64,000 bases of DNA from Halococcus qingdaonensis (GTDB lineage Archaea; Halobacteriota; Halobacteria; Halobacteriales; Halococcaceae): NCBI RefSeq assembly GCF_024508235.1, contig NZ_CP101943.1, forward strand, positions 992,001 to 1,056,000, in the 5' to 3' direction. A program made the position numbers and the translations under genes. The notes under the pieces are model-generated. The model was not told the DNA's origin, made no database searches, and worked only from the letters and a program-made list of their open reading frames with translations. Positions 1 through 64,000 of the stretch are shown here, piece by piece. Position 1 is the stretch's first letter, and each line of letters begins with the position of its first letter.

Positions 1-61
1 GGGCAAAAGCGACCCGTTCGAGGGACGCGCGACTTTTAGGCGCAACCGTCGTAGCCGGGGT

Positions 62-556
62 ATGGGAAAGGTCAATATCGCGCTGCGCGGCTGGCGATTC
101 GACGAGTCGGCGGTGTTCACCGACGACGGTGATATCAAACCGATCGACGAGATGGAGCCGACGACCAGGGAACGGATCGTCAGGCTCCGCCAGCTCATCG
201 ATTCGCCGTGTCACGCCTGCTGGCTCGTCCACGGTGACAGCGAGCTCGACGCCTGCAACGACGCGGCAGCCGTCTACGGCGAACCCCTGAGCGAGGTCGT
301 CCTCTGCGAGGAGCACGAACCCGACTTCCGCTACTGGTACCGTGAGCAGGGCGGGGCGGACTACCGCGGCGAGCCGGAACTCCAGGACGCCTTCCACGAG
401 TGGTTCGCCGACGGCGGGCGCGCACCCGAGGACTACGAACCGGTCGAGCACGTCGATACCGATCCGACGGCGGTCCCGTCGGTGTCGGGCACGGGTTCGG
501 CGGCCGATGCCGAACAGGAGGCTCAGAGCGTGGATCTCGACAGCCTCGACATCTGA
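62..556 (+). CDS. Conserved haloarchaeal hypothetical protein, Cys/His-containing
   Basis: This 164-residue acidic soluble protein has no recognised function. A Cys/His cluster, CHAC at residues 50-53, Cys65 and CEEH at 82-85, could bind a metal such as zinc; that is inference. The last 40 residues are a low-complexity acidic Ser/Ala/Glu tail. No signal peptide or membrane segment is visible. Its stop codon overlaps the start of the downstream RNA methyltransferase (TGATG), so the two are probably one transcript and translationally coupled, which hints at a role near RNA modification. The ATG start has no close in-frame competitor. Confidence 0.75.
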   Translation: MGKVNIALRGWRFDESAVFTDDGDIKPIDEMEPTTRERIVRLRQLIDSPCHACWLVHGDSELDACNDAAAVYGEPLSEVVLCEEHEPDFRYWYREQGGADYRGEPELQDAFHEWFADGGRAPEDYEPVEHVDTDPTAVPSVSGTGSAADAEQEAQSVDLDSLDI

Positions 557-1287
557 TGGGGGTCGCCGTCGCCGTCGTCGATGCCGAGACGCCGGGCAAC
601 GTCGGGACGATCGCGCGGGCGATGAAGAACTTCGGGTTCGATAGTTTGCAACTCGTCGATCCACCCGACCTCGATCCCGACGGCGAGGCCTACGGCTTCG
701 CCGGTCACGCCCGCGAGGACGTCCTGCCGAACCACGACGTGCTCACGTTCGACGAACTGGTTTCGGAGTTCTACACGGTGGGGTTCACCGCCATGACCGG
801 CCGTGACGAGGGACGACACGTCCGCTATCCGTTCAAAACGCCGGCCGAACTCGCGGACCATCTCGCCGACGTCGAGAGCGACGTCGCGCTCGTCTTCGGG
901 CGCGAGGGCACGGGACTCTCGAACGAGGAGTTCGCCCGCATCGACGAGGTCTGTTCGATCCCGGCCAGCCCCGATTACCCGGTTCTCAATCTCGGCCAGG
1001 CGGCCACGGTCGCGCTCTACGAGCTTCGGAATCTCACGCTCGACGAGGTACATCACCCGGATCGCCGTGATCGTGCCGACGAGCGCGCGCTCGAAGGACT
1101 CTACGACCAGTTCCAGTCGTTTCTGGGTGCCATCGACCGTCCGGACGAGAAACGTGCGAAAGCCGAGCGCATGCTCCGGCGTGTGCTCGGACGCGCCCAC
1201 CCGACAGGGCGCGAAGTCACGACGCTACGGGGACTGTTCCGTCGGGCGGAGATGCAGATCGATCGCGCGCGAGACGAAGAGCCGTAG
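556..1287 (+). CDS. SpoU/TrmJ-type RNA 2'-O-ribose methyltransferase
   Basis: A 243-residue SPOUT-fold methyltransferase expected to methylate a ribose 2'-OH in tRNA using S-adenosylmethionine. SpoU signatures are visible: an N-terminal NVGTIARAMKNFG block (residues 15-27), the VFGREGTGLSNEE block near 113-125, and PVLNLGQAATVALYEL near 142-157, which form the knotted SAM site. The C-terminal 80 residues are helical and charged, as in TrmJ. I start at the ATG overlapping the preceding stop; a longer in-frame reading would add an arginine-rich stretch unlike the family. The exact target nucleotide (TrmJ acts at position 32 of tRNA) cannot be read from sequence. Confidence 0.88.
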   Translation: MGVAVAVVDAETPGNVGTIARAMKNFGFDSLQLVDPPDLDPDGEAYGFAGHAREDVLPNHDVLTFDELVSEFYTVGFTAMTGRDEGRHVRYPFKTPAELADHLADVESDVALVFGREGTGLSNEEFARIDEVCSIPASPDYPVLNLGQAATVALYELRNLTLDEVHHPDRRDRADERALEGLYDQFQSFLGAIDRPDEKRAKAERMLRRVLGRAHPTGREVTTLRGLFRRAEMQIDRARDEEP

Positions 1288-1301
1288 CCGACCACCGCCG
1301 A

Positions 1302-1982
1302 CTACAGGTTCGGTGTCAGCTGTTGTTCGGTATCTCCTTCGTCGATAATCAGCGTGTTTTCGACGAGGTTGCCGTGTGCGCGCCGGAACCGCTCCGAGAG
1401 CGCCTGATGGGAGATATCGAGCTCGTCGGCGAGATCGGCGACCGAGAGATCGCGTGGCACCTCGTAGTAGCCGTGCTCGAACGCCGCGTCCAGGGCTTCG
1501 GCCTGCTCCTCGGTGAGGCCGAAACGGGCGTGGCGTTCGTTTTCCATCGCGTAGATCGCCTCGACGTCGATCTCGATGTCGTGTTCCCGACAGAAATCGT
1601 ACGTTCGTGACAGCGAATCGCGGTCGGGAAAGAGCAGTCTGAGCTGCCAGCGCCGGTTCTCGCTTTCGGCGTTCAACACGGTCGCCTGCTCTTCGAGCAG
1701 CGCGTGGACGACGAACTGGACGCGAGCGACCCACTCCATCCGGTAGAGCCACTCGCCGTCGAGATCGGAGAGCAGTTCGACGTTGTCGACGCTCGGGTCC
1801 GACTCGAAGGCGTCTTCGAGCGCCTCACGGTCGGGCGCGCTTGCCCAGACGAACGGCATGACGCGGTCGGCGTCGTGGGCGACGACCCGCTCGACGTCGA
1901 AGGTGACCCCGGGCACTCGTTCGATGGTCTCGCCGAGCGCGAACGTCTCTGCGGCGACCGATAGTTCGCCGATGGTGCTCAT
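1302..1982 (-). CDS. Bat-type HTH_10 transcriptional regulator
   Basis: A 226-residue regulator with a haloarchaeal Bat/bacterio-opsin-activator C-terminal HTH_10 domain: a block beginning near residue 170 with FGLTEEQAEALDAAFEHGYY, then a helix-turn-helix containing LADELDISHQALSERFRRAH. The N-terminal part is the sensor-like domain common in small Bat paralogues, with no cofactor motif I can identify. The ATG at 1982-1980 is used because the long in-frame extension upstream is antisense to dnaJ. It is convergent with the methyltransferase gene and divergent from dnaJ. Its regulon is unknown. Confidence 0.85.
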   Translation of the reverse strand: MSTIGELSVAAETFALGETIERVPGVTFDVERVVAHDADRVMPFVWASAPDREALEDAFESDPSVDNVELLSDLDGEWLYRMEWVARVQFVVHALLEEQATVLNAESENRRWQLRLLFPDRDSLSRTYDFCREHDIEIDVEAIYAMENERHARFGLTEEQAEALDAAFEHGYYEVPRDLSVADLADELDISHQALSERFRRAHGNLVENTLIIDEGDTEQQLTPNL

Positions 1983-2090
1983 TTGCCCAGTGGTGGGCTC
2001 CGCGGCCGAATAACTATTTCCCTCCCTGGCATGCCGAGTGCGAGGGCCGAACCCGTTTTGTTGAAGTGTCCGAAGCCAATATACGGGGCA

Positions 2091-3275
2091 ATGAGTGAGG
2101 ACTTCTACTCGGTGCTCGGCGTCTCGCGCGACGCCGGCGAGGACGAAATCAAACAGGCCTATCGCAAGAAGGCCGCCGAGTACCACCCCGATGTCTCCGA
2201 CGACCCGAACGCCGACGAGAAGTTCAAACAGGCGAAGAAGGCAAAGGAGGTGCTCACCGACGACCAGAAACGGCAGGCCTACGACCAAATGGGTCACGAG
2301 CGCTTCGAGCAGGCCGAAAAACGCGGCGGGTTCGACGGCGGCGGTGCGGGGCGGGGCGGCGGCATGGGCGGTGCCGGTGGCGACCCCTTTGGAGGAATGG
2401 GTGGCGGCGGGATGGGCGGTGGCGGTCTCGGCGACATCTTCGAGCAGTTCTTCAACGGCGGTGGCGGTCGCGGCGGCGGTGGCCAGAGCGGCCCGCGACA
2501 GGGCTCCGATCTCAGAACCGACCTCACGATCGAACTGGAGGAGGCCGCCGCGGGTGCGGAAAAACAGTTCACCATCACCCGGCCCGAGACCTGCCCGGAC
2601 TGTGAGGGGTCGGGCCATCCCGAAAGCGCCGACGCCGAGACCTGCCCGCAGTGTGACGGTCGCGGCCAGACGACCCAGGTCCAGCAGACCTCGCTCGGTC
2701 GCGTCCAACAGACACAGACCTGCCGTCGCTGTGGCGGCGACGGCACGCTCTACTCCGAGGACTGCTCGACCTGTGGCGGCGATGGCCACGTACGCAACGA
2801 GGCCAGCCTCTCGGTCGAGGTCCCACCGGGCATCCGCGACGGCCAGACCCTCCGCATGGAGCGTGAAGGCGCACCCGGCGAGAACGGCGGGCCGAACGGC
2901 GACCTCCTCATCGAGATCAGCGTGCGCAAACACCCCGAGTTCGATCGCGAGGGCGACGACCTCGCCCACCGCGCGGCCATCTCCTTCCCGCAGGCGACCT
3001 TCGGCGCGACGATCGAAGTCCCCACCCTGGACGGCACCGTCGAGATGGACGTCCCTGCGGGCACTCAGAGCGGCGAGACCTTCCGCCTCGAAGGCAAGGG
3101 CATGCCCCGCCTGCGCCGTCGTGGCACCGGCGACCTCTTCGTCCGAACGCAGGTCGTCACGCCCGACGAACTGAACGAGGATCAACGCGACGCGCTCGAA
3201 GCGTTCGCCGAAGCCGGCGGTGAGGAGATCGAGGTCGAGGAAGGCTTCTTCGAGAAGCTCAAACACTCGCTCTAG
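2091..3275 (+). CDS. dnaJ: Chaperone DnaJ (Hsp40, type I)
   Basis: A 394-residue type I J-protein that stimulates DnaK ATPase activity and delivers unfolded clients. It has an N-terminal J domain with the YHPD tetrad near residue 30. A long Gly/Met-rich linker of repeated GGGMGGAGG-like blocks follows, then four CxxCxGxG zinc modules (CPDCEGSG, CPQCDGRG, CRRCGGDG, CSTCGGDG), and then the two client-binding barrel domains. The start gives MSEDFYSVLGVSRD, the normal J-domain beginning. Neither dnaK nor grpE is adjacent in this window. A T-rich stretch follows the stop. Confidence 0.97.
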   Translation: MSEDFYSVLGVSRDAGEDEIKQAYRKKAAEYHPDVSDDPNADEKFKQAKKAKEVLTDDQKRQAYDQMGHERFEQAEKRGGFDGGGAGRGGGMGGAGGDPFGGMGGGGMGGGGLGDIFEQFFNGGGGRGGGGQSGPRQGSDLRTDLTIELEEAAAGAEKQFTITRPETCPDCEGSGHPESADAETCPQCDGRGQTTQVQQTSLGRVQQTQTCRRCGGDGTLYSEDCSTCGGDGHVRNEASLSVEVPPGIRDGQTLRMEREGAPGENGGPNGDLLIEISVRKHPEFDREGDDLAHRAAISFPQATFGATIEVPTLDGTVEMDVPAGTQSGETFRLEGKGMPRLRRRGTGDLFVRTQVVTPDELNEDQRDALEAFAEAGGEEIEVEEGFFEKLKHSL

Positions 3276-3290
3276 AGCCCCACTTTTTTA
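3276..3290 (+). terminator. Poly-T terminator candidate after dnaJ
   Basis: A run of six T (3284-3289) lies 9 bases beyond the dnaJ stop. Archaeal RNA polymerase commonly terminates at U-tracts, so this is a plausible dnaJ terminator. Confidence 0.45.
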
Positions 3291-3604
3291 CTCGTCGGGG
3301 TTCGCGCGAAGCGCGAACCACTCCTCGCAAAAACCTGGACTAAAAAGAACCGCTCACTCGGCCTTCGGCCTCGTTCGCGGCGAACCGCGCTCGCTACGCT
3401 CACGCGGACACAACCACTCCGCTACTGCACAGCACAGCACCGCCGAAGCCCTCGGGGCGCGCTCACTTCGTTCGCTACTCACTCCCTCCGGTCGTTCGCG
3501 CCCTTCGCCCTTCATCCACCAGGACCGCACCGCCACCGCGGCCGCGCGGCCGGCAGGCCAGCGCGAGCCACCGAGTATAACCGTCGGCGAGCGCTGATGT
3601 CGAC
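3291..3604. repeat. Non-coding GC-rich palindromic repeat region
   Basis: No convincing gene lies in this stretch of roughly 310 bases. It holds a perfect palindrome, GGTTCGCGC / GCGCGAACC with a GAA loop (3299-3319), a smaller GGCC-TTC-GGCC hairpin near 3361, and GAAGTGAG/ACTCCCTCCGGTCG-type blocks (about 3455-3510). The last of these recur, inverted, in the gap before the tRNA-Ala gene near 23680-23706. Such short repeats are frequent between haloarchaeal genes; their role here is unknown. Confidence 0.5.
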
Positions 3605-3754
3605 ATGGCAGAGACAGAATCCGCCGTCGAGACGTTTCTGGACCGTGCAGATGCGGTCTTCGAGGATTACGAGAACGGTTACGTGGACCCCGATGCGGCG
3701 CTGTCGACGCTCGAATCGCACGTCGACACGCTGCGCGAGGATCTCGAATCGTAG
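3605..3754 (+). CDS. Small acidic haloarchaeal protein
   Basis: A 49-residue open reading frame beginning MAETESAVETFLDRADAVF and ending in REDLES before TAG. It is strongly acidic, predicted wholly helical, with no cysteine or membrane segment. The codon use (third-position G/C, Asp/Glu-rich) matches neighbouring real genes, which is why I keep it despite its length. It lies just upstream of the aminotransferase and may share its transcript. Function unknown. Confidence 0.6.
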   Translation: MAETESAVETFLDRADAVFEDYENGYVDPDAALSTLESHVDTLREDLES

Positions 3755-3798
3755 CGAAAACCTGTACAGTTATCGCATCTCGGGCCGCGAGTAGTGAT

Positions 3799-4920
3799 AT
3801 GATGGACTTCTCGAACCGGGTCGAATCGGTCGCCATCAGTGGCATCCGCGAAGTGTTCGAGGCGGCCGGCGGCGACGCCATCAACCTCGGCCTTGGACAG
3901 CCCGACTTCCCGACGCCCGACCACGCCCGTCAGGCCGCCATCGACGCCATCGAGAGCGGCGCGGCCGACGGCTACACCTCGAACGCCGGAATTCCCAAGC
4001 TCCGCGAGGCGGTGAGCGACAAACACGCCCGGGACAACGACCTCGATGTCGATCCGGACGAGGTTATCGCCACCGCCGGCGGCAGCGAGGCGCTCCACCT
4101 CGCGATGGAGGCCCACGTGAGTTCAGGCGAGGAGGTGATCGTTCCCGATCCCGGCTTCGTCTCCTACGCCGCGCTGACGAACCTCGCGGGCGGCGAACCC
4201 GTTCCGATCGAACTCCGCGAGGATCTCACGATGAGTCCCAGCGCAGTCGAAGCGGCGATCACCGACGACACCGCCGCGTTCGTCGTCAACAGCCCCGCGA
4301 ACCCCACCGGGGCCGTCCAGAGCGAAGAGGACATGCGCGAGTTCGCCCGGATCGCCGACGAACACGACGTGCTCTGTATCTCGGACGAAGTCTACGAGCA
4401 CATCGTCTTCGAGGGCGAACACCACAGTCCCATGAAGTTCGCCGAGACGGACAACGTCGTCGTGGTGAACGCCTGCTCGAAGGCCTACTCGATGACCGGC
4501 TGGCGGCTCGGCTGGGTCACGGCGAGCGAGCGCCGCACCGATCGCATGCTCCGCGTCCACCAGTACGTCCAGGCCTGCGCGAGCGCGCCCGCCCAGTACG
4601 CCGCCGCAGCCGCCCTCTCGGGCCCACAGGATCCCGTCCACGAGATGGTCGACGCCTTCGAACAGCGCCGCGATGTCCTGCTCGACGGGCTCGCCGACGC
4701 GGGTCTCGACACGCCCACGCCCGAGGGCGCGTTCTACGCGATGCCCGACGCGCCGGAGGGCTGGGTCGACGAGTGTCTCGACCGCGGCGTGGTCGTCGTC
4801 CCTGGCGAGGCCTTCGGCGACGGCGGCGAGGGCTACGCCCGCATCTCCTACGCGACGGGCATCGAGGAGCTCAAGGACGCCATCGAAGTCATGGACGACG
4901 CCGCGAGCGCGGTCCGCTGA
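3799..4920 (+). CDS. PLP-dependent class I/II aminotransferase
   Basis: A 373-residue fold-type I aminotransferase of the aspartate/aromatic aminotransferase group. The Schiff-base lysine lies in CSKAYSMTGWRLGW. The NPTGA block binding the PLP pyridine, SDEVYEHIVF with the PLP aspartate, and a C-terminal arginine (YARISYA) for the substrate carboxylate are all visible. Two ATG codons stand in tandem (3799 and 3802), so the start may be one codon later. Substrate specificity cannot be assigned; a second, clearly related paralogue lies at 47415-48554. No neighbouring biosynthetic gene narrows the pathway. Confidence 0.92.
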   Translation: MMDFSNRVESVAISGIREVFEAAGGDAINLGLGQPDFPTPDHARQAAIDAIESGAADGYTSNAGIPKLREAVSDKHARDNDLDVDPDEVIATAGGSEALHLAMEAHVSSGEEVIVPDPGFVSYAALTNLAGGEPVPIELREDLTMSPSAVEAAITDDTAAFVVNSPANPTGAVQSEEDMREFARIADEHDVLCISDEVYEHIVFEGEHHSPMKFAETDNVVVVNACSKAYSMTGWRLGWVTASERRTDRMLRVHQYVQACASAPAQYAAAAALSGPQDPVHEMVDAFEQRRDVLLDGLADAGLDTPTPEGAFYAMPDAPEGWVDECLDRGVVVVPGEAFGDGGEGYARISYATGIEELKDAIEVMDDAASAVR

Positions 4921-4977
4921 CACTATCGACGCTCCGCCGTACCGGTGATTTTTCGTAGCATATCGTGATCGGTACCA

Positions 4978-5003
4978 AACGCTATATCATAATATATTAC
5001 TCG
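4978..5003 (+). promoter_or_regulatory. AT-rich promoter candidate before the sugar porter
   Basis: The only AT-rich block in this 200-bp gap (AACGCTATATCATAATATA, from 4979) contains overlapping TATA-like motifs. It is about 125 bases before the chosen start, which would imply an unusually long leader for a haloarchaeon. Confidence 0.35.
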
Positions 5004-5126
5004 CGTCCGTGTTAATGTCTGTGTAATGGTTCGTCGAACAGACCGAACGAGAGTCTCCGTGTGTCATCGAGAACAGCCACAGCGGAACCGTCCCGATCGA
5101 GTCCGACCAATGTCCGGTGGTTGTCG

Positions 5127-6557
5127 ATGAACGTCGCCGACAGATTGCTCAACGCCGAGCGCGAACACAGCACCTTCGTCTACGTCATCGCCGCCATCGC
5201 CGCGCTGAACGGGCTACTGTTCGGCTTCGATATCGGCGTCATCTCCGGTGCACTGCTCTATATCGACCAGACGTTCACCCTGTCGCCGTTTCTGGAAGGG
5301 GTCGTCACCAGCAGCGTGCTCGTGGGAGCGATGATCGGCGCGGCGACCGGCGGGAAACTGGCCGATCGGTTCGGCCGTCGCCGGCTGACGCTCGCGGGCG
5401 CGGCCGTCTTCTTCGTCGGATCGTTCGGGATGGCGCTGTCGCCGACGATCGAGTGGCTCGTCTTCTGGCGGGTCGTCGAGGGTACCGCCGTCGGCGTCGC
5501 GTCGATCGTCGGCCCGCTGTTGATCTCGGAGACCGCACCCTCCGACATCCGCGGCGCGCTCGGCTTCCTCCAGCAGCTGATGATCACGATCGGCATCCTG
5601 TTGGCGTACGTCGTCAACTACGCCTTCGCCCCCGAGTTCCTCGGCATCACCGGCTGGCGCTGGATGCTCTGGTTCGGTGCGGTGCCCGCGACGGTGCTGG
5701 CGATCGGGACGTACTTCCTGCCCGAGAGTCCGCGCTGGCTCATCGAGCACGACCGGATCGAGGAGGCGAAACGCGTGCTCTCGCGCATCCGCGATACGGA
5801 CGACATCGACGACGAGATCGAGAACGTCCGCGAGGTCAGCGAGATCGAGGAGAAGGGTGGCCTCTCGGATCTGCTCGAACCGTGGGTTCGCCCGGCGCTC
5901 GTCATCGGCGTCGGTCTCGCGATCATCCAGCAGGTCAGCGGTATCAACACCGTCATCTACTACGCACCGACGATCCTCAACAACATCGGGTTCAACGATA
6001 TCGCCTCGATCGTCGGGACGGTCGGCGTCGGCGTGGTCAACGTCCTGCTGACGGTCGTCGCCATCCTTCTCGTCGATCGTGTGGGCCGGCGACCGCTGTT
6101 GCTCGTCGGCACCGCCGGGATGACCGTGATGCTCGGGATCTTGGGTCTCGGCTTCGTCCTGCCGGGGCTGTCGGGCGTCGTCGGCTACGTGACGCTCGCG
6201 AGCATGATCGGCTACGTCGCCTTCTACGCGATCAGCCTCGGGCCGGTGTTCTGGCTGCTCATCTCGGAGATCTACCCGCTTCGCATCCGCGGGACCGCCG
6301 AGGGTGTCGCCAGCGTGTTCAACTGGGGCGCGAACTTCCTCGTCGCGCTGACCTTCCTCCCGCTGATTGACCGGCTCGGCGAGGGGCTCTCGTTCTGGCT
6401 GCTCGGCGGGTTCTGCCTCATCGCGTTCGTGTTCATCTACGCGCGCGTCCCCGAGACGATGGGGCGCTCGCTCGAAGAGATCGAGGCCGACCTCCGCGAG
6501 AGCGCCATCGTTGGCTCCGATAGCGAAGAACGCCCGGAATCCGTGACGAACGACTGA
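5127..6557 (+). CDS. MFS sugar porter family transporter
   Basis: A 476-residue, 12-helix major facilitator of the sugar porter subfamily, probably a proton- or sodium-coupled sugar importer. Family signatures are present: GKLADRFGRRRLTL after helix 2, PESPRWLI after helix 6, QQVSGINTVIYYAPTI in helix 7, DRVGRRPLLL after helix 8, and PETMGRSLEEIE at the C-terminus. An in-frame GTG at 5061 would add 22 Ser/Arg-rich residues before the usual beginning, so the internal ATG is preferred. The sugar carried (glucose, xylose or other) cannot be told from sequence. No sugar catabolic gene is adjacent. Confidence 0.9.
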   Translation: MNVADRLLNAEREHSTFVYVIAAIAALNGLLFGFDIGVISGALLYIDQTFTLSPFLEGVVTSSVLVGAMIGAATGGKLADRFGRRRLTLAGAAVFFVGSFGMALSPTIEWLVFWRVVEGTAVGVASIVGPLLISETAPSDIRGALGFLQQLMITIGILLAYVVNYAFAPEFLGITGWRWMLWFGAVPATVLAIGTYFLPESPRWLIEHDRIEEAKRVLSRIRDTDDIDDEIENVREVSEIEEKGGLSDLLEPWVRPALVIGVGLAIIQQVSGINTVIYYAPTILNNIGFNDIASIVGTVGVGVVNVLLTVVAILLVDRVGRRPLLLVGTAGMTVMLGILGLGFVLPGLSGVVGYVTLASMIGYVAFYAISLGPVFWLLISEIYPLRIRGTAEGVASVFNWGANFLVALTFLPLIDRLGEGLSFWLLGGFCLIAFVFIYARVPETMGRSLEEIEADLRESAIVGSDSEERPESVTND

Positions 6558-6594
6558 TATCGCCTGCGGTCGCACCGTTTCTCCCACTTCCCTG

Positions 6595-6620
6595 CCCTCC
6601 TCTCATTCGGTGAGGGAGGG
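6595..6620. terminator. Hairpin between sugar porter and UbiA-like gene
   Basis: CCCTCC and CTCA pair with TGAG and GGAGGG around a TTCGG loop, with one bulged T. It has no following T-run, so its role as a terminator is uncertain. Confidence 0.3.
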
Positions 6621-6707
6621 GGAGGGGAAGGAAGCGGGCCACATCGCCCGACGTGACGGGTCGACGACTGCCCATACAACTATGTGACTGACAGTTCTAG
6701 TGTGGGC

Positions 6708-7559
6708 ATGGCTATTGCGCGCCACGGCGACGGGATCGGTGGCGAGTTCGCCGCACTCGCCTCGCAGGTCCACCCGGTGTTCATGCTGCCACCGCTCGCC
6801 GCGTCCTGGTTCGGCGCGGTGCTCGCGCCGTCGCTCCTGCCGCAGGTGGCGTTCGTCCACATGCTGGCGATGTTCTTCGCGGTCTACACCGCCCACGTCA
6901 AGGACGGCTACGTCGATTTCTACCTCCGTAGCGAGGACGACGACCACCCGCTGACGTTGGCGGGCTGTCGCCTCGGGCTCGCGCTCTCGACGACGGGGTT
7001 CGCGCTCTGTACCGGCTGGCTCTGGCTCACGGTCGGGACGGGTGCGGCGATCGTGACCCTGCCGACGTGGTTCATCGCCTATCTGCACGCACCCCAACTC
7101 GACACCAACCCGCTGGGTGCGACCCTCGGCTACCCGCTCGGCATCGCCCTCGCGATCGTCGGCGGGTTCTACGCACAGACCACGGCGATCTCGACCCCGC
7201 TGCTCGCCTTCGCGGCGGTCTTCCTCGTGCTCCTCTCGGGGATCAAAGTCATCGACGACGCGAAGGACTACGACTACGATCGCTCGATCGACAAGCGCAC
7301 CGTCGCGGTGGTGCTCGGCCACGAGCGCGCCCGCCGGAGCGCCCATCTGCTCATCGCGCTCGCGCTCGTCGGCGTGTTCGCAGGCGCGAGCCTCGGACTG
7401 TTCCCCCCGAGCACCGCCCTCGCCGCCGTCGCATTCGCCGTCGTCGCGCTCGCTACGCGTCGGTTCGAACCCCGGCGCGCGACCGAACTGCTCATGCGGG
7501 GATCGTATCTGTTCTTGGCGCTACTCTTCCTCGCCGTGTTGTTCCGTCCGCTGTCGTGA
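6708..7559 (+). CDS. UbiA-family prenyltransferase-like membrane protein
   Basis: A 283-residue integral membrane protein with about eight hydrophobic segments and two acidic clusters typical of the UbiA superfamily. The first is in the HVKDGYVDFYLRSEDDDHP stretch near residue 63. The second is DDAKDYDYDRSIDKRT near 182-197, corresponding to the DxxxD metal-binding motif. UbiA enzymes transfer polyprenyl groups to acceptors such as quinones or glycerol phosphate; the acceptor here is unknown. The ATG at 6708 is chosen; an upstream in-frame ATG at 6684 would add only eight residues. It is convergent with the downstream GTPase gene. Confidence 0.75.
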   Translation: MAIARHGDGIGGEFAALASQVHPVFMLPPLAASWFGAVLAPSLLPQVAFVHMLAMFFAVYTAHVKDGYVDFYLRSEDDDHPLTLAGCRLGLALSTTGFALCTGWLWLTVGTGAAIVTLPTWFIAYLHAPQLDTNPLGATLGYPLGIALAIVGGFYAQTTAISTPLLAFAAVFLVLLSGIKVIDDAKDYDYDRSIDKRTVAVVLGHERARRSAHLLIALALVGVFAGASLGLFPPSTALAAVAFAVVALATRRFEPRRATELLMRGSYLFLALLFLAVLFRPLS

Positions 7560-7651
7560 GTCGGTCGCGGCATCTCCCGCACCGCGGAGATTGTGCCCGC
7601 TGAGAAACAGTTGGTTCGGATGGATCTCCTCGATGGAACCCCGAAATTCCA

Positions 7652-8830
7652 TCAGTTCGCGGTGCTCACGATCTTCACCACGTCACCCTCTTCGAGTTCG
7701 TGATCGTCGCCGATCCGCCTGTCCGAGCGCGCATCCACGGCATGGAGATAGCCGTCGCCGATGTCCGAGTGGACGGCGTAGGCGAGATCGAGCGGCGTCG
7801 AGCCGCTCGGCAACAGGAAGGCGTCAGGCAGGACGTTGCCCTGGCCGTCGGTCCACTTCGTCTCGTTCTGGACGGGATACACGGTGATATGATCGAGCAG
7901 GTCGTACACCGCGGTGTCGAGCGCGCGCTGGACGCCGGTGCCGCCATGGGTCGCCATGAGGCCGCGCAACTCGTCGAGCTGCGTGCGCTGGGAATCCGTG
8001 AGCTCGCCAGCGACCGAGAAATCGGGATCGCCGGGATCGTAGTCGATGGCACCGCCCTCGACGCCGCGGCGGAGCGCGAGTTCGCCCTCGGCGCTCGCCG
8101 GGATCGTCTCGGCAAGCTCTTGCAGCCGTTCGACGTTGCCTGCAGGTGCGATATCGGCCTTGTTCGCCACGACGACGAGCGGTTTCGTGCGCGCGCGGAT
8201 ATCGCGGGCCAGTTCGCGCCGATGGTCGTCGGTCCACTCGCGCGGGTCGGCGGGGTAGTCGAGCTCGCGTAGTGTCGCAGCGATCGCCGCCTCGCTCGCG
8301 CCGACGCCGGTGAGCATCTCGGCGAGCGATTCGTCGATGTCGAACCCCGGGGATCGGGACTGGCGCTCGACGGATTCCCAGTTGCGTGCGATGATGCCCG
8401 CGAGCCAGCGCTCGATCTCCTCGGTGACGAAGTCGACGTCCTCGGCGGGATCGTGGGCACCGATCTCGACGGGTTCACCCTCGGCGTTCGTCCCGCCGGA
8501 AGCGTCGACGACGTTGAGGATGACATCGGCGCTCGTGAGTTCGTCCAGGAACTGATTGCCTAGGCCCCGCCCCTCGTGTGCGCCCGGCACCAGCCCGGCG
8601 ACGTCGAGCAGTTCGATCGGGACGTAGCGTGTGCCGTCGTGGCAGTCGTCGTCGCCACAGCGCTCGTCGCGCGCCAGACAGGGACAATCGGTACGGACGT
8701 GTGAGACCCCGCGATTCGGGTCGATCGTCGTGAACGGGTAGCCCGCGACGTCGACGTCGGCCATCGTCGCCGCGGCGAAAAACGTCGACTTGCCGGCGTT
8801 TGGCTTGCCGGCAAGCGCGAGCGAGAGCAT
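7652..8830 (-). CDS. OBG/YchF-related GTPase with TGS domain (Ygr210-like)
   Basis: A 392-residue translation-factor-class GTPase. It has a P-loop GKPNAGKS (residues 8-15), a G3 motif in ELLDVAGLVPGAHEGRGLGN, a G4 motif VVVANKADIA, and a C-terminal TGS domain containing LPSGSTPLDLAYAVHSD. A short Cys-rich insert (CPCLARDERCGDDDCHDG) precedes G3, as in the archaeal/eukaryotic Ygr210 branch; it could bind a metal. These GTPases associate with ribosomes, but the precise function is unsettled. It lies 7 bases downstream of the bactofilin gene and is probably co-transcribed with it. Confidence 0.88.
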   Translation of the reverse strand: MLSLALAGKPNAGKSTFFAAATMADVDVAGYPFTTIDPNRGVSHVRTDCPCLARDERCGDDDCHDGTRYVPIELLDVAGLVPGAHEGRGLGNQFLDELTSADVILNVVDASGGTNAEGEPVEIGAHDPAEDVDFVTEEIERWLAGIIARNWESVERQSRSPGFDIDESLAEMLTGVGASEAAIAATLRELDYPADPREWTDDHRRELARDIRARTKPLVVVANKADIAPAGNVERLQELAETIPASAEGELALRRGVEGGAIDYDPGDPDFSVAGELTDSQRTQLDELRGLMATHGGTGVQRALDTAVYDLLDHITVYPVQNETKWTDGQGNVLPDAFLLPSGSTPLDLAYAVHSDIGDGYLHAVDARSDRRIGDDHELEEGDVVKIVSTAN

Positions 8831-8837
8831 GGCCCGA

Positions 8838-9797
8838 TTACTCGGCCGATGTGAAACTGCCTTTCGATTCGTCGAGTTCCGCCCGCTCGTCGGTCGATTC
8901 CGCCCGTTCGTCGTCCGACTCGTCACTTTCGTCGCCGTCGGCCGGAGCGGGGGCAGCGAGGTCGTCGCGTCCCTGAACGATGGTCATCTCGCCGCGTGCG
9001 CGCATCGCTCCCTCGACGACCGCTCCCTCGTGGAGGCGCAGTTGTTCGCAGGCGATATCGCCGCGGACGTGGGCTCCCGCAGCGATCTCGACCGATCCGC
9101 CGCGGGTCGTCACGTCGCCGTGTACAATGGTACCGCGCTCGACGGTGATCGACTCGCGCGCACGGAGGCTGCCGAACAGTTCGCTGTCCTCGCCCACGGC
9201 GATCGATTCGGCACGGAGGTTGCCGTGGAGTCGACAGTCGTCGCCGACCCGGGCGGGCGTCGAGACGCGCCACGCGTCGTCGCCGAGGGTAGCGTTTTTG
9301 GGAACCACGACCGGCTGCTCGTCGTGGCCCTCGAACACCTCCGAGAGCACGTCGTCGGCCATCTCCTCCTCACCGAGTCTGAGGAGATGGGTGAGATACG
9401 TAAAGAGGAAGACGAGCGTCGGCACCGGGTTGCGGATGACGATCCAGCCGTTGGCGTCGAACCCCTCCGAAATCTCGACGTCGTCGCCGATGTCGAGGTC
9501 GCCGGCGACGACGAGCTGGCCGTCGATCTCGGCTCGCTCGCCGATGTAGGCGTTTTCGCCGACGAGGACGTTGCCCGAGACCGTACACCACATGTCGAGC
9601 CGACAGTCGGAGCTGGCCTCGATGTCGCCCTCGAAGGTGACCTGCTCGCCGGCGACGACGTTCCGGCCGCGCACGCCCAACGAGACCGTGCTCTGGGTGC
9701 CGACGATCACGTCGACGTCGGTCACGATGGCGTGTTCTTCGACCGTCGTCCCGTCGGGAACGACGAGTTCGGAGAGCGGGTCCGAGCGAAACGACAC
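8838..9797 (-). CDS. Bactofilin-family polymer-forming protein (halofilin-like)
   Basis: A 319-residue protein built of short beta-helix turns (hydrophobic-x-G patterns such as VSGNVLVGENAYIGERAEI), as in bactofilins, which self-assemble into filaments. The two beta-helical halves, about residues 10-120 and 170-270, are separated by a hydrophobic stretch (VPTLVFLFTYLTHLL) that could dip into or cross the membrane. The C-terminal 45 residues are a disordered acidic Ser/Asp/Glu tail. The start is GTG at 9797. Haloarchaeal bactofilins (halofilins) affect cell shape in Haloferax; assigning that role here is inference. First gene of a likely two-gene operon. Confidence 0.85.
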   Translation of the reverse strand: MSFRSDPLSELVVPDGTTVEEHAIVTDVDVIVGTQSTVSLGVRGRNVVAGEQVTFEGDIEASSDCRLDMWCTVSGNVLVGENAYIGERAEIDGQLVVAGDLDIGDDVEISEGFDANGWIVIRNPVPTLVFLFTYLTHLLRLGEEEMADDVLSEVFEGHDEQPVVVPKNATLGDDAWRVSTPARVGDDCRLHGNLRAESIAVGEDSELFGSLRARESITVERGTIVHGDVTTRGGSVEIAAGAHVRGDIACEQLRLHEGAVVEGAMRARGEMTIVQGRDDLAAPAPADGDESDESDDERAESTDERAELDESKGSFTSAE

Positions 9798-9854
9798 ACC
9801 GTCGATCCGGGGCCATCGTTAATAAATCCCGCCTCCCGCCACGAACGCGAGCGG

Positions 9855-9862
9855 CTTTTATC
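9855..9862 (+). promoter_or_regulatory. TATA box, leaderless-type promoter
   Basis: CTTTTATC is centred about 26 bases before the ATG at 9884, the spacing expected when transcription starts at or next to the start codon. Confidence 0.55.
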
Positions 9863-9883
9863 CGTGACGGATCTAATCGCGGT

Positions 9884-10081
9884 ATGACTGCGCTATCCTT
9901 CGACGAACAGGGCGTCGACGTCGTCTACGAGGGCACGGAGTTCCGCCTCGAACGCGCGCTCGTCGAGGAGGCCACCGGCAAGACCTACCCCGACGTCACC
10001 GACCACGAAGTGCTCAAGATCGTCGCCCCGAACCCGAACCTCTCGGGCGAACCGAAACGCATCGGCGACATCACCGCCTGA
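9884..10081 (+). CDS. Small conserved haloarchaeal protein (DUF5800-like)
   Basis: A 65-residue acidic protein with no membrane segment. Its pattern (VDVVYEGTEFRLERALVEEATGK near the start and NLSGEPKRIGDI near the end) resembles a small haloarchaeal family that I recall as DUF5800; the label is from memory and needs a profile search. Function unknown. It appears to have its own leaderless promoter and is followed 35 bases later by another tiny gene. Confidence 0.75.
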   Translation: MTALSFDEQGVDVVYEGTEFRLERALVEEATGKTYPDVTDHEVLKIVAPNPNLSGEPKRIGDITA

Positions 10082-10084
10082 GCA

Positions 10085-10093
10085 GGGTTTAAG
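10085..10093 (+). promoter_or_regulatory. TATA-like element before a 44-residue membrane protein
   Basis: GGGTTTAAG is centred 27 bases before the ATG at 10117, fitting a leaderless transcript. Confidence 0.4.
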
Positions 10094-10116
10094 TCCCCGC
10101 GCGAACTGACTCGACC

Positions 10117-10251
10117 ATGAGCGCGCTCTCGAACTACGACCATCCGGCGTGGCTGACGATCGCGAGCACGGTCGTCGGCTACGGCGTGATCCTGATCGCG
10201 ATGACCGTCGTCCTCTTTCTGGTTCCGTACCTGCTCTTCACGCTGCTGTAG
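10117..10251 (+). CDS. Single-span small membrane protein
   Basis: A 44-residue frame: MSALSNYDHPAWLTIAS, then one long hydrophobic helix (VVGYGVILIAMTVVLFLVPYLLF) that fills the rest of the protein. The short polar N-terminus suggests a simple membrane-anchored peptide. It has coding-like composition and its own promoter-like element. No function can be assigned; small one-helix proteins often modulate larger membrane complexes, but nothing here identifies a partner. Confidence 0.6.
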   Translation: MSALSNYDHPAWLTIASTVVGYGVILIAMTVVLFLVPYLLFTLL

Positions 10252-10353
10252 TCATACTGTCGGACGGCACCGATCGGAAATTCACGAGGCGCAAATGTCG
10301 CCCGCTCTGGTGGAGTTCCACGATCCGCCCTCACGTACTGCCGACCGACAGTA

Positions 10354-10629
10354 TCACATCCCCATATCGCCGGCCGACTCGGGCACGGGGAGGTCGTGTG
10401 ACGAGATCCCCAACAACTCGGCGGCGTGGTCGAGCGCCATGTCGAAGCCGTAGTACCGTTCGAGCTCGTCGCCGTCGGCCGTCGGTCGCACCTTGAGCAT
10501 CGCGTAGCCCTCCCGATTCTGTGCGATGGCCGCCGTTTGCCCATCCGACTCGAAGGCGAGCACGCGCTCGGAATCGGTCTCGGTGTAGCAGGCGGTGACG
10601 TCGTTCGCCGCGGCGGTCTCGTCGGTCAT
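10354..10629 (-). CDS. Conserved haloarchaeal hypothetical protein
   Basis: A 91-residue acidic soluble protein (MTDETAAANDVTACYTETD at the start). A compact alpha/beta fold seems likely from alternating strands (RVLAFESDGQTAAIA, GYAMLKVRPTADG) followed by a helix. One cysteine, no signal peptide, no membrane segment. It is encoded opposite to its neighbours. I do not recognise the family and assign no function. Confidence 0.65.
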   Translation of the reverse strand: MTDETAAANDVTACYTETDSERVLAFESDGQTAAIAQNREGYAMLKVRPTADGDELERYYGFDMALDHAAELLGISSHDLPVPESAGDMGM

Positions 10630-10743
10630 CGATCCGCATTATGCGGGCCGCCGCAAAAACGCGCCGGGTCGTGTGCCACCCTTCCACGCCGGAGCGAGCC
10701 GCTCGGCGCGCCGCCATGCGGATCAGTACGCTCTCATCCAAAA

Positions 10744-10755
10744 AGCCTATAATTG
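10744..10755 (+). promoter_or_regulatory. TATA box with flanking AT block
   Basis: GCCTATAATTGA is centred 26-27 bases before the ATG at 10776, preceded by AAAAA, a plausible BRE position. It predicts leaderless transcription of the small membrane protein gene. A direct TGACTGACTGTTCAGT block lies between the TATA box and the start. Confidence 0.6.
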
Positions 10756-10775
10756 ACTGACTGTTCAGTTATAGC

Positions 10776-11045
10776 ATGGGCAGTTCCGATTCCGGGGCGG
10801 CGATGGCCGACGGCAGCCCGCTGTCGGACAGCGGTTCCGGGGAGGACAGAAACATGCGTCGTTACATGTGGGGCGGCATCATCGCCGCGCTCATCTCGTG
10901 GCTGATCGTTCCAGTCGTCGGCCTCGTGGCCGTCTACTGCGGCTGGGTCGTCTACCAGCACAAGGATCGCCTCCAGGGCGGTCTGATCGCCGGCGTCGGC
11001 GGCGTCGGTGTCCTCACGTGGGTCATCTACCTCTTCACGATGTAA
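10776..11045 (+). CDS. Small two-span membrane protein
   Basis: An 89-residue protein with a Ser/Gly-rich cytoplasmic-type N-terminus (about 28 residues) and two hydrophobic helices (GIIAALISWLIVPVVGLVAV and LIAGVGGVGVLTWVIYLF). They are joined by a short basic loop (YQHKDRLQ). The hairpin topology is typical of small haloarchaeal membrane proteins without assigned function. Several in-frame ATG codons exist; the first is favoured because of the TATA spacing. Confidence 0.65.
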   Translation: MGSSDSGAAMADGSPLSDSGSGEDRNMRRYMWGGIIAALISWLIVPVVGLVAVYCGWVVYQHKDRLQGGLIAGVGGVGVLTWVIYLFTM

Positions 11046-11227
11046 AGCGGCGGCTGCTGCTGATCGTATCGTTCGCGGATCGGTCTCGATGTCCGTGTTG
11101 ACCCCGAAGAGAACTGATCCGAGAACCACTGTCTTTTCGAAATTACCCGTTATTCGCGGGTCCGTTCCGACGACAGAACCATTATGAACGCCAGTGCCGT
11201 CGGTGTCGATGATGTGCGCAAGCCGGA

Positions 11228-11983
11228 GTGAGAGCAGTGGCTGAAGCGGAGTCGGCGACCGAGCGTCCGGTGGAATCGACGGACACCGAACCTGACGAGG
11301 GGCGCGTGACGTTCACGCTCGCGGGCGTCCGCGAGGGGTTCATCACCGGTTTTCCAGTCGCGGTCGGCGTCGCGGGCTACGGCGTCGTTTTCGGCGTCAT
11401 CGCCGATCAAGCGGGACTGAGCGTCGCCGAGGCGGCGCTGATGAGCGCGACCGTGCTGGCGGGGGCCGCACAGCTGATCGGGGTCGAGCTCTGGGCCGAC
11501 TCGGTACCGATGGCGACCGTCGTCGCCACCGTCGGCATCGTCAACCTCCGCTATCTCCTGATGGGCGCGGCGCTGCGCCCCTGGTTCCGCCAGCTCTCGC
11601 CGCGGGCAGCCTATGGAAGTATTTTCTTCACCGCCGACGAGAACTGGGCGCTCACGATCGGCGAGCTCCGCTCGGGCAGCAAGCGCGGCGCGTTCCTGCT
11701 CGGTAGCGGCCTCGTGCTCTGGCTGCTGTGGATCGTCGCGACCGTCCTCGGCGTGACCGCCGGCGACTTCCTGGCCACGCCCGAGCAGTACGGTCTGGAC
11801 TACGTCCTCACGGCCCTGTTCCTCACGCTCGCGGTCGGGCTCTGGGAGGGCCGCGAGTCGATCCGGCCGTGGCTCGCGGCCGCCGCCGTCGCGCTCGTCG
11901 CGAACGCCACTCTCCCCGGCGAGTGGTACGTCATCGTCGGCGCGCTCGCGGGTGCAGTCGTCAGGATGGCGAGCCATGAGTAG
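11228..11983 (+). CDS. azlC: AzlC-family branched-chain amino acid exporter, large subunit
   Basis: A 251-residue membrane protein of the AzlC family, which with the small AzlD subunit exports branched-chain amino acids and analogues in bacteria. Visible family blocks are REGFITGFPVAVGVAGYGVVFG, EAALMSATVLAGAAQL, and NLRYLLMGAALRPWF with the conserved Asn-Leu-Arg. The N-terminal 35 residues are acidic and dispensable-looking. A GTG at 11228 is used; another GTG at 11237 is nearly as good. The gene overlaps azlD by 8 bases. Substrates in haloarchaea are untested, so export of branched-chain amino acids is inference from the family. Confidence 0.9.
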   Translation: MRAVAEAESATERPVESTDTEPDEGRVTFTLAGVREGFITGFPVAVGVAGYGVVFGVIADQAGLSVAEAALMSATVLAGAAQLIGVELWADSVPMATVVATVGIVNLRYLLMGAALRPWFRQLSPRAAYGSIFFTADENWALTIGELRSGSKRGAFLLGSGLVLWLLWIVATVLGVTAGDFLATPEQYGLDYVLTALFLTLAVGLWEGRESIRPWLAAAAVALVANATLPGEWYVIVGALAGAVVRMASHE

Positions 11984-12290
11984 CGCGCTGGCGCTCGATC
12001 CCACGGTCGTCGCCCTCATCGTCGGGATGGCGGCCGTCACCTACGCCACGAAGGCCGGCGGGCTCTGGCTGGTCGGTCGCATCGATCTCTCCGAGCGCGC
12101 CGAGGCCGGCCTCGACGTACTGCCGGGCGCAGTCGTCGTCGCGTTCATCGCGCCCGCGCTCGCCGATGGCGGCGTTCCCGAGTGGGTCGCCGCTGGTGCG
12201 ACCGTCGCTGTTGCCCACAAAACGGGCAGTCTGTTGCTGTCGCTCGGCGTCGGCGTTGGCACCGTACTGGCTGCCAGAAGCATCGTCTGA
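11976..12290 (+). CDS. azlD: AzlD-family small subunit of amino acid exporter
   Basis: A 104-residue protein with three or four hydrophobic helices, the usual length for AzlD. Typical blocks are VGMAAVTYATKAGGLWLVGR near the N-terminus and LPGAVVVAFIAPAL in the middle. It starts inside the last codons of azlC, so the pair is translationally coupled, and the two should form one transporter. Confidence 0.88.
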   Translation: MSSALALDPTVVALIVGMAAVTYATKAGGLWLVGRIDLSERAEAGLDVLPGAVVVAFIAPALADGGVPEWVAAGATVAVAHKTGSLLLSLGVGVGTVLAARSIV

Positions 12291-12301
12291 CGTCGCGCGA
12301 C

Positions 12302-13444
12302 TCAGTCGAGCAGGTTGTCGGCAATCGTGTTGCGCAGGATCTCGCTCGTCCCCTCGTAGATCTCGTTGAGCTTCGCGTCTCGATAGAACCGCTCGGCGGG
12401 GAAGTCCTTCGTGTAACCGTAGCCGCCGTGGATCTGAATGCCTTCGTTGGCCACTTCGCGACTGATTTCGCTGGCGTACAGTTTCGCTTGCGCCGACTCC
12501 TTTCGGAACTCCTCGCCACGGATCTTCAGGTCCGCCGCGCGATGCATCAGCATGCGAGCGGCCTGGAGCTTGGTGTCCATATCGGCAAGCTTGTGCTGGA
12601 TCGTCTGGAACTCGCTGATCGGCTGCTCGAACTGTTCACGGTCCTGGGCGTACGTCAGCGCCTCGTCGAGTGCGGCCTGTGCGATGCCGACACCGCGAGC
12701 GGCGATTGTGATGCGGCCGCCGTTGAGCGTCTTGAGTGCGTGGACGAACCCGCGCCCCTCCTCGCCGAGGCGTCGCTCCTCGGGAATGCGCATGTCCGAA
12801 AAGCGCAGTTCCGCCGTGGGACAGCCCTTGTCGCCGAGTTTGTCCTCGGTGCCCTCGACGTGGAACCCGTCGTCCTCGTCGGGCCGAACGACGAACGAGG
12901 AGATCCCCTTGTTGCCGGCGTCGGGATCGGTCTTCGCGAACAGGGTGATCGTGTCGGCGACCGAGCCGTTGGAGATCCAGAGTTTCCCGCCGTCGACGAC
13001 GTACTCGTCGCCGTCCTTCTCGGCCGTGGTCTCCATCGCCGGCACGTCGCTGCCCGCGCCGGCCTCCGAGAGTGCGAACGCGCCGATATCGTCGCCCTCG
13101 GCGAGTGGGGTCAGATACTCCTCTTTCTGTGCTTCGGTCCCGAACTCGGCGAGCATGTTGCCCGCGAGGCTGATGTGGGCGGCGACGACGGTACCGAGCC
13201 CGCCCGATCCCCGTGCAATCTCCGACAGGCCGATGGCGTAGGAGTGATAGTCGAGTCCCGCACCGCCGTACTCCTCGGCGAAGGGCATGCCCATCAGTCC
13301 GAGCTCGCCCATCTCGCTCACGAGATCGTGGGGGAACTCGTCCGTCTCGTCGATCTCGGCGGCACGGGGTTCGATCTCCTCGTCGACGAACTCTGCAACC
13401 ATCTCCTCGATCTGGCGCTGCTCGGCCGAGAGACTGAAGTCCAT
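12302..13444 (-). CDS. Acyl-CoA dehydrogenase
   Basis: A 380-residue FAD enzyme that forms the alpha-beta double bond in acyl-CoA and passes electrons to ETF. Conserved features are FALSEAGAGSD (flavin/substrate loop), KLWISNGSVAD, and the C-terminal IYEGTSEILRN containing the catalytic glutamate in YEGT. Overall length is standard. A second paralogue, clearly more distant, is at 56742-57890 beside an acyl-CoA ligase. Chain length or branched-chain specificity cannot be read out. It is convergent with azlD and divergent from cysE. Confidence 0.93.
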   Translation of the reverse strand: MDFSLSAEQRQIEEMVAEFVDEEIEPRAAEIDETDEFPHDLVSEMGELGLMGMPFAEEYGGAGLDYHSYAIGLSEIARGSGGLGTVVAAHISLAGNMLAEFGTEAQKEEYLTPLAEGDDIGAFALSEAGAGSDVPAMETTAEKDGDEYVVDGGKLWISNGSVADTITLFAKTDPDAGNKGISSFVVRPDEDDGFHVEGTEDKLGDKGCPTAELRFSDMRIPEERRLGEEGRGFVHALKTLNGGRITIAARGVGIAQAALDEALTYAQDREQFEQPISEFQTIQHKLADMDTKLQAARMLMHRAADLKIRGEEFRKESAQAKLYASEISREVANEGIQIHGGYGYTKDFPAERFYRDAKLNEIYEGTSEILRNTIADNLLD

Positions 13445-13539
13445 AATCGTTCATCCGGCCCGCGTCGCTTTACTGTTCCGCCCAGCGACCGACCCCAGTC
13501 GCGCCGTTTATGCACGTCGAATCCCGAGTATGCGTATCT

Positions 13540-14106
13540 ATGGCACCGATCATCGAGCGGGTTCGCGAGGACATCGAGACGGCGCTGGCGAAGGATCCGG
13601 CGGCCAAGAGCGCGCTCGAAGTCGTGCTCGCCTATCCGGGTATGCACGCACTCTGGGCGCACCGATTCACGCACGCCTGCTGGAAGCGCGGGTTCGGGCT
13701 GTTCGCCAGAGTGCTCTCACATATCACCCGACTACTCACCGGCGTCGAGATCCATCCGGGAGCCGAGATCGGTCGGCGATGTTTCATCGATCACGGGGCG
13801 GGCGTCGTCGTCGGCGAGACGACCGACATCGGTGACGACGTGATGCTCTACCAGGGCGTGACGCTCGGCGGCGACACGCTCGACGACGAGAAGCGCCACC
13901 CGACACTGGACGACGGATCGACGATCGGGGCGAACGCCACCTTGCTCGGCCCGATCACCGTCGGCGAGGGTGCGAGCGTCGGTGCCGGCTCCGTCGTACT
14001 CGAATCGGTGCCACCTAACTGCACCGTCGTCGGCAACCCCGCGAAGCTCGTCGGGGACTGTCTCGACGACGAGGGCGTCGAACTCGGCGGCGAGTTCGCG
14101 GAGTAG
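13540..14106 (+). CDS. cysE: Serine O-acetyltransferase
   Basis: A 188-residue left-handed beta-helix acetyltransferase making O-acetylserine from serine and acetyl-CoA for cysteine synthesis. Family marks are the N-terminal helical part with MHALWAHRFTHACWKRG, GVEIHPGAEIGRRCFIDHG with the catalytic His, and hexapeptide turns ending in VVGNPAKLV. It is the short form, lacking the long N-terminal helical extension of the E. coli enzyme. I use the internal ATG at 13540; the ATG at 13510 would add ten residues not typical of the family. No cysK lies nearby. Confidence 0.92.
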   Translation: MAPIIERVREDIETALAKDPAAKSALEVVLAYPGMHALWAHRFTHACWKRGFGLFARVLSHITRLLTGVEIHPGAEIGRRCFIDHGAGVVVGETTDIGDDVMLYQGVTLGGDTLDDEKRHPTLDDGSTIGANATLLGPITVGEGASVGAGSVVLESVPPNCTVVGNPAKLVGDCLDDEGVELGGEFAE

Positions 14107-14114
14107 CTGCCCGA

Positions 14115-14582
14115 TCACTCGACACGTTTCGATCCCGCTTCTCTCCCACTCGTCGCACCACCGGCGACGTAGCCCTCGATGGCGAACAGACAGGCGAATA
14201 CCGCGAGCAGCGGCCAGAACAGCGTGGTACCGGTGTAGAGCCAGGGCGCACGCTCGATGCCGATCGGATTGGCCGCGACGAGCGCGTTCAGTAACCAGAA
14301 TGGACTGTATTCCGCCCGCGGGAGCACGTTGCTCATGCTCGCCCAGAGAGCGATCGCCAATATCGTGCCGCCGAGAAATCCTGCCAGCGCACCTGTGCGT
14401 GCTCGTGATCGCCACCGACCCGTCGATCGGCGGCCGGCGACGAAACCACAGCCGAGGCCGACGGAGAGAACGAGACCGATCGCGAGCGGCCACAGGGGTT
14501 CCGGAACGGGCACCGTGGCCCCCACGACGGCCGCCGCCAGGGCGACCCCGCTCCCGGCGACGACGGCTCGCGGGTCGCTCAT
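14115..14582 (-). CDS. Haloarchaeal multi-span membrane protein
   Basis: A 155-residue membrane protein with about four hydrophobic segments: residues 5-25, 30-50, 68-85 and 120-140. A basic loop, GRRSTGRWRSRARTG, probably faces the cytoplasm. It has no recognisable catalytic motif. It is convergent with cysE. Function unknown. Confidence 0.7.
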   Translation of the reverse strand: MSDPRAVVAGSGVALAAAVVGATVPVPEPLWPLAIGLVLSVGLGCGFVAGRRSTGRWRSRARTGALAGFLGGTILAIALWASMSNVLPRAEYSPFWLLNALVAANPIGIERAPWLYTGTTLFWPLLAVFACLFAIEGYVAGGATSGREAGSKRVE

Positions 14583-14640
14583 CCGTCGGGTCGGTTCATC
14601 CGTGAGTCATCGAGTCGGTCGTGACAGAACGATGGTCGCC

Positions 14641-15066
14641 TCAGTCTTCGAGCGCGTCGGCGATGCGTTCGAGCGTTCGGCGGATGTCGTGGACCTCGTC
14701 GCGGAGCTGGCGGACCTCGCGGACCATCTCCTCGTTGCTCCCCTCTTCGGCTGGGCCGCCGGGGCCCGCACCCGGACCGCCGCCCATGCCGCCCGGACCG
14801 CCCATGCCGCCGCCGGGGCCGCCACCCATCATGCCGCCCATCATCTGGGCGAACGGGTTGCCGCCACCGCCACCCATGCCGCCCGGACCGCCACCGCCGC
14901 CCATCATCTCCTCCATGCGCTCTTCGCGGCTCATCTCGTCGCCCTCTCCCTCCTCGTCGCGCTGTTCGCGGATCTCCTCGACGCGCTCGCGGAAGGACTG
15001 TTCCTCGTCCTCGCCCGATTGCTCGGTCGCCTCGTCGTCGGTGTGTTCGGGTTCGTCGTCTGCCAT
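14641..15066 (-). CDS. Gly/Met/Pro-rich low-complexity protein with coiled-coil ends
   Basis: A 141-residue protein with three zones. Residues 1-52 are very acidic and helical (ERVEEIREQRDEEGEG). Residues 53-103 are almost only Gly, Met and Pro (MMGGGGGPGGMGGGGG-type blocks). Residues 104-141 form a heptad-like helix (EMVREVRQLRDEVHDIRRTL). The coding composition is normal for the host in the end zones, so it is a real gene. The middle zone resembles the Gly/Met linker of the DnaJ at 2091-3275 but there is no J domain. It may oligomerise through the C-terminal helix; function unknown. Confidence 0.75.
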   Translation of the reverse strand: MADDEPEHTDDEATEQSGEDEEQSFRERVEEIREQRDEEGEGDEMSREERMEEMMGGGGGPGGMGGGGGNPFAQMMGGMMGGGPGGGMGGPGGMGGGPGAGPGGPAEEGSNEEMVREVRQLRDEVHDIRRTLERIADALED

Positions 15067-15111
15067 GCGCCCCGGTTCGCCGGCCCGCCGGAAAAGCGTT
15101 CGGTACCGATC

Positions 15112-15840
15112 TCAGGCGAACCCGTCGAGACTGGCCTGGAGTTCCCGGTCGGTCGTTCCCTCTCGGAGTTCGTAGCCAACGAGATCTCGCAGATCGACCG
15201 CATAGATCGTATCCCGGTGATCGAGCACCAGCACTCGTCCCTTGCTCCCGCGGACGACGCCGCTCAGCATCGTCTCGGCGAGCGGTCGCCCATCCAGATC
15301 GAGTCCGTAGTCGAAGGTGAACGTCTCGCGAACGTCGAACTCGGCCAGTAGGTTATTCCAGGAACGTTCGTCGACGATTCCGCCGAATCCCCTGATCTTC
15401 GTCGCCACGCGCACACGCTCGGTGAGGTCGTGTTCGACCCCGATCGCCGTCTCACGTTCGCGGGCGATCCGTCCGTCGGGAACGGTTCGGATGTGGGCAG
15501 CGTGGTCGGCACCCTGTTCGCGCAGGCGTGTTTCGAGTCGCTCCAGTCTGGTGACGCCTACCTTGAAAACGGCGGGCGCAAAGGCGGCGAGGTAGATCGC
15601 GTGTTCGGCCTCGGAGTCGCGGTTGTTCGCCACCGACCACGGCGTGGTGTGGAGTTCGCAGTACGGCGCGCGTTCGTGCTCGCAGGCCACGTGGCGCTCG
15701 CCGTCGATCGTCCCGGCACAGTGGCGCTCGGCGAGGGTGTAGGCGAGTTCGGTTCCCGGTGCGAGCGACTGCCGGCGCACGGCTCCCCCCTCGGCGATCA
15801 GGAGGGCGGGCTCGTCGCTGCGATACCCCACGATCTGCAC
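15112..15840 (-). CDS. DUF2797-family protein
   Basis: A 242-residue protein matching the DUF2797 pattern: a Cys-rich N-terminal half (HCAGTIDGERHVACEHERAPYC, then the HTTPW motif) that could bind zinc, followed by YLAAFAPAVFKVGVTRLERLETRLREQGAD. The latter is reminiscent of GIY-YIG-like folds; that resemblance is inference. The start is GTG at 15840. The biochemical role of the family is not established. It is divergent from the BsuPI-domain gene. Confidence 0.82.
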   Translation of the reverse strand: MQIVGYRSDEPALLIAEGGAVRRQSLAPGTELAYTLAERHCAGTIDGERHVACEHERAPYCELHTTPWSVANNRDSEAEHAIYLAAFAPAVFKVGVTRLERLETRLREQGADHAAHIRTVPDGRIARERETAIGVEHDLTERVRVATKIRGFGGIVDERSWNNLLAEFDVRETFTFDYGLDLDGRPLAETMLSGVVRGSKGRVLVLDHRDTIYAVDLRDLVGYELREGTTDRELQASLDGFA

Positions 15841-15920
15841 ACCGATCGTCGGCAGGCACGGGACAAAACCTCACCGCCCTCGGCCCGCACGCTTTTTTCC
15901 GTCGCTGCTCGATGCTCGGT

Positions 15921-16253
15921 ATGGCACTCACCGGCACTCTCGACGCGACCGTCGAGTCCGATCGCGTCTCGTTCACCTTCACCGTCGCGAACGACGGCGA
16001 CGACCCCGTGACCCTCTCCTTTCGGGACTCGTGTAGCGCCGATTTCGCCGTTCTCGACGGCGACGAGGAGCGCTGGCGCTGGTCGCACGGCCGGATGTTC
16101 ACCCAGGCGCTCCAGTCCGAATCGATCGACCCCGGCGAGTCGGTGAGCTACGAGGGCGAGTGGGAGCAGCCGGAAGCGGGTACGCACACCGCGGTGGCGA
16201 CGCTCGAAGCCGACAATCAGGACTGTGAAGCGGAAATCGAGATCTCGGTGTAG
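15921..16253 (+). CDS. BsuPI-domain protein (intracellular proteinase inhibitor fold)
   Basis: A 110-residue beta-sandwich protein with the BsuPI pattern: FTVANDGDDPVTLSFRDSC, a central W-R-W-S segment and GESVSYEGEWEQPEAGTHTA near the end. It has no signal peptide, so it is probably cytoplasmic. In Bacillus the founding member inhibits a serine protease; in archaea the role is untested. An ATG nine bases upstream (15912) would add three residues. It is convergent with the epimerase gene. Confidence 0.85.
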   Translation: MALTGTLDATVESDRVSFTFTVANDGDDPVTLSFRDSCSADFAVLDGDEERWRWSHGRMFTQALQSESIDPGESVSYEGEWEQPEAGTHTAVATLEADNQDCEAEIEISV

Positions 16254-16254
16254 C

Positions 16255-17184
16255 TCAGGTTAGTTCCGTGATGAGTTCGCGTGTCGCACGACGGATCGCG
16301 GCGTCGCTCGACAGTTCGGGCGACCAGCCGAGCGCCGAGAGCTTCTCGATCGAGAGGCGCATCCGTGGCACGTCGCCGGTCCAGCCGCGATCGCCGCCCG
16401 TGTAGCTGTATTCCGGATCGAGTCCCATCTCGTCGGCGACGATGTCCGCGATGCGCGTGACGGAGGTGGTCGTTCGCGTCCCGAGGTTGTAGGTGTTCAT
16501 CGACTGGTCGGCGTGTTCGACGATATGTGTGATCGCCTCGATGCAGTCGTCGACGTGGAGATAGGACTTCTCTTGGCGACCATCGCCGAGGATTTCGAGT
16601 TCAGTGGGATCGTCGGCGAGCTTCTCGATGAAGTCCGGGACGACGTTGCCGCGCTGATGTGGGCCGACGATGTTCGCGAAGCGGAAGAGCCAGACGGTGA
16701 ACTCGTGGGAGTGGGCGTACGTCGAGAGGATCCCCTCGTCGGCGAGCTTGCTTGCACCGTAGATGGAGATGGGTTCGAGCGGCGCGTAGTCTTCGGGGGT
16801 CGGCATCGGGGCCTCGCCGTACACAGTCGAAGAAGAAGTGAACGCAACGTTCGAGACGCCGACCTCGCGGGCGCGTTCGAGCACGTTGTAGGTCATCGCA
16901 CCGTTCTCCTCGAACAATTTTCGGGGATCGGCGTAGTTGGTGTCGGTGTAGGCCGCGAAGTGGAACACGCAGTCGAGATCCTCGGTGAGAACCGATGCCA
17001 CGTCGTCAGGATCGGTCATGTCGGCCTCGACGAACCTCGTGCCGTCGGGGACACGCTCGCGCGAGCCTTTCGAGAGGTCGTCGGCGACCACGACGTCGTT
17101 GTCGGCACAGAGCTGCGCGGCGAGATGCGAGCCGACGAGTCCCGCCCCGCCGGTAACGAGCACGCGCTTGCCGGAGAGTTGCAT
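16255..17184 (-). CDS. NAD-dependent sugar epimerase/dehydratase (extended SDR)
   Basis: A 309-residue extended short-chain dehydrogenase. The NAD-binding GGAGLVGSH is at residues 12-20, a TSSSTVYGE serine block follows, and the catalytic YGASK is near residue 140. The fold and length match UDP-glucose/UDP-glucuronate 4-epimerases and dTDP-sugar enzymes. Substrate specificity is unresolved; the gene stands alone, not in a glycan cluster. Roles in S-layer glycosylation or exopolysaccharide are plausible but inferred. Confidence 0.88.
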   Translation of the reverse strand: MQLSGKRVLVTGGAGLVGSHLAAQLCADNDVVVADDLSKGSRERVPDGTRFVEADMTDPDDVASVLTEDLDCVFHFAAYTDTNYADPRKLFEENGAMTYNVLERAREVGVSNVAFTSSSTVYGEAPMPTPEDYAPLEPISIYGASKLADEGILSTYAHSHEFTVWLFRFANIVGPHQRGNVVPDFIEKLADDPTELEILGDGRQEKSYLHVDDCIEAITHIVEHADQSMNTYNLGTRTTTSVTRIADIVADEMGLDPEYSYTGGDRGWTGDVPRMRLSIEKLSALGWSPELSSDAAIRRATRELITELT

Positions 17185-17265
17185 GTCTCGGATGCCGAGG
17201 CTCGAACTATGTGTCTTCCGGTTGCTATCCGGCTATCCAGCCCCATCTCGGCGTCGGCGGTCGCG

Positions 17266-17273
17266 GGATTTAT
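17266..17273 (+). promoter_or_regulatory. TATA-like element before DsbA-like lipoprotein
   Basis: GGATTTAT is centred about 30 bases before the ATG at 17300, fitting a short or absent leader. Confidence 0.4.
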
Positions 17274-17299
17274 CCCCGGTCCGCCGCGATAACGGACCA

Positions 17300-17956
17300 A
17301 TGAACCCGGACCGCGATTCGCCCGCTTCGCCGGGCCTTTCGCACATCGACAGGCGACGAGCGTTGCTCGGTATCGGTGGGCTGACCGCGAGCACACTGGC
17401 CGGCTGTCTCGGCGGGGCGTCGAGCGGCTCCAACGGCTCCGGCGGGAGCGGCGACACGCTGCCGACGCCGGTGCAGGGCGATCCCGAGGCGAGCACGACC
17501 GTGACCGTCTTCGAGGATTTCGCCTGTCCGCACTGTCAGACGTACGTCCTGGACGTGTTGCCGACGATCGCCTCACAGTATATCGACCCGGGCAAGATCC
17601 GGTACGAACACTACGACTTCCCGGTCGTCAACGATACTTCCTGGCGCGCGGCGAGCGCTGCCCGCGCGGTGCAGAAACGCACCGGTGCGAAGCAGTTCTT
17701 CAAATACGCGACGGCGCTCTACGAGAACCAGTCGTCGCTCGGACCGGAGACCTACGCCTCGCTGGCCAAGGAGATGGATCTCGACGGGAGCGCCATCCGG
17801 AAAGCCGCCGAGAACCAGGCCCACGAGTCGACCGTCTCGGCGAACAAGCAGACCGGGAAGGATCGCGGCGTCCAGGGCACGCCGACGGTGTTCGTCGGCG
17901 AGGAAACCGTGGATCCGACGGTCGAGGCGATCAGCTCGGCCATCGAGTCGGCCTGA
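17300..17956 (+). CDS. DsbA-like thioredoxin-fold lipoprotein, Tat-exported
   Basis: A 218-residue extracytoplasmic disulfide oxidoreductase. The N-terminus has a Tat signal (DRRRALLGIGG) followed by the lipobox LAGC, so it should be folded before export and lipid-anchored. A Ser/Gly linker follows, then a DsbA/DSBA-like thioredoxin fold with the active-site CPHC in FEDFACPHCQTYV, and a cis-proline loop in GVQGTPTVFV. It probably makes or isomerises disulfides outside the cell. Its TGA overlaps the start of the tRNA methyltransferase gene. Confidence 0.9.
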   Translation: MNPDRDSPASPGLSHIDRRRALLGIGGLTASTLAGCLGGASSGSNGSGGSGDTLPTPVQGDPEASTTVTVFEDFACPHCQTYVLDVLPTIASQYIDPGKIRYEHYDFPVVNDTSWRAASAARAVQKRTGAKQFFKYATALYENQSSLGPETYASLAKEMDLDGSAIRKAAENQAHESTVSANKQTGKDRGVQGTPTVFVGEETVDPTVEAISSAIESA

Positions 17957-18498
17957 TGCGGGGCGATCCCGAACTCACCGTTCTCAGACTCGGCCACCGG
18001 CCTGGCCGCGACGAGCGCATGAGCACACACGTCGGCCTGACCGCCCGTGCGCTCGGTGCCGACCGGGTAGTGTTCGCGGGCAAGGCGGAGGGACCGAAGG
18101 AGACCGTCACGGACATCACCGACCGCTTCGGCGGCCCGTTCGATGTCGAAGTGAGCGAATCCTACCGACCACTCATGGAGGAGTTCGACGGGCGCGTCGT
18201 TCATCTCACGATGTATGGGCTCCCGGTTCAGGAGGTCGAGGCGGAGATCCGCAGTGCACATCAGAGCGGGCCGCTGTTGGTCGTCGTCGGTGCCGAGAAG
18301 GTTCCCTTCGACGTCTACGAGGCCGCCGACCACAACGTCGCTGTCACCAACCAGCCCCACTCGGAGGTCGCCTCGCTCGCGGTCTTTCTGGATCGGCTCC
18401 ACGAGGGACGCGAGCTCGATCGCGAGTGGACCGATGCCGACCGGCACGTGGTTCCCGAGGAGCACGGCAAGCGCGTCGAGGGGACCGACGAGCGGTGA
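17956..18498 (+). CDS. tRNA (cytidine-56-2'-O)-methyltransferase, aTrm56
   Basis: A 180-residue archaeal SPOUT enzyme expected to methylate the 2'-OH of C56 in the T-loop of tRNA. The archaeal signature appears near the start as VLRLGHRPGRDERMSTHVGLTARALGA. The SAM knot segments are VVVGAEKVPFDVYEAADHNVAV and NQPHSEVASLAVFLDRL. Length agrees with the family. The start overlaps the upstream stop (TGATG). Together with TFE and RNase R downstream it forms an information-processing neighbourhood. Confidence 0.93.
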   Translation: MRGDPELTVLRLGHRPGRDERMSTHVGLTARALGADRVVFAGKAEGPKETVTDITDRFGGPFDVEVSESYRPLMEEFDGRVVHLTMYGLPVQEVEAEIRSAHQSGPLLVVVGAEKVPFDVYEAADHNVAVTNQPHSEVASLAVFLDRLHEGRELDREWTDADRHVVPEEHGKRVEGTDER

Positions 18499-18537
18499 AC
18501 GATGGGTTTACGGCGCTGGCGAACCCCCGTACGGTAA

Positions 18538-19053
18538 ATGGCGTTTGAGGAGCTTCTCGAAGACCCCGTCGTCCAAACCTATCTCCACGAGCTCGTCGGT
18601 CCGCGTGGGATGCCCGTCGCCGCAGCGCCGCCCGATGGCGAAGTGACGGACGAAGAGCTCGCCGAGGAGCTCGATCTGGAGCTCAACGACGTCCGGCGGG
18701 CGCTGTTCATCCTCTACGAGAACGATCTCGCCGACTACCGCCGGCTGCGCGACGAGGACTCGGGCTGGCTCACCTATCTCTGGACGCTCGAATACGGCTC
18801 GATCCCCGAGAACCTCCGCGACGAGATGCACCGACTGCTCGACGCGCTCGAAGAGCGCCGCGAGTACGAGCGCAACCACGAGTTCTTCCTCTGTGAGGTC
18901 GATTCCATCCGGTTCGAGTTCGAGGAGGCGATGGAGTTCGGCTTCGAGTGTCCCCAGTGTGGCTCCGAGCTCGACGCGCTCGACAACGATCACCTCGTCA
19001 CGGCGATGGACGACCGCATCGGCGAACTCCGTGCCGAACTCAACGTGGCCTGA
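18538..19053 (+). CDS. tfe: Transcription initiation factor E (TFE, TFIIE-alpha homologue)
   Basis: A 171-residue basal transcription factor that stabilises promoter opening with TBP, TFB and RNA polymerase. Residues 1-90 form the extended winged helix (EELAEELDLELNDVRRALFILYENDLADYRR). Residues 95-115 form a coiled linker, and residues 115-145 form a zinc-ribbon-like segment. Only three cysteines, Cys119, Cys138 and Cys141, are present in that ribbon instead of the classical four. It overlaps the next gene by TGATG, so the two are coupled. Confidence 0.95.
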   Translation: MAFEELLEDPVVQTYLHELVGPRGMPVAAAPPDGEVTDEELAEELDLELNDVRRALFILYENDLADYRRLRDEDSGWLTYLWTLEYGSIPENLRDEMHRLLDALEERREYERNHEFFLCEVDSIRFEFEEAMEFGFECPQCGSELDALDNDHLVTAMDDRIGELRAELNVA

Positions 19054-19718
19054 TGGTCGTTCTCGCAACCAAGTGTTACGTCGAGGGCGACGCCCGCGAG
19101 CGCGCGCTCGACGGGCTCCGCTCGCTGGTCGACAACGCCATCGGCGAGCTCGGCGTCGAGTACGATGTCGGCGTCCGCCACGACGACTTCCCGAGCGTCA
19201 CCGTCGAGGGCGAGGACGAGACCGTCGCCAGGAACGTCCTCGACGAGCGATGGGGCACGATCACGCCGGATTTCGAGCCGGGTGAAACCTACACCGGAAC
19301 GCTCGAATCGTGGGACGAGTCGGGATTCGTCCTCGACGCCGGCGAAGACATCCACGTTCCGAGCGCCGAGCTCGGGCTCGGACCGGGCACGCCCGAACAG
19401 ATCCGCACGCGGTTCGGGCTCATTCAGCACGTTCCCATGCAGTTCGTCTACGGCGAACCACACCGATTGGCCGACGCCGAGCGCGATCGGCTCTACGAAT
19501 GGACGCGCGGTGCGGGGCGAGTGAACGCCAACAGCGCGACGCGCGGTGAGGTGCGAGCGACCGTCAACCGCGCGGGTCACGCGAACGACATCGTCACCGT
19601 CGAGCGCCTCGGTCTCCTGGAACAGAGCATCATCTGCGGCGAGGGGACCGACCCACCCGGACTGCTGTCGAGCATCGGTGGCTATCTGCCGGCCGAACTG
19701 CTCTGTGTCGTGCCATGA
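19053..19718 (+). CDS. DUF2110-family archaeal protein
   Basis: A 221-residue archaeal protein with a pattern consistent with DUF2110 (my recognition, not a search result). Residues 1-70 form an alpha/beta domain. An OB-like segment, FEPGETYTGTLESWDESGFVLD, is followed by residues 150-221 carrying NSATRGEVRATVNRAGHANDIV. It starts on the TFE stop codon and its own stop overlaps the next start, so the three genes are one operon. A role in transcription or RNA metabolism is suggested only by context. Confidence 0.8.
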   Translation: MVVLATKCYVEGDARERALDGLRSLVDNAIGELGVEYDVGVRHDDFPSVTVEGEDETVARNVLDERWGTITPDFEPGETYTGTLESWDESGFVLDAGEDIHVPSAELGLGPGTPEQIRTRFGLIQHVPMQFVYGEPHRLADAERDRLYEWTRGAGRVNANSATRGEVRATVNRAGHANDIVTVERLGLLEQSIICGEGTDPPGLLSSIGGYLPAELLCVVP

Positions 19719-20470
19719 ACCGCAAGCGAGCGCTCGCCGGCGTCCTGCTGGTCGCCCTCCTCGTTCTCGCGGGTTGCTCGTCGGTTCTCGGTCCGGACTC
19801 CGTCGACGAGCAGGCGCTCGCGGCAAACGAAAGCTACGACTGGAGCAGTAACGCGAACGCCTCGATCAATGTCACCGGCGGCGAGTACGAGGCCGTCTAC
19901 AAGATCGACAACCGCACGCAGTTCCCCGTTCACAGTCGCGACGGACTCGGCCGCGAGGGGCCGCTCTCGATCTCGTCGCTCAGGTTCCAGTATCCGAACG
20001 GGACGGTCGTCGGTCCGTCGTCGCCGGCGCTGAACGCGACCAATCAGCAGGAGCGGACGCTGATTTCGCTGCCCGCGCGCAACGGCAAGCTCGCCTTCAC
20101 TGCGTCGGCACAGGGCAAGCGGGTCTCGACGCAGACGTTCGTCTCGGGCACCTACGAGGTGACGATCCCCCAGGGGATGCGCGTTACCTACGAACCGCTC
20201 GCGCGGGTCTCGCCCGGCGATTACCGGACGACGCGCACCGACACCGGGCGGGTGCAGATCAGCTGGCCGGACGTCCAGAGCAACGCGGTGATCGTCCGCT
20301 ACTACCTCGCGCGTGATCTCTACATCTTCGCCGCGGGGGCGGCCGTGCTCGTCGTGGTCGCGCTCGCCGGCGCGCTCTACTACCTCCGCCAGATCCGCGA
20401 TCTGGAGCGCCGGCGCGAGCAGGCCGGCCCGGACGTCGACACCGGCGAGAACGACGGTCCCGATCTCTGA
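19715..20470 (+). CDS. Membrane-anchored lipoprotein (DUF5803-like)
   Basis: A 251-residue exported protein. The signal peptide MNRKRALAGVLLVALLVLAG leads to a lipobox cysteine at residue 21 (LAGC). A beta-rich extracellular domain of about 190 residues follows, then a C-terminal membrane helix (LYIFAAGAAVLVVVALAG) and a short basic/acidic cytoplasmic tail. It overlaps the preceding gene by 4 bases. I recall haloarchaeal proteins of this type as DUF5803; that name needs checking. Function unknown. Confidence 0.8.
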   Translation: MNRKRALAGVLLVALLVLAGCSSVLGPDSVDEQALAANESYDWSSNANASINVTGGEYEAVYKIDNRTQFPVHSRDGLGREGPLSISSLRFQYPNGTVVGPSSPALNATNQQERTLISLPARNGKLAFTASAQGKRVSTQTFVSGTYEVTIPQGMRVTYEPLARVSPGDYRTTRTDTGRVQISWPDVQSNAVIVRYYLARDLYIFAAGAAVLVVVALAGALYYLRQIRDLERRREQAGPDVDTGENDGPDL

Positions 20471-20554
20471 GAGCATCGGTTGCTCGATTCGCGACGATAA
20501 CTGACCGCGGGCGAGTGCCAGAACGACTAATTGACGCCCGCGCGTAGCCGCCCC

Positions 20555-21832
20555 ATGAGCGACAACGCAGCCGCTGGGACCGTCGAGGCACAGGGGCCCG
20601 TCGAGATCGACGACGAACTCGCCCGCCATCTCGAAAACAAGCGCGAGGAGCTACTGGAGAAGTTCGGCATCCACGACGAGTTCCCCGACGCGGTGCTCGA
20701 CGAGGCCGCCGAGCGCACCGACGACATCGCCGGAGATATCGAGACCGAACTCGACGTGCGCGAGGACCTCCGGGAGCTGACGACGTGGACGACCGATCCG
20801 GTCGACGCGCGCGATTTCGACGACGCGCTGAGCATCGAGAAACGCGACGACGAGTACGTGCTCTGGGTCCACATCGCCGACGTCACCCATTACGTCGATC
20901 CCGACAGCGAGATGTGGGCCGAAGCGGTCCGGCGCGCGAACACAGTGTACCTGCCCGACTACACCATCCACATGCTGCCCGCGGCGCTCGCCGAGACGGT
21001 CTGCTCGCTCGTTCCCGACGAGGACCGACTCGCCCACACCGTCGAGATGCATCTGGACCGCGAGACGCTCACGTACGACGAAATCGACATCTACAAATCG
21101 GTGATCCGCAGCGACGAGCGCCTGACCTACACGCAGGCCGAGGAGCGCCTCGACGACCCCGACAGCGATCTCCACGAGGAGAGCAGTCTGGTGTTCGAGC
21201 TCGCCGATCGCATGCACGAACAGCGCAAGGCCGACGGCTCCTTAGTGCTGAATCCGCGCCGCGACCGCGCGCACACCATCATCGAGGAGTGCATGCTGAA
21301 GGCGAACAAAGCTGTGACGCACGAACTGATGTGGAACAGAGGTGTCGAGGCGATGTATCGAGTTCATCCTCAGCCCTCGCCCGAACAGTGGGACGAGGCG
21401 CTCCAGGAGATCCAGGAGCTCGACGGGGTGTCGATCCCCGGCGAGGCGTGGGGCGACGATCCCCGGATCGCGGTCAACGCCACCCTAGAGGACGCGCCCG
21501 AGCGCCAGCTCGGCAAGATCCAGTTCGCCGTGATGAAGGTGATGCCCCGTGCGCGCTACATGAACGACCCGTTCGGCGGCCATCACGCGCTCAACTTCGA
21601 CATCTACGGCCACTTCACGAGTCCGATCCGTCGGCTCTCCGACCTGGTGAACCACTGGATCGTCCACGAGAACGACGTGCCCGAGGACCTTCTCGGACTC
21701 TGTGATCACGCTTCGGACCAACAACAGGCCGCCGAGAAATGCGAGCGCGAATACAAGCAGTTCCTGGAGGAAGTCGGCCTGGATGCGGATGCGGTGAACA
21801 ACCGGGGTATCGAGGTCGTCGACGACGAATAG
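20555..21832 (+). CDS. rnr: Ribonuclease R (RNB-domain 3'-5' exoribonuclease), short haloarchaeal form
   Basis: A 425-residue RNase II/R-family exonuclease. The RNB core starts with DPVDARDFDDALSIE, which carries the metal-binding aspartates. It continues through YVLWVHIADVTHYVDPDS, PDYTIHMLPAAL and HFTSPIRRLSDLVNHW. Bacterial RNase R is about twice as long; cold-shock and S1 RNA-binding domains are absent here, as in other haloarchaea. Haloferax volcanii is reported to rely on RNase R in place of an exosome. Start ATG 20555 gives MSDNAAAG; an in-frame codon at 20531 is less likely. Confidence 0.93.
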   Translation: MSDNAAAGTVEAQGPVEIDDELARHLENKREELLEKFGIHDEFPDAVLDEAAERTDDIAGDIETELDVREDLRELTTWTTDPVDARDFDDALSIEKRDDEYVLWVHIADVTHYVDPDSEMWAEAVRRANTVYLPDYTIHMLPAALAETVCSLVPDEDRLAHTVEMHLDRETLTYDEIDIYKSVIRSDERLTYTQAEERLDDPDSDLHEESSLVFELADRMHEQRKADGSLVLNPRRDRAHTIIEECMLKANKAVTHELMWNRGVEAMYRVHPQPSPEQWDEALQEIQELDGVSIPGEAWGDDPRIAVNATLEDAPERQLGKIQFAVMKVMPRARYMNDPFGGHHALNFDIYGHFTSPIRRLSDLVNHWIVHENDVPEDLLGLCDHASDQQQAAEKCEREYKQFLEEVGLDADAVNNRGIEVVDDE

Positions 21833-21891
21833 CGATTCGGTCGGACGGCAAGGAGGCCACCACGGCAGCCGAACGCAATAGACAACCGCCC

Positions 21892-23199
21892 TCAGAGGCT
21901 GTACTGCTTCCTCACGAGTTCCCCGATGCCGCGCTCGTCGAGACGGTCCATCGGCGCGAGCATCGTCAACTGGACGACGCCAGGCAGGCGACCGATCTCG
22001 ACGCCACCGGTGAAGGTGCATCGACCCCGAATTTCGCCCTCGGACATGTCGAGCAGGTCGCCCGCGCGGTCGAAGGCGTTCTCGGTCGCGGCGTTGATCG
22101 TCTCGCCGCTGCCGATGACCTGGATCGGACCCATCTCCTCGGTCATCTCGACGCCGTGCTCGTCGGCGAGCGCGCGCCCGGTCTCGCGCTCGATTTCGGT
22201 GTAGGGCGCTGCGATGTGTGGCAGATCCTCCTCGTTCGGGAGCAAGAGCGGGCCATCGATGTCGAGCCCTTTGATGACCTCGACGCCGAGTTCGGTGTGC
22301 CCGCTCACGTCGGTGGTGTGCAGCGACAGTTCGCCGTCGCCCTGGTTGGCGTGGAGGTCGCCGACGTAGATCCCGCCCCCGTCGACCTTTACCGGACAAA
22401 TGAGCACCGCGCCCTCACGGACAGCGTTGACGTCCATGTGGCCGTCGGTGCGCTCGGCGAGGGCCTCCTCATCGGGGAGTCCCCAGTCGTGGTCAGCTCC
22501 GATGAGGAACTGCCCGAAGTCGCCGGCGTTGTGCGAGTCCGGCAGTTCGACCGGGGGTGTGGTGCCGACGTTGCCGATGAAGGGTCGAAGATGACCGAGT
22601 GTGCCGGCCATTCCGGAGGGCTTGTAGAGAAGGATGGGATGCTGGCGAGAGTTGTCCGGGAGAGCCATCGCCTCGCGGGCGTTCTCGGCGAGCTCTTCGG
22701 CCGCCGCGTCGTCCATCGTCAGTCCCACAGATCTGTCCTCGTCGAAGGCCACGGTGTAGCCGAACTCGAAGCCAAAGGACGAGGCGTTCGCACCGCACTC
22801 GGCGCACTTGATGGCCTCCTCACCCGTGCCCTCGACGATGCTCTCGGGCCACTCGGTGCCGCATTCGGGACACCGGTGATCGACGAACGGATCGTCGCCG
22901 AAGGCCTCGTCGCGCTCTCGCATGCTACCGGTGCTCGTCGCGACGCTCGTCACTTCGATGTCCTCGATCGTGAGCGCGATCGCGTCGCCCACCTCGGCGT
23001 TCTCGACGGCGATCGGTCGTGTCACCTCGTGGCCACCCCTGAAGTCGGGCGTGATCATTGGTCCCCAGCACGCTGGCGGCGTGTGAGTGCGAACAGTGCC
23101 ACCGTCGGCGACGGTGCCGGCCCACTCCTGATCGGGTCCGACCAACCCGAGCGTGTACTGGTCGACGGTGAGTTCTTCCTGAATCTCGCGTTGTGCCAT
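21892..23199 (-). CDS. Acetamidase/formamidase family amidohydrolase
   Basis: A 435-residue FmdA/AmdA-type enzyme releasing ammonia from formamide or acetamide. Family blocks are THTPPACWGPM, RPFIGNVGTTP, VDGGGIYVGDLHANQGDGEL and TENAFDRAGDLLD. An extra segment at residues 108-140 carries two CxxC pairs (Cys110/113 and Cys132/135), a zinc-ribbon-like insert. The ATG at 23199 is used; a TTG two codons earlier is also in frame. Convergent with RNase R. Substrate is inferred from the family only. Confidence 0.9.
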   Translation of the reverse strand: MAQREIQEELTVDQYTLGLVGPDQEWAGTVADGGTVRTHTPPACWGPMITPDFRGGHEVTRPIAVENAEVGDAIALTIEDIEVTSVATSTGSMRERDEAFGDDPFVDHRCPECGTEWPESIVEGTGEEAIKCAECGANASSFGFEFGYTVAFDEDRSVGLTMDDAAAEELAENAREAMALPDNSRQHPILLYKPSGMAGTLGHLRPFIGNVGTTPPVELPDSHNAGDFGQFLIGADHDWGLPDEEALAERTDGHMDVNAVREGAVLICPVKVDGGGIYVGDLHANQGDGELSLHTTDVSGHTELGVEVIKGLDIDGPLLLPNEEDLPHIAAPYTEIERETGRALADEHGVEMTEEMGPIQVIGSGETINAATENAFDRAGDLLDMSEGEIRGRCTFTGGVEIGRLPGVVQLTMLAPMDRLDERGIGELVRKQYSL

Positions 23200-23294
23200 G
23201 ATCAATGTTACTATGACACACAGAAGTATAAGCAGCCTTGTCGAATCAGTATCAGGAATTCACAATGTGGATTGCGCCGGACGAGCCCGACTGC

Positions 23295-23465
23295 TTACCC
23301 GGCGATCGCCTGCGCGACGAGCGCGATGATGATGATGACCGGGATGCCGATGCCCGATGCGATGAGAACCACGAGGATCAGGATCTTGCCGACGGTGCTC
23401 GCCTCGCCCCAGATCGAGCGCCGTGCGTCGTTGATGCTCTCCGCGAGATCGGTGATTGCACCCAT
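23295..23465 (-). CDS. Small single-span membrane protein
   Basis: A 56-residue protein if started at MGAITDLAES; an upstream in-frame start at 23522 would give 75 residues. The N-terminal half is an amphipathic helix (DLAESINDARRSIWGEAS). The C-terminal half is one long hydrophobic helix (ILILVVLIASGIGIPVIIII). Coding composition is acceptable. No function can be assigned. Confidence 0.5.
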   Translation of the reverse strand: MGAITDLAESINDARRSIWGEASTVGKILILVVLIASGIGIPVIIIIALVAQAIAG

Positions 23466-23522
23466 ACCCGCCGTCGTGGCGGCATCCACCTCACCGTTTG
23501 GCCGTCCTATGCAAGCGTTCAT

Positions 23523-23778
23523 ATCTCGCTATCGAACGGACTCGGTTCATCCATCAACACCGAAACAACGGAGAAAAGAACATTCGTGAGCAAAACAACA
23601 GTCGCCGTCCACTCTGCGGCGGTTTGAACGGGTCGTCGTACCGCGAGCGAACGGCGCGGCCGTGAGCGCGAAGTGAGTGAGCGGGCGCGAGGACGACCGG
23701 AGGGAGTCCGACGCGCTTTTTCACTACGTTTTTGCCCGCGAACGAGCCGCAGGCGCGTGAACGTGGCAAAAAGTAGAG
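23523..23778. repeat. Non-coding gap with GC-rich dispersed repeat blocks
   Basis: No gene is supported here. From about 23630 the sequence is made of blocks such as CGCGAAGTGAGTGAGCGGGCGCGAGG and CGACCGGAGGGAGT, related in inverted orientation to the gap after dnaJ. A T-run near 23716-23721 and an AAAAAG run just before the tRNA gene could be termination signals for the flanking genes. Confidence 0.45.
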
Positions 23779-23850
23779 TGGACTCGTCGGGATTTGAACC
23801 CGAGGCCTTCCCCGTGCCAGGGGGATGATCTACCACTGATCTACGAGCCC
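23779..23850 (-). tRNA. tRNA-Ala (anticodon GGC)
   Basis: The minus strand folds into a complete cloverleaf of 72 bases. The acceptor stem is GGGCTCG with CGAGTCC, including the G3-U70 pair that identifies alanine tRNA. The D-arm is in TAGATCAGTGGTAGATCA. The anticodon loop CTGGCAC sits between CCCC and GGGG and gives anticodon GGC. The T-arm contains GGTTCAAATCC. The discriminator is A. CCA is not encoded and no intron is visible. Confidence 0.97.
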
Positions 23851-24027
23851 GTACCCCCTGCTATCGCCCTCGATCGCATAAACCCATCGTCATCGAGTCG
23901 AAACGGTTTACTTCGGCGCGGGAAGTGTTGGGAGTGGGAACAGCACGGCCGCAAATCCGACTCGTCCACGCGGACTCAGGGATTGCGGTAGTGTCCGTAG
24001 CGTTTCGTGCGACTCCTATCCTCAACA

Positions 24028-24489
24028 ATGGCACGAATGCATACACGACGCCGCGGCTCGTCCGATTCGGACAAGCCCGTGGCGGACGATCCACCGGAGT
24101 GGAGCGACGTCGACGCCGACGCGGTCGAGAACCGCGTCGTCGAGTTGGCCGAACAGGGCCACAGCCCGAGCGAGATCGGTCTCAAGCTCCGCGACGAGGG
24201 CGTTCAGGGCACCCCGGTGCCGAACGTCCAGCTGGCGACCGACAAGAAGGTCACCGAGATCCTCGACGAGCACGACGCGGCGTCGGAGCTGCCCGAGGAC
24301 TTCCGAAACCTGCTCGAACGGGCCGTCAGACTGCGCGAGCACATGACCACGAACCCGAACGACGCCCAGAACAAGCGCGCGCTCCAGAACACGGAGGCGA
24401 AGGTCCGCCGGCTCGCCGACTACTACCGCGGCGACGAGCTCGACGCGGACTTCGAGTACACCTACCAGAACGCACAGGAACTCCTGTAG
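24028..24489 (+). CDS. rps15: 30S ribosomal protein S15 (uS15)
   Basis: A 153-residue archaeal S15. The archaeal start MARMHTRRRGSS is followed by the helical RNA-binding part (ENRVVELAEQGHSPSEIGLKLRDEGVQG) and the C-terminal S15 core (LREHMTTNPNDAQNKRALQN, then RRLADYYRG). The internal ATG is chosen because it yields the conserved N-terminus. It is directly followed, without a gap, by a RecJ-like gene, a linkage that I recall from other euryarchaea. Confidence 0.97.
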   Translation: MARMHTRRRGSSDSDKPVADDPPEWSDVDADAVENRVVELAEQGHSPSEIGLKLRDEGVQGTPVPNVQLATDKKVTEILDEHDAASELPEDFRNLLERAVRLREHMTTNPNDAQNKRALQNTEAKVRRLADYYRGDELDADFEYTYQNAQELL

Positions 24490-25599
24490 ATGGCGATCGC
24501 CGGTCGCCCCGAAGATTCGCCCGCGGCCGACAGCGCCGCCGACGCGCTTCGCGAGGCCGCGTTCGTCCGACTGCTCGCGAGCGACGACGCCGACTCGCTC
24601 GCGGCGGCCGGACTGCTCGGGCGCGCGCTCGCCGAGCGGGACGTCCCGTTCCAGGCGCGCGTCACCGGGCGAGACACAGCGGCGACCGACGACGCGACGA
24701 CCGTCCACATCGGTATCGAGGGCGGCGACCTCACTCTCTCCAGGAAGCCGTCGGCCAGCGAGACGGCCGTCGGGATCGCCCGCGACCTCGGTGGCGATCC
24801 CGATCCGGCTCTTGCACTTGCCGGCTCCTTTCCGACCGGGTTCGAGGAGGGGAGTACCCTCGCGGACGCCCGCGAGCACGATCTCGTCGAGCAGCGGCCG
24901 GGCGTCACGATGCCGGTCGACGATCTCGTCGACGGGCTGGCGCACACGACGCTCGTCCGTGCTCCATTCTCGGGGGACGAAGAGGCGGCCGCGGCGGCGC
25001 TCGACGGGCGGGACGACCCCCGGGAGATCGCCTCGCTGCTCGCGCTCTTGGTGGCATCCGCGGACAATGCGACGCCGCGGGCCGCCGAGTCGGTGGCGCG
25101 TGCGCTCAGACCGTACACCATCACTGGGAACGACGAGCGCATGATCGACGAGCGGCCGGCGACCGTCGGCGGCTACGCCGACGTGCTCCGCGCGTGTGCC
25201 CGCGAGCGACCGGGCGTCGGCCTCGCGCTGGCGCTCGGCCACGACGTGTGGGACGCAGCGCTCGCGGCCTGGCGCACACACGGAGAGCGGGCACACGCGG
25301 CGCTCGATGGTGCGACGACCGAACGCCATCGGGGCCTGTTCGTCGCTCGCGTCGACGACGCGCCGCTCGCAACGGTCGCCCGCCTTCTGTGTGACTTCCG
25401 CTCGCCGGAGCCGGTCGCGCTCGCCGTCTCGGAGACGCGCGCGGCGGCCGCAGCGAGCGACGAGGTGAACATCGGCGAACGGATGGACGCGGCGGCAGCG
25501 GCCGCGGGCGGTGACGGCGACGGGAGCGCCCGGCGCGGTCGCGCACGCTTCGAGGACGCCGACACGTTCGTCACGGCGTTCCGGGAGGCGTCCGCGTGA
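24490..25599 (+). CDS. RecJ-like DHH-superfamily protein, apparently inactive
   Basis: A 369-residue protein in the position where euryarchaea carry a RecJ/GAN-type gene beside rps15. The DHH motif I region reads LLASDDADSLAAAGLLGRAL (near residues 28-47). The metal-binding His-x-Asp-x-Asp is replaced by Ala/Ser-Asp-Asp-Ala-Asp, and no later DHH triad is visible, so nuclease activity is doubtful. In archaea and eukaryotes (Cdc45) inactive RecJ-like proteins serve in the replicative CMG/GINS complex; that role is inference. It abuts rps15 and overlaps pcc1 by 4 bases. Confidence 0.78.
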   Translation: MAIAGRPEDSPAADSAADALREAAFVRLLASDDADSLAAAGLLGRALAERDVPFQARVTGRDTAATDDATTVHIGIEGGDLTLSRKPSASETAVGIARDLGGDPDPALALAGSFPTGFEEGSTLADAREHDLVEQRPGVTMPVDDLVDGLAHTTLVRAPFSGDEEAAAAALDGRDDPREIASLLALLVASADNATPRAAESVARALRPYTITGNDERMIDERPATVGGYADVLRACARERPGVGLALALGHDVWDAALAAWRTHGERAHAALDGATTERHRGLFVARVDDAPLATVARLLCDFRSPEPVALAVSETRAAAAASDEVNIGERMDAAAAAAGGDGDGSARRGRARFEDADTFVTAFREASA

Positions 25600-25856
25600 A
25601 GCGTGCACGACTCCGGACGGACTCCGCGGCCGCGGGGATCGTCGCGGCGGCGCTCGAACCGGACAACACGGCGGAGATGGAGACCACGGTCGCGGGCGAC
25701 ACCATCGAGACGGCGCTCGAACGCGAGCGGGTCGGTGGGTTGCGCTCGACGGTGGACGACTACGTCGTCAACCTCACGGTGGCCGAACGAATCGTACGGA
25801 TCGCGAACGAACACGACGAAGCGGACGACGACAGAACGGACAACGACACAGCATGA
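25596..25856 (+). CDS. pcc1: KEOPS complex subunit Pcc1
   Basis: An 86-residue Pcc1-type protein, the dimerising subunit of KEOPS, which makes threonylcarbamoyl-adenosine at position 37 of tRNA. Typical features are the two-strand, two-helix layout with AAAGIVAAALEPDN near the start and a conserved Arg-containing segment VGGLRSTVDDYVVNL. The tail is acidic. Start is GTG, overlapping the RecJ-like stop; its own stop overlaps rps3ae. Length is standard. Confidence 0.88.
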   Translation: MKRARLRTDSAAAGIVAAALEPDNTAEMETTVAGDTIETALERERVGGLRSTVDDYVVNLTVAERIVRIANEHDEADDDRTDNDTA

Positions 25857-26488
25857 GCGAACGTTCAGTATCACGACAGCAGCAGACCAAGCGGTGGTAC
25901 ACCGTCTTCGCGCCCGAGTCCTTCGACCGGGCCGAACTCGGTGAGACTCCCGCCGACGAACCGAACGCGGTGCTCGACCGCACCATCGAAACGACCCTCG
26001 GCGAGCTGACCGACGACGCCGGTGCGAACAACGTCAAGCTCACCTTCCGCATCACCGACGTCGGCAGCGATGCCGCCTACACCGAGTTCGAGAAACACGA
26101 GCTCACGCGCGATTACCTCGGCAGTCTGGTGCGCCGCGGTGCCTCGAAGGTCGAGGCCTACCTCACCGTGCGCACGAGCGACGACTATCGCGTGCGCATC
26201 CAACCTGTGGCCTTCACCACCAAGAAGGCCGACGACAGCCAGGAGAAGGCGATCCGCAAGGAGATGACCGAGCTCGTCGAGGAGGCCGCGAGCGAGCGTA
26301 CCTTCGAGGAGCTCACCGACAGCGTCACGCAGGGGCGACTGTCGAGCGCCATCTACGGCGAGGCGCGGACGATCTACCCGCTGCGCCGCGTCGAGATCGG
26401 CAAGCTCGCGCTCGATGCCCACCCCGACGAGGTCGCCGAAGAGGAAGCGACCGCCGTCGACGTCGACGAGAGCGACGTCGAGGTCTGA
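25853..26488 (+). CDS. rps3ae: 30S ribosomal protein S3Ae (eS1)
   Basis: A 211-residue archaeal/eukaryotic ribosomal protein of the small-subunit platform. Recognisable blocks are KRWYTVFAPESFDRAELGET, LGSLVRRGASKVEAYLTVRT and IYPLRRVEIGKLAL near the end, followed by an acidic tail. It overlaps pcc1 by 4 bases (ATGA) and closes the four-gene operon beginning with rps15. The upstream in-frame extension is not used since it lacks the family pattern. Confidence 0.97.
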   Translation: MSERSVSRQQQTKRWYTVFAPESFDRAELGETPADEPNAVLDRTIETTLGELTDDAGANNVKLTFRITDVGSDAAYTEFEKHELTRDYLGSLVRRGASKVEAYLTVRTSDDYRVRIQPVAFTTKKADDSQEKAIRKEMTELVEEAASERTFEELTDSVTQGRLSSAIYGEARTIYPLRRVEIGKLALDAHPDEVAEEEATAVDVDESDVEV

Positions 26489-26489
26489 G

Positions 26490-26906
26490 CTACTCGACGA
26501 CGGTAAATTTTCCGACCATTCCCGTCGGTTCGTGTGGGATGCAGAAGTAGTTGTACGTCCCGGCCACCTCGAAGGTGTGTTTGTACGTTTCACCGCTCGC
26601 GATACCGCCGCCACCGCCCGTGTTCCACGCTTCGCGGGCAGCCCCCTCGCCATCGAACCCGCCGGAAGCGAAGAACGTCGCCGCGTCGGGGATGCGTGAC
26701 TGGTAGGCAGTCACGGTGTGAGTCCGCGAGCCCGTGTTGTACCAGACGACCGGCTCGCCGACGCGTGGCTCGAAGTCGTCTTCGGGGAGGAAGTCGCTCG
26801 AACTCATCCCGATGTCGTAGTCGGGCTGCTCGCGTGAGGAGCCGATACAGCCGGTGAGACCGACGGCAACGCCCACGGACGCGGTGAGAAACGCGCGGCG
26901 GTTCAT
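26490..26906 (-). CDS. Halocyanin/plastocyanin-like blue copper lipoprotein
   Basis: A 138-residue exported cupredoxin. The N-terminus MNRRAFLTASVGVAVGLTG carries a twin-arginine signal leading to a lipobox cysteine (LTGC). Type 1 copper ligands can be placed: His in SRTHTVTAY, then Cys, His and Met in YFCIPHEPTGM. It probably shuttles electrons at the outer face of the membrane. A longer in-frame extension upstream is antisense to the next gene and rejected. It is convergent with rps3ae and its stop abuts the rps3ae stop. Confidence 0.92.
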   Translation of the reverse strand: MNRRAFLTASVGVAVGLTGCIGSSREQPDYDIGMSSSDFLPEDDFEPRVGEPVVWYNTGSRTHTVTAYQSRIPDAATFFASGGFDGEGAAREAWNTGGGGGIASGETYKHTFEVAGTYNYFCIPHEPTGMVGKFTVVE

Positions 26907-27006
26907 GGGTTCGACTTCGAGCGCCGGGGGTATAGGCTCCGCGATACCGGCCCGTCCGAAGCCGCGAGCAGAAACGCCTAAACCGCCCGTCGGCGATGGC
27001 GCTGAC

Positions 27007-27711
27007 ATGGCTACTCGGCCGCGGTTCGTCGCCGCCCTCAGCCTCGCCGACGGCGTCACGGCGGCGAACGCTGCCCTCGGTTTTCTCGCGGCCGCGCTGG
27101 CACCGTTCTCGCCCCCGCTGGCCGCTCGACTCGTCCTCCTGGCGGCGGTCGCCGACGGGCTCGACGGCGTACTCGCGACGCACGTCGGCAGCACACCCGT
27201 CGGCGAGTTTCTAGATTCGCTGGCCGACGTGGCCTCGTTCTGTGTCGCACCCGCGCTGCTGGTCTTCTCGACGATACGCCTCGAACGGGGAGCGATGCTG
27301 CCGGAGGGGTCGGGATGGCTGGCACTTGCCGTCGCGGCGCTGTTCGTCGTCAGCGGTGTCGTCAGGCTCGGGCTCTACACGGCCTACGACGTCGAGCGCG
27401 GGCGGACCGAGGGCGTCCAGACGACGCTCGCGGCGACGGTGTTGGCGGCGGGCTTGCTCGCCAGGATCGCGACGCCGGTGGTCCTCGTCGGCACGACGGC
27501 GATCTTCGCCGGGCTGATGGTCGCACCGATCGGCTATCCCGATCTCCACGTGCGCGACGCGCTCGTTATGGGCGTCGTGCAGGCGGGCGCGATCGTTGCG
27601 CCGACCGTTCTCTCTCGGGTCTTTCCGCGCCTCCTCCTCGTCTGCGCGCTCGCGTATCTCGTGCTCGGGCCGCGATTCTACCCGATTGGCGGCGAAGGGA
27701 AACGCACTTAG
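27007..27711 (+). CDS. CDP-alcohol phosphatidyltransferase (archaetidylserine/phosphatidylserine synthase-like)
   Basis: A 234-residue multi-span membrane enzyme of the CDP-alcohol phosphotransferase family, joining a CDP-activated lipid to an alcohol such as serine. The signature DGxxA...GxxxDxxxD appears as Asp53-Gly-Val-Leu-Ala57, Gly66, Asp70 and Asp74. Position 58, normally Arg after Ala, is Thr here. The length and the HVGSTPVGEFLDSLADVASF segment match archaeal PssA-type enzymes. No psd or other lipid gene is adjacent. The start ATG 27007 gives the usual short N-terminus. Confidence 0.87.
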   Translation: MATRPRFVAALSLADGVTAANAALGFLAAALAPFSPPLAARLVLLAAVADGLDGVLATHVGSTPVGEFLDSLADVASFCVAPALLVFSTIRLERGAMLPEGSGWLALAVAALFVVSGVVRLGLYTAYDVERGRTEGVQTTLAATVLAAGLLARIATPVVLVGTTAIFAGLMVAPIGYPDLHVRDALVMGVVQAGAIVAPTVLSRVFPRLLLVCALAYLVLGPRFYPIGGEGKRT

Positions 27712-27734
27712 GCGATTCGGGCGAACGCCGCAGC

Positions 27735-29051
27735 ATGAGCGACGGGGACGAGCCTGCGGACGACGGCGAGCAGCCGGCCGGCGAAGACGGCGAACTCGAG
27801 GCGCGGACGCCCGAGGCGCTCGACGAGCGCCTCGACGAGATCGAAGCTGAACTCGACGAGGCCGAGACCGAAGCCGACCTCGATAGCGTCGAAAACGATC
27901 TCGACGAGGTCGAAGAAGAGATCGAAGCGGCGGATCTCCCCGAACCCGACGAGGACGAGGAGGACGCCGACGACCCACGCGAGGAGCTCGAATCCCGCGT
28001 GACTGAGCTACGCGACGCGCTCAAAGAGCAGCGCGGGCCCTACGCCGAGGACGCGGTCGAGGAGATCGAGAGCGCGAAATCGACGCTCACCGAGACGCGC
28101 TGGACCGAACAGGGCGCGGACGAGATCGCCGACGCGGTGCACTCCTTCCTCGATGCCGTCGGCGAGACGCTCGACGAGGAGTTCACGGCCGCGAACGACG
28201 AACCCGAACAGCTTGCGGCGGCGCTCGACGACGTGATCGGGACGATCGAGAGCCGGGAGCTCGACCCCGACGACGATGCCGAAACCGTCGCCGAACTGAT
28301 CGAGGCTGCCGACGAGCTCACGACAGGGCTCGACGACGCCGAGGAGTGGGACGACCTCTCGGTGCGGGAGAAGCTCACCGTCGAGGGGTTCTACGACGTG
28401 CTCACACCGGAAACCAGGAAGGACTTCCCGCCGGAGTGGAACGCCATCAAGATCTACGAGGAGCAGGACGATCCCGATCCCATCCTGCGCGGGCTCGACA
28501 TGTTCGGTTCGGAGTTCATGGAAGAGCACTGTATCGAGTCGCTGAAGCGCATGGGCGCGCCCGAGGCCTACGATGTGATGGAAGAGCGCGCTCAGAAGCG
28601 CAACAAGCCGCCGATCGAGGTGCTCGGGAAGATCGGCGACGATCGCGCGCTCGACACCCTCCACGAGTACATCGAAGGCGAGAGCGATCCAGCACTCCAA
28701 AAGGTCACGATCAAGGCCATCGGTGAGATCGGTTCGACGGAATCGACACAGGCAGTCGCCGACCGTCTCGTGGCCGACAACGAGACCGTCCGCTCGAACG
28801 CGGCGCGCGCGCTCGGCCTCATCGGCGACACGCGCGCCATCGCGCCGCTCGCGGACGTGCTCTCCGACGATGACTCGAACTCAGTGCGCGCGAGCGCGGC
28901 ATGGGCGCTCAACCAGATCGGCACCGAGAACGCGCTTGACGCCGCCCGCGAGCACGCCGACGATCGCTCGTTCCTCGTCCAGAGCGAGGCCGAGAAGGCC
29001 GATCACGCATTGGCCGACGAGAACGGTGACGCCGCCGAGACGACCGCCTGA
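27735..29051 (+). CDS. HEAT-repeat protein with acidic coiled-coil N-terminus
   Basis: A 438-residue acidic protein. Residues 1-100 are Asp/Glu-rich with heptad-like EELDEAETEADLDSVENDL runs. Residues 100-270 are helical. Residues 270-420 contain five or so HEAT/PBS-lyase-type repeats (DPALQKVTIKAIGEIGSTES, SNAARALGLIGDTRAIAPLA, VRASAAWALNQIGTENAL). Such repeats mediate protein-protein contacts. No catalytic motif, signal or membrane segment. It follows the phosphatidyltransferase by 23 bases. Partner unknown. Confidence 0.85.
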   Translation: MSDGDEPADDGEQPAGEDGELEARTPEALDERLDEIEAELDEAETEADLDSVENDLDEVEEEIEAADLPEPDEDEEDADDPREELESRVTELRDALKEQRGPYAEDAVEEIESAKSTLTETRWTEQGADEIADAVHSFLDAVGETLDEEFTAANDEPEQLAAALDDVIGTIESRELDPDDDAETVAELIEAADELTTGLDDAEEWDDLSVREKLTVEGFYDVLTPETRKDFPPEWNAIKIYEEQDDPDPILRGLDMFGSEFMEEHCIESLKRMGAPEAYDVMEERAQKRNKPPIEVLGKIGDDRALDTLHEYIEGESDPALQKVTIKAIGEIGSTESTQAVADRLVADNETVRSNAARALGLIGDTRAIAPLADVLSDDDSNSVRASAAWALNQIGTENALDAAREHADDRSFLVQSEAEKADHALADENGDAAETTA

Positions 29052-29071
29052 AACGCGTTCCATCGAGACGA

Positions 29072-29083
29072 ACGTTTATATAC
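29072..29083 (+). promoter_or_regulatory. TATA box before PLD-like gene
   Basis: ACGTTTATATAC is centred about 27 bases before the GTG at 29106, supporting a leaderless transcript and this start. Confidence 0.6.
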
Positions 29084-29105
29084 TCGAACGTAACCATCGT
29101 GTCGT

Positions 29106-30734
29106 GTGTCCGTTCGTGCCGTCGTGCTCGCACTGGTTCTCGTCGTCGCCTCGTTGAGCGGATCGGTGCTGGCGGCCGACGACGAACCCGTCGCGGAACC
29201 CGACGGCCCACATATCGAGACGGTCTATCCGAACCCGCTCGCCGATGGCGATGCGGGCGAGTACGTCATTGTCGACGTTCCCGATCGGTCGAACCTCTCG
29301 GGCTGGACGATCGGCGATGACGAGACGACGATCGCGCTGCCGAACGAGACCGTCGAGGGGCGCGTTGCGGTGACGAACGATCCGAACGCGACGAACCTCT
29401 CTGCGACGACGGTGGTAGCGAACGATTCGTTGAGTCTCGCCAACGGCGGCGAGGAACTCGTTCTCGCCGACGGTGGGCACGTCGTCGACGAAACGACCTA
29501 CGAAGACGCACCCGACGCCGAGGTGTGGAACCGGACCGGTGACGGCTGGACGTGGGAACATCGCGGCGCGACGGAGTTCAAGGCGGTGCGATCCGATGCC
29601 TCGACGGCACGGGCGTTCGTCCTGCCCGACGCACCCGCGGTCCCGATCGACGTTCTCGATTCGGCGGAAGAACGCATCCTGCTCGCGGGCTACACCTTCG
29701 GCTCCGAGCGCGCCGCGCGTGCGCTCGAACGGGCCGCAGAGCGCGGCGTCGAAGTCCGGCTACTTGTCGACGACGCACCCGTGGGCGGTATCAGCGAGCG
29801 ACAGGGCAGAATACTCGACGAGCTCACGCGGGCGGGCATCCCGGTCGACGTCATCGGTGGCGACTGGGCACGATACGACTATCACCACCCGAAATACGCC
29901 GTCGTCGACGATCGCGCGCTCGTCATGACTGAGAACTGGAAACCGTCGGGGATCGGCGGGAAGTCGAGCCGTGGCTGGGGCGCAGTCGTCGAGGGTGACG
30001 TCGCCGAGCGACTCGCCGCGGTGTTCCACGCGGACGCGGACTGGCGCGACACCGCCCCGTGGAGCACGTTCCGTGCGAACCGCACGTTCGAGGACGACGA
30101 GGTAGCCAACGAGAGCTACCCGACGACCTTCGAGCCGGCGAACGTGAGCATCGAGAGCGCCCAACTGCTCGCCGCGCCCGACAACGCCGAACGCGCGCTC
30201 GTCGAGCGACTCGACCACGCCGACGAGTCGATCGACGTCGTGCAGGCTTCGATCGGCAGTCGACAACAGCCGTTCCTTCGGGCGGCGATCCGCGCGGCCG
30301 AACGTGGCGTCAGGGTGCGGATCCTGCTCGGCGGCGCGTGGTACTCCGAGGAGGACAACAGCGCCCTCGCCGAGTGGTTGAACGAGAAAGCCGCCACGGA
30401 GAATCTCTCGCTCGAAGCGAAGGTCGCCAAATCGGGATCGCGCTTCGAGAAGATCCACGCCAAGGGCGTGATCGTCGACGGCGAGGAGGTCGTGGTCGGC
30501 AGCATGAACTGGAACAACAACTCGGCCCGGGAGAACCGTGAGATCGCCCTCGTACTCGACGGCGAGGCGGCCGGTGATTACTACGGGAAAGTGTTCGAAG
30601 CCGACTGGAACGGCGGCGAGGAACGCAGCCTCGATACCGGGACCGAGACGCCGCTTCCCGTGGGTGTGATCGCGGCGGTGGTCGGCGTCGCGATGCTCGC
30701 TGTCGTCGTCGCTCGCCGCATCGAGTTCGAGTAG
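29106..30734 (+). CDS. Secreted/membrane-anchored phospholipase D-like protein with lamin-tail domain
   Basis: A 542-residue extracytoplasmic protein. The N-terminal signal peptide ends near VLAADD. A beta-rich lamin-tail-like domain (about residues 35-150; PNPLADGDAGEYVIVD, LSGWTIGDDE) precedes two PLD domains. Their active-site motifs are HHPKYAVVDDRAL (first) and HAKGVIVDGEEVVVGSMNWNN (second). The first has Asp of HxKxxxxD in place and the second is canonical. A C-terminal helix (VGVIAAVVGVAMLAVVVA) followed by RR anchors it. The substrate could be lipid or DNA and is unknown. Start is GTG. Confidence 0.88.
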   Translation: MSVRAVVLALVLVVASLSGSVLAADDEPVAEPDGPHIETVYPNPLADGDAGEYVIVDVPDRSNLSGWTIGDDETTIALPNETVEGRVAVTNDPNATNLSATTVVANDSLSLANGGEELVLADGGHVVDETTYEDAPDAEVWNRTGDGWTWEHRGATEFKAVRSDASTARAFVLPDAPAVPIDVLDSAEERILLAGYTFGSERAARALERAAERGVEVRLLVDDAPVGGISERQGRILDELTRAGIPVDVIGGDWARYDYHHPKYAVVDDRALVMTENWKPSGIGGKSSRGWGAVVEGDVAERLAAVFHADADWRDTAPWSTFRANRTFEDDEVANESYPTTFEPANVSIESAQLLAAPDNAERALVERLDHADESIDVVQASIGSRQQPFLRAAIRAAERGVRVRILLGGAWYSEEDNSALAEWLNEKAATENLSLEAKVAKSGSRFEKIHAKGVIVDGEEVVVGSMNWNNNSARENREIALVLDGEAAGDYYGKVFEADWNGGEERSLDTGTETPLPVGVIAAVVGVAMLAVVVARRIEFE

Positions 30735-30763
30735 ACCAGTACTTCGTCAGGTCGGCCTGCCGT

Positions 30764-30913
30764 TCAGTCCAGCTCCGCTATCGCGTCGTCGATGTCGAAC
30801 GCCTCGGTGTGTTCGGAGCCTTCCTCACCCCGATCGACCCCCTCCTGATCCTCGTCGATCTCGACTTCCGGGCCCTCCTCTTCGGTGAACTCGGTATGAA
30901 CGCCCCAGGGCAT
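30764..30913 (-). CDS. Tiny highly acidic protein
   Basis: A 49-residue frame, MPWGVHTEFTEEEGPEVEID to the terminal DIDDAIAELD, with about 40 percent Asp/Glu, typical of haloarchaeal coding DNA. Its ATG overlaps the stop of an even smaller upstream frame (30913-30981), suggesting coupling or a single gene broken by a shift. No known family. Confidence 0.5.
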   Translation of the reverse strand: MPWGVHTEFTEEEGPEVEIDEDQEGVDRGEEGSEHTEAFDIDDAIAELD

Positions 30914-30981
30914 CAGGACCACCCGTTCAGAACGCGTTCGATCGCTCGATTCGTCTCGATAGTGGGTCGTTCGGTACTCAT
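30913..30981 (-). CDS. 22-residue leader-like frame
   Basis: ATG-initiated MSTERPTIETNRAIERVLNG-W-S followed by TGA that overlaps the next ATG (TGATG). It could be a leader peptide controlling translation of the downstream acidic protein, or the detached N-terminus of one gene. Confidence 0.35.
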   Translation of the reverse strand: MSTERPTIETNRAIERVLNGWS

Positions 30982-31058
30982 GATGGAATTCGAAATAGGC
31001 GTCACACGTGTTTAGGTCCGTCGGCCGGTGGGGGTCTGCTCGGGTTTCGTCGAGTCTC

Positions 31059-32951
31059 TCAATCCTCGAAGCCGGCGACGGAGGCGCTGCCGAGCTCTTC
31101 GTCGATCTCCGCCGCGCCCATCTTCGTTTCGAGCGCGTCCAGGACGGCCTCGCGCATTCCCTTGACGAACTTTATCGAGCCGACGACGAGGTGGCCGCCA
31201 CCGCTGACGCCGCCGTCGGTTTCGTCTTCGAGCTCCTCGACCATATGCGGGATGTCGAGGCGCACGCCGTCCGAACGGAGCACGGCGAAATCGGGGCCGT
31301 AGCCGACCGTGACGACGGGGCCATCGCTGTCGGCCACCTTGCGGTCGTGGATCGCGCCCGTGGTCTTGCCGGGGGCCGGATACGTGAACCGGTGGGCGTG
31401 GCGTTCGACGTCGATCCGGTAGAGGTCGGCACCGTTGTCCAGGGTCGCGCTCTCGACGTGTGGCATGGCGGCGTCGAGCTGTTCGTCGGTGTCGCGTGCG
31501 GCCCGCTCGGCGAAGAACTCGACGAGGTCGTCGTGTCGGGAGTCGTCGGCGGCATCGACGCCGAGTACGTCCGTGAGAAGTGATTCGCCCGCGCTGTAGC
31601 GCAGCCAGTGGGCCGCGTAATCGAGCGCGTCGCCGATCGCTTGGAGATCGTCCTCGTCGTAGCCAGCCTCGCGCGCGAGAGCGAGATAGTCGGCCATCGC
31701 GTCGGCCTCCGAGCGATCGGTGAGACCGGCGACCGCCGGCACGTGCGTGAGTTCGTCGGTGATCTCGGGGTGGATCATGCGCGCGAGCTCGACACAGAGC
31801 ATCCCGGTCGTCACTCGATAGTCCTCACCGTGGAGGTAGGGGTTGACGTGTTCGGCGAGCAGCCCGTCGACCGCGTCGGGATCGGGGTGGTGGTGGTCGA
31901 CGGCGACGATGGGGATGTCGTACTGGGCGAGCGCCTCGTAGGCCGGGACGTCCTCCTCGGTCGACCCGTTGTCGAGCATCACGAGCAGCGGGAGCTGCTG
32001 GCCGTGGCGCTCGCGATCACCGAGCGCGAAGTTCAAATCGCGGGTGACGTCCTCCATCTCGTAGTAGGGAGCCTTGCTCGGCAATCGTTTGAGCAGATGG
32101 CGCGCTGCCGAAGGGTCGCCGTGGACCTCCTCGATGAACCGTTCGAGCGCGAGCGCTACGGGGATCGAGGCACACATCCCGTCGCCGTCGGCGTGATGGC
32201 GGATGCGGATCGGCCGGTTCTCCAGCACGGCACGGCGCAGTCGCGTCGCCACGGCTTCGAGATCGTCCTGCATCGGTTCGAGCGCCGACCAGTCGACGAG
32301 CGGTTCGACGTCGTGGGGCGTCGCCTGCTCTTCGAGCGCGCTGTCGAGACGCTCGCGGATCTCGTCGCTCTCGTCGACGGCGTCGAGCGATTCGACCTCT
32401 AGCTGGAGTGCGCCCTCGCGGCGCTCGACCCGACCGGTGACTCTGACGATATCGCCGAGTTCGAATCCGGGGTAGGCACGGACGCCGGCCGCCTCGAAGG
32501 CCGCACACGGCACGATCCCGACGCCGTCGCGCAGCGTGAACACGGTCGGTCCGCCGGTCTGTTTGATCTGGACGAGTTCGCCCTCGACGGTGATCGACTC
32601 GCCGACCCGTTCGGCGAGGTCGTCGGTCGCCGTAATGTCGGGCTCGTGGCCGACCTGGACCGTCTCGCGATCCGCGGCATCGATCGATTCGAATCCGAGA
32701 TCGCCGTTTTCCCTGACGTCGACGAGGCGCACGGTGAGCTCGTCGCCGACGTCGTAGCTCCCGTCGAGGTTCGATTCGTGGACGAGACCGGAGACCGATG
32801 CAGAGAGATCGACGAAGACACCGTATTCGACGACGCCGTTGACCGTCGCCCGGTAGCACGCACCCTCCTCGACGTCCTCGATCGTACAGTCGGCAGCGAG
32901 ATCGTACACGGGGTCGTCCCCGGTCGCCTCAGAGCGCGATGGCGTAGACAT
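31059..32951 (-). CDS. DHH/DHHA1 phosphoesterase with S1 and OB domains (archaeal RecJ-like)
   Basis: A 630-residue nuclease-like protein. Residues 26-90 form an S1 RNA-binding domain (VNGVVEYGVFVDLSASVSGL). Residues 117-190 form an OB fold (ITVEGELVQIKQTGGPTVF). From residue 250 comes an intact DHH domain with motif HHADGDGM and the later VAVDHHHPDPD. The C-terminus has the DHHA1 glycine motif in GGVSGGGHLVVGS. Unlike the RecJ-like protein at 24490-25599, the catalytic residues are present. Archaeal members act on single-stranded DNA or RNA; the substrate here is not known. Start ATG 32951 avoids an extension into the divergent promoter. Confidence 0.9.
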   Translation of the reverse strand: MSTPSRSEATGDDPVYDLAADCTIEDVEEGACYRATVNGVVEYGVFVDLSASVSGLVHESNLDGSYDVGDELTVRLVDVRENGDLGFESIDAADRETVQVGHEPDITATDDLAERVGESITVEGELVQIKQTGGPTVFTLRDGVGIVPCAAFEAAGVRAYPGFELGDIVRVTGRVERREGALQLEVESLDAVDESDEIRERLDSALEEQATPHDVEPLVDWSALEPMQDDLEAVATRLRRAVLENRPIRIRHHADGDGMCASIPVALALERFIEEVHGDPSAARHLLKRLPSKAPYYEMEDVTRDLNFALGDRERHGQQLPLLVMLDNGSTEEDVPAYEALAQYDIPIVAVDHHHPDPDAVDGLLAEHVNPYLHGEDYRVTTGMLCVELARMIHPEITDELTHVPAVAGLTDRSEADAMADYLALAREAGYDEDDLQAIGDALDYAAHWLRYSAGESLLTDVLGVDAADDSRHDDLVEFFAERAARDTDEQLDAAMPHVESATLDNGADLYRIDVERHAHRFTYPAPGKTTGAIHDRKVADSDGPVVTVGYGPDFAVLRSDGVRLDIPHMVEELEDETDGGVSGGGHLVVGSIKFVKGMREAVLDALETKMGAAEIDEELGSASVAGFED

Positions 32952-33049
32952 TCTTGACAGTCGTTCGCCGCGACCGACTTTAACGCTTGGCAAACACAGT
33001 GGTCGGCGCTCCGGAACGCTTAGATGGACGCCGAGCGACGTGTCCCCAT

Positions 33050-33544
33050 ATGGGGCTGTTCCGGTCACGTGAGCTACTCGGCATCGCTGCCGACACCCTC
33101 GAGTTCGCTCGCTCGGCGGCCGCCGAGACCCATCCGGACGAGTATATGGGTCTTCTGCGAAGCCAACCGGCTGACGAACTTGACCCCGAACCCGAACTCG
33201 ACGACGCCGGCAGCGTGATCACCGACGTGCTCGTCATCCCCGCGACGGAGTCGAACCCGGTCAGCGCTACGGTGAAGACGAGCCTCGTCCCCAACGACAT
33301 GCGCGCCGCCGGATCGATCCACTCCCATCCCAACGGCGTGCTCCGACCGAGCGCCGAGGACCGCGCCACGTTCGGCAAGGGTGACGCACACATCATTCTC
33401 GGCGCACCCTACGGGTCCGACGACTGGCGCGCGTTCGACCGCGAGGGCGACGAACGCGATCTCGCCGTGCTCGACGTTTCGCTGCCCGATCCCGAGGAGT
33501 TCTTCGATTTCACACAGGCCGACATCGACGAGGAGCTCCGATGA
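33050..33544 (+). CDS. JAMM/MPN+ metalloprotease (desampylase-like, HvJAMM1 type)
   Basis: A 164-residue zinc isopeptidase of the JAB1/MPN+ family. The catalytic set is visible: Glu31 (in DEYMGLL), His91 and His93 in HSHP, Ser101 and Asp104 in SAED. The close haloarchaeal relative HvJAMM1 removes ubiquitin-like SAMP proteins from targets, so desampylation is the likely role. Length is standard for the single-domain enzyme. The gene overlaps ribL by 4 bases. The ATG 33050 start gives MGLFRSREL; upstream extension is not conserved-looking. Confidence 0.9.
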
Positions 33545-33981
33545 GCGACGACGCCACGACGGTCATCGCACAGGGTACCTTCGACATTCTCCATCCGGGC
33601 CACCTCCACTATCTCCGCGAGGCGGCAGCGATGGGCGACGTCCTGCACGTGATCATTGCCCGCCGTGAAAACGTCACCCACAAGCAACAACCCGTGCTCG
33701 CCGATCGCCAGCGCCGGAACATGATCGCTGCACTCGATCCCGTCGACAGCGCACTGCTCGGCGACAGGGAAGACATCTTCGTCCCGATCGAACGCATCGA
33801 TCCCGACGTCATCGTACTCGGCCACGACCAACACCACGACGAAGCGGGCATCGAACACGCGCTGACCGAACGCGACATCGACTGCACGGTCGCGCGTGCC
33901 TCCGGCCGCGAGCCCGAATTCGACGACGAGCTGCTCTCGACCGGACGGATCATCGAGCGCATCTGCGAACAGCGCTGCTGA
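33541..33981 (+). CDS. ribL: Archaeal FAD synthase RibL (cytidylyltransferase-like)
   Basis: A 146-residue nucleotidyltransferase of the TagD/RibL family that makes FAD from FMN and ATP. The nucleotide-binding [13 protein letters not shown] carries HxGH. Later conserved parts are [12 protein letters not shown] and [13 protein letters not shown]. Two Cys near the C-terminus (DCTVARASG and ICEQRC) recall the conserved C-terminal cysteines of the archaeal enzyme. It overlaps the JAMM gene (ATGA). The two genes have no obvious shared pathway. Confidence 0.9.
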
Positions 33982-34004
33982 CCGTCCGACACCCGTCTGA
34001 CTGA

Positions 34005-34013
34005 GGCTTTTAT
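34005..34013 (+). promoter_or_regulatory. TATA box for the 34037 gene
   Basis: GGCTTTTAT is centred about 27 bases before the ATG at 34037, consistent with leaderless transcription. Confidence 0.5.
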
Positions 34014-34036
34014 TGTCGCAGACAGCTACTGAGAGT

Positions 34037-34333
34037 ATGTCAACCACCCATGCGGCGAACGCGCGTGCGGTCGTCGAGTCGCTCTCCTATCGGGACGCTC
34101 CGCTCGATCGGACGCCGGCGCGCGACGACGCCGTCCTCGCCGCCTACAAGTATCTCATCACCCACCGATCGCTCTCGCGGCTCGGCCTCGTGGCGAACGT
34201 CCATCCGCGCCGGGACGCCGGACTCGACTCACGGGAGTGGTACGAACTGCTGGTCTCGCCGTTGCTCCGCGAACTCCCCGGTGTGTCGCCGCCCGGACCG
34301 GGCACGGCGACGTGGCGGTACGTGCCTGAATGA
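34037..34333 (+). CDS. Conserved haloarchaeal hypothetical protein
   Basis: A 98-residue soluble protein with two clusters: a helical N-terminal half (ANARAVVESLSYRDAPLDRTP) and a C-terminal part with REWYELLVSPLLRELPGVSPPG and final TWRYVPE. No Cys, no signal. It is the last ordinary gene before the mobile-element region. I do not recognise the family. An upstream in-frame ATG eight codons earlier is less well placed relative to the TATA box. Confidence 0.65.
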   Translation: MSTTHAANARAVVESLSYRDAPLDRTPARDDAVLAAYKYLITHRSLSRLGLVANVHPRRDAGLDSREWYELLVSPLLRELPGVSPPGPGTATWRYVPE

Positions 34334-34408
34334 GTAGCGGCGACGAGGCGATCGCTATGATACGTAGTGGAAACGACCAGACGCTTTTCTCCACCACTAC
34401 TTCTGGGT

Positions 34409-34520
34409 ATGAGCACCGATCAGCGTCGAACCCCACTCACCGACGAAGACGAATTTTGCTCAAGGACAGGAGTATCGGTACATGCGGGATCACTCGGGAG
34501 CGGAAGACAGTACGCAATAG
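34409..34520 (+). pseudogene. Frameshifted tiny gene (about 36 residues before damage)
   Basis: ATG at 34409 opens MSTDQRRTPLTDEDEF. One extra T in a TTTT run (about 34454-34457) then moves translation out of a coherent second half, AQGQEYRYMRDHSGAEDSTQ ending at TAG 34520. Both halves have host-like composition, and deleting a single T joins them. This is my reconstruction; no homologue is recognised. Confidence 0.4.
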
Positions 34521-34618
34521 CGGGCACGGCTAGGGCTGGTGTATCGCGCTGAACACGAAGATGTGGAACGGTTTTTTATTGATCGTGTGCCGCCTATTGA
34601 CTTTACCCTATCTGAAGA
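34521..34618. other. Short gap with possible gene remnant
   Basis: The plus strand encodes LVYRAEHEDVERFFIDRV in one frame (about 34538-34591), which reads like the end of a normal haloarchaeal protein but has no start. A T-run at 34572-34577 follows. It may be the scar of an earlier rearrangement at the edge of the accessory region. Confidence 0.3.
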
Positions 34619-35058
34619 TCAACCATCATCGTCATCTCCGACAGTAGCATCAATGAAAACTGGACGCTCGGTGCCGTCTTCAAGTATGAAGTTCACAATT
34701 ACATCAGCATTTTTGCATGAAGAAGCGAGGCTCTCAAATTTAATATCTTGGTCATCCTCGTCATCCACGTCATCAAACATATCAATATAGACGGTAGAGG
34801 TATTAACCGTCGTGGGGCCACTGTTGAATCGATATTCATTTGATTCACTGAAGATTATTGGGGTAGTTTGAGAGTTAGTCGAATAGCTCAGAATTTCACT
34901 ACCGCCATCTTTAATTACAAACTCGTGAGGTGATCGAGATTTTTTCACATCGTTGAGATCGTTCGCAGTTATCACCGAGAATTTTTCTATGCTGACGGAT
35001 GAACTGGGCGTGATTTCGAAGTTGAGTTGTTCAGGTTCTGAACTATACAAACCAGGGG

Positions 35059-36459
35059 CATCCGTCTTTAGCTAACTCCAGCAGTTGGTTGAGCGGCGGT
35101 AGCGAACCGTTCCTGTAGGATTGGGCGCTCTTGATGAATTTTCTGTGCGTCAGCGATCATCCGCTCTAACAGCGGCGGTGGCGAGTAGCCGAGATAGTCG
35201 CTGAGTCGCTTGAGAATTCGCTGGGCGTGCGACCGGAAGGTCGCCGCCCAGCGTTCCGGTGGAAACACCGCGTCATCGTCTGCGTGCTCGATCACCAACT
35301 CCAGCAACTCGCGGCTCACCAACAGCGTCAGCACCGCCGCATACAGCAGAATCTCCACTACTGCAGGGTTGCTCGTGTCGAACTCATCGAGTTCGTACAG
35401 CGTCTTCAGCTCGCGGAACAGCAACTCCACCGCCCACCTGCAGCGGTACATCGTCGCTATATCCGCCGGTAGGAACCACTTTCTCGGGAGATTCGTGATG
35501 TAGAAGTGGTAGTCGTCGGCGTCCTCGTTGCGGACGCCGACGATGCGGAACCGCTTCGTATCCCATGATCGCGTGCCCGCGTACAGTCCGCGTCTGAACT
35601 CCACCTCAACCTCGACATCAACGTATTTGCGGTGGAGATCCTCCGCAACCTCGAAGACCTGCTCTCCTTCCAGCGGAATGGCGCGTCCGCGCCATTCCCG
35701 CAGTTCTGCGACGATCTCCGGCTTGGTATTGCGCTTGAGACGGCTCACGAAGAAGCCGCCGTTCTCGTCGATCAGAGCGAAGCGGCGGAACTTGAAATAC
35801 GCTAAATCGAGCAGTAGCAACCGTCCTTCTAGCCACGATCCTGTGTTGAACTCGGTGCTGTCGTGAGGACGTTCGCCGGTGATCGAGAGCTTCTCGATGG
35901 TTCGATCGGTGACGTTGTGGAGCAGGTGGAGCTTCGCTCCAGCCTGCTCCTCCCGGCGGCCTTGGTACTGCTCCTTCAGGAACCGATGTAACCGCAGAAC
36001 GGTTGCATCGGCGACTATCACGTCCCTGAATTGGTCGAACTCGTCGCTGACGGTATGAGGGATAGCGACCTCGTCGAGCGCGAACTCGACGAGGTCGCGG
36101 AGATACGTGGCGAACAGTGGCGTCAATCGTTGATAGAAACCGCCGGGTGAGAGCGTCTTGTCGGCAGTATCGTTGTAGGCGCGACGAAACGCAGCGAGTG
36201 TTCGGCTTTCGCCTGCGGCGAAGCCGAACACGAGCGCCCGGACCATCGCTGGAACCTGGAACTTGCCATCGCGTTCGACCACGCCGACTGCCTCGGCGTG
36301 GTCTTCGAGAGCTGTCGATGGAAAGAGCGTAGTGAGCCGCCGTTCAATTCGGTCCGAGGAGGGTTCGTCGCTCACACCGAACTCCTCCTCATTCCATTCA
36401 GGAACCGACTTCGCTTCCAGCCGCAGTCATGCGGTTTATCGCTTAGCTAAAGACGAATG
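35059..36459 (-). mobile_element. ISH8-like IS4-family insertion sequence, 1401 bp
   Basis: Ends are inverted repeats of 17 bp with one mismatch: CATCCGTCTTTAGCTAA at 35059-35075 and its inverted partner at 36443-36459. The element is flanked by a perfect 10-bp direct repeat AAACCAGGGG (35049-35058 and 36460-36469). Length and duplication size match the ISH8 group. The single transposase gene ends inside the left inverted repeat. It looks intact and recent. Confidence 0.93.
35068..36375 (-). CDS. IS4-family transposase (ISH8 group)
   Basis: A 435-residue DDE transposase. The first catalytic Asp lies in VIVADATVLRLHR and the second in LLLLDLAYFKFRRFALIDENGGFFVSRL. The YREK signature is in MYRCRWAVELLFRELKTLYE, spacing Y-2-R-3-E-6-K as in IS4. 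It is full length, with no frameshift, so probably functional. The stop codon overlaps the terminal inverted repeat. Confidence 0.93.
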   Translation of the reverse strand: MSDEPSSDRIERRLTTLFPSTALEDHAEAVGVVERDGKFQVPAMVRALVFGFAAGESRTLAAFRRAYNDTADKTLSPGGFYQRLTPLFATYLRDLVEFALDEVAIPHTVSDEFDQFRDVIVADATVLRLHRFLKEQYQGRREEQAGAKLHLLHNVTDRTIEKLSITGERPHDSTEFNTGSWLEGRLLLLDLAYFKFRRFALIDENGGFFVSRLKRNTKPEIVAELREWRGRAIPLEGEQVFEVAEDLHRKYVDVEVEVEFRRGLYAGTRSWDTKRFRIVGVRNEDADDYHFYITNLPRKWFLPADIATMYRCRWAVELLFRELKTLYELDEFDTSNPAVVEILLYAAVLTLLVSRELLELVIEHADDDAVFPPERWAATFRSHAQRILKRLSDYLGYSPPPLLERMIADAQKIHQERPILQERFATAAQPTAGVS

Positions 36460-36914
36460 AAACCAGGGGATTCGAGTTCCGCTCCCAGGTTACAGCGAGA
36501 AGGGCCTGACGCAGGTGGATAGTTCAGTCCGAACGTCACGGAGCTGTTGTCGCCGCTCGCGTTGGCGAGCTCGGCAGTGATACCCACCGTACTCCCGCTG
36601 TCAGCAGCGGCCGGATCGTAGGCGAACGTCACGTTGCCATCGCCGTCTGAAGTTGCGGTGTTCGTCGATAGATTTCCAGAGCCATTCACCTTGCTGATGT
36701 CGACATCCACACCGGGATAATTCCCTCCAAAGATATCCGTTGTGCGGACAGTAAGCTGTGTCTTACTGTTGAGAGGCTCCACTTCGGGATGCAGCGGCGT
36801 GACGTTCGTAATGCGGGGTTCCAGTCCGAGATCGTCTTCCTCATCCGAGTTGTACTCACCAGCAGCGACCTTGTTCGCCATAATTGAGGTGCCGTTTTTC
36901 AGTTCGATAGAGAT

Positions 36915-37868
36915 CTGGTTGACACTGCTCTATTGAAAACGACACACGGCGTCGGGATTGTTCGGTATTGGTTTGAGGAGATGAAGCCGAAGAGTCGGAT
37001 ATGGCAATCGTTCTCCTCGACTTCGTTGAGAAGGCACTACGCGTAGCGAAACAAGCGTTGGGGAAGCACGCGGGGAAGCCCGAATCAGGCGGGCTTCCCC
37101 GCGAGGCGCACATCGTCGCTCACTGTATTCGGAAGGAAGAAGGCCACACCTTCACCGAACTTGTTGATCGGATCGGTCTCATGCCTGAGGTGTGCGATCT
37201 CCTCGGACTCCATACAGACGCGCTGCCTGATCCGACCACGTTCTACCATTCGATTGATCGGTACGCGATGTACGTCTGGCGGGCGTTGCTGCGCACTTCG
37301 GCGCAGCAACTCCGCCAATCTGGTCATGTGGCACTGGACAGTACGTTCTTCGAACGCAAGCAGGCCTCTCAGTACTATCTCCAGCGAAGCGGCCGCACCG
37401 TCAAGACGATCAAGGCGACGACGCTGACCGATACAGAGTCGCTTGCAGTGCTGGACGTCCATTGCTGTATTGAGCGTGAACACGACACGAAGGCTGGCCC
37501 GCGGGTCGTCCGCAGGAACGCGGACGACCTGCGGTCAGTCGCTGCTGACAACGGGTTCCAAGACTGGCACACCGAATACGAAATCGCTGCGTTAGACGTT
37601 GAGTACCTTGTTCACCATCAAGGATCGAGACCGATGGCCGTTGCGAATAACGCGCTCATCCGAGCGAAGGGCTACACCCAGCGATGGATGTCCGAGACGT
37701 CTTATTCGACGGTCAAGCGAACGCAGGACTCCGCCCTGCGTTCGCGATTCTGGTATCGCCAGTTTCGTGAGATCGTTCTTCTGTTCGCGCTCAACAATAT
37801 CAAGAAACTCGCCAAGACGCTATGATCGTACTCCCGTACCGCATTTTCAATAGAGCAGGATGAACCAG
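36915..37868 (+). mobile_element. IS5-family insertion sequence, about 950 bp, no target duplication
   Basis: A perfect 15-bp inverted repeat CTGCTCTATTGAAAA (36925-36939; partner 37844-37858) extends outward with CTGGTT on both sides to 36915 and 37868 with a few mismatches. No direct repeat flanks either choice of ends. The left flank is the truncated surface-protein gene while the right flank is unrelated non-coding DNA, so a deletion or recombination probably occurred at this element. Confidence 0.8.
37001..37825 (+). CDS. IS5-family transposase
   Basis: A 274-residue DDE transposase. The first Asp is in HVALDSTFFERKQAS. The second Asp region is around ADNGFQDWHTEYEIAALDVE, divergent from many IS5 members. 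The C-terminal catalytic Glu is near RWMSETSYSTVKRTQDSALRSR. The length fits haloarchaeal IS5 members. There is no frameshift, so it is probably intact. It is encoded opposite to the pilus genes. Confidence 0.88.
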   Translation: MAIVLLDFVEKALRVAKQALGKHAGKPESGGLPREAHIVAHCIRKEEGHTFTELVDRIGLMPEVCDLLGLHTDALPDPTTFYHSIDRYAMYVWRALLRTSAQQLRQSGHVALDSTFFERKQASQYYLQRSGRTVKTIKATTLTDTESLAVLDVHCCIEREHDTKAGPRVVRRNADDLRSVAADNGFQDWHTEYEIAALDVEYLVHHQGSRPMAVANNALIRAKGYTQRWMSETSYSTVKRTQDSALRSRFWYRQFREIVLLFALNNIKKLAKTL

Positions 37869-38183
37869 TTCCCACCGAATTCGAGGTAACGAAAAGAAGA
37901 GTATAGCTAAGGTAGCCGAGTATCCCCTTCACGATTTCTAACCTATTGATAGCGCCCGTTAGAGACTTTGTACATCCTCGCAAATCGGTGAAATAGCGTG
38001 TAGCTCGTTCTGAGTACTTCAAGGTGCAAAGACGGGTGAGATGGTGGTCGGTTGATTTAATGGATATAGTGATAGAGAGCCACCTTTGAGACGAATAGGT
38101 ACTCTACCCCTCCGAATTTTTTGATGGGTATAAGACTGGCATGGTGTCGAAGCTACGACTCTCAGATTGGCTCTATGGTGCTT
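37869..38183. other. Non-coding flank between IS5 element and hairpin array
   Basis: About 315 bases of lower G+C than the core. No gene with host-like codon use is present; the best minus-strand frame is Leu/Ser/Thr-rich and runs out of the IS element. AT-rich TTAATGGATATAGTGATAG near 38059 and a T-run near 38118-38123 could be a promoter and a terminator respectively, but neither is placed before a gene. Confidence 0.4.
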
Positions 38184-39260
38184 TCAGAAACGTGGGAGAC
38201 GTGAGTGAAGTGGGCGCTATCCCACGTTCCCCGGTCGATGGATGCAATGTCACAACCGGGATTCAGTGTAAAAAATCGAAATACCAAAGCATTGTGGCCA
38301 ATTAACAGATAACTAAAGCTTCGGGTAATACCGTCAGAAAACGTGGAGGTAGTGAACGCTATCACCACGTTTCCCCGGTAGGATGAAGCGGGTACCGGGA
38401 TTCGATCCACAGATACCGTTTCAAAAAGAATTCTGGCCGTACATTGAAGATTCAGACATGCCAACAGAGAATTACGATCAAACGAGGGTCTGCCGAGTAG
38501 CCGGGTTTGAGCGTATCAGAAAACGTGGGAACTGCGAACTGACATGGCATTCATCCCACGTTGCTACGGGAGTCGATCGGGGGGATACGGTGACTCCCCG
38601 GTTCAATAGATAGTTGGAACTACCAAATAGATTCTGGCCATATGCTGATTAGTTCTCAGAAACGTGGGAGGCACCGACCAAGATACCTTCCCACGCATAT
38701 CATGGGTGCGGTCATCGCCAGTCGAATCAAAACGTGGGGTGAACGAACTGACAGACGTTTCCCACGCTTTTGTCCTCTGGCTCCGGGATAACCGCGTTTC
38801 TACTGACGGGCAGTGATAGTAAATAGATTGTGGCCAATTGTCATATGATTAAGTCGCATATCTCTCTGAAAACGTGGGAAGCAGGGAATGTATGACGACC
38901 ATGACATGACCTCTCCCCACGTTACTATGGATTCGATCAATTGGGGATACGGTGACTCCCCGTTTCGGATGATAGTTGGTACTGTCGAATAGATTGTGGT
39001 CATACTACTAAGCAATTTTCTCAAAGCGTGGGGTGAATTGGGCTGAAGGATGTTTCCCACGCTCCGATGTCTGATGGGACGACAGTCCCAATTCCACTTA
39101 CAAATTGATGCAACAAATAACTTGTGGCCGGTTAACACAGATGAGCCTCGGCGATTTTCTCCTCAGAAAACGCGGGGATACAGGTGACCAGACACCTTCC
39201 CACGCTCCCCGGACGAATCCATGGTAGCAGTACCGGGGATTTTGACCAACGCGAGGGAAC
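38184..39260. repeat. Tandem array of eight diverged hairpin units (about 70-182 bp each)
   Basis: Units begin with TCAGAAAACGTGGG-like boxes at 38184, 38334, 38516, 38656, 38727, 38865, 39021 and 39163. In units 1-7 that box pairs with a CCCACG-like box 18-35 bases on (CCACG in unit 2), giving stems of 6-9 bp with variable loops; in unit 8 the pairing is imperfect. A second hairpin follows in most units. For example, a 19-base block with GGGG and CCCC ends, identical in units 3 (38581-38599) and 6 (38943-38961), has this layout. Then comes an AATAGATTGTGGCCA-like box, seen in units 1, 2, 3, 5, 6 and 7. Unit 7 changes both stem arms together (AGCGTGGG/CCCACGCT). No gene is encoded. Confidence 0.85.
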
Positions 39261-39476
39261 ATGTAAAGCGTTGTGTCTTTCTTAGGGAGGGGTTCCACTC
39301 GAAATAGAGGTTATCAGTGACGGCAATTCAGGGATGATTTCACTCCCGGGTTTTGCCCATAGAATCGTAAACCATAGGTAGAGGCGAAACGACAAAGGAA
39401 TACGGACGATTAGGATGTTTCGAGTCCGGGTGAAATCGTATATAGAATCTATTGCTGGCTGGATGTTACGACGAGG
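39261..39476. other. Non-coding segment between array and IS4 element
   Basis: No supported gene. The segment is moderately AT-rich and is cut on its right by the IS4-family element, whose 8-bp target copy CGACGAGG lies at 39469-39476. Joining it to pilC across that element gives a stop after a few codons, so it is not the continuation of pilC. Confidence 0.45.
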
Positions 39477-40943
39477 CTGTCCCGTTTCGAGTTGATAAAG
39501 GCACCGAGCGAGCAAGGTGTGGAAGGCGACAAGAACAGGTGGTGTGAATCCGCCAGCGCGAACTGACCGACGAAAGAACGTGCTCCAGTCAGCTTGATTC
39601 CGGAGTTTCCCCTGCTAATTGAGTCAGAAACGGTAGCTTCGGGAGAGCCGCCGCTCATGGCGGCGGCAATCCCACCCCGAAATCGGCCTCAGCCGTACGA
39701 GGGGAGCGATTGATTCCAGCGTGTCCGAAGCTTCCGGATCGCTTCCGGCACGCCACCCCGCAGTGGGTGGCAGTGCCGGAACCACTCCATGAGCACGTAC
39801 CCAATCAGCGTACAGAACAACTCGAACAACACGCCGTTGAGCGATTTTGAGTGGAAGTTCTCGGTGTTTGTGTACTGTTTCAATTCACGGAATAGAATCT
39901 CGATAAGGGTCCGTAGCGTATAGATACGCACTACGTCCACTGGATCATACTCTGCTGAAGACAACGTTGTGAGGTACTCGATTTTGCCACCGTCAACGTC
40001 CTCAAACACGATTTGACGGAATTGTTCACCAGTCTCACCCAGTTCAATGCGCTGGTCACACACGCTTCGTGTCCCTGCTTCGTCAGTAATCTCGACGTCT
40101 TGGACGCGCCCCAAGACGTCTATCCGAGCGTCTGATCGAAGCAACGTGACGAAATCCTCGTCACGTCGCTTCATCGCGCAGAAACGCTCGTAATCGAGGT
40201 AGCCACGGTCGAAGACCTGAATCGGCGAGTCGAGGTCTGCGAAGACCTCGACGTCGCTTTGGAGGTGCTCGAACTGCGTCGGTTCGCGAGTGTCACCTCC
40301 GGTGACGGTCATACCGAGCGGCTGCTTGTATTTGCCGTCGACGCGTGCAGCCAGATTGAGCTTGAGTCCACCGTCTGTCGGCTGGATCTCGTGCAGAATC
40401 TTCTCGTCCTGGAGCTCGCTCGGAATCGCAACCGATCTGGTGAGCATGAGGTTTGTTGCGTCAATCGCAACGACGGATCGATTGAGCCACTCCAAACGCT
40501 TTCGCTGAACGCCACGCTGATGGTATAGTTGCGGAGTGTGGAGTAGCTCGAACAGCACGCGAACGACCGCGCGATAGTCGCGGTCGTTCGTGCGCCGCGA
40601 GAAGGTTGAAGCGGCCATGTACGCCATCTGATCGTGAGTATCAGTTTTCTCGGCGAGTTCAGCCAACGAATCAGACGGATTGATTCCCTCGAAAGCACCG
40701 ATCCTGAGATGATTATCGAAATCGTGTTTCTCGTTGTAGGTGCCGATATCAAATTGTTCAGCAGTCGACTCGCTGTCGACTGCGTCGAGCAGCGAGTAGA
40801 ACGCACTCGCAGTGGTCGGTGATCGCTGAGGTCCATCAGGAACCGCCTGTCTCGATGACCGCCTCGTCTGGGGTTCAACTGTGCTTGCCATCACCTCGGC
40901 TATGACGGGCTCACGCCGGATTTAAATAGTCGAAACGGGACAG
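39477..40943 (-). mobile_element. IS4-family insertion sequence, 1467 bp
   Basis: Terminal inverted repeats CTGTCCCGTTTCGA (39477-39490; partner at 40930-40943) enclose one transposase gene. A perfect 8-bp direct repeat CGACGAGG flanks the element (39469-39476 and 40944-40951). It truncates pilC at its right end. The left arm of about 210 bp outside the transposase gene contains no other gene. Confidence 0.88.
39689..40894 (-). CDS. IS4-family transposase
   Basis: A 401-residue DDE transposase. The first Asp lies in VVAIDATNLMLTRSVAIP. The second is in IQVFDRGYLDYERFCAMKRR, followed by FVTLLRSDARID. The YREK motif is in YTLRTLIEILFRELKQY. The start is GTG at 40894 or the adjacent ATG at 40891. 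It is not closely similar to the other IS4 transposase at 35068-36375, so this is a separate element. It seems intact. Confidence 0.9.
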   Translation of the reverse strand: MMASTVEPQTRRSSRQAVPDGPQRSPTTASAFYSLLDAVDSESTAEQFDIGTYNEKHDFDNHLRIGAFEGINPSDSLAELAEKTDTHDQMAYMAASTFSRRTNDRDYRAVVRVLFELLHTPQLYHQRGVQRKRLEWLNRSVVAIDATNLMLTRSVAIPSELQDEKILHEIQPTDGGLKLNLAARVDGKYKQPLGMTVTGGDTREPTQFEHLQSDVEVFADLDSPIQVFDRGYLDYERFCAMKRRDEDFVTLLRSDARIDVLGRVQDVEITDEAGTRSVCDQRIELGETGEQFRQIVFEDVDGGKIEYLTTLSSAEYDPVDVVRIYTLRTLIEILFRELKQYTNTENFHSKSLNGVLFELFCTLIGYVLMEWFRHCHPLRGGVPEAIRKLRTRWNQSLPSYG

Positions 40944-41220
40944 CGACGAGGATGATGAGGAGGAGCGGAAACACCGAGAGGGTAATGTACATCTCGCCGA
41001 ACAGTTCGAGCGTTTCGAGGACGAGCGACTGCTCCTGTTTGGTCGTGCGGAGATGTTTGTCCTTCTTGTCGTTTAGGAAGTCGGTCATGTCGCCGCCGGA
41101 GTCGATAATCGAGAGCATGTCGGTCAGAAACTGACTCAGCTCCTCGCTCGGCGTCCGGAGCGCCTGCTTTCTGATGGCGGTTCGGTAGTCGGTGTCGAAA
41201 TACTCCGTTTCCAGATGCGC

Positions 41221-42104
41221 TCATCCCGATACATCGTAACACAGCAGTTTCTCGAACCAATCGTCCGGTGAATTGAGTTTCAATCCGAGGAAGCCGAGGT
41301 ATTTCTGAAGGTGATGCTTCGAGACACCCCTGAACTTCGCCAGCCACTGGCGAAGGAAGCTGTGGCGGTTCTCGCAGGTGTTTGTGTGGGCGTCACCGAT
41401 CACGTAGGTGTCGGAGTGGGTGACGGCCAAATGGCCGTCCACCCCCTCCTTATCCTCGATGTCGTTGTAGATCGTGTAGCCATCGGTGCAGAGGATCACG
41501 CTTCCGTCGCCGTACTCGGCAATATCTTCGTCAGCATCCTGCAGATCTTCACAAACGAGAAACCGAACTCGTCCGTCATCCCGACGGACGAGTGTCAAGA
41601 CCGGCGGTTTGTCTGACTTGAAGGTTCCGCGTCCTTTTTTGAGAGTCCGCGCTCGCGCGGACTCCCGTTCTCGTCTTCAAGTCCTTTCTCACCAGCCGTG
41701 ACGTAGACCTCGTCGGCTTCACACACGCCGTAGAGATTGAATTCGTCAATCTCACCGCTGACGTCCTGGACTTTGTGGACGAAGTTGAGGACGGCTTCGT
41801 AGTTGCGATCGAGGTCCCGAGCGATCTGAGCGGTCGGCTCAGATCGCATCTCCTTGACGATGTAGAACATCTCTTCGAGTTCGAAGCGATGCTGCCAGAA
41901 AATCGTCTTCGTGAGGTCGCTGAAGTAGGTCTCGCAGTGCTTGCAGCGGTACTGTTGGGCGTCCTTATCGGTCGTTCCGCGTTTGACGACGTCGTCATCT
42001 CCGCAATGGACACACGTCACCGTCTCGCCGAAGCGGGCGAGACGGAGACGCTCGAAGCATCGCTCACGCGGTGGAAGGAAGACCTGAGCTGACTCCTCGT
42101 CCAT
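41221..42104 (-). CDS. IS1595-family transposase in two frames (-1 frameshift or disrupted)
   Basis: The upstream frame (42104-41595) has a zinc-ribbon with CVHCGDDD and CKHCETYF, a helical linker, and the first catalytic Asp in VCEADEVYVTAGEKG. The downstream frame (41598-41221) has ILCTDGYTIYND with the second Asp and NTCENRHSFLRQWLAKF with the last catalytic residue. Shifting to the -1 frame at AAAAAAG joins GLSKK to GRGTFKSDKPPV, the normal continuation. The fusion would be about 290 residues, standard for ISH4-type elements. Whether it is programmed or a deletion is not decided. Confidence 0.8.
41634..41640 (-). promoter_or_regulatory. A-AAA-AAG slippery heptamer, candidate -1 frameshift site
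   Basis: On the minus strand the codons TCA AAA AAG contain the classical heptamer. Immediately 5' is a perfect hairpin GAGTCCGCGC-GA-GCGCGGACTC. About 45 bases 3' is another 11-bp hairpin, ACTCGTCCGTC/GACGGACGAGT with loop GGGAT. The -1 frame is open after the site and restores the transposase. Confidence 0.55.
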
Positions 42105-42742
42105 CGTTGGCCGATGTTTGATCTGCCAGAGGAATTGGCGTTACGATCTATCGAGATGAGCGTCCAGATGGATGCTTTCGAACTCCGCGGCGACCGCGCC
42201 GTAGGTGTCGTCGGCGTCGGCCATCGCCTCGAAGATCTCGAGCTGGTTCAGCCCGCCGATCGACAGTGCGTACATGAACGAGACCGAATCGGCGAGCAGC
42301 ATGTTGATCTCGCGCTTGCGCGAGTTCGCCCGGACGTACGGCACGGCGACGAGCGTGCCGAACCCGGCGACGAACCCGACCATCCCACAGACTAGTCCCG
42401 AGAGCAGTACGAGCAGCGGGAGCTTCACCGCCTCGAAGACCGCGAGCGCCGTCCCATGGAGTACCCGGAGATCGGTGATTTTCGGCACCTCCGTCACGAA
42501 CAGCTCGACGACCGCGTAGCCCGAGAGCGAGGCGAGCAGCCACAGCAGCCCACCGGCGATGACGCCGATCGCGAGCGCCCGCGAGAGATACATCTCGACC
42601 GTATCGGCCATGCGCGCCGCGGCCAGCTTCCGCTGCACGTCGTCGACGAAATCGCCGTCCTCGTCGAACAGATACCGATACAGCGGGTAGAACCGATCGC
42701 CGAGCGTCCGCGTGCGCCCGCTGTACCCATCGGTGCCGTAGC

Positions 42743-44857
42743 TCATTTCTCGTCCTCGGTATCGGTCGCCGCCGATCCGTCGGCCCGCCCACCGTCGGCG
42801 ATGGCGGAAGCGAGATCCGGCGTCTCGTGGCCGGCGTACTCGTCGAACAGGCGCTCGTCGGCCTCGTCGAGGATCGTCGCAGTGTGCTCGCGCAGCTCCT
42901 CACTAGGGTCCGGTCGCGGCACCATCGCCTCCATTGCCGGATCGGTGTCGATGTGGACGCTCTCCATGCCACGGAGATCGTCGAGACTCGCCTCCAGACG
43001 ATCGTTGGCGATGAGCGTCAGGATCGCATCCGGATCGTTGATGAACGCCTGCAGCGTGGCCGCGGCCTACGTGTACGTGTTGAGGCCGCGATCGACGAGA
43101 TAGGCGAGCACCACCTTCCGTTGGAACAGCTCATCGGAGAGGCGCTCCTGGCTCCAGCCGCGATCGAACTTGATCGATTCGAGCGTGTTCGACGTGCCGA
43201 GTTTCAGGTAGTCGTCGGTCTCGGCCTGCCACTGATAGACGTCCTGGACGTTGATCTCGTCGTTCTCGGCGTCGTAGTAGTTGATCTCGGTGAGCGCCTT
43301 GTTCCGGCGAACCTTCTGCCCCTGCACGCGCGTCGCGGTCTGGATGCTCACGAGATCGAGCGCCGTGAACATCGTCTTTGAGACGTTGATCGGGTCGGTC
43401 GTGAACCGCTTGATGACCTCGCCGACGTTGTCGGCGTGAAAGGTCGTGAGCGACGTGTGACCCGTGCTCATGACTTGGAACAGCGTCCGTCCCTCCTCGC
43501 CACGGATCTCACCCATCACGATGTACTCGGGTCGCTGGCGCAGCGCCGCCTCCAGGAGAGCGAATTCGTCGATATCGCCGGCCTCGTCGCCGGTGAACGA
43601 GGGTCGCGTCACCGAGGCAACCCAGTTGCGTTGGGGAATTTCGAGCTCTCTGGTGTCCTCGATCGAGACGATCTTCGCCTTGCTCGGGATGAACAGCGAG
43701 ACGGCGTTCAGACTCGTCGTCTTGCCCGACGCCGTGCCGCCGGCGAAGAGCATCGACTTGTTGTTCTCGATACAGAGCCAGATGTACGCCATCTCTTCGA
43801 GCGAGAACGTATGCCAGTTGATGAGGTCGACGGGAGTGAACGGGACATCCTTGAACTGGCGAATGGTGTAGTTCGTGCCGTGATCCGAGACCTCGTAGCC
43901 GAGCGTGAGCTGGGCGCGCGAGCCGTCCGGCAGCGTGGCATCGACCTGTGGCTGGCGTTTGGAGATCCCCTTACCCGAGCGCTGGGCAAGCTTCACGACG
44001 AAATCGTCGAGGTCCTGGTGGCCATGGCGGACGTTGGTGATGAGCTGCTCGCGATCGGCGTGATAGACGAAAACGGGTGAGTCGTAGCCATCACACGAGA
44101 TGTCCTCGACGTTGACATCGTGTTTGATGCCGTCGATGCGCTCGTAGCCGATGAAATCGCGTTTGAGATAGTAGAGCAGCTTCTCGACCTGATACTCGGT
44201 GAGCGATTTCGCGTCCTCGTCGACCACCGCCGGCTCCGGCCGGGCGGCGATCCCCGAAACCCCTCGTTCCGTCGACGAGTCGTCCGGGTCGTCACCGAAC
44301 AGTCCCTTCAGTTTCGACATCAATCCCGAACGCCCCGCACCCGCGATGGAGCCGTCGTAGAGGTCGTATCTGTCGAGCAAGCGCCCGGTTACGGCTTCGA
44401 TGACGTCCGCACGTTCGGCGTCGTCGTCTTGGATGGCGCTGTCCTCACCCGAATACGTGATTGCGGTCTTCAGCTTCCCGGTGAGGAACTCCTTGAGCTC
44501 CGCTTCGATGGGGGTGAGATGTGGTTCGACGAGATAGTATTTCCCCTCGTTTTCGCGCGTCGAGTGGAAGATGACGACGAACGCGTAGGGCTCGTTGACC
44601 CAGTAGCGCGTCACCTCGCGGAAGTGTCGTTTGCGCCCGGTCGAGACGGTCTTTTCGAGATCGTAGCGGTTCGCGATCGTCGTCCGTCCGTCGGCTCCGG
44701 TGAAGAATTCGTCCTCGTCGTCGGGACCCGTCGCGACGGTCCGATCGTCGACGACATCCGCGAGGGTGGTCGCGGTGTCGATCGCGTCCGCCAGACGGCC
44801 GCGCACGTCGTCCGTGCCGCCGTCGTCCGTACTACCATCCGCACCACTATCCGACAT
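42743..44857 (-). pseudogene. PilB/TadA-like type IV pilus assembly ATPase gene with in-frame amber codon
   Basis: The secretion ATPase frame begins MSDSGADGST at 44857. Walker A is GGTASGKTTS (residues 373-382). Walker B and the Asp/His boxes are in VSIEDTRELEIP, EYIVMGEIRGEEG and TGHTSLTTFHADN. A TAG stop (43069-43067) at codon 597 ends it. The same frame then continues 107 codons with AAATLQAFINDPDAILTLI to a TGA that overlaps the pilC ATG. The original protein was therefore about 704 residues. The catalytic core is intact, so a shortened ATPase might still be made, but its platform pilC is destroyed. Confidence 0.85.
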
Positions 44858-44989
44858 TGAGAATCGGTGGTCGCGGTATCGCACAAAAACCCTCGCACAC
44901 GCTCATCGAACGATGACCGCCTTTCGATCCTACTGATAAGTTATCAAAAGGCCATGAGTGAATCAGAAAGAACTACATAGCGTGGTCGA

Positions 44990-46234
44990 ATGGTTCAATG
45001 TATGGTGGTTTCGCTCCTCTTGCTGGTCGGTCTCGCGGTCGCGGTCTTCGTCGGCTTCAACATCGGTGGTTCCTCGACGGGCGTGGCGTTTGGCCCGGCG
45101 GTCGGCAGCCGTCTCGTCTCGAAGACGGGTGCAGCCGGGCTGTTCACGCTGTTCGCGCTCATCGGCGGCTGGACGGTCGGGCGCAACGTCGTCGAGACGA
45201 TGGGCGGTGATATCGTCCCGTCGGGTCAGTTCACGCTCGCCGCGAGCGTCGGCGTACTCTTCTTCGTCGGCCTCGCGCTACTCATCTCCAACCTCTTCGG
45301 CGTCCCTGCCTCGACTTCGATGACCGCCGTCGGCGCGATCGCGGGGCTGGGACTCGCGAGCGGGACGCTCGACTGGGAGGTGATGGGCCGGATCGTCTCG
45401 TGGTGGCTCGTCGCTCCTGTACTCGCGTTCTGGGTCTGTGCAGTCATCGGTCGCTATCTCTACCCCTATCTCGACGCGTGGTTCGCCCTCGACCGGTCAG
45501 ACAACGCCCTGTTCGAGATCGACCGATCGGGCACCGTCCCGATCCCACACCTCGCCGGAAACACCCGACCGAAGGAGGTATTCTGGAGCGCCGTCGTCCT
45601 CGTCATCAGCTGCTACATGGCCTTCTCGGCGGGTGCGTCGAACGTCGCCAACGCGGTCGCGCCGCTGGTCGGCAACGGTTCGATCACGACCAGTCAGGGC
45701 GTTCTGCTCGCCGTCGGGGCCATCGGCGTCGGCGCGTTCACGATCGCTCGGCGTACGCTCGACACGATCGGCAACGATCTCACCGACCTGCCGCTTCTGG
45801 CGTCGCTCATCGTCGCCAGCGTGAGCGCATCGATCATCTCGGTGCTCTCACAGCTCGGCATCCCGGCGAGTCTCGCTGTCAGCGCGACGATGTGTATCGT
45901 CGGGCTCGGCTGGGGGCGCGCGACGCGGACGACGACGATCGCCGACGCCGCGTCGGCAGCCATCCAGGGTGAGGAGAGTGCGACGCTCTCGACGGGGGCG
46001 CTCGCGGCTGAAACGCCCGAGAGGACGAGCGATGTCGACACCGCCGACGGCCCAAGAGCAGGCGAGCGCGTCCGCCCGATCGGCGACGAGGAACCGACCG
46101 AACTCACCTCGGAGGAACTGTTCGACCCCTCGGCCACGGGGCGGGTCGTCATGCTCTGGATCCTCACGCCATCGCTGTCGGCGATCGCCTCTTTCCTGCT
46201 CTTTCAGCTCTTTCCCGTCTACGGCGGGGCGTAG
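44990..46234 (+). CDS. Inorganic phosphate transporter, PiT family
   Basis: A 414-residue membrane permease. It has the two PiT half-repeats: FVGFNIGGSSTGVAFGP near the N-terminus and FSAGASNVANAVAPLVG in the second half, each matching the family GANDVANAxG signature. About ten membrane helices are present. A cytoplasmic acidic loop of about 70 residues (330-400) lies before the last helix. The second repeat keeps Asn in SNVANA. An alternative ATG at 45002 gives MVVSLLLLVG. It is the first core gene after the accessory region. Transport of phosphate is inferred from the family. Confidence 0.9.
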   Translation: MVQCMVVSLLLLVGLAVAVFVGFNIGGSSTGVAFGPAVGSRLVSKTGAAGLFTLFALIGGWTVGRNVVETMGGDIVPSGQFTLAASVGVLFFVGLALLISNLFGVPASTSMTAVGAIAGLGLASGTLDWEVMGRIVSWWLVAPVLAFWVCAVIGRYLYPYLDAWFALDRSDNALFEIDRSGTVPIPHLAGNTRPKEVFWSAVVLVISCYMAFSAGASNVANAVAPLVGNGSITTSQGVLLAVGAIGVGAFTIARRTLDTIGNDLTDLPLLASLIVASVSASIISVLSQLGIPASLAVSATMCIVGLGWGRATRTTTIADAASAAIQGEESATLSTGALAAETPERTSDVDTADGPRAGERVRPIGDEEPTELTSEELFDPSATGRVVMLWILTPSLSAIASFLLFQLFPVYGGA

Positions 46235-46321
46235 CCGACGCCGACACACGACCCGCGTTCCGGGTTGTCGCCGATCCGTCGTGGATGACTCCATCGTTCG
46301 CAAGAGTTTCATCGCTCCCGG

Positions 46322-46339
46322 CTGTCGTACCTCCGACAG
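46322..46339. promoter_or_regulatory. Palindrome upstream of lipoprotein promoter
   Basis: CTGTCG and CGACAG are separated by TACCTC, about 22 bases before the TATA box. It is a possible operator; no regulator is identified. Confidence 0.3.
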
Positions 46340-46360
46340 TCGACGGTTCGAGACCGGACG

Positions 46361-46368
46361 GTTATATG
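46361..46368 (+). promoter_or_regulatory. TATA box for the repeat lipoprotein gene
   Basis: GTTATATG is centred about 26 bases before the ATG at 46390, which predicts a leaderless transcript. Confidence 0.6.
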
Positions 46369-46389
46369 CCGGTCACGTGTTGGTGAGAC

Positions 46390-47298
46390 ATGAAACTGTC
46401 AGTTGGCACCGTCCTCCTCGTGATGTTGGTGGTCTCAGCCGGCTGTTCGACTCTCGCCAGAAACGACGACGAATCGACCGCGACACCGACGGTCATCCGG
46501 GAATCGGAGACACCGACAGAAACAGTCGTGAACGCGACGACTGTCGGTTCGGGTGAACCGTCGACCACGGCGATGACAGCGACCGAGACGCCCGATACCA
46601 CGACCGAACCGACGTCCACGCCGACAGCAACACGGACTGCGACACCGACAGCGACGGATGGACGATCGGACGTTCAGACGATGAAGATCGAAGCCGTAGG
46701 TAACGGGACGTCGAACTACACGATCTACGGTGTGGGGGATGGCGCGACGACCGCGGCGGGAACCGAGAAAACGGACTCGGTCGTCGCGAACGACACGGCG
46801 ACCTACGCCACGGGTATCACCGGAGAGCGGGCTGCAGACACCTACGATATTCGAACCGAGAGCGTCGGGCGGGTCGTGAACAACGGGACGGCAACGCTCG
46901 AACTGTACATCGACGGGGAACTGCGGGGAACGTACGAGCCGAACGAGAACCCGAGCCAATCGGCCACGACGACCGACGACGGTGGCCCGACTCACAATCT
47001 CACGATACGAGCCATCGATGATGGGACGTCACGGTACGTCGCGAACGGGGTCGGCGAAAGCGCGTATCCTGCCCAGGACACCGAGCAGACGGATACGATA
47101 GTGAGCACGGAAAACGACGGGTTGTTCCCGACGGCAACCGGGATCACCGGTGATCACGCCAAGGACACGTACAGCGTCAGGTGGCCGTATCTCGAAGAGT
47201 TCTCCAACGAGGGTAACGCCACGCTACAGGTGTATATCGACGGAGAACTGAAAACCACGGTCGGACCGGGCGGGGTCGATCCGATGAACGGTCCGTAG
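46390..47298 (+). CDS. Secreted lipoprotein with two internal repeats
   Basis: A 302-residue exported protein. The signal peptide MKLSVGTVLLVMLVVSAG ends at lipobox Cys19 (VSAGC). Residues 25-95 are a Thr/Ser/Glu-rich, probably glycosylated linker. Two repeats of about 95 residues follow. Each has GTSNY/GTSRY, then ATGITGERAADTY / ATGITGDHAKDTY, then a NGTATLELYIDGEL / EGNATLQVYIDGEL strand. Each repeat is beta-rich and looks like a small extracellular binding domain. Many NxT sequons suggest N-glycosylation. Ligand unknown. Confidence 0.82.
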   Translation: MKLSVGTVLLVMLVVSAGCSTLARNDDESTATPTVIRESETPTETVVNATTVGSGEPSTTAMTATETPDTTTEPTSTPTATRTATPTATDGRSDVQTMKIEAVGNGTSNYTIYGVGDGATTAAGTEKTDSVVANDTATYATGITGERAADTYDIRTESVGRVVNNGTATLELYIDGELRGTYEPNENPSQSATTTDDGGPTHNLTIRAIDDGTSRYVANGVGESAYPAQDTEQTDTIVSTENDGLFPTATGITGDHAKDTYSVRWPYLEEFSNEGNATLQVYIDGELKTTVGPGGVDPMNGP

Positions 47299-47414
47299 GA
47301 ACCGGAGACGACCGACGACCATCGAGAAGGGGGAAGGGGAGACAGTTGGCTAATTTGTTCCGCTAACACGTTCGAGCACGGATCGTTGCCGTCACGCATG
47401 GGTCGTCGCGACGC

Positions 47415-48554
47415 TCAGTCGAGAAACCGTTCGATCCGGTCCATCGCCTCGCGCAGCTCGTTCATCCCTGTGGCGTACGAGACGCGGAGATGGCCCTCGC
47501 CGCCAGCACCGAAGACGTCGCCGGGAACGACCGCCACTCCCTCGGCATCGAGCAGCGCCTCGGCGAACGCCTCGGCGTCCTCCCAGGGGCTCTCGGGGAA
47601 GACGTAGAACGCGCCCTTGGCCGTGAAGCAGTCGATGCCCATCTCGTCGAACCGCGAGAGCACGAACCGGCGGCGGCGGTCGTACTGGCTGCGCATCTCC
47701 ACGACCGCGTCGTCGCAGTTGTCGAGAGCGTCGATGGCGGCGTGCTGTGCCGTCGTGGGGGCCGACAGCATCGAATACTGGTGGACGCGATTCATCGCCG
47801 TGATGGCCTCTGGCGGGGCAAGCGCGTAGCCGAGCCGAAGGCCGGTCATCGCGTAGGCCTTCGAGAAACCGTTGAACACGACCGTGCGCTCGCGCATACC
47901 TGGCAAGGTCGCGATCGAGGTGTGGTCGCCCTCGTACGTGAGGTCGGCGTAGATCTCGTCGGCGAGAACAGTCAGGTCGTGTTCGCGAGCGAAGGCGGCG
48001 ATCGGTTCGAGATCCTGCTTGCTCATCGTCGCACCCGTCGGGTTGTTCGGATAACAGAAGACGAGCGCTTCGGCGTCCGCGGCCCCGTGCTCGCGGAGTG
48101 CTTCGGCGGTGAGTTCGAAATCGTCTGCCTCTCCGGTGGGGATTGGCACGGGCTCGCCGCCGGCGAAGGTCACACCTGGCACGTACGAGACGTACGACGG
48201 CTGGGCGATCGCCACCCGGTCGCCGGGATCGACGAACGCGCGGAAAGCCACGTCGATGGCCTCGCTCGCGCCGGCGGTCACGAGCACCTCCTCGTCGGGG
48301 TCGTAGTCGAGATCGTAGCGCTCGCGCGAGCGCTCGGCGATGGCCTCCCTGAGCGCCGCCATCCCGCGATTGGCGGTGTAGGAGGTCCGCCCCCGCTCGA
48401 GCGAGTCGATGGCCGCCTCGCGCGCGCTCCACGGCGCGGTGAAGTCCGGCTCGCCGACGCCGAGCGAGATCACGTCGTCCAGCTCCTCGGTGAGTTCGAA
48501 AAACCGCCGGATTCCGGAGGGTGGGACGCGCTCGACACGCTCGGATATCTTCAT
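47415..48554 (-). CDS. PLP-dependent class I/II aminotransferase
   Basis: A 379-residue aspartate-aminotransferase-like enzyme. The Schiff-base lysine lies in FSKAYAMTGLRLGY. The PLP-binding aspartate region is VLADEIYADLTYEGDH. NNPTG is in CYPNNPTGATMS and the C-terminal Arg is in LRVSYATGMNELREAM. It is a paralogue of the 3799-4920 enzyme. An Lrp/AsnC-family regulator gene lies just upstream on the same strand, suggesting control by amino acids. ATG 48554 is preferred over a longer extension. Confidence 0.92.
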   Translation of the reverse strand: MKISERVERVPPSGIRRFFELTEELDDVISLGVGEPDFTAPWSAREAAIDSLERGRTSYTANRGMAALREAIAERSRERYDLDYDPDEEVLVTAGASEAIDVAFRAFVDPGDRVAIAQPSYVSYVPGVTFAGGEPVPIPTGEADDFELTAEALREHGAADAEALVFCYPNNPTGATMSKQDLEPIAAFAREHDLTVLADEIYADLTYEGDHTSIATLPGMRERTVVFNGFSKAYAMTGLRLGYALAPPEAITAMNRVHQYSMLSAPTTAQHAAIDALDNCDDAVVEMRSQYDRRRRFVLSRFDEMGIDCFTAKGAFYVFPESPWEDAEAFAEALLDAEGVAVVPGDVFGAGGEGHLRVSYATGMNELREAMDRIERFLD

Positions 48555-48615
48555 GCGATCCACCGCCGGTTCCGGTAGCGACTGTGAGTAGGGGGCGCGG
48601 AGCGTGCGACCGTGT

Positions 48616-49104
48616 TCATGGCGAGACCGAGAGCCGATCGTCATCGTGTCCGTCACCGAATTCGAAGCCACGCTCCTTGTACGACTCCATCAGGTAGTGA
48701 GTCACCGTCTGAGTGATTTCGGGCACGGGTGCGACCTTCTCGGAGACGAACCGGGAGACCTCACCCATCGAATCCGCTTCCACAGTCAGGGAAAAGTCGT
48801 ATTCGCCGCTCACGAGCCTGAGTGATTGGATTTCGGGAAAGCCGACGAGTCGCGCAGCGATGTCGTCGTAGCCCGTCTCGCGATCGAGCGTGACGTTGCA
48901 CTCGACTAGCGCGCGCACCGGTTCCTCGTCCGTTCGTCGCCAGTCGACGACCGCCTGATAGCCCTTGAGCACGCCCTCGGCTTCGAGGGCCTCGATCTGC
49001 TCTGTGACCTCGCTCTCGTCGGTTCCGAGCATGCGCGCGAGATCGACGGTCGTGTAGCGCGCGTTCTCACGGAGCAAGGAGAGCAGTTCCGCACGGATGT
49101 CCAT
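48616..49104 (-). CDS. Lrp/AsnC-family transcriptional regulator
   Basis: A 162-residue regulator. The N-terminal winged HTH (ARYTTVDLARMLGTDESEVTEQIEALEAEG) is followed by the RAM/AsnC ligand-binding domain (RALVECNVTLDRETGYDDIA, VSGEYDFSLTVEADSMGEV). Such proteins bind amino acids and control amino-acid metabolism genes. It precedes the aminotransferase by 61 bases on the same strand, so it probably regulates that gene and itself. Ligand unknown. Confidence 0.93.
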   Translation of the reverse strand: MDIRAELLSLLRENARYTTVDLARMLGTDESEVTEQIEALEAEGVLKGYQAVVDWRRTDEEPVRALVECNVTLDRETGYDDIAARLVGFPEIQSLRLVSGEYDFSLTVEADSMGEVSRFVSEKVAPVPEITQTVTHYLMESYKERGFEFGDGHDDDRLSVSP

Positions 49105-49143
49105 ACAGCGACGCCAGCGCCGCGGGACAAAAGCGTTCCGTCG

Positions 49144-50718
49144 CTACTCCTCGCCGAGGAAGGCGACGAGCAGCTGCTGCTGGGCCTTCCGGAGGTGGTT
49201 GTGCAGCGTCGGCGAGGAGACGCCCATCGAGTCGGCGATCTCCTCGGCCGTCGACCGCCGCGGCCACTCGTAGTAGCCCGCGAAGTACGCCGCCCGCAGC
49301 GCCGCCCGCTGTTTGTCGGTGAGGCGCTCGTCGATCGCCTGCCGGGCGGTCGCGTCGTCAGACCGATCGACGGTGTGTTTCGAGAGCAGCTCCGAGCCCG
49401 GGTGGGCACGCTCGAACGCGGCGACCATCGTCCGTACGTCGGTCTCGGGGGCGACCGTGACGACCATCGTCCCGTCGCCGTCCTCGACGTACCACTCGTC
49501 GATCGTGCCGCCGGCGTCGACGATGCTGTTGACCGGTGACTCCCGTGTCACGATCTCGAAGGCACCGCTCTCGTCGTGACTGCTGACGAGTCGACAGTCC
49601 TCGACGACCGACGATTCCCGCGCGAGCTCACGCACGCGCTCCGGGTCGGCACCCTCGACAGTGACATACTGGAGGACGGTCCCGTCGGCGGCTGGCACCA
49701 CGCCATCGACGAGATATCGGCAGTCGAGGCGGCACGTCAGCGTCATCGGGAACGCCGCCTCGTCGACGACACGGAGTTCGAGCACGAGCGCCGTGTCCGA
49801 CAGCAGCAGTTTCGTGTTCTGTGCGGCGTCGATGGCGAAGCCAGCCACCTCACCGAGCACGGCGAAACCGGCACGCTCGCGCTCGGAGAAGGCGTCGGAT
49901 CGCGTCGCCGCGACCACGAGCACGCCGTAGACCACCGCGTTGTACGACAGCGGGACGGCCGCCACCGGTCCTGTCGGCTCGCCGCCCATCTGCCACGGGC
50001 CTGCCCCGTCCTCGAAGACCTCCACCACGTCCGTTTCGGGCAGTTCGGTCGGCAGTCGTGCCGTGCCGCCGTCCGCAGCCGCCATCTCCACGCCGTCGGT
50101 GTCGATGCCGGCACCGGTCCGAACGGTGAACTCGCTGCCGGCATCGCGCTCGGCGATCCACGCGAACTCGTACAGCTCGGCGGCCGCGATGCGCTCACAG
50201 ACCGTGGCCGCGATCTCCTCGCGCGTCGCCGCGGCCACCAGCCCACGGACGATGTCCTGGATGACGACGTTGATGCGATCGAGCGTCGCCAGCTCGTCGC
50301 GCTGGCTTTCGAGCCGGCGCTCGGCACGGCGCTGGGCGACCGCGTTCTCGATCCGGTTGGCGAGCACCGTGTACTGGTCGAGCCCGCCACCCTTCTGGAG
50401 GTAATCGGTGACGCCGGCCGAGATGGCCTCGCTCGCCACGTCTTCGCTACCCTTGCCCGTCGAGAGGACGAAGGGAAGGTTTGGATACTCCTCGCGCACT
50501 CGTTCGAGCAGCGTGAGCCCATCCATCCCCGGCATGCGGTAGTCGCTGACGACGCAGTCGACGCGTGTCTCGTCGAGCTGTGACAGCGCAGCCTCGCCGC
50601 CCGTCTCGGTGTGGACGACGAATCCCTCACCCACGCGTTCGAGCGCCGTCGCTGCCATCTCGACGACGTGGCGCTCGTCGTCGACGAAGAGCACGCGAAT
50701 TTCGTTCTCAGCGTCCAT
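49144..50718 (-). CDS. REC-GAF-HTH_10 (bacterio-opsin activator-like) regulator
   Basis: A 524-residue regulator. Residues 8-120 are a receiver domain with phospho-Asp in CVVSDYRMPGMDGLTLLERV. Residues 150-300 form a GAF domain (ELATLDRINVVIQDIVRGLV onward). The middle is a Bat-type domain. The last 60 residues are HTH_10 (DKQRAALRAAYFAGYYEWPR, then EEIADSMGVSSPTLHNHLRKA). The receiver is very similar to that of the adjacent histidine kinase. Together they likely form a signalling pair. The ATG at 50718 is chosen over a GTG four codons upstream. Confidence 0.88.
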   Translation of the reverse strand: MDAENEIRVLFVDDERHVVEMAATALERVGEGFVVHTETGGEAALSQLDETRVDCVVSDYRMPGMDGLTLLERVREEYPNLPFVLSTGKGSEDVASEAISAGVTDYLQKGGGLDQYTVLANRIENAVAQRRAERRLESQRDELATLDRINVVIQDIVRGLVAAATREEIAATVCERIAAAELYEFAWIAERDAGSEFTVRTGAGIDTDGVEMAAADGGTARLPTELPETDVVEVFEDGAGPWQMGGEPTGPVAAVPLSYNAVVYGVLVVAATRSDAFSERERAGFAVLGEVAGFAIDAAQNTKLLLSDTALVLELRVVDEAAFPMTLTCRLDCRYLVDGVVPAADGTVLQYVTVEGADPERVRELARESSVVEDCRLVSSHDESGAFEIVTRESPVNSIVDAGGTIDEWYVEDGDGTMVVTVAPETDVRTMVAAFERAHPGSELLSKHTVDRSDDATARQAIDERLTDKQRAALRAAYFAGYYEWPRRSTAEEIADSMGVSSPTLHNHLRKAQQQLLVAFLGEE

Positions 50719-50784
50719 CCGTTCGGCCACGGCTGGTCATACGATAGCTCCCCCACCAACAAAAAACAGTATGACAGCGACCGC

Positions 50785-53700
50785 TCAGTTGCGCCCGGGC
50801 TCCGCCGGCAGGACTGCTTGCTCCCCGTCGCCGCCGATGTCGACCTCGAAGCGGGCACCGTCGGCCGTATCGGCGACCGAGACTGACCAGCCGTGTGCGT
50901 CGGCGATCCGTCGGACGATCATCAGCCCCAGCCCGGTCCCGGACTCGCTCGTCGAGTAGCCGTGTTCGAAGATCCGCTCGCACTCGCCGTCGGGGATGCC
51001 GGGTCCGTCGTCGGCAACGAAAAAGCCCGTCTCGGTCGTCCCGACGGTAACGTGGACGTCGCTGCCGGCATGATCGATCGCGTTGCGAAAGAGGTTCGCG
51101 AACAACCGCGTCAGTCTGTCGGGATCGCCCGCGACCGTCCCCGAGAGCTCGACGTCGATCGTCGCGTCCTCGCCGTCGACCGTCCGCCACGCCCGTTCGG
51201 CCATGCCCGCGAGTTCGACGGGTTCGGGGTCGTCGATGACCCGTCCCTGACGGGCCAGCGTGAGCACGTCCTCGATGAGCGTGTCCATTCGGTCGAGAGC
51301 CCACAGCGCCGCGTCGTGATGCTCCGAGTGGTGATCGGCCTCGGCGAGCTCGAGCCGGCCGCGCGCGACACCCATCGGGTTGCGGAGGTCGTGCGAGATG
51401 ACGCTCGCGAACCCGTCCAACAGTTCGTTCTGGCGTTCGAGATCGCGCTCGCGGCGCTTCTGGTCGGTGATGTCGGTGTAGATCGCGTAACCACCCTTGC
51501 GCTCACCCGGTTCGAGCGGGGCGATATGCACCAAGAAATCGCGCACGCCGTCGGCCGTCAGCCGGCGAACGGTCGTCTGACGGCTCGTTCCGTCGGCGAG
51601 CGCCGCGTCGACCGATTCGATCGCCATCTCGCGATCCGACGGAACGATGTAGTCACCGGCGTTCTCGCCCGTGATCTCTCCCGCGCTGTGGCCGAACACC
51701 GTCTCGAAGCGCTCGTTCACCCGCCGGGTGATCGGTTCGCCGTCGACCAGTTCGTAGCGCAGCGCCGCGTCCGGAACGTTCTCGAACAGCGCCGTGAGGC
51801 GATCGCGCTCGACGACGAGTTCGCGCTCGCGTTCGGCGCGTTCGAGCGCCGCCTCGGTGTTCGCCGCGAGCAGTTTCGCCAGCGAGACGTCGCGGTCGTC
51901 GAACACGCCCGGTTCGGTCGCGCCGATGGTCAGGACACCGTGGTCGCCGAGCGGCAACAGCAGCTCGCTTCTGATCGGTGTGTTCGGGTTGTGAACCTCG
52001 GATTGGCGGTCGACGCGGTCGTACCGTTGCATTGTGCCGGACTCGAAGACCGTCCAGGCAAGACTCTCGCCGCCGGCGAAGGTCGGTGGCGCGTCGAACA
52101 GCTCCGTGCCGGCCTCGGAGATCGCCACCGGTCGGAGTTCGCCCGCCTCGTGAAGCCAGATCCCGTTCAGCTCCATATCGAGCACGTCGGCAGCGGTCTC
52201 GATCGCGACGTCGGCGACCTCGCGCCGTGTGGTGGCCGCCATCATCTCCCGGCTGGCGTCGTGAAGCGCTTGGAGCAGTCGCTCGTGGCGCTTGTGGACC
52301 GTGATGTCGCGGACGACGCCGACGGTGCCCGCGAAGCCGGCGTCGCCCTCCAACGCCGTGAGCTGGATCTCGCACGGGATGGAGTCGCCGTCGGCGGTGT
52401 GGACGGTCGCATCGTAGGAGTCGCTGACGGCGTTCGCACCGTCGGCGAGCAGCCGCTGGATCACCGAGCGGCCGAGTGCAATGTCGTCCTCGTCGAGCAG
52501 CATCGAGACGTGTTCACCGAGGAGTTCTTCGCGACCGTAGCCCGTCTCCGCGACGAGCGTGTCGTTGACCGTCCTAAATCGCCCGTCGGCATCGAGCGTG
52601 TAGATCATGTCGCCGGCGGCGTCGAGCATCCGGCCGTACCGGCGCAGTCGCTCCTCGCGTTCGAGGCGATCGAGCGCCGCTTCGGCGTTCGCCGCGAGCA
52701 CGCGCGCGAGTCTGACGGTACTGTCGTCGAACGACTCGTCGGGCGAGGCGACGGTGATCGTGCCGTGGTCGCCGAGCGGGAGGTAGAGTCGATGGCGCAG
52801 CGGAATGCCGTCGTCGGGTGCGTTCGCCTCGCCGACGACGATCGCCTCGCCGGCACGGAACGCTCGCCACGGGAACCCCTCGCCGCGCGCGTAGCGCGGC
52901 CGCTCGCCGAGTCGGTCGTGTGTCGCAGCGGTCACGGACACGGGATCGAGGCTGTCGCGCTCGTCGTCGTGCAGACGTACCACGGCAATCGGAAAGCCGA
53001 GGATCTCTTCGATCGTCGTCGTGACGGCGTCGGCGATCCCGTCTTCGTCCCTGGCGGCCACGAACCGCCGCGTCGCCTCGTGAAGCGCCCCGATGGCTTG
53101 CTCGCGGCGGCGCTGCTCGACGACGTTGCGCCCGACGCCGACGATGCCGTAGCCGTTGCCGAGGGGAACGCGCGCGCCGCTGAACTGGTGAGGGATCGTC
53201 TCGCCGGCGTTCGTCACGAGCGCCGACTCGACCACGGCGCTCTCGCCCGTTCGCAGGATTTCCTGTATGCGCTCGTCGATACGGTCGTAATCCGCATCGG
53301 GGACGAACTCGGAATAGTTCGTTCCGGCGATCGTCGTGTCGTCGTAGCCGACGACGGACGCGTACTCCTCGTTCCACCGAACCATCGTGCCCTCGGGATC
53401 GAGAACATAGGCCGGGTCCGGCAGCGCCTCGAAGAAGCCGTCGGTGATCGCGCGTTCCCGGTCGCGGTCGCGTTCGGTCCGCGTCGATCGCTCTCTGAAC
53501 ACGCCGTGCAGGAGCGTACGGTCGTCCATCTGGACGGTGCGTGCTCTGAGATCGACAGGTATCGTCTCGCCGTCGGCGGTCTCGATCAGCACCGCCGAGC
53601 CGTCGCCGAACCGGGCGGCATCGGTACCGGACGACGCGGCGTGCCGTTCGAACAGCTCGCGATAGCGCTCCCGCTGCTCGGCGGGATGGAGTGCCGTCTG

Positions 53701-54252
53701 GTCCATCCCGACGAGCTCCTCGCGCGGGCGGCCGAACAGCGTCGCGGCGACGTCGTTCGTCTCGACGATCCGCCCCGTCTCGGCGTCGGCGATCACCACC
53801 GCGTCCGGCGTGGCGTCGATGAGCGAGCGGTAGAGTCGTTCGGATTCGGCGAGCGCACACTCGGCGCGATAACTCTCGACGGCGTTGACGATACTGTTGG
53901 CGAGCAGTTCGTACCGTTCGCTGCCCGTCCCCTTTCGGAGATAGTCGGTGACGCCGGCGGAGATGGCTTCGCTCGCGACCCCCTCACCGCCCTCGCCGGT
54001 GAAGAGGATGAAGGGGATGTTCGGATGGCGCTCGCGCACCCGTTCGAGCAGCGCGAGCCCGTCCATCCCCGGCATGCGGTAGTCGCTGACGATACAGTCG
54101 ATCTCCGTCCCTTCGATGCGGTCGAGCACCGCCTCGGCATCCGCCTCGGTCGCGACCGTCAGCCTGTCGTCGATCCGTTCGAGAGAGGTGCTGGCGAAGT
54201 CGGCGACTGCCGGTTCGTCGTCGACCATCAGCACCGACATCGCCTCCGACAT
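50785..54252 (-). CDS. Large hybrid sensor histidine kinase (REC-PAS-PAS-GAF-PAS-GAF-PAS-HisKA-HATPase)
   Basis: A 1155-residue cytosolic kinase with no membrane segment. An N-terminal receiver (phospho-Asp in CIVSDYRMPGMDGLALLERV) comes first. Alternating PAS and GAF sensor domains follow, with PAS starts such as LYRSLIDATPDAVVIADA and FFEALPDPAYVLDPEG. The dimerisation/phosphoacceptor region has FASVISHDLRNPMGVARG. The HATPase motifs are LFRNAIDHA, DDGPGIP and GTGLGLMIV. It is 66 bases upstream of the REC-HTH_10 gene on the same strand. The signal sensed is unknown; PAS/GAF may bind redox or light cofactors. Confidence 0.93.
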   Translation of the reverse strand: MSEAMSVLMVDDEPAVADFASTSLERIDDRLTVATEADAEAVLDRIEGTEIDCIVSDYRMPGMDGLALLERVRERHPNIPFILFTGEGGEGVASEAISAGVTDYLRKGTGSERYELLANSIVNAVESYRAECALAESERLYRSLIDATPDAVVIADAETGRIVETNDVAATLFGRPREELVGMDQTALHPAEQRERYRELFERHAASSGTDAARFGDGSAVLIETADGETIPVDLRARTVQMDDRTLLHGVFRERSTRTERDRDRERAITDGFFEALPDPAYVLDPEGTMVRWNEEYASVVGYDDTTIAGTNYSEFVPDADYDRIDERIQEILRTGESAVVESALVTNAGETIPHQFSGARVPLGNGYGIVGVGRNVVEQRRREQAIGALHEATRRFVAARDEDGIADAVTTTIEEILGFPIAVVRLHDDERDSLDPVSVTAATHDRLGERPRYARGEGFPWRAFRAGEAIVVGEANAPDDGIPLRHRLYLPLGDHGTITVASPDESFDDSTVRLARVLAANAEAALDRLEREERLRRYGRMLDAAGDMIYTLDADGRFRTVNDTLVAETGYGREELLGEHVSMLLDEDDIALGRSVIQRLLADGANAVSDSYDATVHTADGDSIPCEIQLTALEGDAGFAGTVGVVRDITVHKRHERLLQALHDASREMMAATTRREVADVAIETAADVLDMELNGIWLHEAGELRPVAISEAGTELFDAPPTFAGGESLAWTVFESGTMQRYDRVDRQSEVHNPNTPIRSELLLPLGDHGVLTIGATEPGVFDDRDVSLAKLLAANTEAALERAERERELVVERDRLTALFENVPDAALRYELVDGEPITRRVNERFETVFGHSAGEITGENAGDYIVPSDREMAIESVDAALADGTSRQTTVRRLTADGVRDFLVHIAPLEPGERKGGYAIYTDITDQKRRERDLERQNELLDGFASVISHDLRNPMGVARGRLELAEADHHSEHHDAALWALDRMDTLIEDVLTLARQGRVIDDPEPVELAGMAERAWRTVDGEDATIDVELSGTVAGDPDRLTRLFANLFRNAIDHAGSDVHVTVGTTETGFFVADDGPGIPDGECERIFEHGYSTSESGTGLGLMIVRRIADAHGWSVSVADTADGARFEVDIGGDGEQAVLPAEPGRN

Positions 54253-54366
54253 CCTTGTTGTGCTCGAATGCCGCCCGGAGCGAGAAAAACCTGTCTCGGC
54301 TCGCGCCGTGATGCGCGGCGTCGTGTGGTTCGTCGAACCTTTAGCCCTCGCGGTCGTGCGGCCCGC

Positions 54367-54936
54367 ATGGTTCTCGAAGAATCCACGCGCGAACTCGAAC
54401 GCGGCGACGCGGCCCCCGATTTCGAACTGCCCGGTGCGGACGGCGAGACGCACACGCTCGACGACTTCGACGAGTACCGGGCGCTGCTCGTCGTCTTCAC
54501 CTGCAACCACTGTCCGTACGCACAGGCGAAAATGGAGACCCTCAACGAACTCGCTGCTCTCTACGGTAACGACGTCGCCGTCGTCGGCATCAATCCGAAC
54601 GACGCCGAGGAGTATCCCGACGACTCCTTCGAGCGAATGCAGGAGCTCGTCGCCGACGGCACCGTCGACTACGACGCCTACCTGCGCGACGAATCCCAGG
54701 ACGTAGCACGGGCCTACGGCGCGGTCTGCACACCCGATCCGTTCCTCTTTCGCAACGGCGATGCGGGGTTCGAACTTGCCTATCACGGTCGTCTCGACGA
54801 CGCTCACGGCCCCGACCAGCGACCGTCGGGCGAGGCAGGGTTCGAGATGGCCGGAGCGATCGAATCGGTGCTCGGGGGCGTTCCCGTCGATCAGCAGTTC
54901 CGCCCCTCGCGCGGCTGTTCGATAAAGTGGCGCTGA
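54367..54936 (+). CDS. Thioredoxin-fold redoxin (AhpC/TSA-like) protein
   Basis: A 189-residue cytoplasmic redoxin. It opens with the AhpC/TlpA pattern (GDAAPDFELPGADGETHTLDDF). The motif CNHCPYAQAKM replaces the usual single peroxidatic Cys by CxxC. It is followed by VVGINPNDAEEYPDDSFERM and the cis-Pro-like CTPDPFLF. Such proteins act as peroxiredoxin-like or thiol reductants; the true substrate is unknown. The gene is divergent from the histidine kinase gene and precedes the acyl-CoA ligase. Confidence 0.87.
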   Translation: MVLEESTRELERGDAAPDFELPGADGETHTLDDFDEYRALLVVFTCNHCPYAQAKMETLNELAALYGNDVAVVGINPNDAEEYPDDSFERMQELVADGTVDYDAYLRDESQDVARAYGAVCTPDPFLFRNGDAGFELAYHGRLDDAHGPDQRPSGEAGFEMAGAIESVLGGVPVDQQFRPSRGCSIKWR

Positions 54937-55026
54937 GTCGGGCTTCGCTTCGCGTTCTCGCACTGAAACCGCGTGACGTGGTATCATAGAGGAAGAATCA
55001 TTACCGAGCGGTCGTTCTGTGAACGT

Positions 55027-56673
55027 ATGCCAGGAGGCACCGACCAGATCCTGCGACCGTTCCTGTGGCGCGCCGAGCGCATGTATCCCGACGTCGAGAT
55101 CGTCTCGCGCACCCACGACGGGATCGAACGCTACGATTATGCCGCATTCGGCGGGCGCGTCGCCCGATTGGCGAACGCTCTCGACGAGGCCGGGATCAGT
55201 GATGACGCACGCGTTGGAACCTTTTGTTGGAACCACCACCGCCACTTCGAGACGTATTTCGGCGTGCCGGATTCCGGCCGCCAGCTCCACACGATCAACC
55301 CGCTGCTGCCCGACGAGCACATCCAGTTCATCGTCGAGAACGCGAGCGACGAACTCCTGTTCGTCGATCCGTCCCTCTTGGAGAAGCTCGGCGGCGCGGC
55401 CGACCCGGACGCGTTCGCCTCGATCGAGCAGTTCGTCGTCATGGGCGAGCAAGTGCCGGAAACGGACCTCGACGCGACCGATTACGAGTCGTTCATCGAC
55501 GGGCATGACGACGAGTACGATTGGCCGGCGCTCTCCGAGGATCGGCCGGCCGGGATGTGTTACACCTCGGGCACCACCGGCAAGCCGAAGGGTGTCGAAT
55601 ATACCCAGCAGATGCTCTGGTCGCACACGATGGCGACGCTCACGCCCCAGGGGCTGGGTCTCGACGACACCGACGTCGTGATGCCGGTCGTCCCGATGTT
55701 CCACGTCAACGCCTGGGGGATGCCGTTCACGGCGACCGCGGCGGGCGCGAAACACGTCTATCCCGGCCCGTCGCCCGATCCCGCCGATCTCGCCGCGCTC
55801 ATCGAGGAAGAAGGCGTCACGATCACGGCGGGGGTTCCCACCGTCTGGTTGGGACTGCTCGAATACATGAACGACAACGAGGTCGATCTCTCCTCGCTCG
55901 AACAGGTCATCATCGGCGGGAGCGCCGCCCCCGAGTCCGTGGTTCGACGATTCGACGAACTGGGTGTGGACGTACTCCACGCGTGGGGGATGACCGAGAT
56001 GAGCCCCATCGGCTCGGTCGCACGGCTCAAGGACGGGATGGACGAGTGGGACGACACCGACCGCTACGCCAAGCGCGCCAAACAGGGACTGATGGTTCCC
56101 GGACTGGAGTTCAAAGTCATCGACGAGGGCGGCGACGAGATCGAGTGGGACGGCGAGGAGTTCGGCGAGCTCTGGGTGCGCGGGCCGTGGGTCACGACCG
56201 AATACTTCGAGCGGCCCGAGGCGAACGAGGAGGATTTCGAGGACGGATGGCTCAAGACCGGCGACGTGGTGAGCGTCGATCCAGACGGCTACATCGAGAT
56301 CGTCGATCGCGCGAAGGACGTCATCAAATCCGGTGGCGAGTGGATTTCGAGCGTCGAACTCGAGAACGCACTGATGGCCCACGACGACGTGAGCGAGGCC
56401 ACAGTAGTAGGAGTGCCCCACGAGAAGTGGCAGGAGCGTCCCGTCGCCTTCGTCGTCACCGGCGAGGAGCGCGATTCGCTCAAGGACGAACTGCTCGAAC
56501 TCGTCGACGAGGATTACCCCAAATGGTGGGTGCCCGACGACGTGCTGTTCATCGACGAGGTGCCGAAGACCGCTACCGGGAAGTTCTCGAAGAAGGACCT
56601 CCGCGAGGAGTATTCGGACGAATCGCTGATCGCGGGCAAGGCTCCGGAGGAGGCCGCGCCCGAGAGCGACTGA
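55027..56673 (+). CDS. AMP-dependent acyl-CoA ligase (medium/long-chain type)
   Basis: A 548-residue adenylate-forming enzyme activating fatty acids to acyl-CoA. The core motif is [17 protein letters not shown]. Later motifs are [13 protein letters not shown] and [26 protein letters not shown], then [17 protein letters not shown], with the catalytic Lys near the end in [13 protein letters not shown]. The start ATG 55027 gives [12 protein letters not shown]. It is followed by an acyl-CoA dehydrogenase on the same strand, so this is a small fatty-acid oxidation block. Confidence 0.93.
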
Positions 56674-56741
56674 TCGACAACTCTCCGTGACTCGTTGCCG
56701 GTTTACACGAGTTATTTGCGTCGCGCTCCCGTCGTGTGGAC

Positions 56742-57890
56742 ATGGAGCTACTGGACGAGTCGATCGTTCCCGAACACGCTCACGAGGTCAAGCAGGACGC
56801 TCGCGAGTTCGCCGACGAACACATCGCCCCGAACGCCGAGGAGTACTTCCGGACGGGCGAGTATCCCTGGGAAATCCTCGAAGCCGGACAGGAGGCAGAG
56901 CTGGTCGCCCAAGACATCAACGAGGATCTCGGTGGGCGCGACCTCGATCTGGAGCAGATGCTCGCCATCGGCGAGGAGTTCTACAGGGCCGACGCGGGCA
57001 TCGCACTCACGCTCCAACTGGCGAGTTTCGGCGCGGAGATCGTCGAGAAATACGGCAACGAGGACCAGCACGAGGAGTTCCTCCGGCCGGTCGCCGAGTG
57101 CGAGCAGATAACGGGGTTGGCGGTTTCGGAACCTCAGACCGGCAGCGATCTCGCCGGGATGCAGACCACCGCTAAGAAGGACGGCGACGAGTGGGTGCTG
57201 AACGGCGAGAAATACTGGGTCGGCAACGCCGTCGAGGGCGACTGGCTCACCGTCTACGCCAAGAGCGGCGACTCCGACGACCGCTACTCGAACTACTCGA
57301 TGTTCATCGTGCCCACGGACGCACCGGGCTACGAGGCCGAGCACATCCCCGAGAAGATGGGCTTTCGCGCCTCCAAACAGGGTCACATCTTCTTCGAGGA
57401 CTGCCGGATCCCCGAGGAGAACCTCATCGGCAACGAGGGCACCGGCTTCTACATGCTCGCCGAGTTCTTCAACCACGGTCGCGTCGTCGTCGGCGGACAT
57501 GGATTGGGACTCGCCGCGGCGGCCATCGAGGAGGCCTGGGACTTCGTCCACGACCGTGACGCCTTCAACCGCGAGATCAGCGAGTTTCAGGCCGTCCAGC
57601 ACGATCTCTCGGACATGCTCATCGAGTTCGAGAGCGCTCGGGCGCTCAACTGGCGCGCCGCCGAGAAGGTCGCCAATCAGGACAACGCGGGCTACTGGGC
57701 CGCTCTCGCCAAGGCGAACTCGACGGAGACGGCCGTCGACTGCGCCGAGACCGGCATGCAGCTCCACGGCGGGCGCTCCGTCTTGACCGAGAACCGTATC
57801 GCACGCGTCTACCGCGACTGCCGGGTGCCCGTCATCTACGAGGGCGCGAACGCCGTCCAGCGCAACCTGATCTACAGCCAGCGCCAGTAG
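56742..57890 (+). CDS. Acyl-CoA dehydrogenase
   Basis: A 382-residue FAD enzyme. Conserved blocks are GLAVSEPQTGSDLAGMQTTA, NGEKYWVGNA, the QLHGGRSVLTENRIARVYRD segment and, at the end, VIYEGANAVQRNL with the catalytic Glu in YEGA. It is a clearly different paralogue from the one at 12302-13444. The ATG 56742 start is used; a GTG two codons earlier is also possible. Being next to the acyl-CoA ligase suggests it acts on the same acyl-CoA products. Confidence 0.92.
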   Translation: MELLDESIVPEHAHEVKQDAREFADEHIAPNAEEYFRTGEYPWEILEAGQEAELVAQDINEDLGGRDLDLEQMLAIGEEFYRADAGIALTLQLASFGAEIVEKYGNEDQHEEFLRPVAECEQITGLAVSEPQTGSDLAGMQTTAKKDGDEWVLNGEKYWVGNAVEGDWLTVYAKSGDSDDRYSNYSMFIVPTDAPGYEAEHIPEKMGFRASKQGHIFFEDCRIPEENLIGNEGTGFYMLAEFFNHGRVVVGGHGLGLAAAAIEEAWDFVHDRDAFNREISEFQAVQHDLSDMLIEFESARALNWRAAEKVANQDNAGYWAALAKANSTETAVDCAETGMQLHGGRSVLTENRIARVYRDCRVPVIYEGANAVQRNLIYSQRQ

Positions 57891-57905
57891 GTGGCCACTC
57901 GCCGC

Positions 57906-59102
57906 TCAGAAGTCTTCACTGAGAATCACGTCTCGTGGCGGGAACATCGCCGCGAGACGTGCCGCCGTCTCCTCCGATTCGACGGTGAGGTCGCCAGCCA
58001 TCCTCGCATGCTCGATCGAGAAGTGGCCGACGAACAGCTGTGAGAGCGTCGTGATCGCGACACGTGCGTCCGGTGATTCATCGACTGGAGTGCAGGTCGC
58101 TGCGCCGTCCCGCACCGCGAGCGCGAACGTATTGTCGTTCCACGCGGCACTCGGATCGTCGACCGAGAGTACGACGCGGCCCTCGACAGCGGCGGGGTAG
58201 TCGAGGGCGGCGAGCGCCTGTTCGACGTCGACGATACGGACCATCCCACCGGGAACCAGTTCGCAATCGACGGCGCGGGGATCGTCGACGAGATCGGCCA
58301 GCGGCCAGTCGGCTCGGCCACGGATGCGGACGCGCTCGACCTGCGAGTCGTGGTAGAACAGGAATCGCAGGAGATCGAGGAACGCTGCGTTGTCGATCGC
58401 GTTGCACTCCTTCACTCGCATCGTGCGCCCGTCGTCGGCGTCGATGTGGTAGACGACGTATCCCCGGAGGTCGCCATCGCGCTCGACGCCGTAGACGTAG
58501 GGATCGTTCTCGCGACCGGTGAAAACTCGATCGCGCCACCACGCTTCGCTGCGGCGCATCCAGAGCGAGACGCCCTCGCCGGCGGCCGCGAGCACCGGGT
58601 CCATCGCCGCGAAATCGTCGGCATCGAGTCGGCGAAACTCCCCGTCGTGGTCGGTTTCGGCCGCGAAGGCGAGCGCTTCGGGCTCGCACTCGTAGATCGC
58701 GGTGGTGCCGGCCTGTGCCCACCCATACTGCCGGTAGAAGGCGTACTCGAACGGCCAGAGCGCCGAGAGATACTGGTCACGCTCGCGGTACTCGGCGAGC
58801 GATTCGCTGAGCAGGCGGGCGATCAACCCCTGCCGACGGTTCTCCGGTGGCGTGGCGACACCCGCGAGCCCCGCCAGCGGATGCTCGCCACCGCGCACCG
58901 TGGTCGTGAACCAGTGGTGGGCACCGGTACAGAGCAGTTCCTCGCCGTCGAAGAGACCGCGGCGCGCACCGTGTTTCGCCCGTCGCGGCAGGTCGTCGAC
59001 GCTCTCGACGGGTTCCGTCGGCTCGGCGGGACTGAAAGCGTACTGCTGGATCGCCCGAAACTCGTCGATCCGGTCGTCGGGCACCGGGCGGTAGGTGGGC
59101 AT
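57906..59102 (-). CDS. Eis-like GNAT N-acetyltransferase
   Basis: A 398-residue two-GNAT-plus-SCP2 protein of the Eis type. The N-terminal acetyl-CoA site is in AGLAGVATPPENRRQGLIARLL. The second acetyltransferase-like half contains SALWPFEYAFYRQYGWAQAG. The C-terminal sterol-carrier-like domain contains DVEQALAALDYPAAVEGRVV. Eis enzymes acetylate amines on aminoglycosides or protein lysines; no archaeal substrate is known. It ends 15 bases after the acyl-CoA dehydrogenase stop, converging on it. Confidence 0.87.
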   Translation of the reverse strand: MPTYRPVPDDRIDEFRAIQQYAFSPAEPTEPVESVDDLPRRAKHGARRGLFDGEELLCTGAHHWFTTTVRGGEHPLAGLAGVATPPENRRQGLIARLLSESLAEYRERDQYLSALWPFEYAFYRQYGWAQAGTTAIYECEPEALAFAAETDHDGEFRRLDADDFAAMDPVLAAAGEGVSLWMRRSEAWWRDRVFTGRENDPYVYGVERDGDLRGYVVYHIDADDGRTMRVKECNAIDNAAFLDLLRFLFYHDSQVERVRIRGRADWPLADLVDDPRAVDCELVPGGMVRIVDVEQALAALDYPAAVEGRVVLSVDDPSAAWNDNTFALAVRDGAATCTPVDESPDARVAITTLSQLFVGHFSIEHARMAGDLTVESEETAARLAAMFPPRDVILSEDF

Positions 59103-59140
59103 GGGATGCCTGCGATCCGAACGGTGAAATAGCCACTCGG

Positions 59141-59956
59141 TCAGACGAGGAAGACGCCACCGCCGATCACCGCGAGTGCGCCGAGACCGACACAGACCAG
59201 CCAGAACGAGACGCGTTCAACCAGTCGCATCAGCGCGTCGATCGTGAGATAGCCGACGATCGCGCTCGTCGCGAGCGCAACGGCGGCCATCGCAGGCGAG
59301 ATCGCCGGGATCCCGTCGCTGAGCGTCGTGATCGCCCCCGCGCCGAGCGCTGCCGGGATCGAGAGCAGGAAGGAGAGCCGGAACGACGAGGGGCCGTCGT
59401 GGCCCCGCAGGAGGAGCGCACTCGCGGTCGTTCCCGATCGGGAGACGCCCGGCAGGATCGCCAGTCCCTGGAGCCCGCCCACGAGCACCGCATCGACGAG
59501 ATCCGGCGTTCCGCGCCGTCCGCCACGGCCCTCGACTCCGCGCTGGACGAAGCCCGTGACGATCAGCAGGACACCGATGAGTGCGACGAACGCCCCGCCG
59601 GCGAGCTGGCTGACGAGCTCTTCGAGGGCGACGTACGCGGGTAGTCCGACCACACCGGTCGCGAGCGTGGCGACGACGAGGAAAGTGAGTTCGGAGCGAT
59701 CGCGGTCGAACGCCCGATCGGGTCGCCAGTTTGGAATCTCGCCGAGCAGAGCCGCGACCTCGTCGCGGTAGTAGGCGAGCGCCGAGAGCGCGGTGCCAGC
59801 ATGAAGGAAAAGCGACAGTTGGACAGCGACCGCCGGCGAGACGTTTTCGACGACCGTCAGATACAGCGTGATGTTCCCCTCGCTCGATATCGGCAGCCAC
59901 TCGAAGATGCCCTGCAGGATTCCGACGATGAGCGACAGCGCGACCGAGGGGTCCAT
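59141..59956 (-). CDS. uppP: Undecaprenyl-diphosphatase/UppP (BacA) family protein
   Basis: A 271-residue, roughly eight-helix membrane phosphatase. The family motifs GILQGIFEWLPISSEG near the N-terminus and LPGVSRSGTTASALLLRG in the second half carry the conserved Glu, Ser and Arg residues. In haloarchaea the likely substrate is a dolichyl-type polyprenyl diphosphate recycled from glycan assembly; this is inference. The ATG at 59956 is chosen. The following O-antigen-ligase-like gene diverges from it and fits a glycan theme. Confidence 0.9.
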   Translation of the reverse strand: MDPSVALSLIVGILQGIFEWLPISSEGNITLYLTVVENVSPAVAVQLSLFLHAGTALSALAYYRDEVAALLGEIPNWRPDRAFDRDRSELTFLVVATLATGVVGLPAYVALEELVSQLAGGAFVALIGVLLIVTGFVQRGVEGRGGRRGTPDLVDAVLVGGLQGLAILPGVSRSGTTASALLLRGHDGPSSFRLSFLLSIPAALGAGAITTLSDGIPAISPAMAAVALATSAIVGYLTIDALMRLVERVSFWLVCVGLGALAVIGGGVFLV

Positions 59957-60067
59957 GTTCGACCGGCCACGGGCCCCGGATAAAGGCGGTTCGATCGTCA
60001 CCGCGACATCACTCCGAAAACCGATAGATGTATGTGGGGATGCGACCTATATTGTCAGAGTATAGAC

Positions 60068-61636
60068 GTGAGTGGACATCTCGCCGAGCGGTTCGGGACG
60101 GCCGGCAACGCCCTGGCGGTCGGCGAGAGCGAGGTGCGAACCTACGTGTGGACGGCACTGCTGCTGACCACACTGATCGCCGTCTGCGTGCCCGTAGTCG
60201 CTGCGGTGAGCGGTCTCCCGACCCCGGTGCTCGTCGTCGTCGCCGGCCTCTGCTATCTCGCGGTCGTGTTCGCGAGCGGACATGCTCTCGCGGGGCTCGC
60301 GAGCGCCGCCATCGTCCTCACACTGTTTGACATCTCTACGACGCTCGTCGAGGGGCCCGGCATCGCGACGATCGACGTGATGGCCGCCGACGTCGTCACC
60401 GTCCCGTTGCTGTTCGTCCTCCTCTACGAGTTTCTCGACGACCGACCGTCCGTGGGGTTCAACGGGCGGTCGATCGCGACGTTCGGACTGGTCGGGTTCG
60501 TCGCCTGGGCGTTCGTCGCCGGCCTCGTCGCCAACGGTGGCTCGTCGGGGGCCGGTGTCATGTACGCCATCGAGCAGTTGCGCAATCTCGTCGTGTTCGC
60601 CGTCGCCGCGCTGATCGTCCACCGATCGGATGTCCGCTGTGTCGTCTACCCGTTTCTCGTCGCCGTCGCGGGCAACCTGCTGCTCTCGCTCGCGCAGATC
60701 GTCAACGAGGGGATGCTCGGCTTCCCGTTTCTCGGCGAGCCGCCCGACCGCTATCTACGCTCGTTTATGCTAAGCTCGTTCGAGATCGCGACCGGCTTCT
60801 ACGCGGGCGGGTTCGTCGGCCACGGCCGCGAACTGGTGATGGTGCTGTTGCTCGCGCTCCCGCTCGCAGTCGCCGTCACGATCCGGCGCGCGTGGCTCTC
60901 GCCGTTCGTCGTGGCTGCGGCTGCCGTTTCTGTGCTCTCGATCCGCGTCGCCGACACGGACGCCGGCTGGGCGACGCTCATCCTGCTCGGACTCGGTTTC
61001 GGCGCATGTCTCACTCTCTGGCTGCTCGTCACCGCGAAGCGACGCCATTCGATCGCCGTGACGGCGTCCGCCAGCGTCGTCGCGATCGCCGTCTGGGGGG
61101 TCATCGCCCGCGTGCTGTTGTTCGTCCTCCAGTCAGGTGACGGCGACACGTCGATCTTCCGCACCGATACGCTGGCGATACGGATCGAGGAGTACGTCAC
61201 GGCGATCCAGCTCGCGGTCAAATATCCGCTGTTCGGCATCGGCGGGAAGAACTTCTACGTGTTCTCGGAGCGCTACGGGCTGCCGGCGGATCTCGGCGTC
61301 CACAACACCATCCTGTCGAACCTCGCCGCGACGGGGTTCGTCGGCGGTGGCCTCTATCTCCTCGCCATTCTCACTGTGGCGTTCGTTGCTTTCCGGCTGA
61401 TCGTGAGCACTGAGGGCGTCGAGCGTCTGCTGTGGATCGCCATGCTCTGTTCGATGGCCACCTTCCACGCCTACTCCTCGTGGATGGCAGCCTACCACTG
61501 GACGGTCGGCAACGCGGCGTTCTGGCTGCTCGCCGGCGCGACGATCGGCACGGCGAGTCGCCGCTACCGTGGTTGGACGACGAACACCGAGGTGACAGAG
61601 GAAGAACTGTCGACGACGGGTCGCATCCAGGGCTGA
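60068..61636 (+). CDS. O-antigen ligase/polymerase-like membrane protein
   Basis: A 522-residue protein with about 12 membrane helices. The Wzy/WaaL-type signature near the end is GVHNTILSNLAATGFVGGG, with a large extracytoplasmic loop before it (residues about 350-415). A GTG at 60068 is preferred as start; an ATG at 60032 adds 12 residues with no family pattern. An AT-rich CCTATATTG lies 20 bases before the GTG. Such enzymes ligate or polymerise glycans on lipid carriers. The acceptor in archaea is unknown. Confidence 0.8.
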   Translation: MSGHLAERFGTAGNALAVGESEVRTYVWTALLLTTLIAVCVPVVAAVSGLPTPVLVVVAGLCYLAVVFASGHALAGLASAAIVLTLFDISTTLVEGPGIATIDVMAADVVTVPLLFVLLYEFLDDRPSVGFNGRSIATFGLVGFVAWAFVAGLVANGGSSGAGVMYAIEQLRNLVVFAVAALIVHRSDVRCVVYPFLVAVAGNLLLSLAQIVNEGMLGFPFLGEPPDRYLRSFMLSSFEIATGFYAGGFVGHGRELVMVLLLALPLAVAVTIRRAWLSPFVVAAAAVSVLSIRVADTDAGWATLILLGLGFGACLTLWLLVTAKRRHSIAVTASASVVAIAVWGVIARVLLFVLQSGDGDTSIFRTDTLAIRIEEYVTAIQLAVKYPLFGIGGKNFYVFSERYGLPADLGVHNTILSNLAATGFVGGGLYLLAILTVAFVAFRLIVSTEGVERLLWIAMLCSMATFHAYSSWMAAYHWTVGNAAFWLLAGATIGTASRRYRGWTTNTEVTEEELSTTGRIQG

Positions 61637-61678
61637 CCCCACCGAGCGGTTTTACCGATCCGCCACGATACCGTTCGC

Positions 61679-62848
61679 ATGCGCGATGCATACGTCGTCG
61701 GCGCGGGCCAGTCGCCGTTCGGCTCGTTCCCGGACGCGACCTACCGTTCGCTGTTCGAGACGGCCTTCGACCGCGCGCTCGACAGTACCAGCGGGGCGTT
61801 CGATCCCGATCGCATCGACGAGGCCTTCCTCGGAACGCTCGGCGTCGGCGGCCGTCAGATCGGTCTGAGCGCGCCGGCCGTCACCGAACACGTCGGCCTC
61901 CACACGACTCCGACGACGCGCGTCGAGAACGCCTGTGCGGCCGGCGGCTACGCGTTCCGGTCGGCGGTCACGGCGGTGCAGTCGGGCCGGGCCGACGTCG
62001 TCCTCGCCGGCGGCTACGAAGTGATGACCGACACGAGCGCCGACCAGACCAGATGGTGGCTCGGCGTGAGCGGCGACACCGAGTACGAGCGTCTCAGCGG
62101 GACGACCTTTGCGGGGGTGTACGCCCAGATGGCGAACGCCTACTTTCACGAGTACGACGCGGACCCGGAGGCGCTCGCACGGGTCGCCGTCAAAAACCAC
62201 GCCAACGGTGCCGAGAACCCGAACGCACATCTCGGATTCGCCTGCTCGATGGCCGACGCGACCGATGCACCACCGGTGGCCGATCCGCTCAATCGCTATC
62301 ATTGCTGTCCGATCTCCGACGGGGCGAGCGCCGTCCTCGTGGTTTCGGAGGACGTCGCAGAAGAGTTCGCCCCCGTTCGCGTCGCGGGCGTCGGCGCGGC
62401 GAGCGGTCGTGTCGGTCTGTTCGAGCGCGACACCCTCACCTCGATCCCGGCGAGCGCGGCTGCCGCCGAGCGCGCCTACGAGCGAGCCGACATCGACCCA
62501 GAAGACGTCGATTTCGCCGAGGTCCACGATTGTTTCGCCATCGCGGAACTGCTGGCCTACGAGGATCTCGGCTTCTGCGAGCGCGGCGAGGCGGGGGCGC
62601 TCCTCGACGACGGGCGGACCGATCCCGACGGTGAACTGCCGGTCAACACCTCCGGCGGGCTGAAATCGAAGGGCCATCCGATCGGCGCGACCGGCACCGG
62701 ACAGCTCGTCGAGCTGTTCGAGCAGTTCCAAGAACGCGCACACGTCCAAGTCGATTCGCCCGAGATCGGCCTCGCCCACAACGTCGGCGGGAGCGGCGGC
62801 GGGGCCACGGTGACGGTTCTCGAACGCACGGACGTGGGAGGGGCGTAA
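61679..62848 (+). CDS. Thiolase-family protein (acetyl-CoA C-acetyltransferase-like)
   Basis: A 389-residue thiolase. The nucleophilic Cys is in VENACAAGGYAFRSA. The catalytic His residues are in AEVHDCFAIAEL and KSKGHPIGATGTGQ. Its stop overlaps the start of an HMG-CoA-synthase-like gene (TAATG). This pairing recalls the archaeal arrangement in which a thiolase, HMG-CoA synthase and an OB-fold DUF35 protein form one complex. Whether this pair acts in the mevalonate pathway or in another acyl-CoA pathway is open. Confidence 0.9.
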   Translation: MRDAYVVGAGQSPFGSFPDATYRSLFETAFDRALDSTSGAFDPDRIDEAFLGTLGVGGRQIGLSAPAVTEHVGLHTTPTTRVENACAAGGYAFRSAVTAVQSGRADVVLAGGYEVMTDTSADQTRWWLGVSGDTEYERLSGTTFAGVYAQMANAYFHEYDADPEALARVAVKNHANGAENPNAHLGFACSMADATDAPPVADPLNRYHCCPISDGASAVLVVSEDVAEEFAPVRVAGVGAASGRVGLFERDTLTSIPASAAAAERAYERADIDPEDVDFAEVHDCFAIAELLAYEDLGFCERGEAGALLDDGRTDPDGELPVNTSGGLKSKGHPIGATGTGQLVELFEQFQERAHVQVDSPEIGLAHNVGGSGGGATVTVLERTDVGGA

Positions 62849-64000
62849 TGAGGGGTCTCGACGCCGTCGCGACCTATCTCCCGTGCTACCGACTCGCCGG
62901 TGAGGCGGTCGAGGAGGCGTGGGGTCGGAGTCCGCACCGAGAAATGGTGGTGCCTGGGGCCGACGAGGACGCCTTTACGATGGCCGTCGCGGCGACCGAG
63001 CGGCTGATCGAGACGGGTGTCGAGCGTGAGGCGATCGAACACGTCGCCCTCGCGAGCACGACGCCACCGCTGGACGAAGGGCTGTTCGCACCGCGACTCG
63101 GACGCGCGCTCGGGCTGGAACGGGACGTGGAAACGAGCGAGCACACCGGGAGTACGCTCGCTGGTGCCGAGGCGCTCTCGCGGGCGCTCGACGCCAACGG
63201 ACCGGCGCTCGTGGTCGTGTCGGACTGCCCCAACGGCGATCCGGCCGATGGGTGGGGTGCCGGCGCGGTCGCACTCCTCGTCGCCGACGAGGCCACCGTC
63301 GGGATTCCAGAACGGGCGTGGTACGCCGACGAGTATCCCGGACTCCGCTATCGCGAGCGCGGTTCGGAGGACGTGGCGTCGATCGGCGTCACGACGTACG
63401 AGCGGGACGCGATCCGGGAATGCGTGGCCGGGGCCGCCACAAGGATCGACGATATCGAGAGCGTCGCGCACGCCGCGCTCCACCAGCCCGACGCGCGGAT
63501 GCCGAGCCGTATCGCGGGCGATCTCTCGATCAACGACGATGTGATCGAACGCGGCACCGTCGTCGGTCGGGTGGGTGATGCCGGCGCGGCCACCGTCTTC
63601 CTGGGACTGGCTCGCGCGCTCAGGGGTGCCGACGCGGACGACCGGACACTCGCGGGCGCGTTCGGTAGCGGTGGCGCAGGAGCGGCGTTCGTCCTCGATG
63701 GCGGCCTCGATATCGCGGGGCTCGCTGATGGGGAAATCCCCAGTGGCGAGCGGATCTCGTACACGACCGCCCTCCGCAAGCGTGGCGTGCTCGACGAGGA
63801 GGAAGTCGCGGGCGGCGGCGCACGCGTCAGCCTCCCGACGTGGCGCGAGAGCCTCGACCAGCGCTACCGACTCCGGGCCGGGCGCTGTCCCGACTGCGAA
63901 ACGGTGGCGTTCCCGCCGGAAGGTGCCTGTCCGCACTGCGGTTCGCGAGCCGATTACGAGCCGTACGACCTGCCACGCGTCGGCGTCGTTAGGGCGCGAA
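62848..64000 (+). CDS. HMG-CoA-synthase-like thiolase-fold protein fused to zinc ribbon (partial)
   Basis: At least 384 residues; it runs off the window end. The N-terminal 300 residues are an HMG-CoA-synthase/KAS-III fold (RGLDAVATYLPCYRL start; HQPDARMPSRIAG with the conserved His). A C-terminal DUF35-type rubredoxin-like zinc ribbon follows (Cys347/350 and Cys361/364 in CPDC and CPHC). The segment where HMG-CoA synthases have the nucleophilic Cys reads SEHTGSTLAGAEAL, with no Cys. It is coupled to the upstream thiolase gene. Confidence 0.82.
   Translation, partial: MRGLDAVATYLPCYRLAGEAVEEAWGRSPHREMVVPGADEDAFTMAVAATERLIETGVEREAIEHVALASTTPPLDEGLFAPRLGRALGLERDVETSEHTGSTLAGAEALSRALDANGPALVVVSDCPNGDPADGWGAGAVALLVADEATVGIPERAWYADEYPGLRYRERGSEDVASIGVTTYERDAIRECVAGAATRIDDIESVAHAALHQPDARMPSRIAGDLSINDDVIERGTVVGRVGDAGAATVFLGLARALRGADADDRTLAGAFGSGGAGAAFVLDGGLDIAGLADGEIPSGERISYTTALRKRGVLDEEEVAGGGARVSLPTWRESLDQRYRLRAGRCPDCETVAFPPEGACPHCGSRADYEPYDLPRVGVVRAR

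Follow-up and report, generated by a model that had tools for sequence, protein, structure and literature searches.

A 64,000-nt stretch of the Halococcus qingdaonensis genome (2.7 Mb on a single contig), referred to here as the window, carries an array of eight related units between two transposase genes (37001-37825, plus strand, and 39689-40894, minus strand). The initial annotation had placed this array of hairpins between two insertion sequences, correctly, and all eight units were found at the start positions it gave. The array is real, but its proposed end at 39260 is slightly short, as the promoter box of unit 8 ends at about 39276. On the plus strand, a unit consists of hairpin 1 and hairpin 2, a gap of about 24 nt, and then a box. 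The strand and the promoter of the units had been missed. Read on the minus strand, seven of the eight units (1, 2, 3, 5, 6, 7, and 8) follow a full gene plan of box, 21-nt spacer, and RNA, with predicted RNA lengths of 70 to 102 nt. The features of the array are as follows.

38182 to about 39276, minus strand: whole array, eight predicted small RNA (sRNA) units, seven of them with a putative promoter (from sequence, profile, and promoter box)
39264 to 39276, minus strand: unit 8 promoter box, ACACAACGCTTTA, at 21-nt spacing to the predicted RNA start
39162 to 39242, minus strand: unit 8 predicted sRNA, 81 nt, 5' end at 39242 (match to covariance model R2)
39115 to 39127, minus strand: unit 7 promoter box, CCACAAGTTATTT
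39018 to 39093, minus strand: unit 7 predicted sRNA, 76 nt, with compensatory stem AGCGUGGG/CCCACGCU
38987 to 38999, minus strand: unit 6 promoter box, CCACAATCTATTC
38864 to 38965, minus strand: unit 6 predicted sRNA, 102 nt
38821 to 38833, minus strand: unit 5 promoter box, CCACAATCTATTT
38724 to 38799, minus strand: unit 5 predicted sRNA, 76 nt
38654 to 38708, minus strand: unit 4, hairpin 1 alone, without promoter or hairpin 2
38625 to 38637, minus strand: unit 3 promoter box, CCAGAATCTATTT
38515 to 38603, minus strand: unit 3 predicted sRNA, 89 nt
38424 to 38436, minus strand: unit 2 promoter box, CCAGAATTCTTTT
38333 to 38402, minus strand: unit 2 predicted sRNA, 70 nt
38285 to 38297, minus strand: unit 1 promoter box, CCACAATGCTTTG
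38182 to 38263, minus strand: unit 1 predicted sRNA, 82 nt

Several details of the earlier description held up; for instance, unit 7 does carry a paired change, and units 3 and 6 do have a second hairpin in common. Others had to be revised. Unit 4 (71 nt) is present and had been counted among the eight units, but it has neither hairpin 2 nor a promoter; it is a truncated copy, a promoterless fragment, and may belong to unit 5 by read-through. The pair in unit 8 that had been called imperfect becomes a U-G wobble in RNA read from the minus strand. The window units are diverged, with a column identity that averages 43%, and the array was therefore missed by tandem-repeat software. A profile recovered all eight units, the short unit 4 included, at E values of 5e-27 to 1e-7, which are self-matches because the profile was built from the window units together with copies on H. 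dombrowskii plasmids.

The strand of the units is indicated mainly by two features that flank the hairpins. The box was first noted on the plus strand as an "AATAGATTGTGGCCA box"; it is indeed present, but it had been read in reverse and is a BRE/TATA-like element at a fixed spacing from the RNA start. Reverse complemented, it reads CCACAA-NN-T[A/T]TTT, and exactly 21 nt separate it from the AA at the base of hairpin 2. The distance between hairpin 2 and the box is nearly constant, while the intervening sequence is poorly conserved. The box is present in 43 family copies, 37 of which have an A at the 21-nt position (the promoter being predicted from sequence). The haloarchaeal promoter consensus consists of a BRE of CGAAA and a TATA element of TTWT (PMC4983044). 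When this published BRE+TATA consensus was scanned along 45 copies, the minus strand peaked exactly at position -33 from the RNA start, with a mean score of 5.53 of 9, versus at most 3.47 in 200 shuffles; the plus strand had no comparable peak. As far as sequence can tell, the order and spacing of box, spacer, and start are those of a haloarchaeal promoter. One lone, diverged copy at another place in the window's genome (L033) carries a literal TCGAAAGATTTTT at the same spacing.

At the other end of the unit, the minus strand 3' of hairpin 1 reads CCCACG-TTTTC-TGA. At least three consecutive T residues are found in 43 of 45 copies, and T3 plus C follows the last hairpin in 37 of 45. Intergenic termination in Haloferax occurs at a T stretch ending at C (PMC7237163); the T tracts of this family are short, mostly of 3 to 4 T residues. 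The strand assignment rests mainly on the promoter and the T tract because wobble pairs are balanced in the core stem and folding energy does not discriminate the strands (the separation was not significant). Over all pairs, the minus-strand reading has 88 G-U versus 29 A-C combinations, partly because pairs were picked in that orientation; within the six-pair core of hairpin 1, the two combinations are about equally frequent. By the box, its spacing, and the T tract, the functional strand is almost certainly minus, and the units are probably minus-strand sRNA genes.

The stems of the units covary. Covariation was scored in a model-based alignment of 51 matches, a few of them opposite-strand or marginal. 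In this alignment, which was fitted to the structure and hence leans towards it, 92% of cells pair, compared with 86% in shuffles and at most 60% with slid partners; two-sided changes occur in 12 of 16 pairs (5.6 in shuffles) and in 56 cells (20.7 in shuffles). Stem variants are still visible by eye, and the compensatory stems of hairpin 1 include, in the plus-strand reading, CGUAGG/CCUACG, CGUGAG/CUCACG, CGUGGA/UCCACG, and UGUAGG/CCUACA. Covariation, one of the checks proposed with the initial annotation, is still there when more copies are aligned. The two-hairpin architecture is constant, and stems are better conserved than loops. Loops have k-mers in common far above shuffles, and they are kept between orthologues across species but differ between paralogues, a pattern that would fit RNAs whose partners are related yet not the same. 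The loops of hairpin 2 are often C-rich (CUACCACCUGC, ACCACCUG, ACCCGCUU, and ACUACUGCC).

The family has a narrow distribution. With the covariance model (E ≤ 0.01), units were found in 4 of 10 Halococcus genomes, with 8, 5, 10, and 21 matches; for independent copies outside the window, per-genome E values range from 3e-21 to the 0.01 cutoff. No units were found by the model in the other three genera of the same family, and across 391 sampled Halobacteria genomes from 86 genera, matches were confined to Halococcus, the 85 other genera having none. Weak R2 matches (E of 0.002 to 0.01) at five loci (L124 to L128), in five genomes of another haloarchaeal family, were rejected as members because they represent a different GC-rich hairpin that lacks the promoter box. 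That hairpin, around GTGAGCAGCCACGCCGCGCAACCCCCCGCGC at the locus centers, is conserved in the five genomes. The array's best named relative, about 80% identical, lies on plasmid NZ_CP095009.1 of Halococcus dombrowskii, and units also occur on a second plasmid of this species, NZ_CP095006.1, as an array beside a tRNA-Thr gene and as a single unit between two MFS genes. Phage records contained no family match, and hairpin pattern scans of viral and genome contigs returned only chance hairpins. On both strands, Rfam gave nothing above the gathering score; its one subthreshold match, to FinP, was outside the array. Titles and abstracts of the open-access literature held nothing relevant on Halococcus sRNAs or hairpin arrays, though an earlier description elsewhere is possible. 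The PilB-like ATPase encoded near the array is 98% identical between the window's genome and two other carriers; in the third other carrier it is in two pieces (94% and 81%), and in noncarriers it is 79 to 80% identical. These identities suggest that the carriers form one clade.

Family copies are intergenic, and in the annotated plasmid records no homologue of a unit was seen inside an insertion sequence or a protein gene. No gene family was common to all flanks. Some copies are degenerate. There are positional subfamilies among the units: orthologues of each of units 1, 2, and 3 occur on other replicons with the order preserved, and the sequence after unit 2 varies. A separate set of units adjoins tRNA-Thr(TGT) in two species and one plasmid, and three units beside this tRNA gene retain their order and setting from one species to another; the tRNA gene lies beside related units on several replicons, a megaplasmid included (L065 2217-2293, L073 12168-12245, L029 679-755, and L159 5683-5760). 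Two species also share a conserved single unit next to an amidohydrolase gene. In the window, the array block lies in a transposase-rich stretch (34300-40940) next to the PilB-like operon; in three relatives this stretch is absent or different, and the syntenic site consists of 2 to 3 kb of other sequence without units. Blocks of units therefore appear to move or to be lost with rearrangement. Judged by these sequences, duplication, exchanges that respect unit boundaries, and the transfer of blocks seem to have shaped the arrays. A shared upstream remnant resembling an IS605-type 3' end was observed at three loci (L022 11797-11878, L027 592-678, and L067 9586-9672); in L022 and L067, some 118 nt lie between it and the closest unit.

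As a whole, the data are probably best explained by a family of sibling minus-strand sRNA genes that encode what are likely trans-acting regulatory RNAs. Each unit would be a self-contained gene, in which TFB and TBP would bind CCACAA-NN-T[A/T]TTT, 22 to 34 nt ahead of the start. The RNA would start with a purine, at the AA that forms the base of hairpin 2, and at 70 to 102 nt in length it would fold into two adjacent hairpins and end at T3-T4-C just past the second. Tandem duplication, block transfer, and exchange of units would have produced sibling RNAs that have one stem scaffold in common and loops particular to each paralogue. The sequence itself shows the strand-specific promoter-like box and its spacing, the covarying structure, the T tract, and the distribution; transcription, termination, and action in trans are inferred. 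There is perhaps an even chance that the RNAs act by base-pairing of their loops with mRNAs, in which case the seeds may lie in the C-rich loops of hairpin 2, CUACCACCUGC for example. A search of 10 genomes for complements of two conserved loops yielded no credible target; the sole match outside the family was a motif in a conserved coding gene that is also present in a species without the RNAs. More speculatively, and improbably, the units could form a lineage-specific regulatory system in which clusters of individually promoted, modularly shuffled two-hairpin RNAs serve as exchangeable guides or seeds, have spread on megaplasmids and chromosomes, and are recruited by a dedicated protein partner.

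The main alternative to base-pairing is that the RNAs are transcribed as proposed but bind a protein, as a sponge, decoy, or scaffold, with the stem as the binding site and the copy number as the dose. The better conservation of stems than of loops, the constant two-hairpin architecture, and the many copies (up to 21 per genome) would all fit this idea. A decoy bound purely through its stem would not, however, need loops that share k-mers above chance and are conserved between orthologues, and we consider this reading possible but rather unlikely. Another alternative is that the RNAs are guides of the box H/ACA, C/D, CRISPR-like, or TnpB-like kind, serving an enzyme that is RNA-guided or that modifies RNA. 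Such guides would combine variable loops with a constant scaffold; some plus-strand loops resemble a K-loop, and TnpA/TnpB elements lie near some copies. The K-loop likeness is on the wrong strand and is missing from many units, and the L7Ae-type reading of these loops was dropped because the minus strand is favored. On inspection, the minus-strand RNAs had no box C/D or H/ACA elements or K-turn, and they had no Rfam match. CRISPR-type repeats are absent, and a CRISPR array was rejected, the units being diverged and 71 to 182 nt long and TRF having reported no array. A linkage to IS605/TnpB was also rejected: elements occur near some copies (with the remnant in L022, L027, and L067), yet Y1 transposases are found in Halococcus species whose genomes lack units. 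A guide function of any of these kinds is thus very unlikely.

Two further alternatives take the units as DNA elements. Of the three readings offered in the initial annotation, that of a multicopy small RNA agrees with the data; the other two, a replication or recombination site and a cis-regulatory array, are disfavored because they leave unexplained the one-strand promoter-like box, its constant spacing, and the covarying hairpins with their T tract. A DNA-level element without an RNA product, such as a protein-binding or recombination array or a set of cruciform sites, would agree with the lack of strand bias among wobble pairs of the core stem and with the apparent exchange at unit boundaries. 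Such an element is quite improbable given that the promoter and T tract are one-sided and that loop length varies widely, unlike in dimeric protein sites; integron attC core sites (RYYYAAC/GTTRRRY) were not seen at unit ends. A nonautonomous mobile repeat (a MITE, PATE, SMR-like element, or substrate of a Y1 transposase), in which the likeness to a promoter would be incidental, would account for dispersed, multicopy units in one clade, for insertion sequences adjoining several loci, and for the position of the window's block in sequence unlike that of the syntenic loci in its relatives. Haloarchaea are known to have PATEs and SMRs (PMC3119063). Even so, this explanation is doubtful: the copies are diverged and have unit-specific orthologues in the same order, unlike the products of recent transposition; related transposon ends, terminal repeats, and target duplications were not noticed in flank comparisons, which offered no precise empty site; unit-free species also carry Y1 transposases; and the constant 21-nt promoter spacing is left unexplained. 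Like PATEs, MITEs, and SMRs (PMC3119063), the Halococcus units are short, noncoding, and multicopy, with palindromes or inverted repeats, but they differ in having the apparent anatomy of a gene (promoter, start, and T tract).

For the putative sibling sRNA genes, the closest working analogue may be the sibling sRNAs of bacteria, of which OmrA/OmrB, PrrF1/PrrF2, AbcR1/2, csRNAs, and Qrr have been reviewed (PMC4211561). OmrA/B are 88 and 82 nt long, and the reviewed siblings occur in 2 to 6 copies (PMC4211561), whereas Halococcus has up to 8 in tandem and 21 in total. Both groups comprise homologous small RNAs, arranged in tandem or scattered, that share some parts and have diverged in others. 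The Halococcus units have no homology to OmrA/B, PrrF1/2, AbcR1/2, csRNAs, or Qrr; they differ in their archaeal promoter, the T stretch at their end, and the strong divergence of their loops, and their function is putative. Among archaea, intergenic sRNAs of Haloferax volcanii have been mapped by dRNA-seq (PMC4983044). The Halococcus units are similarly intergenic with BRE/TATA promoters, which in their case are predicted, but unlike those sRNAs they are tandem and multicopy and, among the sampled Halobacteria genomes, limited to Halococcus. If transcribed, they would constitute a previously undescribed family of archaeal sRNAs that exceeds the reviewed bacterial examples (PMC4211561) in siblings per genome, and a natural experiment in the diversification of sRNA loops on a fixed scaffold. 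The family provides base-level predictions of starts and ends that are testable in culturable Halococcus strains, and it would illustrate how what looks like an array of DNA repeats may prove to be a block of RNA genes when the other strand is read. Just upstream of the array, the plus strand has a match to the haloarchaeal promoter consensus, CGAATTTTTTG (window positions 38113-38123), which could mark the start of an antisense transcript across the array.
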